NCBI GenBank assembly: GCA_913058135.1
Contig: CAJXPR010000034.1
Coordinates: 1-32,200 of the forward strand
Origin: an uncultured Gammaproteobacteria bacterium
Lineage (GTDB): Bacteria > Pseudomonadota > Gammaproteobacteria > Pseudomonadales > Pseudohongiellaceae
Reading direction: 5' to 3'
DNA: 32,200 bases
Shown: positions 1 to 32,200 of the stretch, piece by piece
How positions within the stretch are numbered: the first letter of the stretch is position 1
Layout: every line of letters begins with the position of its first letter
Notes under the pieces: model-generated
What the model saw: the letters and a program-made list of their open reading frames with translations, nothing else
What the model was told of the DNA's origin: nothing
Databases searched by the model: none
Translations under genes and position numbers: made by a program

Positions 1-117
1 GGTTATTATTTCAGCCGGCCGCAGCCGGAAACATACTGGCGGGAGCCGCAGTCACTGCAACGACGCGACGGTGACTTGCTGGTGGGCGACCGTAGTGGTC
101 AGCGACCGGCAGACTGA
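1..117 (+). CDS. C-terminal fragment of an EAL-domain (c-di-GMP phosphodiesterase) protein
   Basis: Frame 1 is open from the window edge to a TGA at 115-117 and gives 38 residues beginning GYYFSRPQPETYW. The GY(Y/L)FS(R/K)P motif followed by an acidic or aromatic stretch is the usual end of an EAL domain, just after the conserved Gln of the QG(Y/F) motif. The fragment would therefore be the end of a c-di-GMP phosphodiesterase or GGDEF-EAL protein. Frame 2 is also open here but shows no motif. The gene converges on the YebC-family gene, with 18 bases between the stop codons. Domain content upstream cannot be seen. Confidence 0.55.
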   Translation, partial: GYYFSRPQPETYWREPQSLQRRDGDLLVGDRSGQRPAD

Positions 118-135
118 GGATGCGCTGCTTACCTG

Positions 136-858
136 TCAGTCCGGCAGGACGGCATTGTGATAAATGTTCTGCACATCATCCAGGTCATTCAACATGTCCA
201 TGAATTTTTCAAACATGGCCACGTCATCGCCACTGATTTCAGTGCTGGTCTGGGCCAGAAACTGGATCTCATCTACCTCGAACTCAACCTCGCCAAAGGC
301 ATCGCGTAGTGCCTGACGGGCTTTGGCATACTCGGTGTGCGGGGCAAATATCGTGACCAGACCATCTTCGTTTTCGATGTCTGTGACATCAACGTCTGCG
401 CCCAGCAGTGCTTCAAGCACGGCATCTTCGTCGTCGCCCTTGATGGCCAGAATGGCGCAGTGGTCAAACATGTGGGCAACACTGCCCTGAGCGCCGATCT
501 TGGCCTTGGTCTTGGTGAAACACAGTCGCACATCACCAAAGGTGCGATTGGGATTGTCAGTCAGGCATTCCACGATCACCATGCAGTTACCGGGACCGAA
601 ACCTTCGTAACGGGCCGGCGAGAAGTCTTCGCCGCCGCTGCCGCGTGCCTTTTCCAGTGCCTTGTCAATGACATGGCTCGGGACCTGGTCTTTCTTGGCG
701 CGTTCGATGAGGCCGCGAAGAGCCAGATTTCCATCAGGGTCTGTTCCTCCGGACTTGGCACAGACATAGATTTCGCGCGCGTACTTGCTGTAGACCTTGG
801 TTTTTGCGGCCGCTGTCTTGGCCATGGACTCTTTTCGGTTCTGGTAAGCTCTGCCCAT
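136..858 (-). CDS. YebC/PmpR (TACO1) family DNA-binding regulator
   Basis: This 240-residue protein has the usual length of the YebC/TACO1 family, whose members act as transcriptional regulators or help ribosomes through proline stretches. Family signatures are visible: [11 protein letters not shown] near the N-terminus, DPDGNLALR, a [14 protein letters not shown] helix, the [14 protein letters not shown] core, TDNPNRT, and VQNIYHN at the end. The N-terminus ([15 protein letters not shown]) differs from canonical YebC (MAGHSKWANIK) and resembles the YeeN-like branch. The ATG at 858 was chosen because the family homology starts there; the frame stays open to 1104 but the extra residues look non-coding. 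A weak AGG lies about 8 bases upstream. It is transcribed divergently from the kinase gene. Confidence 0.9.
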
Positions 859-990
859 TGCGTATACCTGATTAGCGAGTGCGGAAAAAGCAACTTCAAC
901 ATGAAAAAATCGAATCATACACGCAGCAGGCGGGTCAAATCCATTGTAGACTGCGCTTTTGTTGATGCTGCTGATGATACTTCCCTGATT

Positions 991-1536
991 ATGCCTGAAG
1001 CCAAAAATTTTGTACCCGTCTGGTTTTTGTTTGGTCTGTCCGGCAGCGGCAAATCCTACGTGGGCGATGTCATCGCTGAGGCCAGGGGCTGGCCGGTCTA
1101 TCATGCCGACGATGATATTACACCGGCCATGCGCAAGGCTTTGGCGGGCTCGCAGCCCTTTACCGATGCCATGCGTGATGAGTACTTTATGCTGCTTTCC
1201 GACCGCATCCGTGCCCGCCAGGCCCAGGCCGCGCCTGGTCAGTCATTGATTGTCACCCAGGGCGCCTACAAACAGCGCAGTCGCGACTATCTGCAACAGC
1301 AGGTTCCGGGGCTGGTGCTGATCTGGGTTGATGCACCGGACGGCCTGATCACGCAGCGGCTGGATCTGCGGGCCGGAGGTATCACAAGCCAGAGCGCGGC
1401 GGCTTTAAAACAGGATTTTGAGCGCCCGCCCCGCGATAGCCTGAAAATCGTCAACGATCGCGCTGAAGAGCATGCACTGGCGCAATTCGAGCGCTGCCGG
1501 GAGCAATGGTTGACCCATCAGGCGCAGGTGATATGA
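991..1536 (+). CDS. Small P-loop kinase, gluconokinase/shikimate-kinase-like
   Basis: This is a 181-residue cytoplasmic P-loop NTPase. A Walker A motif GLSGSGKS lies at residues 15-22 after a hydrophobic strand (VWFLF). The sequence [26 protein letters not shown] follows, at the place where gluconate kinases bind substrate. [16 protein letters not shown] resembles the gluconokinase strand-loop after the second lobe, and a late arginine-rich lid (RLDLRAGG) is present. These features suggest a small-molecule kinase of the GntK/adenylate-kinase-like fold; the substrate is unknown. The ATG at 991 suits the fold, but an in-frame ATG at 901 would add 30 residues without family features. Neither start has a convincing Shine-Dalgarno. 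The gene sits 72 bases upstream of the phn-type operon and could be co-transcribed with it. Confidence 0.75.
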
Positions 1537-1608
1537 TCGCTCAGGCCCGGCATGCAGGACCGGGCGCCACGTCGTAGCATACGCGTGAGCAGAATAGCGG
1601 GAGAACCA

Positions 1609-2571
1609 GTGCAAAAAGAAATCAGGACATCGTGGGCGCCGGCCATGGCCGCCTTGCTGTTGGCTGTCGTCAGTAGCGGTGCCCAGGCACAGCTCTCACC
1701 CCGGTACCAGGATCTGAATCAGGATCTTGTCGCCGACTTGCCGGCTGACGAAACCGACTGGCGCGATCCCCGCATACTGATTTTTGCTTATACGCCGGTA
1801 GAAGATCCGGCGCTGTATACCCAGGTGTGGGATGAGTTTATCACTCACATGGAAGGGATTACCGGCAAGGAAGTACGATTTTTTCCGGTACAGTCCAATG
1901 CCGCGCAACTGGAAGCGATGCGCGCTGGCCGACTGCATGTGGCCGGATTCAATACCGGAGCGACACCGGTTGCGGTCAACTGCGTAGGTTTTGAGCCCTT
2001 TGCCATGATGGCTGCCGAAGACGGCAGTTACGGCTACGAGATGGAAATCATCACCTATCCCGACAGTGGTATCGAGTCCCCGGCAGATCTGGCCGGCCGG
2101 CAGTTGGCATTTACCTCTCCGACATCAAACTCAGGCTTCAAGGCACCGTCAACTCTGCTGCAGAGCGAATTCGGTCTGACTGCCGGGGAAGACTACCGGA
2201 CGGCATACTCAGGCAGCCATGACAACTCGATTCTGGGTGTTGTCAACAGCGACTACGAAGCGGCAGCGGTGGCCAATGAGGTGCTGCGCCGCATGCAGGG
2301 TCGTGACGTGGTGCGTGCTGAACAATACCGCTCCATCTACAAGTCGCTGACCTTCCCGACCACCGCCTATGGTATAGCCCACAATCTGCACCCTGTGCTG
2401 GCGGAGAATATACGCGAAGCGTTTTTCACTTTTGACTGGGAAGGCAGCGCGCTACAGCGTGAGTTCGCGGATGCCGGCATGGCCAGGTTCATTCCGATCA
2501 ACTATCAGCAGCACTGGCAGGTCATTCGCGCCATAGATGAAGCCAATGACACTGTCTACAACTGCGACTGA
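1609..2571 (+). CDS. phnD: Phosphonate/phosphite/phosphate ABC transporter, periplasmic substrate-binding protein
   Basis: This 320-residue PhnD-family binding protein is the first gene of a four-gene importer operon. An N-terminal signal peptide ends in an AQA|QLS-type cleavage site around residues 22-28. Family features include the ILIFAYTPVEDP strand, an LEAMRAGRLHVAGFNTGAT segment, and the SPADLAGRQLAFTSPTSNSGFKAP loop, the typical PhnD ligand-binding Ser/Thr cluster. Start choice: GTG at 1609 is preceded by GGGAGA at 1599-1604. The ATG at 1552 would put 19 charged residues before the signal peptide. The ligand could be a phosphonate, phosphite, or phosphate; family membership alone does not decide. 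It is followed after 32 bases by the ATPase gene. Confidence 0.9.
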   Translation: MQKEIRTSWAPAMAALLLAVVSSGAQAQLSPRYQDLNQDLVADLPADETDWRDPRILIFAYTPVEDPALYTQVWDEFITHMEGITGKEVRFFPVQSNAAQLEAMRAGRLHVAGFNTGATPVAVNCVGFEPFAMMAAEDGSYGYEMEIITYPDSGIESPADLAGRQLAFTSPTSNSGFKAPSTLLQSEFGLTAGEDYRTAYSGSHDNSILGVVNSDYEAAAVANEVLRRMQGRDVVRAEQYRSIYKSLTFPTTAYGIAHNLHPVLAENIREAFFTFDWEGSALQREFADAGMARFIPINYQQHWQVIRAIDEANDTVYNCD

Positions 2572-2603
2572 CGGACCATCAACGACAATAACAAGAGGCT
2601 TCC

Positions 2604-3422
2604 ATGCTTAAACTCACCGGGCTGAGCAAGCGCTACGATACCGGCGATCTGGCGCTGAACGATATCAATCTGACCGTGCCTGCCGGGCAGGTGATGGCCT
2701 TGATCGGCCCCTCAGGCGCCGGTAAAAGTACATTGATACGCTGTGTCAACCGTCTGGTTGAGCCCAGCACGGGGTCGATAGAGCTGGATGGTCAGGACAT
2801 CACCCGGGTCCGGGGTGCCCGGTTGCGCCAGGCTCGGCGGCAGATTGGCATGATTTTCCAGAACTATGCACTTGTGGAACGTCTCTCGGTCATGGAAAAC
2901 GTGCTGTCCGGGCGTCTGGCATACGTGGGTTTCTGGCGCAGTTTTTTGCGGAAATTTCCGGCTGCCGATATTCAGCAGGCCTTTAACCTGCTTGAGCGGG
3001 TCGGGCTGCAGACCATGTTCGACAAGCGTGGAGATGCATTGTCCGGCGGGCAAAAGCAGCGTGTGGGTATTGCGCGGGCGCTAATGCAGAACCCCAAATT
3101 GCTGCTGGTCGATGAGCCCACCGCCAGCCTGGACCCAAAAACCTCGCGACAGATCATGCGCCTGATTTGCGAGCTGTGCCGCGAGCAACAGCTGGCGGCA
3201 ATCATCAATATCCACGATGTGGTACTGGCGCAGCAGTTTGTTGATCGCGTGGTCGGATTGCGCGGTGGTGAGCTGGTGTTTGACGGCGCCCCCAAGGATC
3301 TGAGTCCGGACATTCTGACCAGCATTTACGGCGAAGAAGACTGGTCAGTCGTTGATGATGACAGTGACGAAACTGCTGCACCGGCACCGGCTGGTGTTGA
3401 TATCGCCGGGGCTCATCCATGA
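2604..3422 (+). CDS. phnC: Phosphonate-type ABC transporter ATP-binding protein
   Basis: This 272-residue ABC ATPase energises the importer on the cytoplasmic side. It shows Walker A (GPSGAGKST, about residues 36-44), the Q-loop ([17 protein letters not shown], the PhnC-like form), the ABC signature LSGGQKQR, Walker [13 protein letters not shown] and a switch histidine in IINIHDV. The Q-loop region with [15 protein letters not shown] is typical of PhnC rather than of PstB. The gene has an Ala/Asp-rich C-terminal tail of about 25 residues. Its stop codon overlaps the next gene's start by four bases (ATGA), implying translational coupling. Confidence 0.93.
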
Positions 3423-4273
3423 ACCCGGCAGGCACCGGCAACGAGTCGTTGTCAGCAGCTGACCAGCAACGTATCGATCAGGCCCGGCAGGGCCACTGGC
3501 GTCCGTTGCCGCTGATCCGCAGCCGGCACTGGCGCTGGATTATCAACCTGAGCGTGCTGCTGTATATCGTGCTGGCGTGGCTCAGTGTCGATGTCAACTG
3601 GAGCCGGGTCGCCCAGGGTATGGAGCGCGGACAGGAATTTGTCGCCTCCTTTCTGCAACCGGATTTCACCAGTCGCGGCGGCGAAATACTGACCGGCTTG
3701 TGGGAAAGCCTGACCATGACGTTTACCGCCACCGTCATCGGCGTGGCGCTGGCAGTTCCGGTGGGGCTGGGGGCGGCCCGCAATATTGCCCCGCTGCCGG
3801 TGTATTTTTTCTGTCGTGGCATCATTGCCATTTCCCGCACTTTCCAGGAAATCATCATTGCCATCCTGTTTGTCACCATGTTCGGGTTTGGCCCGCTGGC
3901 AGGCGTGATAACGCTGGCGTTCGCCACGATCGGGTTCATGGCCAAACTGTTGGCGGAAGATATTGAAGACACCCAGAAAGAGCCGCTTGAGGCCATCCGT
4001 GCCACCGGCGGTGGCTGGCTGCAGTGGATAAACTACTCGGTGCAGCCCCAGGTCATGCCGCGGCTGATCGGCCTGTCATTGTACCGGCTGGATATCAATT
4101 TCCGTGAGTCCGCGGTGATCGGTATCGTCGGCGCCGGCGGTATCGGTGCCACGCTGAACACTTCCATCAACCGCTACGATTACGATACCTCGGCAGCGAT
4201 TCTGCTACTGATCATCGTGATTGTTCTGATGAGCGAATACCTGTCCGGGTATGTGCGCAAGTGGACCCAATAA
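3419..4273 (+). CDS. phnE: Phosphonate-type ABC transporter permease 1
   Basis: This 284-residue inner-membrane permease of the PhnE family has several hydrophobic segments (around residues 38-54, 95-120, 128-160 and 255-275). The cytoplasmic EAA loop, which contacts the ATPase, reads [17 protein letters not shown], followed by the PhnE-typical [26 protein letters not shown] and [10 protein letters not shown]. The ATG overlaps the stop codon of the ATPase gene, and its own TAA overlaps the next ATG (TAATG). The tandem arrangement with a second PhnE indicates a heterodimeric channel. Confidence 0.92.
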
Positions 4274-5085
4274 TGCCCGTCAAACACGTCAACAATGTGC
4301 CGGTCTGGCAGCGCCGGGAACCAATCAGGCAATACGCCATCTGGGCCGGCTGGATGCTGGGTGGCATGCTTTTCCTGTTGTGCTGGAAGGTGATATCCGA
4401 CAACACTATCTGGGAGTTCATGAGCGACGCGGGCACGCAGGCTGGCAGCCTGATTGGCAGAATGATCCCGCCGGACTGGAGCATTACCGGATCACTGATG
4501 ATGCCATTGTGGGACACCATCAACATAGCAACCGTCGGCACCGCCCTGGGCATATTGATAGCGTTTCCGCTGGCGTTTCTGGCGGCACGCAATACAACAC
4601 CGCATCCGGCATTGCGTGCGGTGGCCCTGGGCATTATTGTCAGTTCACGGTCGATCAATGCGCTGATCTGGGCGATGCTTCTGGTGACTATCGTCGGACC
4701 GGGCATATTCGCTGGCATGCTGGCCATCGCATTGCGCTCGATTGGTTTCGTCGGCAAACTTCTGTACGAAGCCATTGAAGAAATACACCCGACGCCCGTT
4801 GAAGCGATGTCATCGACCGGTGCAGCCCGCACGCAGGTACTGGCCTACGCCGTTTGGCCGCAGATCATGCCAGCGTTTGCTGGCATCAGTGTCTACCGGT
4901 GGGACATTAACATTCGCGAGGCGACGACTCTGGGGTTGGTTGGCGCCGGGGGTATTGGCCTGCAGATGAATGCGGCGATCAATAACCTGGCCTGGGCACA
5001 GGTGGCTACCGTTTTTGTGTTGATTTTTGTGACCGTGGTCGTCTCTGAATGGGTGTCAGCCAAGGTCAGGCACGCTGTTATCTGA
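4273..5085 (+). CDS. phnE: Phosphonate-type ABC transporter permease 2
   Basis: This second PhnE-family permease has 270 residues. Transmembrane stretches lie near residues 18-40, 75-105 and 120-155 and at the C-terminus. The EAA loop reads HPTPVEAMSSTGAARTQVLAYAVWPQIMP, followed by YRWDINIREATTLGLVGAGGIG, which closely parallels permease 1. The ATG at 4273 is preferred because it forms a TAATG overlap with the preceding stop; a GTG at 4261 is also in frame. The gene converges on a histidine kinase gene with only five bases between, so a conventional terminator does not fit. No C-P lyase, phosphonatase or phosphite dehydrogenase gene follows. Confidence 0.92.
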   Translation: MPVKHVNNVPVWQRREPIRQYAIWAGWMLGGMLFLLCWKVISDNTIWEFMSDAGTQAGSLIGRMIPPDWSITGSLMMPLWDTINIATVGTALGILIAFPLAFLAARNTTPHPALRAVALGIIVSSRSINALIWAMLLVTIVGPGIFAGMLAIALRSIGFVGKLLYEAIEEIHPTPVEAMSSTGAARTQVLAYAVWPQIMPAFAGISVYRWDINIREATTLGLVGAGGIGLQMNAAINNLAWAQVATVFVLIFVTVVVSEWVSAKVRHAVI

Positions 5086-5090
5086 AATAG

Positions 5091-6263
5091 TCAGGCCGCA
5101 CTGATTGCGTCCGGACTATCCGCGTTCACGTGCTTGCCAGGTAGCCTGATCTCCAGCAAAAAGCCATGTTTGTCGGATTGCCAGTGGGCACTGCCGCCGG
5201 CTTCTTCGATCCGCTCCTTGATGCCTTTGAGGCCGTTGCCGGCCACGATCTTCTGGCGCTTGCCGCCGTTATCCCTGATCTGCAACAGATAGTCTTCGTC
5301 GTTTTGTCGGGCAAATGTGATAACACACCGATTGGCGCCACTGTGGCGCAGTATATTGGTCAATGCTTCCCGGGTGCACCTCAGCAGGGTCTGGGCCAGT
5401 TCTATTTCATCCAGCGTGGCGCTAAAGCTAAGCTCAATCCTGATACCCGGAATATCGCTGATCAGCTTGTTGACAGCATCCCGAAAATTGATCGGTTCGT
5501 CTTCACGCAGTTCGCTGACGGCTGTGCGCAGGTCACTGAGCAACAGTTTGCCAAGCGCCAGTGCCTGTTCCACTTTTTGTCGCCCCGCGCCCTCGGTGAT
5601 ATGGGTGGCGACCTCCAGCTGCAGAATCTGCGCGGTCAGATGGTGACCCAGCAGGTCGTGCAGGTCGCGCGCGATTCGCAGTCGCTCGCTCTGCCGCGAG
5701 TGCTCCGACAATAATTCCCGGGTGGCCACGAGTTCTCTGTTCAGGGCTGCGGTTTCCTCGCGTAGCTCCTGTTCGCTGCGCGCCCGATGTGTGGCAAGCA
5801 TGGCAAACACGTGAAACAGCCCTAGGGTTACTGACCCGGTCAGTGCCAGCATCAGGCTTTCGTTGCCCCAATGGAACACCTGGCTCACCGAGAACGCAGA
5901 GACGCTGCCCAGCAATAACCAGCCGGCCGTGCGAATGGGAAACAACTCGGTAGCCCGTACGACCCAGACTATGCCCAGAATGGCGACGAAGCTGATATCG
6001 ACAAGAAAATACAGCGATACGATGGCGGCCGCCTGCAGCCACAGCAGCGACAGCAATCGTTGTCGTGAGTTCTCCGCCCAGACCGAGGTAAACAGAACGA
6101 AACAGATGACGTCCAGCGCGAACAGCGCAGAAATCACTGTCAGTACCGGTCGCCACTGATCTGCCGCATCCGCCAACAGGTAAATGGACAGGGCACTGAC
6201 AATGACCAGAACTGCGCCGCCGGTCAGGCTCTGCGCGCGGGTGCTGCTCCAGAAACTGTCCAT
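5091..6263 (-). CDS. Membrane sensor histidine kinase, NarL/DesK type (HisKA_3), orphan
   Basis: This 390-residue inner-membrane sensor kinase has about six hydrophobic segments between residues 15 and 156 and no obvious periplasmic domain, as in DesK-like sensors. A short coiled-coil-like linker (EQELREETAALNRELVATRELL) precedes the HisKA_3 dimerisation helix. Phospho-acceptor His202 lies in RDLHDLLGHHLTAQ. The HATPase domain shows TREALTNILRHS (N box), IRDNGG (G1) and GNGLKGIKERIEEAGG (G2). Kinases of this type normally pair with a NarL-type response regulator, and none is adjacent. The ATG at 6261-6263 starts directly at the first membrane helix. Confidence 0.88.
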   Translation of the reverse strand: MDSFWSSTRAQSLTGGAVLVIVSALSIYLLADAADQWRPVLTVISALFALDVICFVLFTSVWAENSRQRLLSLLWLQAAAIVSLYFLVDISFVAILGIVWVVRATELFPIRTAGWLLLGSVSAFSVSQVFHWGNESLMLALTGSVTLGLFHVFAMLATHRARSEQELREETAALNRELVATRELLSEHSRQSERLRIARDLHDLLGHHLTAQILQLEVATHITEGAGRQKVEQALALGKLLLSDLRTAVSELREDEPINFRDAVNKLISDIPGIRIELSFSATLDEIELAQTLLRCTREALTNILRHSGANRCVITFARQNDEDYLLQIRDNGGKRQKIVAGNGLKGIKERIEEAGGSAHWQSDKHGFLLEIRLPGKHVNADSPDAISAA

Positions 6264-6308
6264 AACAGTGGGCCTCGGTTCAATCAGGTAGTGTGTCAGT
6301 GAGTACGG

Positions 6309-6683
6309 TCAGTCATCACCTGACCCGATCAGCAGCGTGTTGCCTTCGCTGTCGCGCAGCAGCGCAAAACTCTGCTCGGGGTTCCAGGGGGCGGGCCTGG
6401 GCTGTTGTAACCCGTGTACACCGCGCGCGCACAGGTCTTCGTAAGTGGTTTCCACATCGTCAACGGCAAGCACCAGGCTGGGTACTTCGTTAATCAGATC
6501 ATTTTCGCGCTGTGTCAGTACAATCGCCGTCTCGGCGCCGGGAATGCCCAGCTCGATCCAGCGCCAGCCGGTTTTGTACGGAGTATTCTGGAGTATCCTG
6601 AAACCCAGCTTTTCGGTATAAAAACGCAGTGCACGCTGCTGGTTACTGACCGGCAACTGGGTAAATTTGATAAACTGCAACAT
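6309..6683 (-). CDS. VOC-family (glyoxalase/bleomycin resistance fold) protein
   Basis: This 124-residue cytoplasmic protein has the paired beta-alpha-beta-beta-beta layout of the vicinal oxygen chelate superfamily. Visible signatures are LPVSNQQRALRFYTEKLGFRIL at the N-terminus and FALLRDSEGNTLLIG at the end, the common VOC closing motif. The second module contains LVLAVDDVETTYEDLCARGV. The usual first-strand histidine ligand is not obvious, so metal chemistry is uncertain. The ATG at 6683 was chosen because GAGG stands 7-8 bases upstream and homology begins at MLQFIKFTQ. It lies 38 bases downstream of the amidohydrolase gene and is likely co-transcribed with it. Confidence 0.85.
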   Translation of the reverse strand: MLQFIKFTQLPVSNQQRALRFYTEKLGFRILQNTPYKTGWRWIELGIPGAETAIVLTQRENDLINEVPSLVLAVDDVETTYEDLCARGVHGLQQPRPAPWNPEQSFALLRDSEGNTLLIGSGDD

Positions 6684-6721
6684 CTTGGGGCCTCGTTCCG
6701 ATTCTGATACCAACTGGCAGG

Positions 6722-8047
6722 TCAGGGCGCCGTGTGCACCTGTTTCCCGGCGATCCATACCTGCTCCAGAGAGCGGGTATGTCTGATGTCCTGCAAGGGG
6801 TTTTCACTCATGACCAGTAGATCTGCCCATTTCCCGACTTCCAGCGTACCGGTATCACCAAGTCCCATGCAGGCTGCGGCGCCACCGGTGGCGGCATGCA
6901 GGATCTGCATGGGGTCAAGGCCAGCGTCCTGCATCATCCACATTTCAAGATGCTCGAAGTATCCCTGAAAGCGCGCGGGCGGGCCGCTGTCTGTGCCCAT
7001 GGCAATCTGTACGCCAGCATCAGCCAGAATCTTGACATTGGCCATGGCAATGGGCAGTGAGGCCTTGTATTGCTGCGCGGCGGTATTGTCTCGCATTCGC
7101 TGCTGACGCGCAGGTTCACGCAAGGTATCCAGTACGGCGGTATCGGCTTCACGCAGGAAGAACGGATCGGCAAAAAAAGCCGGTTCATTCTCGTACACAA
7201 AGGTGGACAGCTCTCGCGTTAACGTTGGACTGTAACACAGGTTGCGGTCACGCATGAGCTCGATGAACTCGTCATCGACGTGAACATCGCGCACACTGTG
7301 CGCGATGAAATCAGCACCGGCTCGTATCAGGTCCTTGGTGTCCTCGAGATAGTACGTGTGGACAGCGAGAGGAATGTCGTGATGATCGGCGCGTTCACTG
7401 AAGGCCCGATAAACGGCGGGCAGCATTTTGGGCGTGCGGCCCAGATTGTCATCGACGCGAATCTTGATGAAATCCGGGGACAATTCGGCCGTTGTGTCGA
7501 CCAGTGATCGGGCCTCGTCAGGTGTCTGCGCTGACAATACCGGGCCTGCGACATACAGACGCGCGCGATCGAGCGCCGGCGTATTCTGCTGATCCCTCAG
7601 GGCAAAACCTTCCGCTTCGTCATCGCCCAGGCTGATCACGGTGGTGACCCCGTAGCGGGCGTAAAGGTCGAGCTGGCGAATCAGGTTGTCACGGCTGTAA
7701 TGGCCGGATTCCAGGCCGCGAACGGCACCGGCATGGCCATGGGTATTGATGAACCCGGGGGTCAGTGTCTTCCCGGCCAGCGACTGCAGCCGGGCATCGG
7801 CGGGGATATCGACGCTGCCAGCGTCGCCAATGGCTATGATGCGCCCATTGTCCATAACCAGCACGCCATTTTCGATGGGCGTAGTGCCAGTGCCATCAAT
7901 AATGCGCACATCGGTCAGCGCCACCGGCGCGGCTGACGACGTGGTTGTCAGCAATGACAGCGCAGCCCCGCAGATGAGGCTGCGAGCAGCCGTGCGCAAC
8001 CAACTCTGCGGTTTGTGCAGAGTATGCAGAGCGGCCTTGAAGGTCAT
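6722..8047 (-). CDS. Secreted metal-dependent amidohydrolase
   Basis: This 441-residue protein of the amidohydrolase superfamily (imidazolonepropionase/prolidase-like branch) hydrolyses an unidentified amide, ester or ring substrate. A signal peptide covers about residues 1-40 (SLICGAALSLLTTTSSAA|P), placing it in the periplasm. The metal site is complete: His103 and His105 in NTHGHAG, bridging Lys195 in FIKIRVDD, His230 in AVHTYY, His250 in IAHSVRD, and Asp353 in MGTDSG. The C-terminal GKWADLLVM..NPLQDI is the usual closing strand. The ATG at 8047 is preceded by AGGAG with 6-base spacing, better than the upstream ATG at 8077. Confidence 0.9.
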   Translation of the reverse strand: MTFKAALHTLHKPQSWLRTAARSLICGAALSLLTTTSSAAPVALTDVRIIDGTGTTPIENGVLVMDNGRIIAIGDAGSVDIPADARLQSLAGKTLTPGFINTHGHAGAVRGLESGHYSRDNLIRQLDLYARYGVTTVISLGDDEAEGFALRDQQNTPALDRARLYVAGPVLSAQTPDEARSLVDTTAELSPDFIKIRVDDNLGRTPKMLPAVYRAFSERADHHDIPLAVHTYYLEDTKDLIRAGADFIAHSVRDVHVDDEFIELMRDRNLCYSPTLTRELSTFVYENEPAFFADPFFLREADTAVLDTLREPARQQRMRDNTAAQQYKASLPIAMANVKILADAGVQIAMGTDSGPPARFQGYFEHLEMWMMQDAGLDPMQILHAATGGAAACMGLGDTGTLEVGKWADLLVMSENPLQDIRHTRSLEQVWIAGKQVHTAP

Positions 8048-8120
8048 CTTCGGCTCCTGAAAGCATGGATTCCGCAATCATTATGCGGGTGTCACTCCGG
8101 CTTCGCAACTTCAATGCTCT

Positions 8121-8137
8121 GGCCCGGCAGGCGGGCC
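8121..8137. repeat. Perfect 6-bp inverted repeat (GGCCCG-N5-CGGGCC) in divergent intergenic region
   Basis: The arms are at 8121-8126 and 8132-8137, between the divergent amidohydrolase and mscS-like genes. It lies 9 bases upstream of a TTGACA element. It could be a regulatory site or a structure in the leader of the amidohydrolase transcript; no factor is recognised. Confidence 0.4.
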
Positions 8138-8146
8138 GGGGGCAAT

Positions 8147-8176
8147 TTGACAGCAGACTCTCAAGTGTAGGTTAAT
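8147..8176 (+). promoter_or_regulatory. Predicted sigma-70 promoter of the MscS-type channel gene
   Basis: A perfect -35 hexamer TTGACA is at 8147-8152. An 18-base spacer leads to GTTAAT at 8171-8176, which matches 4 of 6 bases of the -10 consensus. Transcription would begin near 8183, leaving a 30-base leader that contains the AAGGAG ribosome site at 8201-8206. Confidence 0.5.
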
Positions 8177-8213
8177 GACGGCATTTCACTATCATCATGT
8201 AAGGAGCTCCTTG

Positions 8214-9068
8214 ATGGAAGCACTGCAAAATCTGGATCTGGCAAACCTGGACGTCAGCACGGAGGTCTTGTTGGCATTTGCCATGGCCTACGGGCCCCGA
8301 ATAATCGGTTCGGTCGTGACGCTGGTGCTGGGTCTGTGGCTGGCCGGCCTGGCGGGCAGGGTAGTGAAGGGCATTCTGAACAAGGGCAAGGTTGATCCGT
8401 CGCTGGGCTCGTTTTTGAGCAGCCTGCTGGCAATTCTGCTGAAGGTGCTGGTTTATATTACCGCGCTCGGTGTGCTTGGTATCGAGATGACATCCTTTAT
8501 CGCCATTCTTGGTGCTGCCGGTCTGGCCATCGGTCTGGCGTTGTCGGGGACGCTTCAGAATTTCGCCGGTGGTGTCATGATCCTGTTTTTCAAATACTTC
8601 AAGGTGGGTGACTTTATCGAAGCGCAGGGATATATGGGGTCGGTCAAGGAAATACAGATCTTTGTCACCATCCTGACCACGCCTGACAACAAGACCATCA
8701 TCCTGCCCAACGGGCCGCTCGCCACCGGGTCACTGACCAACTTTTCGGCCCAGGCAACACGTCGTGTCGATTGGACATTTGGTATTGCCTACGGTGATGA
8801 CGTCGACAAGGCATACGCTGTTCTGGGAGGGCTGATTGCTGCTGACGAACGCATTCTGCAGGATCCGGAGCCCTTCATGGCTGTGTCAGCGCTGGCTGAC
8901 AGCTCCGTCAATATCGTGGTCCGCGTATGGGTCAATGCCGCAGATTATTGGCCGGTGCATTTCAAAATGAATGAAATGGTTTACAAAACGTTTGATAAAG
9001 AGGGATTGAGCATTCCGTTCCCGCAACGGGATGTTCATTTGTATCAGGCTGTAACGCCTGGGGCGTAG
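8214..9068 (+). CDS. mscS: MscS-family small-conductance mechanosensitive channel
   Basis: This 284-residue inner-membrane channel opens under membrane tension to release solutes during osmotic downshock. It has the minimal three-helix MscS layout: TM1 about residues 25-48, TM2 about 62-85, and pore-lining TM3 with the Gly/Ala-packed GAAGLAIGLALSGTLQNFAGGVMI. The beta domain with FKVGDFIEAQGYMGSVKEI and the TILPNGPLATGSLTNFS segment follow, then a cytoplasmic alpha/beta domain ending SIPFPQRDVHLYQ, a standard MscS terminus. The ATG at 8214 follows AAGGAG by seven bases; an upstream alternative start at 8175 is unnecessary. A similar-strand PA2779-family gene follows after 71 bases. Confidence 0.94.
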   Translation: MEALQNLDLANLDVSTEVLLAFAMAYGPRIIGSVVTLVLGLWLAGLAGRVVKGILNKGKVDPSLGSFLSSLLAILLKVLVYITALGVLGIEMTSFIAILGAAGLAIGLALSGTLQNFAGGVMILFFKYFKVGDFIEAQGYMGSVKEIQIFVTILTTPDNKTIILPNGPLATGSLTNFSAQATRRVDWTFGIAYGDDVDKAYAVLGGLIAADERILQDPEPFMAVSALADSSVNIVVRVWVNAADYWPVHFKMNEMVYKTFDKEGLSIPFPQRDVHLYQAVTPGA

Positions 9069-9139
9069 CAGGCACGACAAGTGTCTGTCTATGGAAGATG
9101 ACGTCAATGTCGGTGAAGCCACCGAAAAGGAGAGAAGTA

Positions 9140-9529
9140 ATGAAATCCAGAATCTGCAGAACGATTTCCGTATGGACCATGGCTGTCATGCTGGTAATGG
9201 GGCTCAGCGCCCAGTCGCAAGCGGCACCTGCCGGCATGGTAGGTTCAGAGCAGCTTGCCCAGCAGTTGCAACTGGACAATCAGCGGGCATCGATAAGCCA
9301 GTTCCTGAGCCGCGACGAGGTGCAGAACCAACTCATGGCACGGGGAGTCGATGTGGCCGACGCCGAAGCACGGGTACAAAACATGACCGCAGCCGAACTC
9401 TCACTGCTGTCTGCGCAGATTGATGAATTGCCAGCAGGGGAGGGTGTACTGGAGACAGTGCTGTTCCTGCTGGTGATTTTCATGTTGCTGGACATAGCCG
9501 GCGCGACCGATATCTTCCCCGGCATCTGA
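9140..9529 (+). CDS. PA2779-family small exported protein
   Basis: This 129-residue protein of the uncharacterised PA2779 family has an N-terminal signal peptide (about residues 1-28, ending SQAAP). A central helical, charged region contains FLSRDEVQNQLMARGVDVADAEARVQNMTAAEL. A C-terminal hydrophobic helix (VLETVLFLLVIFMLLDIAG) is followed by the conserved ending ATDIFPGI. Topology is therefore a secreted region anchored by a C-terminal membrane segment. In Pseudomonas the family is encoded beside a PA2778-type cysteine-peptidase-like protein; no such gene follows here. The ATG at 9140 is preceded by AGGAGA at about eight bases. Confidence 0.85.
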   Translation: MKSRICRTISVWTMAVMLVMGLSAQSQAAPAGMVGSEQLAQQLQLDNQRASISQFLSRDEVQNQLMARGVDVADAEARVQNMTAAELSLLSAQIDELPAGEGVLETVLFLLVIFMLLDIAGATDIFPGI

Positions 9530-9550
9530 GATCATGCATGCCTGAGTGGT

Positions 9551-9580
9551 GGGTGCGCCCGGTGATCGCCCGGCGCATCC
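9551..9580. terminator. Hairpin between convergent genes, possible bidirectional terminator
   Basis: GGGTGCGCC at 9551-9559 pairs with GGCGCATCC at 9572-9580 (nine pairs including one G-T) around a 12-base loop. It lies between the convergent PA2779-family and EAL genes. No T-run follows on either strand, so intrinsic termination is not certain. Confidence 0.4.
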
Positions 9581-9592
9581 ATGCAGGGCCGC

Positions 9593-10831
9593 TCAACGTT
9601 CAAAGAGTATGTCGCAGCAGATAATATAGTCTCCTCCCTCTATGCGTGTCATCACCGACAGTGTTATGCAAAGAGTGCCGTCCGAGATGGAGAAGTAAGG
9701 TTGAGTGACCTGCATGCTTCCCGGGTTCTGAACCGCATTGACAAAATAGTCTCGCCTTTTCCAGCTGGCGCCCTGCGTGTCAGCCAGCACGCGCAGGCGG
9801 TTTCGGGTTGGCAACTGAATAGTCGGTGAGTCAAGATTCGAATGGCACTGGCTGCCGTCCAGGGCCAGCTGATAAAGACGTATAGTGCGCTCCAGTTTAA
9901 ACATGCCATCGGCTACATCAGTCACCTGGTTTTTCTTCTGTGCACCAATGGTCAAAGCCGAAAATCGGTGGCTGTATGGCGACAGTAATTGTCGTTCGTT
10001 TTCGCTGCTGCGCAACGTCAGCTCATCAAAACTGTTGTACAGGGACTTCCACAGCCCGCGGCGTGTTGCTACCGATTCGGACAGCAAAAACGGGTGAGCA
10101 AAATAGAACCCCTGTACCAGATCGACCTGGGCGTCCATGGCTGCCATTGCTTCATTTTCGGTCTCAATGCCCTCCGCCAGCACGATACACTGACAATTAT
10201 GCAGCATGCTGGTCACGCCTTTTAGCAGGTCCTTGACGCTAGGGTCGATGCCGGCCTTCTGTAGCATCCCCCGATCGAGTTTGACGATGTCTGGCTGGAT
10301 ACGCCAGATACGCTCGAAGTTGGAGTGACCCGCGCCAAAGTCATCAATCGCGATCAGGAACCCCATGTCCTTGTATTCCTGAATCTGTGCTTCCAGCTGT
10401 AGCTCGTCATCGATGGTGGATTCCAGGATTTCAATCACTATGCGGTTGGCGTTGTAATTTTTCTCCTGCAATAGCCTGCTGAGGTACGCGCTGAATGTGT
10501 TCTTCCGGGACAGGGTCCGGGGATCGACGTTCAGAAACAGCCAGGCATTGGGCGGATCGACTGCGTAGAAGTTTTCCAGATGGATAAGCTGGCAAAGTTT
10601 ATCCAGCTCTACGACAGTGTTTTCCTCGCGGGCACCGAACAGTATGGCAGGTGGAATGATCTGGTCGTCGGGCGTAATGGCACGTGCCAGCCCTTCCAGC
10701 CCGACGATTCGGCGATGCGCCAGACTGTAGATAGGCTGAAACGCAGAAATAATACGCAGATCGCCATAGTAGCCGCAGCGATTGCCGCGGAAAAAGCCCA
10801 GTTGTTGGGTATCGTCAGTTGTAGTAGCCAC
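9593..10831 (-). CDS. EAL-domain c-di-GMP phosphodiesterase with C-terminal YkuI-like sensory domain
   Basis: With the GTG at 10831 this is a 412-residue protein. The EAL domain (about residues 25-275) keeps the catalytic set: Glu46 in EGLAR (EGL instead of EAL), Asn in LNVDP, Glu in EILES, Asp163-Asp164 in DDFGAG, Lys184 in VKLDR, Glu220 in AEGIE and Gln240 in VQGFYF. It is thus expected to hydrolyse c-di-GMP. The C-terminal 120 residues (LYQLALDGSQ..., QPYFSISDGTLCITLSV) resemble the PAS/Cache-like domain of Bacillus YkuI. Start is uncertain: no ATG occurs in frame, and a TTG at 10921 would extend it 30 residues into the end of pldA. No GGDEF domain is fused. Confidence 0.85.
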   Translation of the reverse strand: MATTTDDTQQLGFFRGNRCGYYGDLRIISAFQPIYSLAHRRIVGLEGLARAITPDDQIIPPAILFGAREENTVVELDKLCQLIHLENFYAVDPPNAWLFLNVDPRTLSRKNTFSAYLSRLLQEKNYNANRIVIEILESTIDDELQLEAQIQEYKDMGFLIAIDDFGAGHSNFERIWRIQPDIVKLDRGMLQKAGIDPSVKDLLKGVTSMLHNCQCIVLAEGIETENEAMAAMDAQVDLVQGFYFAHPFLLSESVATRRGLWKSLYNSFDELTLRSSENERQLLSPYSHRFSALTIGAQKKNQVTDVADGMFKLERTIRLYQLALDGSQCHSNLDSPTIQLPTRNRLRVLADTQGASWKRRDYFVNAVQNPGSMQVTQPYFSISDGTLCITLSVMTRIEGGDYIICCDILFER

Positions 10832-10901
10832 TGGTGAAGTCCGGTTTCCTGTTGTTATCCTGAAACACAACCCGTATGACAGGGATAGGATGCTGAAGAG
10901 T

Positions 10902-12011
10902 TTAGCGAGATAAAACCTCAAGCGGGAAATAAAGGCCCGCCCGCAAACTGCGGGTTTTCTGATTATAGGAAATCAATGCTTCTCCGTACCCCTCATAATA
11001 ACTGATGAAGAATGCGCTGTTTACCCAGGGTCTGCGGTAACTGATGTCGAGCTGATAGCTGTATTTCTCGACCGCATTGCCTTTTAACAGCTTGAGTCGG
11101 ATCTGGGTGCGATCATTGGGGCGGAGTCTGAATGTCGTCTCGCTGTATCCCAAAAAATCCGTGATGTCCTGGTTGGTGGCTTCGTCACCCAACACACTCC
11201 ACAGTTTGACGTTAACACTGAGCCGGGGATGCAGGTTAAATTCTTTCTGGATATAGGCGCGGTCCCAGCTACGCGACCCTGCGCCCTGGAGGCCGTTGGA
11301 CTGATGCTCAATGCCCACGATATCAATATAAGGAAATCTGCCGGTCAGCGGGCGTGATGGTTGGTTAAAACGCCAGAAGACTTCCGGATTGTAATTGTGT
11401 TCAGCGAAGGGTTGCGAGTCTTCAGAGATGTCCCACCACGAGCGTTGCGAATAGCCGAACGCCAGTGGGGCGAGGAATGTCAGATTGGTAATCTCCTGGA
11501 ACAGATTGAAGGTCAGGCCCAGTTCAAACTTGGTGTCCAGCCGTTCGCCACTGAACGGGGGAGTGCCATCAGCGGTGCGGGCGCGGCCAAAGACGATGTA
11601 ATTGTCTTTGTAGGGGCGGAAAAAGCGGTTCAGTTCAGTCTCTGGCCCGATGCTGGTGCTACTCTCGGAGCTATTGTCGGAGCTTTTGTCGGAACTACTG
11701 TCGGTACTGTTGTTGGCGCTGACGGCAGTATTGTCAGCTGTGTTGCTGGTGTCTGGCTGGCCTGTGGCGACAGATGTTTGCGGTTCGCACAAGGCATACA
11801 GGTCGGAGACACTGAGGCTGCGATGTGCCGGTTTGATGACCTGTTGCTGAAGACATGTTTGCGTGTCTGTGACTATGTCATTGGTCTGAGCGCCGGCACC
11901 ACCGGCGGCAGCAAGTGCCAGGATACAGCTGAATGCCTGCCATCGGCGTGGCCGGCGTGCAACGGCGGAACGTCTGGCTGGCCGATAAACAGTGGGAACG
12001 GAAGTCATCAT
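10902..12011 (-). CDS. pldA: Outer-membrane phospholipase A (OMPLA)
   Basis: This 369-residue outer-membrane phospholipase A acts on phospholipids in the outer leaflet. An N-terminal signal peptide (LALAAAGGAGA|QT, about residues 25-42) is followed by about 70 residues containing a Ser/Asp/Asn-rich linker (about 91-121) absent from E. coli PldA. The 12-strand barrel follows (YIVFGRARTADG ... GLYFPLEVL). Active-site His236 and Ser238 sit in EHQSNG. The third position of the triad, Asn156 in E. coli, is Asp250 here (SRSWD). SYYEGYGEALISYN matches the conserved penultimate hairpin. The ATG pair at 12008-12011 is the start nearest the signal peptide, without a clear ribosome site. The C-terminus overlaps only the unlikely TTG extension of the EAL gene. 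Confidence 0.9.
   Translation of the reverse strand: MMTSVPTVYRPARRSAVARRPRRWQAFSCILALAAAGGAGAQTNDIVTDTQTCLQQQVIKPAHRSLSVSDLYALCEPQTSVATGQPDTSNTADNTAVSANNSTDSSSDKSSDNSSESSTSIGPETELNRFFRPYKDNYIVFGRARTADGTPPFSGERLDTKFELGLTFNLFQEITNLTFLAPLAFGYSQRSWWDISEDSQPFAEHNYNPEVFWRFNQPSRPLTGRFPYIDIVGIEHQSNGLQGAGSRSWDRAYIQKEFNLHPRLSVNVKLWSVLGDEATNQDITDFLGYSETTFRLRPNDRTQIRLKLLKGNAVEKYSYQLDISYRRPWVNSAFFISYYEGYGEALISYNQKTRSLRAGLYFPLEVLSR
11665..11712. repeat. Four imperfect 12-bp tandem repeats coding for the Ser-rich linker of PldA
   Basis: Units TCGGAGCTATTG, TCGGAGCTTTTG, TCGGAACTACTG and TCGGTACTGTTG run in register from 11665 to 11712 (plus-strand reading). On the minus strand they encode alternating Ser-Ser-Asp/Glu-x units. 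As 12 is a multiple of 3, copy-number changes would keep the frame, so the linker could vary in length between strains. Confidence 0.75.
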
Positions 12012-12115
12012 GGCGCACAGTTTACTGCATGCACTTGTCAAACACACGACAGCAATGCCAGACTTGCTGGAGCAACTGGCTACCCGGCATTTATCCCCTG
12101 GAGGACAGGTTCTCA

Positions 12116-13711
12116 ATGACAACAATAAAAGCATGTTACTCATTCTGGTCGCTGCGGCTGGCCAGCTGGTTGGCGATAAGCCTGACGATCACTATGGGCA
12201 CCACCCTAAGCGCTCAGGAGCAATTGCCGCTGGCAGATACCACGCAGGGTCGGTTGTTGGGCATGCACTCGGAGCAGGCGCCGGCGGTCAAGGTCTTCAA
12301 GGGTATTCCATATGCCGCGCCACCGGTCGGACAGGCTCGCTGGCGGCCGCCGCAAGCCGCTGCGGGTTGGACCGGCGAGCGCCGGGCTGACACATTTGGT
12401 CCGGACTGTATGCAGCAGCCGTACCCGGAAGGCTCGTTTTTTTACCGTCCCGCGCGCCTGAGCAGTGAAGATTGTCTGTATTTGAATGTCTGGACAGCTG
12501 CCGAGCCGGAAGAATCGCGCCCGGTCATGGTGTGGCTGCACGGTGGCGCGCTGACCCGGGGGTCGGGCGCCATCGATACTTATGACGGCAGCAGTCTGGC
12601 ACAGAAGGATGTAGTCCTGGTGACCATCAACTATCGCCTCGGGGTATTCGGGTATTTCGCCCATCCCGAGCTGGTGGCCGAGTCCCCTGCATTTTCGGCG
12701 GGCAACTACGGTATCCTGGACCAGATTCAGGCACTGCAATGGGTGCAGGACAACATCGCTGCGTTTGGTGGCGATCCGGATAATGTGACTGTGTTTGGTG
12801 AATCGGCAGGCGCCTGGAGTGTACATTTTCTGACCGCCAGTCCTTTGGCAGAAGGCCTGTTCGACAAAGCCATTGCGCAAAGCGGTGCCCGTCTGGATCC
12901 GCGCGTGGAACTCGACCGACAAGGCAGTGCCGGTGCCTCGGCCACCGCTGCCGGTGTGCAGCTGGCCAGTCAATTGGGTGCCGATTCGCTGAGCGATCTG
13001 CGCGCGATGCCGGCCCGCCAGCTGCTGGATAGCGCGGCCGACGCGGGCTTTCGCACCGACGGCATTGTTGATGGCTGGGTGATACCCGAGCAACCTTACC
13101 AGATGTTCTCACAGGGACGGCAGAACAAGGTGCCGGTGCTGGTGGGGTTCAACAGCGAAGAGGGCACCACACTGGGCGCCGCAAATGCCCTGCCTGACTC
13201 TGCCGAAGCCTATGAAGCACGCATACAGTCGATCTATGGGGATCTGGCAGACATGATTCTCGACGTATATCCGTCAGATGATATACGTAGATCCATACTC
13301 GACAATTATCGCGACAGCGCGTTTGGCTGGAATATGGTGACCTGGGCCAATCTGACCCGCAATGTTGATGAACAGGCGTTTCTTTATTTCTTCACGCATC
13401 GACCACCGGGGCCCATGGCCCAGCAACTGGGCGCCTACCATGCGGCGGAAATAGCTTATGTTTTCAACAACGTACATACCCTGCGAAATCAGCCTTCGGC
13501 CATGGATTACCGGCTGGCCGATATCATGTCGGACTACTGGGTAAACTTCGCCCATCACGGTGTGCCCAGTGCCCCGGGACAGCCGACGTGGTTGCCCTAC
13601 ACCAATGCGGAGCGCAACTACCTGCTGTTCGGTACCCAGGTCAGCGCCGAGCGGGACCTGTTGCCGGATAATTGGGCGGTGTTCGATCGGGTGATGGACA
13701 GACGGCGCTGA
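12116..13711 (+). CDS. Secreted type-B carboxylesterase/lipase
   Basis: This 531-residue alpha/beta-hydrolase is related to p-nitrobenzyl esterase and cholinesterases. A signal peptide covers about residues 1-33. Markers are IPYAAPPVGQARWRPP near residue 65, SEDCLYLNVW (residues 117-126), the oxyanion-hole LHGGAL (141-146), nucleophile Ser230 in FGESAG, acid Glu348/349 in GFNSEEGT and His442 in AYHAAEI. The triad is complete, so a functional carboxylic ester hydrolase is expected; the substrate is unknown. The ATG at 12116 was chosen by the signal peptide and GGAGG upstream (about 11 bases). It diverges from pldA across 104 bases and converges on a LysR gene. Confidence 0.92.
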   Translation: MTTIKACYSFWSLRLASWLAISLTITMGTTLSAQEQLPLADTTQGRLLGMHSEQAPAVKVFKGIPYAAPPVGQARWRPPQAAAGWTGERRADTFGPDCMQQPYPEGSFFYRPARLSSEDCLYLNVWTAAEPEESRPVMVWLHGGALTRGSGAIDTYDGSSLAQKDVVLVTINYRLGVFGYFAHPELVAESPAFSAGNYGILDQIQALQWVQDNIAAFGGDPDNVTVFGESAGAWSVHFLTASPLAEGLFDKAIAQSGARLDPRVELDRQGSAGASATAAGVQLASQLGADSLSDLRAMPARQLLDSAADAGFRTDGIVDGWVIPEQPYQMFSQGRQNKVPVLVGFNSEEGTTLGAANALPDSAEAYEARIQSIYGDLADMILDVYPSDDIRRSILDNYRDSAFGWNMVTWANLTRNVDEQAFLYFFTHRPPGPMAQQLGAYHAAEIAYVFNNVHTLRNQPSAMDYRLADIMSDYWVNFAHHGVPSAPGQPTWLPYTNAERNYLLFGTQVSAERDLLPDNWAVFDRVMDRRR

Positions 13712-13718
13712 GTGCGCA

Positions 13719-14627
13719 TCAGGTGGCCCCGGAGAGGTCCGCGAAGTGTTGGGTGAGCAGCGTGGCCAGTGCCGAGGTGGCAGGGCCGCAGCTGTCGCTG
13801 GAGGCCATCATCATGTAAACGGTCAGGTGCCGCTCGGCTCCCTGACTAAGCGGCACAATTTTTAACAGGCCATGTTCGAGGTCCTGCGCGACCCAGTCGT
13901 AGGGTACAAAGGCAAAGGCCAATCCGGCGCGCAGCACTTTAAGACTGGTGGAAAAATGGCTGACCGTCCAGCGTTGTTCGGACCCGAGCCAGCCGGCATC
14001 CTGCTCGCGGCGCGTGCCGCTGTCGCGCAGCACCACCTGTCGCCACGGGCGCAACTCCCACTCATTGATGCCGGCATCGGCGCCGGTTTGGCACAGCGCG
14101 TGATCCGGATGCGCCACTGCAACCATGCGGATGGTTTTCAGTGGTGTACCCAGATGCCCGACCGGTATCTGATTGCCCAGCACAATGTCGGCCTTTTTTT
14201 CCAGCAGGGCTTCGGTTGTGCCCGATAATTGTGTTTCCAGCAAGCGCAGTCGCGTCATCGGAAACATTATTGAGAACCGTTCCAGAACCGGGATCAGCTG
14301 TCCCGGTTCCAGCAGGCCGTCAATCGCCAGCACGATCTCGGACTCAATGCCACGGGACAGCAGCTGGGCGGTCTGCTCGGCGGCCTCGGCCTGCGCCAGC
14401 AGTTGACTTGCCCGTCGGTACATGACCTTGCCTTCCCGGGTCAGTACGGCCTTGCGGCCCGCCAGCTCCAGGACAGGAGTGGGAAGCAGTTCATTGAGTC
14501 GGGCAATGGCATAACTGATGCTGGACTGGCTTTTGTTTAGTGCCTCGGCCGCGTTGGCAAAGCTGCCTTCGTCGACCACTGCCTTGAAGGCGGCCCATTG
14601 CTCAAGGCTGATTCTGGGAAGTTTCAT
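13719..14627 (-). CDS. LysR-family transcriptional regulator, divergent to pirin
   Basis: This 302-residue LysR regulator has an N-terminal winged helix-turn-helix (residues about 5-62; FKAVVDEGSFANAAEALNKSQSSISYAIARLNELL) and a two-lobe effector domain (EIVLAIDGLLEP..., LVFAFVPYDWVAQDLEHG-type second lobe). The effector is unknown. Divergence from the pirin gene (136-base intergenic region) makes pirin its most likely target, the usual LysR arrangement. The convergent esterase gene ends eight bases away. Confidence 0.92.
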   Translation of the reverse strand: MKLPRISLEQWAAFKAVVDEGSFANAAEALNKSQSSISYAIARLNELLPTPVLELAGRKAVLTREGKVMYRRASQLLAQAEAAEQTAQLLSRGIESEIVLAIDGLLEPGQLIPVLERFSIMFPMTRLRLLETQLSGTTEALLEKKADIVLGNQIPVGHLGTPLKTIRMVAVAHPDHALCQTGADAGINEWELRPWRQVVLRDSGTRREQDAGWLGSEQRWTVSHFSTSLKVLRAGLAFAFVPYDWVAQDLEHGLLKIVPLSQGAERHLTVYMMMASSDSCGPATSALATLLTQHFADLSGAT

Positions 14628-14735
14628 GCTGTGGCCTGCGCGCGCGAATGGCTTAAAAGGTCGAAAATATGGATGTATAAGTCGCTAAAATTGCATCATA
14701 ACATCAGTTCATTGCGGGTAATATACGTGCTATCA

Positions 14736-14752
14736 GTCATCATGCCGATGAC
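14736..14752. promoter_or_regulatory. Inverted repeat abutting the ribosome site of the pirin gene
   Basis: GTCATC (14736-14741) and GATGAC (14747-14752) form a perfect inverted repeat with a five-base centre. It lies directly before AGGAGG at 14753-14758. It could be an operator for the divergent LysR regulator or a small hairpin affecting translation. Confidence 0.45.
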
Positions 14753-14763
14753 AGGAGGTGAAC

Positions 14764-15633
14764 ATGACCAGAATAAAAGCTGTACAGGAAATTATTGCTG
14801 CGCGAGCATCGTCAGACGGCGACGGGGTCAAACTGATGCGGGTTTTTGGCGGTGCCGGTGATCCGGCGCGCTTCGACCCTTTCCTGATGATGGATGAGTT
14901 TGGCTCCTATGATGCCAGCGACTATATCGGCGGTTTTCCGCCGCACCCGCATCGCGGCTTTGAGACCATTACCTACATGCTCGAAGGCCATATGGAGCAT
15001 CAGGATCACATGGGTAACGTCGGTGACCTGCGCAATGGTGATGTGCAGTGGATGACGGCCGGAGCGGGTATCATCCACTCGGAGATGCCCAAGCAGACTG
15101 AAGGTCGCATGCGCGGTTTTCAGGTCTGGCTGAATCTGCCGTCACACAGCAAAATGCAACCGCCGGCATATCGGGACATCGCCTCAGCCTCTATCCCGGT
15201 GGCTGAACTGGCAGGCGCCCGTGCCAAACTGATCGCCGGCAATGCTGAGCTCGATGGCCACGAGCTTGCCGGTCTGGTGTCGCGACCCGATACTGATCCG
15301 GTTTATCTGGATTTGATGTTCAGCGACGATATGGCGGCACATACGCTGAAAGTGCCAGCGGGTCATACCGTCATGGTCTACGTTTACGAAGGGGAAGCGG
15401 CACTGGGCGAGGACGGCACAGTGATCAGGCGAGGCCAGGTTGCGCGCCTGGATCGTGAGGGAGATACGGTGACGGTTACACCCCAGGCTGCAGACACCCG
15501 GCTCGTGGTACTGGCCGGCAAACCACTACAGGAACCGATTGTGCAGTATGGCCCGTTTGTCATGAATACACGACAGGAGATTGAGCAGGCTTTGTCTGAC
15601 TATCAGCGCGGCGAACTGGCCAAAACTTTTTAG
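14764..15633 (+). CDS. Pirin-family cupin protein
   Basis: This 289-residue bicupin of the pirin family has iron-binding residues His61 and His63 (PPHPHRGFETITYMLEG), His105 and Glu107 (GIIHSEMP), all conserved. MRGFQVWLNLP and the second cupin with a C-terminal NTRQEIEQALSDYQRGE motif complete the pattern. Bacterial pirins are quercetin 2,3-dioxygenase-like enzymes or redox regulators; which applies here cannot be read. The ATG at 14764 follows AGGAGG by five bases, better than the GTG at 14758. It is likely controlled by the divergent LysR gene. Confidence 0.93.
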   Translation: MTRIKAVQEIIAARASSDGDGVKLMRVFGGAGDPARFDPFLMMDEFGSYDASDYIGGFPPHPHRGFETITYMLEGHMEHQDHMGNVGDLRNGDVQWMTAGAGIIHSEMPKQTEGRMRGFQVWLNLPSHSKMQPPAYRDIASASIPVAELAGARAKLIAGNAELDGHELAGLVSRPDTDPVYLDLMFSDDMAAHTLKVPAGHTVMVYVYEGEAALGEDGTVIRRGQVARLDREGDTVTVTPQAADTRLVVLAGKPLQEPIVQYGPFVMNTRQEIEQALSDYQRGELAKTF

Positions 15634-15661
15634 TCCTTATAAATATATAGTAATGATTAAA

Positions 15662-15678
15662 TATTCCTTTATGGAATA
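15662..15678. promoter_or_regulatory. Perfect palindrome TATTCC-N5-GGAATA upstream of the SLC13 permease gene
   Basis: The arms are 15662-15667 and 15673-15678, and the site contains a T-N11-A core. It is followed by TATACT at 15691-15696, which resembles a -10 hexamer, so the palindrome would overlap the -35 region. This is the expected position of a repressor or activator operator. No adjacent regulator is obvious. Confidence 0.5.
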
Positions 15679-15756
15679 AAAACCGTGCCCTATACTGCCG
15701 CTTCTATTCGCTCGCTCCCGAATGCACGGGACAAAGTTTGGTAAGAGAGGCAGAAC

Positions 15757-17529
15757 ATGGAATGGCAGGGCTGGTTGTCGCTGATGCTAACACTGGGGGT
15801 CCTGGGTGTGTTGATTGTGACGCGCCTGGCCCCGCATGTGGTGTTGCTGGGTGCGCTCGCCATTCTCAGCCTGACTGGCGTACTAAGTGCGGGTGAAGCG
15901 CTGGCCGGTTTTGGCAACCCTGGCCTGATCACCGTGGCGGCGATGTTCGCCGTCGCCGGCGGTTTGCATGCATCCGGCGGCATAGATCTGCTGGTCAACA
16001 GGTTTCTGGGCAGACCAAAATCATTACGTGCAGCCATGTTCAGGATGTTTCTGCCGGTGCTGCCCCTCAGTGCCTTTCTCAATAACACGCCGGTGGTCGC
16101 CACCATGATTCCCGCCATCAATGCCTGGTCACGCAAAATCGGCATTGCACCTTCCCGCCTGCTTATCCCGTTGAGCTACGGGGCTATCGTTGGTGGCACT
16201 CTGACCATGATCGGTACCAGCACCAACCTGGTAGTATCCGGTCAGTATGAAGCGCTAACCGGCAATGAGGGGTTCGGCATTTTTTCGATTACTCTGGTAG
16301 GTCTGCCGGTGGTGCTGGTGTCGGTGGTTTTCATGATATTGGTGCTGCCACGCCTGCTGCCGGACCGCAGTACCAGACGCCCGTTTGCCAATATGCGCGA
16401 ATTTACCGTCGAAGTGGCCGTGGACCCGCATGGCCCGCTGGTGGGGTTGACCGTGGAAAAAGCGGGTTTGCGGGCCCTGGAGCGACTTTATCTGGTGGAA
16501 ATCCTGCGTGGCGATACCGTGGTCACGGCCGCGCCATCGGAAGAGATTCTGTTGGCGGGCGATCGCCTGGTGTTTGCCGGTGAAACTGAGGCGGTGACCG
16601 ATCTGCTCAGAATTCATGGCATAACCGCTTCTGTCGGCGACGGTAACGATGCCCTGATGCAGGATCGTGCTGAACGTCGCCTGGTGGAAGTGGTGGTGTC
16701 ACAATCCTGTGCTGCCGTCGGCGAGACTATCCGCAGTTCGCGGTTTCATGATCGTTACGGCGCCATTGTGCTGGCGCTGGCCCGCAATGGCGAGCGTATC
16801 GCCGGCAATCTGGGCAATATTATCATTATGCCTGGCGACACCATGTTGCTGGAGGCGCGTCCGGCGTTTGTTACCCGGCAGCAATACAATAAGGATTTTC
16901 TGGTCGTCAACGATCTCGACAAGGAAACGCCCCGGCATGAAAAGGCAGTATTAGCCTGGTCGATTTTGCTGTTTGCTGTGGGTGGGGCCGGCCTGGGTCT
17001 GATATCCATGTTGAATGCAGCTTTACTGGCAGCCGGACTGATGCTGGCCACAGGTTGTCTGACTGTATCCCAGGCGGAGAAAAGTCTGGATCTGCCGGTG
17101 TTGATCACCATTGCAGCCTCCTTTGCGCTGGGCGCCGCGCTGCAGAAGACTGGCGTGGCAGGAGCCCTGGCGGAAAGTCTGGTTGCCCTGAGTGGTGGCC
17201 GACCCTGGTTGCTGTTGATCCTGATGTATATTGCCGTGTCGCTGCTGACGGAAACCATTACCAACAACGCGGCTGCGGTGATCATGGTGCCGTTGGCGCT
17301 GGCGATTACCCAGCAGGCCGGTCTGGACCCGGAACCCTTCATGTTTGCCATCATGATTGCGGCATCGGCCAGTTTTGCCACGCCGCTTGGTTATCAGACC
17401 AACCTGATGGTTTACGGCCCCGGCGCCTACCGGTTCAGCGATTTTCTGCGCGCCGGCATCCCGATGAATATTATTGTGGGCATCGCCACGATCAGTGTAC
17501 TGCTACTGGGCTGGCCATTGCGTCTGTAA
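15757..17529 (+). CDS. SLC13/DASS-type anion permease with two RCK_C (TrkA-C) domains
   Basis: This 590-residue inner-membrane transporter belongs to the divalent anion:sodium symporter group. The N-terminal membrane half (residues about 1-195) includes SAFLNNTPVVATMIP and GGTLTMIGTSTNLVVSGQYE, the paired SNT/(N)NT motifs of this family. The central cytoplasmic part has two RCK_C-like domains (about residues 210-290 and 305-385). The second membrane half carries TETITNNAAAVIMVPLALAI and ASFATPLGYQTNLMVYGPG, repeating the SNT motif. RCK_C-bearing members are commonly sulfate- or dicarboxylate-type permeases; the substrate is not set by the sequence. The ATG is preceded by GAGAGG (six bases). 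It converges on the PQQ dehydrogenase gene. Confidence 0.92.
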   Translation: MEWQGWLSLMLTLGVLGVLIVTRLAPHVVLLGALAILSLTGVLSAGEALAGFGNPGLITVAAMFAVAGGLHASGGIDLLVNRFLGRPKSLRAAMFRMFLPVLPLSAFLNNTPVVATMIPAINAWSRKIGIAPSRLLIPLSYGAIVGGTLTMIGTSTNLVVSGQYEALTGNEGFGIFSITLVGLPVVLVSVVFMILVLPRLLPDRSTRRPFANMREFTVEVAVDPHGPLVGLTVEKAGLRALERLYLVEILRGDTVVTAAPSEEILLAGDRLVFAGETEAVTDLLRIHGITASVGDGNDALMQDRAERRLVEVVVSQSCAAVGETIRSSRFHDRYGAIVLALARNGERIAGNLGNIIIMPGDTMLLEARPAFVTRQQYNKDFLVVNDLDKETPRHEKAVLAWSILLFAVGGAGLGLISMLNAALLAAGLMLATGCLTVSQAEKSLDLPVLITIAASFALGAALQKTGVAGALAESLVALSGGRPWLLLILMYIAVSLLTETITNNAAAVIMVPLALAITQQAGLDPEPFMFAIMIAASASFATPLGYQTNLMVYGPGAYRFSDFLRAGIPMNIIVGIATISVLLLGWPLRL

Positions 17530-17569
17530 CAGAGACCAATACAATGGCGCAGCCACTTGCCGGCGCGCC

Positions 17570-19699
17570 TCAAGGCAATGAGAACACGTACACCGCGTTG
17601 CCGTCGGGCGGCGGCGACAGATCCGGCGCCACCGCACGGGGCACCATACGGGGGCTGGTGCCTCCGTTCGCCGTGGTGACAGCGATGTACTGCTTGCCGT
17701 CAATGCTGAAGGTCAGCGGGTGGCCTTGCACCGCGGTACCGAGCCGGGTCTCCCAGACAATCTCGCCGTTATTGACATTGAACGCACGAAAGCGCCGGTC
17801 CAGGTCACCCACAAAAGCCAGGTCGCCGGCTGTCGACAGAACGCCGGTAAGGAAAGAGGCGCGCTGCTCATAACTCCACAGTTCGGTCAGGGTAGTAACG
17901 TCATAGGCGGCCAGCTTTCCCAGATTGCCATCGGTGCCGGGCATCTCATGGAAACGCCGGTTTGAAGCCAGTCCGCCGGAACCTTCGACCAGTTCGACCG
18001 CGCGCGCCCTGTTGTCCAGACAGGTCTGACTGAGCGGCGCAATCAGCGCGCCGCTGGGTTCATGATAGCTCATGGCATGCCAGTTCTTGCCGCCGGCGCT
18101 GCTGGGGCAGGCGTTAACCCATTCGTCCAGTTGCGCATTGATGATGTCATCGCGGTAAGTGACTGCGCCGGTGTCCGGGTCGATATGGGTAAACACATTC
18201 TGATACATGGTTTCGGTGTAACCCAGGAACTCGCCTGTCTCACGATCGTTTTTCCACAGGATACCGTGCTTGCCAATGGACAGCACCAGTTTGCGGCCAT
18301 CGCGGTCTACCAGCACGCGTTCGAATACCTCGTCCAGATCCAGGGCCTCACCGGGGACGTGCTGGAAATGCCAAACCAGTTCGCCAGTATCGATATCGAT
18401 AGCCAGGGTCGAGTTTGTGTACAGTCCGGCATCATGGATAGACATATGGCGGCTGGGCGGCGCCCAGGGTTTGGCTTGTGCGACGCCCCAATAGGTCAGT
18501 CGTGACTCAGGATCGTAACTGCCAGTGATCCATGTTTCCCCGCCTGCGCGGAAGATATCCTCAAGCCCGCCCCAGGTGTCACCGCCCGGTTCACCTGCCT
18601 TGGCGATGGTGTCAAAGCGCCACGCAAGCTCGCCGGTGTCGGCGTTGTAGGCGCTGATGTAGCAGTCTTCCGGAATATAGCTGGCACAGCCGGCGAGGCC
18701 GACAATGACCTTGTTATCGGCAATCAGCGGGCCACTGGAGTTGGCAAATCCCTTGTTGCTGTCAGCGATGACGGTTTCCCAGACCTGCTCACCGGTGCGT
18801 GCGTCAAGAGCGATCAGGCGAGCATCGGTGGTCGCCTGGATGATTGTGTCACGGTAGATGGCAATGTTGCGCATATCCTCGCCGGTTGCGGGACCGGCGG
18901 CATGTTCCCAGATGAGTTCGCCATCGCGCGCATCCAGTGCCTGCACCACGTTGCCAGGGTTGATCAGGTACATGATGCCATCACGGACAATGGGCGCCGG
19001 CTCGGAGTCACCAGTGTGCATGTTCCAGACCCACTCGAGCCGTAAATCATCGACGTTGCCAAGGTTGATCTGCGCCAGTTCGCTGTAACTCCAGGCTTGC
19101 GGGTTGCCGCGCCACATCAGCCAGTCATTGGGGGAGGGATCCGCCAGCTCTGCTGCGCTGACGGGCTCAAAATCGTCAACCGTGCCAGCCACCGTGACAC
19201 CGACAGGCGCCGCGTTTTCGCTCTCCCGGCTGTCGCTGGCCGCGCCGGTCCGGGGCATTTCACTGAGTGATGCGGTGGTGTTGGCGGTTAATGGGCGTGA
19301 ACCGCTGGCGACACCATTGGCATCAAGAATATGGGCGGTGATATTAACGTAATCCATCGGCGCCAGCCCGGGTGCGCCGCCAGGTGGCATGCTGGTACTG
19401 ATCAACTGTATCAGGGCACTGCTCGGCTGCCCGCCCCAGCGGGTGATAAAGGCTTCGCCGCTCAGTTCGGGCCCGCCTGCACCGCCCGTAAGGCCAGCCC
19501 CGTGACAGGAAGCACAATAGGCTTCATAACCAGCCGCGCCCAGGGTGGCCTGCCCGGCAGTGTAGCTGGCAATGCCTTCGTCGCTGCCTGGTGCTGTATT
19601 GCTGACAGCACTGCAGGCGCTCAGGGTCAGAATAGAGCAGCTGGCAATGAGAATTGGTCGGCTGAAATGCCTGAGGGGTTTGTTGATGAAGTACGACAT
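17570..19699 (-). CDS. PQQ-dependent dehydrogenase lipoprotein with N-terminal cytochrome c domain
   Basis: This 709-residue periplasmic quinoprotein has a lipoprotein signal with lipobox LSAC (Cys29). The class I cytochrome c domain has a CASCH heme site (Cys62, Cys65, His66) and a likely axial Met104 in STSMPPGG. An eight-bladed PQQ propeller follows (about residues 185-705). [15 protein letters not shown] contains the likely active-site Asp, [10 protein letters not shown] is the methanol/ethanol dehydrogenase motif, and the end [10 protein letters not shown]...[11 protein letters not shown] is typical. No adjacent Cys-Cys pair of the methanol dehydrogenase type is seen. It probably oxidises an alcohol or aldehyde and passes electrons to its own heme. 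The ATG at 19699 fits the lipoprotein signal; the frame stays open to 19810. It diverges from the hybrid kinase gene over 92 bases. Confidence 0.88.
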
Positions 19700-19791
19700 G
19701 ATGGGATCCGATAGTTTTATTGTTAGGCTAAACTCTATATGATTCGTGGTGTTGAGTACATAACGGGCTGCAACTGCGGATAAAGGTACGG

Positions 19792-22700
19792 ATGCGACAA
19801 AAACAAGCATGGCAATTTTGTCTTGTCTGGCTAAGCTGCCTGCTGTCGTGGGGTACTTCGGCTCTGGAGCTGGACAGTTTTCCCGGCGGCCTGGTGCCGG
19901 GCACCGAGATTATCCTCTTTGAAGACGTGACGTCCGCCCTGGATTTCGACGAGGCCAGAACCCAGCTCGAGGTCGCCGGCCTGCCATGGGTGGCGCCTGG
20001 CCAGCCCAATCTGGGCTATCGGCGCAGTGCGTTGTGGGTCAGAGTTGATCTGCAAAACCGTTTTGACGAGCCCCGTGACTGGGTCGCCTACATCGGCTTT
20101 CCCAATCTCGACCGCGTGGATTTTTACTATCAGGATGCTGCGGGCACCTGGCAAAGTCACGCAGCCGGCAGTGCCCTGCCATTTCGCGCCCGTCATCTGA
20201 TGCATCGCAGCATCAACTTCGAGTTTCAGGTATTGCCGGCTGAACCCATGTCCATCTACTTTCGCGTGGAAAGCACCGGTTCACTGCAGTTTCCGCTGGC
20301 ACTGGCGAGTACCACGTTCTTTGCTTCGGAGGCTCAGCGCACGCTGTTTACATCGGGACTGTATTACGGCCTGATGCTGATGATCGCGATTTACAGTTTT
20401 ACTGTCTGGTATACCAGCCGCGAGCCCGGATTCCTGTACTTTGCGCTGCTGGTGGTATTCGGCAGCTTTTATTCGCTGTCCACACAGGGGCTGGCATACC
20501 AGTACCTGTGGCCAGAGGCGCCGGCCTGGGCGAACCGCGCCACCGGCGTGTTCAGCCTGATGGCCAACGTGGCGGCGGTCCTTTTTGTACGCTCGTTTCT
20601 GAATCTGAAATCGCTCGATCATCGTCTGGATCGTGCCGCGCGGCTTTTTACCGCGGTCGCCGTGCTGGGCGTGCTGGCGGGGTTCCTGGTCGATTCGGCA
20701 CTGGTGAACCGCATGGCACTGGCATACACCGCTGTCCTGACGGTTCTGGTCACCCTGTCGGGGCTGCTTGCCCGCCGTCGCCAGGTTCGTGCGGCGCGGT
20801 TTTTTGTGTCAGCGTGGACCATTCTACTCATCGGCATTCTGCTGGAACTGTTGCAGCGGCTGGGAGTGATCATTCCGCCTTTGCTGGCCTACAACGGCAT
20901 CCAGATTGCAACGCTGGCAGCGGTGACCGTGCTGGCACTGGGGCTGAGCGACCGCTTGCAGGGGATGATGGAGGGCTACAAGGCTGCCCAGCAGGATCTG
21001 CTGCGGGCGAATCAGCTAAAGATCGACGCGCTGCAGCAGGCCGACAATGTCAAGGAAGAGTTTATCGCCAATGTGTCGCACGAGTTGCGCACACCGCTGA
21101 CCGGTATTATCGGACTGGCGGAAATAATGCTTGCCGACCGGTCAAGTGACCTGAATGCCTCGCAGCGGGAAACCCTGACACTGATGAAAGTCAGTGCGCA
21201 ACGCCTGTCCAGCCTGGTCAATGATGTCATTGACTTTTCTGCCATTAAGAACGGGCATCTGGCATTGAATAAACGGGATATTGACCTCAAGGAAGTTTGC
21301 CAGGTGGTTGCCCGCATGACCCGACCCCTGGTTGGCGACAAGCCGATCAAACTGGTTGAAAGCTACCCCTCCGCGCAGATTATTGTGGAAGGTGATGAAG
21401 ACCGTCTGCAACAGGTGCTGTTCAACCTGGTCGCCAATGCTGTCAAATTTACCCCGCACGGCAGTGTCACCATCTCTGTGGAAGTTCTGGAGCTGGACGT
21501 TCGCGTCTCTGTTCGCGACACCGGCATCGGTATCTCAGCCGCGGAGCAACGCAATATATTCAAGCGTTTCTACCAGATTGATTCTGACGAGGCACGCCAG
21601 GCCGGGGGTACCGGGTTGGGGTTGTCGATTTCCCAGCGGTTGCTGGAATTACATGATTCCGAGATTGTTCTGCGCAGCACACCGGGTGAAGGTTCGCTGT
21701 TCTATTTTGACTTGCCGCTGAAAAAATCCCTCCCGGAAGGCAAGAAGGCCGGCAAGTCCTCAGGCACTGACAGCACCGAAAACAACCGGGAGGTGATCGC
21801 GTCCAAACCTACCGGGCTCGCTGCCGCACTGCAGGCAACAGGGATGAACATTGAACGGCGCAGCAATCAGGGGCCGCTGCACGATGAGACCGGCAACGAC
21901 GCGACCGGCGAAACCAGCCCGAAGGATGAGCACGGGCAGACGCAGGGTAAAATCCTCGTGGTTGATGATGAGTATCTTAATTTGCGAATTGTGGAGTCGC
22001 ACCTTGCCGACCGCTACCAGCTCAGCACTGCTCTCAGCGGTGCGGAGGCTCTGGAGAAACTGAGCAATGAAAAACCGGACCTGATTATTCTGGACCTGAT
22101 GATGCCGGTAATGACTGGTTATCAGTTCTGCCAGATTGTCCGCAAGCGCTATGACTCTGATGAACTGCCTATTGTCATTCTGACCGCGAAAAATCGGGTT
22201 GAGGATCTGGTCAAGGGATTGAGCCTGGGCGCCAATGACTACATCACCAAACCATTCAGCAAGGAAGAGTTGAGAGTTCGTATCGACAAGCAGTTCGAGT
22301 TACTGAACCTCACTCATGTCAAACGCGACAACCAGCGGCTTAGCTGGCAGTTGCAGCGTTACGAGGAAAGTGAAAAGCGCTTGCGCGAGCGCGAACAGCG
22401 GCTGGCGGCATTGCTGGATGTGACAGGCGATCCGCTGCTGGCTATTGATGAAGCCGGCATCGTTATCTTTATCAATAACGCCGCTGAAAAATTGTTGCAG
22501 ATTGATCCCGACGAGTGTTTGCAGCACTCGGTCAACAGGGTGTCCGACCAGTTGATGTCGCGGTCTCCCGCTCTGGCCCAGGCGGTGCATTTCCCATTCA
22601 ATGAAGATTGTATCTCGCGACCGGGCAATACCGAGTATTTCGACTTTGAGCTGGAGTCAGTGCAGGGCCGCTTCTGTCTGCTGACGCTGAGTCAGGTGGA

Positions 22701-23298
22701 TCAGGAATTCTATCTGCTAGTGTTCGAGACCGGTGCGACGCAACCCTCCGTTCAGGGTGAGGTAGCAGATGCACCAGATACCCTGAGTCTGCCCCAGATT
22801 ATCGAGGAAATAAACCGCAACGTGGAGCGTACCCAGTTACTGGGTGAGTACCTTGCCCAGATAAAGCCGGAGGATTTGCACAAGCACAGGGAGCTGGTTG
22901 ACGAGTTGGGGAGTATCGACAAGCTGATCAGTCACCTGTCCGGAACGCTGATACCTGATGACGATGACGACAGCGAATTGAAGTATCGTGAAGCGCTGGT
23001 CAAGGTTATGCAGGATTGCCATTACTACTGGCAAAAAGTCACCGGTGAGTCGATTATTGACCTGGCGGAAAAAAGTCGTATCTGGAGTGTCAGTATAGAC
23101 AATGGCCGGTTACGTACCCGGTCCATGAATCGTTATCTGTCCTTGGACAAGTTGCCGTCCAATCCACGGTGGCGTCAGGTCGCGCGCACGGCATATTTTG
23201 TATTATCGAAGGTGTCCTCGGACGAGGAGGCCAGAAAAGCACTGGAGGCTTCGGTGGGCCGCCTGCAGGAGATTGTTGAACAGAAAGCGCTCAACTGA
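19792..23298 (+). CDS. 7TMR-DISM hybrid sensor histidine kinase with receiver and PAS-like domains
   Basis: This 1168-residue membrane sensor has a signal peptide (1-24) and a periplasmic 7TMR-DISMED2 sensor domain (about 35-165; [34 protein letters not shown]). Seven transmembrane helices (about 185-385) are followed by HisKA with His430 in [12 protein letters not shown], then HATPase ([27 protein letters not shown]). The receiver domain (about 718-840) has phospho-acceptor Asp768 in LDLMMP. A coiled linker and PAS-like region (about 870-975) come next, then about 185 residues I do not recognise. No HPt domain is visible. The kinase is upstream, by 34 bases, of a PQQ dehydrogenase and divergent from another, so control of quinoprotein metabolism is a reasonable inference. 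The ATG at 19792 starts the signal peptide directly. Confidence 0.9.
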
Positions 23299-23332
23299 CC
23301 GTGTGCGTGATAAATGCAATTCAGGGGTGATG

Positions 23333-25597
23333 ATGATCCGCTTGACTGCCAGGCTCGGTACCGTGGTCGCTGCCGCCGTCATACTGGCCGGGGCGCCTGT
23401 TCCTGCCATCTCCCAGTATGGTGCTCCTGATGGTGAGTGGCATACCTGGGGCGGTGATCATGGTTTTACCCGCTATTCGGCGCTGGACCAGATCGGTGCC
23501 AGCAATGCCGGTGATCTTGAAATAGCCTGGCGCTGGCGCGCACTACCGTTGGGTGATCGGCCCGACCGCAATCTGAAAGCAACGCCCCTGATGATCGACG
23601 GGATGCTTTACGTGCCATCGGGCCAGCATCAGGTAGTGGCACTGGACCCGGCCACCGGGCAGGAGATCTGGCGCTATACACCACTACCCGCGAGCGTTGA
23701 TGATCGCGGACTTGGTCTGGGCAGCCGTTCACTGGCCTATTGGCGTGAGGGTGACGAAATCCGGATTTTTCACAATACGCTGGACGGACGCCTATTGTCC
23801 ATCGATGCGCGAACCGGGCTGGCAGATCCTGGCTTTGGTGACAATGGCACCGTCATGCTGCGTGAAGGTCTGTATCCTGATGGCAGTGATGCCGATTCAG
23901 TAGGCTCTTCCTCGCCGCCTGCGGTGGTCGGTGATGTTGTGGTCGCTCAGGTTGTGGGGACCATTACCGCGCCCAATCAGCAAGCCACGCCGGGGCACAT
24001 CCGCGGCTACGACGTGCGCACGGGTAAGCTTGTATGGCGGTTCAACACCATTCCGCAGCCCGGCGAGCCCGGACACGAGAGCTGGCAGGGTGATGCATGG
24101 CAACATACCGGCAATACCGGTGTGTGGTCGATGATGAGTGTGGATACCGACACCGGTTTTATCTACTTGCCAGTGGAGGCCGGATCCAATGACTTCTATG
24201 GTGGCCATCGTCATGGTGACAATCTGTTCTCGCAAAGTCTGGTGTGTCTTGACGGACGCACTGGCGAGCTGGTCTGGCACTATCAACTAACGCATCACGG
24301 CCTGTGGGATTATGATCCACCATCGGCACCGATTCTGGGCGACATTGTGGTAGACGGTCAACGCATTAAAGCCGTCACCCAGTTGACCAAACAGGGCATG
24401 TCCTTTGTGTTTGACCGGATCACTGGAGAGCCCGTGTGGCCGATTGAAGAGCGTGCGGTGCCGCCCAGCGAGGTGCCCGGCGAGCGTGCATCACCCACTC
24501 AGCCGTTCCCGACCTTGCCCGAGCCCTATCTGACTCAGGGATACCACGAAGAGGAGCTGATTGACTTCACGCCGGCTTTGCGGGAGGAGGCTTTGGCTAT
24601 CGCTTCGCAGTACGTGACAGGACCCATTTACACGCCTCCGACACCACTGCGTGACGGTGGCACGCAAGGCACCTGGGTCAACCCTGGCTACCAGGGAGGC
24701 TCCAACTGGAACGGGGCCGCCTTTGATCCGGACACCGGGACCATGTTCGTCCCCCTGCGCAAGGCACCCATGGCAGCAGCATTACTGACACCTGACCCCT
24801 CACGAACCGATTGGCGATACCTGCGGGCACCGTCAGTGTTCATCCAGGGGCCTCGGGGCTTGCCCATTGTCAGACCACCGTGGAGCCTTGTCACGGCCAC
24901 TGACATGAACCGCGGACGACATACCTGGTCCCGCAGCATTGGTCCGGCCTCTGACTATATTCGCCAGCACCCCGATCTGCAGGGGCGGGACCTGGATTTT
25001 GACAATATGGGTCATCCGATGATCCGTCCGTCGCCTCTGGTCACTGCCACATTGCTGTTTCTTGCTGAAGCCGGCCACCTCAGCGGAGATCCGGGCGGGC
25101 CCATGTTCCGTGCCTACGATAAACGCACGGGCGAGGTGGTAGCGGAAATTGAGCTGCCCGCGAAGGCCTCCGGCGCGCCCATGACCTACTTCCATGAAGG
25201 GTATCAGTATATTGTGATTGCGGTAGCCACAGCTGAACATCCGGCGGAGCTGGTAGCGCTGGCGTTGCCTGGTGCAGTGACCCGGTTTGCTGAGGAACCA
25301 GCCGCGTTGCAGGATATGTCCGGCCAGGCGCCCGCCATTAGACTGACGGAACAGCAAACTACGGCAGCCGCGCAGCAGTTTTTACAAATGTGTGCGACCT
25401 GTCATGGCGAGCAGGGGCAGGGCCTGGATGGTGGTTCTGCTCCCGCGCTGATGAATCTGCCGGACCCGGCCTCGATACGTACCATCATCGAACGGGGCGG
25501 CGTCGAAATGCCGGCATTTGCGCTACAGCTTGATGAGGCCGACATGGATCTGCTGGCGCGCTATGTGGTCATGCTGGCTGCCGGGAATCAACCATGA
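23333..25597 (+). CDS. PQQ-dependent dehydrogenase with C-terminal cytochrome c domain
   Basis: This 754-residue periplasmic quinoprotein of the glucose/quinate dehydrogenase-like branch has a signal peptide (about 1-25). DGEWHTWGGDHGFTRYSALDQI opens the propeller. HHGLWDYDPPSAPIL carries the active-site Asp equivalent to the WD(M/Y)D site of membrane glucose dehydrogenase, and GEPVWPIEERAVPPSEVPGE is branch-specific. The C-terminal class I cytochrome has CATCH (Cys687, Cys690, His691) and Met in GGVEMPAF. It oxidises an unidentified sugar or alcohol and transfers electrons to heme c. The ATG at 23333 sits five bases after AGGGG (23323-23327); an ATG at 23330 is possible. The stop overlaps the DJ-1 gene's ATG (ATGA). 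Confidence 0.9.
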   Translation: MIRLTARLGTVVAAAVILAGAPVPAISQYGAPDGEWHTWGGDHGFTRYSALDQIGASNAGDLEIAWRWRALPLGDRPDRNLKATPLMIDGMLYVPSGQHQVVALDPATGQEIWRYTPLPASVDDRGLGLGSRSLAYWREGDEIRIFHNTLDGRLLSIDARTGLADPGFGDNGTVMLREGLYPDGSDADSVGSSSPPAVVGDVVVAQVVGTITAPNQQATPGHIRGYDVRTGKLVWRFNTIPQPGEPGHESWQGDAWQHTGNTGVWSMMSVDTDTGFIYLPVEAGSNDFYGGHRHGDNLFSQSLVCLDGRTGELVWHYQLTHHGLWDYDPPSAPILGDIVVDGQRIKAVTQLTKQGMSFVFDRITGEPVWPIEERAVPPSEVPGERASPTQPFPTLPEPYLTQGYHEEELIDFTPALREEALAIASQYVTGPIYTPPTPLRDGGTQGTWVNPGYQGGSNWNGAAFDPDTGTMFVPLRKAPMAAALLTPDPSRTDWRYLRAPSVFIQGPRGLPIVRPPWSLVTATDMNRGRHTWSRSIGPASDYIRQHPDLQGRDLDFDNMGHPMIRPSPLVTATLLFLAEAGHLSGDPGGPMFRAYDKRTGEVVAEIELPAKASGAPMTYFHEGYQYIVIAVATAEHPAELVALALPGAVTRFAEEPAALQDMSGQAPAIRLTEQQTTAAAQQFLQMCATCHGEQGQGLDGGSAPALMNLPDPASIRTIIERGGVEMPAFALQLDEADMDLLARYVVMLAAGNQP

Positions 25598-26175
25598 ATG
25601 TCGGCATCTATATTTATGATCAGGCTGAGGTGCTCGATTTCTCCGGGCCGTTCGAGGTGTTTACTACCGCCAATCGGATTTGTGTTGACGTTGAACCGTT
25701 CACGGTCTTTCTCATCGGCGAGTCCTCGGGAGTGGTCCGGGCGCGTGCAGGCTATCGGGTGCTTGCCGACTACAGTATCAATGACCACCCGCCGTTGGAT
25801 GTGCTGATCGTTGCCGGAGGCATGCATCAAGATGAAATGCGCAAGCCACAGGTCATCCGCTGGTTGACTGCGGCAGCAGAGCAGGCACAGCTGACGGCAT
25901 CTGTGTGCACAGGCGCCTTTTTGCTGGCAAAAGCAGGCGTATTGGCGGGTGGGCAGGTCACCACGCATTGGCAGGATATCAGCGAGCTGCGGGAACTGTT
26001 TCCTGGCCTGACGGTGATCGAAAACGTACGTTGGGTGGATACCGGTGATCGTGTGAGTTCGGCCGGGATCTCCGCAGGCATCGACATGAGCCTGCATCTG
26101 GTCAGTCGTTTGCACAGTCCCGAACTGGCCAGGCTCACGGCCCGCCAGATGGACTTCGACTGGCAACACAACTGA
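25594..26175 (+). CDS. DJ-1/PfpI family protein, GlxA/isonitrile-hydratase-like
   Basis: This 193-residue class I glutamine amidotransferase-like protein (DJ-1/PfpI fold) has nucleophile Cys105 in SVCTGAFLLAKAG. An early acid is in the DQAEVLDFSGPFEVF motif, which is typical of isonitrile hydratase and of the N-terminal half of GlxA-type AraC regulators. No DNA-binding domain follows. Possible activities are isocyanide hydratase, glyoxalase III-like or deglycase; the motif cannot choose. A four-base overlap with the PQQ dehydrogenase gene shows translational coupling. The gene has no signal peptide, so it acts in the cytoplasm. Confidence 0.88.
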   Translation: MNVGIYIYDQAEVLDFSGPFEVFTTANRICVDVEPFTVFLIGESSGVVRARAGYRVLADYSINDHPPLDVLIVAGGMHQDEMRKPQVIRWLTAAAEQAQLTASVCTGAFLLAKAGVLAGGQVTTHWQDISELRELFPGLTVIENVRWVDTGDRVSSAGISAGIDMSLHLVSRLHSPELARLTARQMDFDWQHN

Positions 26176-26214
26176 ATATTGCCTGAGTACAGTATTGAGG
26201 CCCGAGGAGGTACT

Positions 26215-26658
26215 ATGAAGAGCCAAGCAAACCCCCGTCCGACATCATCGGCGGTTTCCCGGCCGACAGCCGCAGCCAGCGACGAGGCGCGACGTCATTT
26301 TGAGCGTCTGCTGCAGTTCGAGACTGACTGTTGGGACGTGCATCATGCTATCAGCAACGGACGCCAGGATTTTGTCCTGCTCGATGTGCGCGGTGAAGCG
26401 TTGTTTGGCCTCGGCCATATCGAAGGCTCGGTCAATCTGCCACATGGCAGAATCAATGACGATAGCCTCGGTGGGTTTGCAGACGCCACTCTGTTTGTCG
26501 TGTACTGCGCCGGGCCGCATTGCAATGGCGCCGACAAAGCTGCCGTCAGGCTGGCCAAGCTGCATCGGCCGGTTAAAAAAATGATTGGCGGCATCACTGG
26601 CTGGATTGACGAAGGATTCAGTCTGGTGACCGACGTGACGACTACCGCTGCAAGTTGA
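26215..26658 (+). CDS. Rhodanese-like sulfurtransferase domain protein
   Basis: This 147-residue single-domain rhodanese has an approximately 25-residue Ser/Ala-rich N-terminal extension. Active-site Cys98 lies in VVYCAGPHCNGADKAAVRLAKL, with a second cysteine (Cys103) in the loop. LLDVRGEALFGLGHIEGSVNLPH and IGGITGWIDEGF are the other family motifs. The reaction is sulfur transfer from a persulfide or thiosulfate to an acceptor; the partner is unknown. The ATG at 26215 is preceded by GAGGAGG (26204-26210). It is 39 bases downstream of the DJ-1 gene and on the same strand, so likely in the same operon. Confidence 0.9.
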   Translation: MKSQANPRPTSSAVSRPTAAASDEARRHFERLLQFETDCWDVHHAISNGRQDFVLLDVRGEALFGLGHIEGSVNLPHGRINDDSLGGFADATLFVVYCAGPHCNGADKAAVRLAKLHRPVKKMIGGITGWIDEGFSLVTDVTTTAAS

Positions 26659-26704
26659 ACCAGACCACAGCCAGACCACAAAAAAGCAATAGCAGGACAG
26701 CAAC

Positions 26705-28051
26705 ATGACACAGCAAGAGCCTTTTGATTTCCAGCCAACCCTGACCGGCAGCACGATTACCTTGCGGCCATTGCGGGAGGACGATCTGGAGCCTCTGTAC
26801 GCGGCTGCCAGTGATCCACTGATCTGGGAATTGCATCCGGACCCGCTACGCTACCAGCGCGAAGCTTTCGAGTCGCGCTACTTCAGTGGCGCCCTTGACG
26901 CTGGCAGTGCCCTGGTGGCCACTGACAACAGCACAGGTGAAATTGTGGGTTGTTCGCGATATTACGAGTGGGACCCGGTGGCGGAAGAGGTTGCCATTGG
27001 TTTCACGTTTCTGGCGCGCAGCCGTTGGGGTGGGGCGACCAATCGCGAAATGAAGACGCTGATGCTTGATCATGCTTTCAAGTGGGCAAAGCGGGTCTGG
27101 TTTCACATCGGCAAGGATAATCGCCGCTCCCGACGTGGCACAGAAAAAATCGGTGCACGTTTCTCCCATGAAGCGCAGAAGGAGATCGGTGGTCGGGTGC
27201 TGGACTATGCCTACTATTACATCGACCGTCCCCCGGCGCCGCTTGACGAAGTGCTGTCGTTCAGCAAGCGTATAGCGCGCGACGCCGGTGCTCTGATGCT
27301 GGCGGAACTGCAACGCGGTGACGGTCCGGCAACGCACTTCAAGCACGAGGGGCAGGAGCTGGTGACCGAGGCCGATATCAAGGTCGATCAACTGATCTGT
27401 GACGCCATCCGCCAGTCTTACCCCGGGCATCAGATCCTGGCCGAAGAGTCGGCGCCGGATCTTGAGCAGCTTAGCCAACTGCAGGGGCCGCTGTGGGTTA
27501 TCGATCCGATTGATGGCACTGTAAACTACGCTCACGGCCATCAACACTCGGCGGTCTCCATCGCCTGGGTTGTCGATGGTGTTTTGCAGACCGGTGTGGT
27601 TTATAACCCGTACAACGATGAGATGTTTTCGGCGTCCAGGGGGCAGGGTGCCACCCTGAACGACAGGCCTATTCATGCCGCGCAAAAAACGGCGATGCGC
27701 CGGGCACTGTTCGCCACAGGCTTTCCCTATATAAAAAGTGACATGCCACGGCTGGTCCGGCGCCTGGACGTGATGCTCTCGCATTGTGCGGATCTTCGGC
27801 GCATGGGGTCTGCTGCCCTGGATATCTGCTGGGTGGCCGCAGGGCGTCTCGATATTTATTACGAAAATCTGAGTGTCTGGGACTTTGCCGCTGCGCAGTT
27901 GATCGCGATTGAGGCCGGCGCCCGTTATGGACATTTCCTGCCGGTACCCGATGGTGTCAGCCCGGTGTTCCATAACAAGGCCATACTGGTCAGCAACGAC
28001 AAGCTTTATCAAGAAGTAAAAGATCTTTTGCTGCAGGTTGAGAACCCGTGA
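26705..28051 (+). CDS. Fusion protein: GNAT acetyltransferase plus inositol monophosphatase-family domain
   Basis: This is a 448-residue two-domain cytoplasmic protein. Residues 1-175 are a RimJ/RimL-like GNAT fold: ITLRPLREDDLEPLYAAASDP, GEIVGCSRYYEW, RSRWGGATNREMKTLMLDHAF and the DNRRSRRGTEKIGARF end. Residues 180-445 are an inositol monophosphatase/bacterial CysQ-SuhB-like phosphatase: VTEADIKVDQLI, Glu247-Glu248 in LAEESA, the DPIDGTVNY motif (Asp267, Asp270), and Asp393 in VWDFAAAQLIAIEAG. All main metal ligands are visible. AAGxxhxEAGG is altered to AAAQLIAIEAGA. The ATG follows AGGA by seven bases. No stop or frameshift separates the halves. It is the last gene of the same-strand run and is followed by a convergent exporter. 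Confidence 0.9.
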   Translation: MTQQEPFDFQPTLTGSTITLRPLREDDLEPLYAAASDPLIWELHPDPLRYQREAFESRYFSGALDAGSALVATDNSTGEIVGCSRYYEWDPVAEEVAIGFTFLARSRWGGATNREMKTLMLDHAFKWAKRVWFHIGKDNRRSRRGTEKIGARFSHEAQKEIGGRVLDYAYYYIDRPPAPLDEVLSFSKRIARDAGALMLAELQRGDGPATHFKHEGQELVTEADIKVDQLICDAIRQSYPGHQILAEESAPDLEQLSQLQGPLWVIDPIDGTVNYAHGHQHSAVSIAWVVDGVLQTGVVYNPYNDEMFSASRGQGATLNDRPIHAAQKTAMRRALFATGFPYIKSDMPRLVRRLDVMLSHCADLRRMGSAALDICWVAAGRLDIYYENLSVWDFAAAQLIAIEAGARYGHFLPVPDGVSPVFHNKAILVSNDKLYQEVKDLLLQVENP

Positions 28052-28063
28052 GTCTGCCGCGGG

Positions 28064-30406
28064 TCAATTGACGGGAGCCCGGTGCCGGCGCGTGAGGAAG
28101 CGCTCGCGCAATTGCTCCAGACGCGACAGCAGGACCGGCAGAAAAGTGAGATCCAGGACAAGTGCCAGCACCACGATCGGTACCAGCAACCTTGCCGCCT
28201 GCTGGAAATACAGGGTGCTGGCCAGCAACAGTATCAATGCTCCCAGGGTCAGCACAGCGGTGGTGATGATCAATGCCGGGCCGGCTTTGGTTATTGCCCC
28301 CTGTATGGCAGTGTCCACGCTCAGACCCTGCTGGCGTTGACGCTGATAGGTACTCAGAATATGAACCGTATCGTCAACAACCAGTCCGATACTGATACTG
28401 AACAGCATCATCACAAAGGGATCCACTGTACCTACCAGCAGTCCCCATGCACCGAACACCAGGGTCGCGGGCAACAGATTCGGGATGACACTGATCAGGC
28501 CAAAGTAAAGGCTTCTCAGGCCGATGCTCAATGCGAGGGTAATCATCAGCAGACTGATCAGATAGCTCTGTATCAACTCGACCGTGACGGCACGGTCCAT
28601 ACGGGCAAAAAGTAATGTGTTGCTGCCCCGCAGCAGACGCATGCTGCCATCAGCAAAGGTGTTGTTGAAGTAGTCGCCGATCGCCTGGTCCAGATCAATA
28701 ATGCCCTGATTGCTCATCGGTCGAGTAGTGATGAAAAACCGTATGGTGGAAAAATCACTGTTTATAAAGTTGGTCAGTGCATAGCTGTCCCTCTGCACAG
28801 ACACGTAGTTCATCAGGTGTTGCTCCACCAGGTCGGCTGACTCGGGCAGCCGATAGTTGTCGGAATTGTCACCGCCTTGCGAGCCTTCCAGCGTATCGTT
28901 GATGGTTTTTACCACCTCTACCAGACTGGCCACCTCAAACACATCATCGCGCTCACGCAACCACGACGCAAAGGCATCGACGCGTTGCAGAAACGCGGGC
29001 TCTATGGCGCCGTTAGTTTCGTTTGCTGCATTGACCGGGTCGGTGGCGACAATACCGTAGGTCATGCCGGTGCCTCGCTGCATGCGCTCGTTCAGCAGTT
29101 CATAGTAGGCATGCAGGGGAGAGTCCTGGTCAATGAAGTCCAGTCGATCAAAGTCCGGTTTGTTGAGCGGAAGCATCGCGGCGGCCATCAGGCCGGCAGC
29201 CATGACGATGGTAAAGATCCGGTGCGGGTAGCGTGCCACCAGGCGCTGGCACAATGCCAGAAAGGTTCCTGCCAGCCGTATTGCGCCGCTCGGTCCGCCC
29301 ACGGCCATGACCAGCGCCGGGAAGCTGAGAAAGCTAAGGAGCCAGGCAAACATGACTCCCAGCGCGACGATTGTGCCAAACTGGCTGATAGCAGGGGCCG
29401 AGGCATAATTGAGGCTGGCAAAACCGATCGCGGTGGTAAGTGCAGCCAGCGTCACCGGACGCAGGTTGAACGCCAGGCTGTGATGCATGGCCTGGTTGAT
29501 ATCCGCACCTGCGGCAAGTTGCTGGCGGTACACCGATAAAATATGGGCGCTGTTGGCAACCGCGATGATAACCACTACCAGGGGCGCCATGACTGACACA
29601 CTGTTCAGGGCAATGCCCGCCAAGGCCAGCGTACCGACCGTGCAGACGATGGTGAGCAGCGTCACCAGCAGAATGCAGGCGCCCTGACGCACAGACTGAA
29701 AGCAATAGCAGATGAACAGCACACATAACAGAATTACCAGCGGCAGCAATCGGGTCAGGTCCCGTATCATGGCCTCGCGGGTAGAGGTTTCGAACAGGGC
29801 TTCGGCACCCGGGGCGAACACAATGTCAGGGTAGTCCGCACGCAGGTCATCCAGGACCTCGTCAATGCCCTCAGCGATCTCGCGATTTTGAGCCGAGCTG
29901 CTGGTGCTCGAGGTCAGCCGCGCAGAGAACAGCGCCAGGTCTGCCGCGGGTGACACCAGTATGCCATTGATGAAGGGGTCTGCCATGGCCTTGTCGCGTG
30001 CCGCCTGCATGGCACCGGCGTCGACTTCATGGAAATTGCGGAAACGGCCTGGAAACAGGCCTATTTCTCCAAACGGCGAGTCGTATGCCACCACCGAGCT
30101 GGCACGACCGGTGTAGGGAATGCGCCGATATTCGCGATGCAGTGCACCCAGTGCCTCCAGTATGGGGGCCGAAAATACGTTGGTGGGGCCCGACGCGGCG
30201 ATCACGGCAATGCTGATGTCCTGACGGCTCGGGAACTCGGCGGCCAGCTGGTCGCGCTCGCTGACATAGGGGTCGTTGTCGCCCAGTAGCACGGATACCC
30301 GGGTGTCGAAACCGATTGTGGGCAGGCTCAGCGCCAGCAGCCCGGACATCAGCAGGCAGGCCGCAAGCCAGAGCACACGGTATTTTATCAGCAACTCCGG
30401 GATCAC
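28064..30406 (-). CDS. RND-superfamily exporter (MMPL/HpnN-like)
   Basis: This inner-membrane protein has 780 residues from the GTG at 30406. It has two tandem halves, each a periplasmic loop followed by a group of helices. The first helix is near residue 8-28, and the first loop carries GFDTRVSVLLGDNDPYVSERDQL, as in COG1033-type exporters. The second half ends in SIGLVVDDTVHILSTYQRQRQQG. It probably exports lipids or hydrophobic compounds by proton drive. The GTG forms a four-base GTGA overlap with the LysR stop, a coupling that favours this start over the ATG at 30454. In the first half the corresponding helix reads IAVANSAHIL, without the Asp pair. Confidence 0.87.
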   Translation of the reverse strand: MIPELLIKYRVLWLAACLLMSGLLALSLPTIGFDTRVSVLLGDNDPYVSERDQLAAEFPSRQDISIAVIAASGPTNVFSAPILEALGALHREYRRIPYTGRASSVVAYDSPFGEIGLFPGRFRNFHEVDAGAMQAARDKAMADPFINGILVSPAADLALFSARLTSSTSSSAQNREIAEGIDEVLDDLRADYPDIVFAPGAEALFETSTREAMIRDLTRLLPLVILLCVLFICYCFQSVRQGACILLVTLLTIVCTVGTLALAGIALNSVSVMAPLVVVIIAVANSAHILSVYRQQLAAGADINQAMHHSLAFNLRPVTLAALTTAIGFASLNYASAPAISQFGTIVALGVMFAWLLSFLSFPALVMAVGGPSGAIRLAGTFLALCQRLVARYPHRIFTIVMAAGLMAAAMLPLNKPDFDRLDFIDQDSPLHAYYELLNERMQRGTGMTYGIVATDPVNAANETNGAIEPAFLQRVDAFASWLRERDDVFEVASLVEVVKTINDTLEGSQGGDNSDNYRLPESADLVEQHLMNYVSVQRDSYALTNFINSDFSTIRFFITTRPMSNQGIIDLDQAIGDYFNNTFADGSMRLLRGSNTLLFARMDRAVTVELIQSYLISLLMITLALSIGLRSLYFGLISVIPNLLPATLVFGAWGLLVGTVDPFVMMLFSISIGLVVDDTVHILSTYQRQRQQGLSVDTAIQGAITKAGPALIITTAVLTLGALILLLASTLYFQQAARLLVPIVVLALVLDLTFLPVLLSRLEQLRERFLTRRHRAPVN

Positions 30407-31317
30407 TGGTCTGGCCCGTAGGTCCCGAACGTGCCTGCGTTGTCTTCCTGACATAATGCTATCCAGTTACGGATGCCAGTGCTGCGGAATTTCTGTTTGT
30501 GCAGGATAAAGTAAAAGCGACGCATCCAGTCGCGTTGTGGCGCGTACAGCGGCAGCAGACTGCCGCGGCGGAACGCTTCCTGCAGGGTAATGCGTGACAG
30601 ACAGCCGATACCCAGGCCGGCTTCGACGGTGCGCTTGATGGCCTCGGTATGTTGCAGTTCCAGGCGCAAATTGAGCCTGGGCATCAGTCCATACATGGCG
30701 TGTTCAAAGGCCTGGCGGGTCCCGGAGCCGGCTTCGCGGATGATCCAGTCAGCCGCCACCAGATCGTCGTCGCTGAGTGTTGGCCGTCCCGCCAGCGGGT
30801 GGTCCGGGGCGCAGAACAGGCTGAGTTCATCGTCGCGCCAGGGAATGACTTCCAGCGTCGAATCCTGCAGTTCACCTTCCACCAGGCCAATGTCGAGCTC
30901 AAAATTGCGCACCCGTTGGGTGATCAGCGAGGTGTTTTCCACGGTCAGGTCGACGCGTGAACCAGGATAGCGGTTCATGAATTTGGCCATGATCGGCACT
31001 GCCAGATAGTTGCCAATGGTCAGTGTGGCACCCACCTTGATATGGCCCACTTCGCCTTGCCGGGCCAGCAATTGCTCAAATTCCGTGGCCTGGTTCATTA
31101 GTGCCACGGCATGCGGGCGCAGGCTTTTGCCAAAATCATTAAGTTGCAGGCGTTTGCCGACCCGGTCGAACAGCTGCATGTCGAAGCGCTGCTCCAGCTC
31201 TTTCAGCGCAGCACTGGCGGCTGACTGGGACATGGACAGGCTGTCGGCTGCGTGTGATACGTTTTCGTGCCAGGCGGTCGCCAGGAAAACTTCGATCTGC
31301 CGCAAGGTGTAGTGCAT
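30403..31317 (-). CDS. finR: LysR-family regulator, FinR-like
   Basis: This 304-residue LysR regulator has an N-terminal helix-turn-helix (FLATAWHENVSHAADSLSMSQSAASAALKELEQRF). Its effector domain contains KVGATLTIGNYLAVPIM and GLGIGCLSR. In Pseudomonas the LysR regulator divergent from fpr is FinR, which activates fpr under oxidative stress and sulfite; the same divergent layout is seen here (154-base gap). A perfect ATC-N9-GAT site lies in the gap. The ATG is preceded by GGGGAGA at about ten bases. The stop overlaps the RND exporter start. Confidence 0.83.
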   Translation of the reverse strand: MHYTLRQIEVFLATAWHENVSHAADSLSMSQSAASAALKELEQRFDMQLFDRVGKRLQLNDFGKSLRPHAVALMNQATEFEQLLARQGEVGHIKVGATLTIGNYLAVPIMAKFMNRYPGSRVDLTVENTSLITQRVRNFELDIGLVEGELQDSTLEVIPWRDDELSLFCAPDHPLAGRPTLSDDDLVAADWIIREAGSGTRQAFEHAMYGLMPRLNLRLELQHTEAIKRTVEAGLGIGCLSRITLQEAFRRGSLLPLYAPQRDWMRRFYFILHKQKFRSTGIRNWIALCQEDNAGTFGTYGPDQ

Positions 31318-31349
31318 GACAGGGTTTCTCCCCGTGGTAACGAGATGTT

Positions 31350-31364
31350 ATCGTAATTTCCGAT
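31350..31364. promoter_or_regulatory. Predicted LysR-type (ATC-N9-GAT) binding site between finR and fpr
   Basis: ATCG-N7-CGAT at 31350-31364 is an inverted repeat that fits the general LysR box (ATC-N9-GAT, with T-N11-A core). It lies 33 bases from finR's ATG and 107 bases upstream of fpr. TATAGC at 31395-31400 may be an fpr -10 element. Confidence 0.55.
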
Positions 31365-31471
31365 TAACCTTATAGCATTAAATCATTTTACTGGTATAGC
31401 GTGACGGTTTACCATGCAGCCATTAAAATTTGCCTCTTTTCTTTTCATGCGACGTCTTACAGGATTTTGAA

Positions 31472-32152
31472 ATGGCTGCGATATCCAAACAGAGTGTGAC
31501 CAGCGTTCATCACTGGAATGAATCCCTGTTCAGTTTTACCACAACGCGAGACAAAGGTCTGCGTTTCGAGAATGGCCATTTCGTGATGGTGGGTATGGAA
31601 GTGGAAGGCCGTCCGCTGATGCGTGCCTACAGCATTGCCAGTGCCAATTATGACGAAGAGCTGGAGTTTTTCAGCATTAAAGTGCCCGATGGTCCGTTAA
31701 CATCAAAACTGCAAAATATCCAAGTGGGCGATGAAGTGCTGGTCAGCCGCAAGCCTACCGGCACTTTGACGGTCGATAATATCCTTCCCGGCAGAAACCT
31801 ATATTTGTTGGCCACGGGAACGGGCTTGGCGCCGTTTATGAGTATTATCAAAGACCCTGACGTTTATGAGCGCTTTGATAAAATTATTCTGACCCATGGC
31901 GTGCGTTATGAAAACGAACTGGCGTATCAAGAATTTATCAATGACCACTTGCCCAACCATGAATATTTTGGCGAAGCCGTGCGAGAAAAGTTAATTTACT
32001 ATCCCACCGTCACCCGCGAGGCTTATGTGAATCGGGGACGGCTCACTGACTTGATCAGCAGCGGTAAATTGATGCGTGATATTGGCTTGCCAGCGCTGGA
32101 TACTGAACATGATCGGTTTTTGCTGTGTGGCAGTCCGGCCATGCTGAAAGAC
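31472..32152 (+). CDS. fpr: Ferredoxin-NADP+ reductase, 3' end missing
   Basis: The first 227 codons of the FAD-dependent ferredoxin/flavodoxin-NADP+ reductase are present. FAD-binding motif MRAYSIASANYDEELEFFSIKVPDGPLTSKL is followed by the NADP-binding LYLLATGTGLAPFMSIIKD and LLCGSPAMLKDL near the end. The enzyme exchanges electrons between NADPH and ferredoxin or flavodoxin. The ATG follows AGGA (31461-31464) by seven bases. The real gene is about 258 residues long, so roughly 30 C-terminal codons are lost at the adapter join. Codons are more AT-rich than in neighbouring genes. It is divergent from finR. Confidence 0.93.
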
Positions 32153-32200
32153 CTGTCTCTTATACACATCTCCGAGCCCACGAGACAGGCAGAAATCTCG
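32153..32200. other. Illumina Nextera read-2 adapter, not genomic sequence
   Basis: CTGTCTCTTATACACATCT (32153-32171) is the Tn5 mosaic end, CCGAGCCCACGAGAC (32172-32186) the Nextera linker, AGGCAGAA (32187-32194) an 8-nt i7 index and ATCTCG (32195-32200) the start of the P7 arm. The 48 bases match the known construct without gaps. Read-through adapter was left in the assembled contig. Confidence 0.98.

Follow-up and report, generated by a model that had tools for sequence, protein, structure and literature searches.

A contig end in a metagenome-derived assembly: Nextera adapter read-through, most likely after a cross-species join within fpr

The closest described counterpart of the sequence analysed here is the i7-side adapter of Illumina Nextera and Nextera XT libraries, which combines the transposase read-2 portion, the N703 index and P7. 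The read-trimming command of PMC6460022 gives the same three adapter strings, among them the 34-base mosaic end plus arm, and an entry in the index table of PMC7589761 gives N703 as AGGCAGAA. The mosaic end itself derives from the ends of IS50, according to a passage in PMC3046479. We studied a 32,200-base stretch of DNA (the window), which is the complete contig C34 of a 188-contig, 3,779,811-base assembly. A sequence comparison of its last 48 bases (32153–32200) with the Nextera i7 adapter showed all 48 of 48 bases alike and in the same order, with 0 gaps and 0 mismatches.

The adapter tail of the contig

The tail can be divided into four consecutive parts, all on the forward strand: the 19-bp Tn5 mosaic end that starts the adapter (32153–32171, exact), the 15-base Nextera i7-side (read 2) linker CCGAGCCCACGAGAC (32172–32186, exact), the 8-base i7 index AGGCAGAA or N703 (32187–32194), and the six bases ATCTCG with which the P7 arm begins (32195–32200, exact). 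The initial annotation had proposed just this ungapped order of mosaic end, linker, 8-nt index and P7 start, which the exact match confirms. It had also taken the end of the window for an assembly end; since the window is the whole of C34, which stops at 32200, this is the case. At the left end of C34 the adapter was looked for and none was found.

By chance, the 40 fixed adapter bases have an expectation of ~6e-18 per genome of this size. The mosaic end occurs in the window as a single copy at ≤3 mismatches, and 0 copies were seen in 100 shuffles. The window tail ends 6 bases into P7, whereas the tails of certain other assemblies reach up to 28 bases further, through the remaining P7 and into an A run; in these longer tails P7 goes on as TATGCCGTCTTCTGCTTG. 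As expected of Nextera read-through, the i7 arm stands directly after the mosaic end in the window, and i7 and i5 arms are both present in the genome. For practical purposes it is certain that the 48 bases are adapter contamination and hold no biological feature.

Adapter ends in the host genome and in other public sequences

Across the host assembly, the mosaic end is found in 256 copies at ≤2 mismatches (126 forward and 130 reverse, 188 contigs searched together), and a reversed-pattern control in the same assembly gave 0 copies. We placed 125 of the 256, comprising 100 listed sites on C1–C65 and 25 left ends of C66–C100, and every one lies at a contig end and points outwards. The 100 sites on C1–C65 are all exact; their 51 reverse copies end ≤53 bases from the left contig end, and their 49 forward copies start 26–51 bases from the right contig end. 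Counted by ends, the mosaic end is carried by 76 of 100 left ends (C1–C100) and 49 of 65 right ends (C1–C65), starting 21–53 nt from the end. The full mosaic end is lacking at 24 of the 100 left ends (2 partial and 22 with none, C34 among these), and adapters therefore cannot account for all contig breaks.

The tails carry essentially a single index pair, AGGCAGAA / TCTACTCT. The i7 index of the window is common to 87 of the 88 full i7 tails of the genome, with a one-base variant, AGCCAGAA, as the single exception; the i5 index, which we take to be S504 in reverse reading, is present in 33 of 34 sufficiently long left-end tails, again with one exception that is a one-base variant (TCTACCCT). 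Tail lengths at the left ends of C1–C100 cluster at 45–50 nt for both arms (mean 47.9 for the 59 of 76 left tails of ≥44 nt), and certain other assemblies have tails of 53–76 nt. The cluster perhaps reflects the k-mer of the assembler minus the bases common to junctions.

The DNA next to the adapters carries the mark of the transposase. According to PMC3046479, Tn5 insertions made in vitro bear a weak resemblance to the native target preference AGNTYWRANCT. At 94 distinct host-genome junctions, we scored the 9 bases that precede the adapter, with expectations taken from sequence farther inside. Four positions deviate significantly, in keeping with Tn5 target preference: G at -9 (46/94 vs 27.0 expected), A or T at -5 (60/94 vs 40.8), A or G at -4 (72/94 vs 46.4) and C at -1 (48/94 vs 26.2). 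Among the seven scored positions, -7, -6 and -3 showed no clear bias at the 94 host junctions. The same four positions are biased among the matches listed from two public collections, in 155 junctions of the GTDB species collection and 132 of IMG/VR, counting those with 80 context bases and tails no longer than 85. The window's own junction, CTGAAAGAC, fits at only 3 of the 7 scored positions.

The adapter pattern with any index is present in both the GTDB species collection and IMG/VR, in at least 120 stretches of each, and among the matches listed the end to which the adapter points lies ≤100 bases away in 127 of 129 (GTDB) and 123 of 125 (IMG/VR) cases. Contigs of the SRR3933xxx MAG series that terminate in adapter carry it as the window does, with tails of 48–51 (80 loci), and the index pair AGGCAGAA + TCTACTCT recurs in records of SRR3933379 (L059, L141) and SRR3933267 (L107, L132), so this series is a possible source of the window. 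A blastn query with the window's final 100 bases matches 68 of 50,697 phage records; in the 20 matches listed, the alignment starts at query base 46 and is nearly all adapter. Megablast of the 48 bases against 72,556 plasmid records gave 10 matches, one of them over ≥80% of the query.

Individual records illustrate where such tails end up. The complete E. coli plasmid NZ_LC520282.1 has the adapter at 47685–47731 (97.9% over 48 bases) within an annotated hypothetical protein. In a 121,820-base IMG/VR contig (3300028837_000933), a full i7 adapter with P7 and an A run lies internally at 6346–6393, so two pieces of this viral contig may be joined via the adapter. Named isolates also have contigs ending in adapter, namely Myceligenerans indicum I2 and Streptomyces megasporus NRRL B-16372, in which the adapter starts 52 and 55 bases from the contig end, respectively.

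The ancestry of the mosaic end is the one point in favour of reading the 48 bases as a natural Tn5/IS50 end, or the end of another mobile element. The outside and inside ends of IS50 differ from the mosaic end by 3 and 4 bases; the mosaic end being unlike either, we rejected a natural Tn5/IS50 end. Natural IS50 ends also come without arm, index and P7, all of which are synthetic and all of which the window tail has. Moreover, the 48-mer had 0 megablast matches in 20,395 E. coli records, and the placed 125 of 256 genome copies sit at contig ends, so that a natural end has a vanishingly small probability. The initial view that the tail is library DNA and not genome is upheld by four independent lines: the 256 genome copies, with the 125 placed ones terminal and essentially one index pair; the tails in unrelated genomes and viral contigs; the Tn5 bias; and an adapter-free genome described below.

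Host and foreign parts of the fpr frame

The adapter interrupts a frame that starts at 31472 and contains PF00970 (residues 15–98) and PF00175 (residues 112–227), a FAD/NAD-binding protein of the ferredoxin-NADP reductase kind. Divergent from it, on the reverse strand at 30403–31317, lies a host LysR-type regulator (PF03466/PF00126) with 96–98% amino acid identity to the nearest three genus members; it is FinR-like. When 25001–32152 was compared with three genus members, most of it was collinear at 77–86%. The 5′ part of fpr, with the oxidoreductase FAD-binding domain, is of host type (31472–31677, forward strand), as judged from Pfam and identity within the genus: residues 1–65 are 92–100% identical to fpr of 13 genus members, and the first 190 nt are 98% identical to one of them, G007. 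In a 14th genus member examined, G006, a close fpr copy was not found.

The 3′ part (31655–32152, forward strand) has a different source. Residues 80–227 are only 62–66% identical to the 13 host-genus proteins. When 390 genomes of the order were searched with the 147-residue 3′ part, a 100% match came from G341, whose genome is in two contigs and belongs to another family of the same order. Its DNA matches 498 of 498 nt; eight additional matches of this search have 71–77% identity over 31655–32152. We therefore assign this part to a foreign, G341-like flavoprotein reductase resembling fpr, cut by the adapter after codon 227. The initial annotation had implicitly treated the preceding fpr as the host's own, a premise that fails for the last 498 nt given their identity to G341. 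G341 also answers the comparison with related genomes that had been suggested for the tail: with the same preceding 498 nt, it reads on with fpr sequence at the window's adapter position, and the adapter is absent. A genuine C-terminal variant of Fpr is out, as the fpr of 19 of 19 relatives and of a further contig of the same bin, C180, extends 29–30 residues past the adapter point.

Between the two parts lies a 23-nt stretch, 31655–31677 on the forward strand, that is exact in both G007 and G341 and is the probable site of the join. G007 is identical to the window from at least 31600 to 31677 and G341 is exact from 31655, which places the join within 31655–31677 or close by. Different best relatives on either side of a short identical stretch are what a chimera would leave. 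A join of this kind directly upstream of the adapter is very likely.

Contig C180 holds what appears to be the matching piece. It has 3,498 bases, and here too a Nextera adapter stands at the end. Its LysR regulator shares 99% identity with two genomes of a third family, G095 and G175, and its 5′ fpr part only 61–66% with the host genus, while its 3′ fpr part reaches 91–95% to the nearest three genus members; at 1321–2091, the third organism's LysR and 5′ fpr appear to be fused to host-type 3′ fpr. The DNA of C180 tracks the genus member G003 up to 2933, and its similarity to G095/G175 ends at 1868. The join falls at about 1528–1560, corresponding to 31679–31711 of the window, which is near the window's join and at other bases. 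An exact 20-mer common to C180 and the window, at 31670–31689, overlaps the 31655–31677 stretch. No intact assembled copy of the host fpr was found. Taken together, window and C180 indicate that the host-type fpr is split over two contigs with different foreign partners, the joins lying within ~60 bases of each other. Two natural exchanges would explain this less well than PCR chimeras or a short-k tangle in the assembly.

Origin of the contig end

The most likely structure of the contig end is a cross-species chimera with adapter attached, and we are highly confident that Nextera read-through after a cross-species join in fpr is its origin. The sequence shows that Tn5 cut a library fragment at the junction; the insert was shorter than the read, which therefore continued across the mosaic end, the i7 arm and N703 into P7. 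Adapter trimming of the reads was presumably absent or incomplete; with reads not fully trimmed, the assembler would have retained the junction, and the contig, judging from its sequence, ends inside the adapter. The host contig was probably joined to the fragment from another family in or near the 23-nt fpr stretch, by a k-mer misjoin or as a PCR chimera. As the foreign fragment is joined upstream, the adapter-bearing read would belong to the second organism.

Template switching between host and G341-like templates during library PCR is a variant of this explanation that could have made the join. Together with the adapter, the 498-nt foreign piece is about as long as one library fragment of assumed size, and switching would be feasible at a 23-nt match, but the nearby join of C180 to a third organism is simpler to obtain from a tangle of shared k-mers. 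We thus regard template switching as a possible route and not the favoured one.

An alternative accepts the adapter as an artefact and takes the fpr mosaic to be real, through recent homologous recombination of ~0.5 kb between families from a G341-like species. Both fpr parts are in frame and near their sources (98% of the first 190 nt with G007, 498/498 nt with G341), and short identical stretches serve homologous exchange too. The joins in the window and in C180 lie close together yet at different bases, which slightly lowers our overall confidence and slightly raises the probability of recombination. Against it stands the fact that C180, from the same bin, has the host-type 3′ half and host-type downstream sequence behind a third organism's 5′ half, ~60 nt off; recombination would need two natural exchanges so close together, without any intact assembled fpr copy. 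The foreign piece also stops exactly at the adapter, and the remainder of the G341 fpr locus is absent from all other contigs of the host genome. Real recombination is accordingly quite improbable in our estimate, and read-through after a cross-species join remains the preferred reading.

Three other adapter ends were compared with five genomes. At one, host-genus DNA aligns to base 1498 of 1500, that is, 2 nt from the junction, and at another to 1419–1456 of 1500, or 44–81 nt from it; plain host ends therefore exist as well. The notion that every adapter end is chimeric is thus unsupported, with host-genus DNA free of adapter near the junction at 2 of these 3 ends. At the third, the right end of C1 (L002), matches to the five genomes, three of them of the genus, reach base 752 of 1500 only. 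Its GC content is 47%, and that of the other 29 adapter-bearing end loci (L001–L030) is 51–61%. The DNA at this end is possibly foreign or mobile.

For this genome, the adapter tail is a quality flag rather than biology, and the contig ends need trimming. If cross-species joins adjoin adapter ends, removing the 48 bases alone leaves foreign DNA behind. Genes should not be called in the last 546 bases of C34; the frame that ends in ...MLKDLSLIHISEPTRQAEIS is a false fusion protein.
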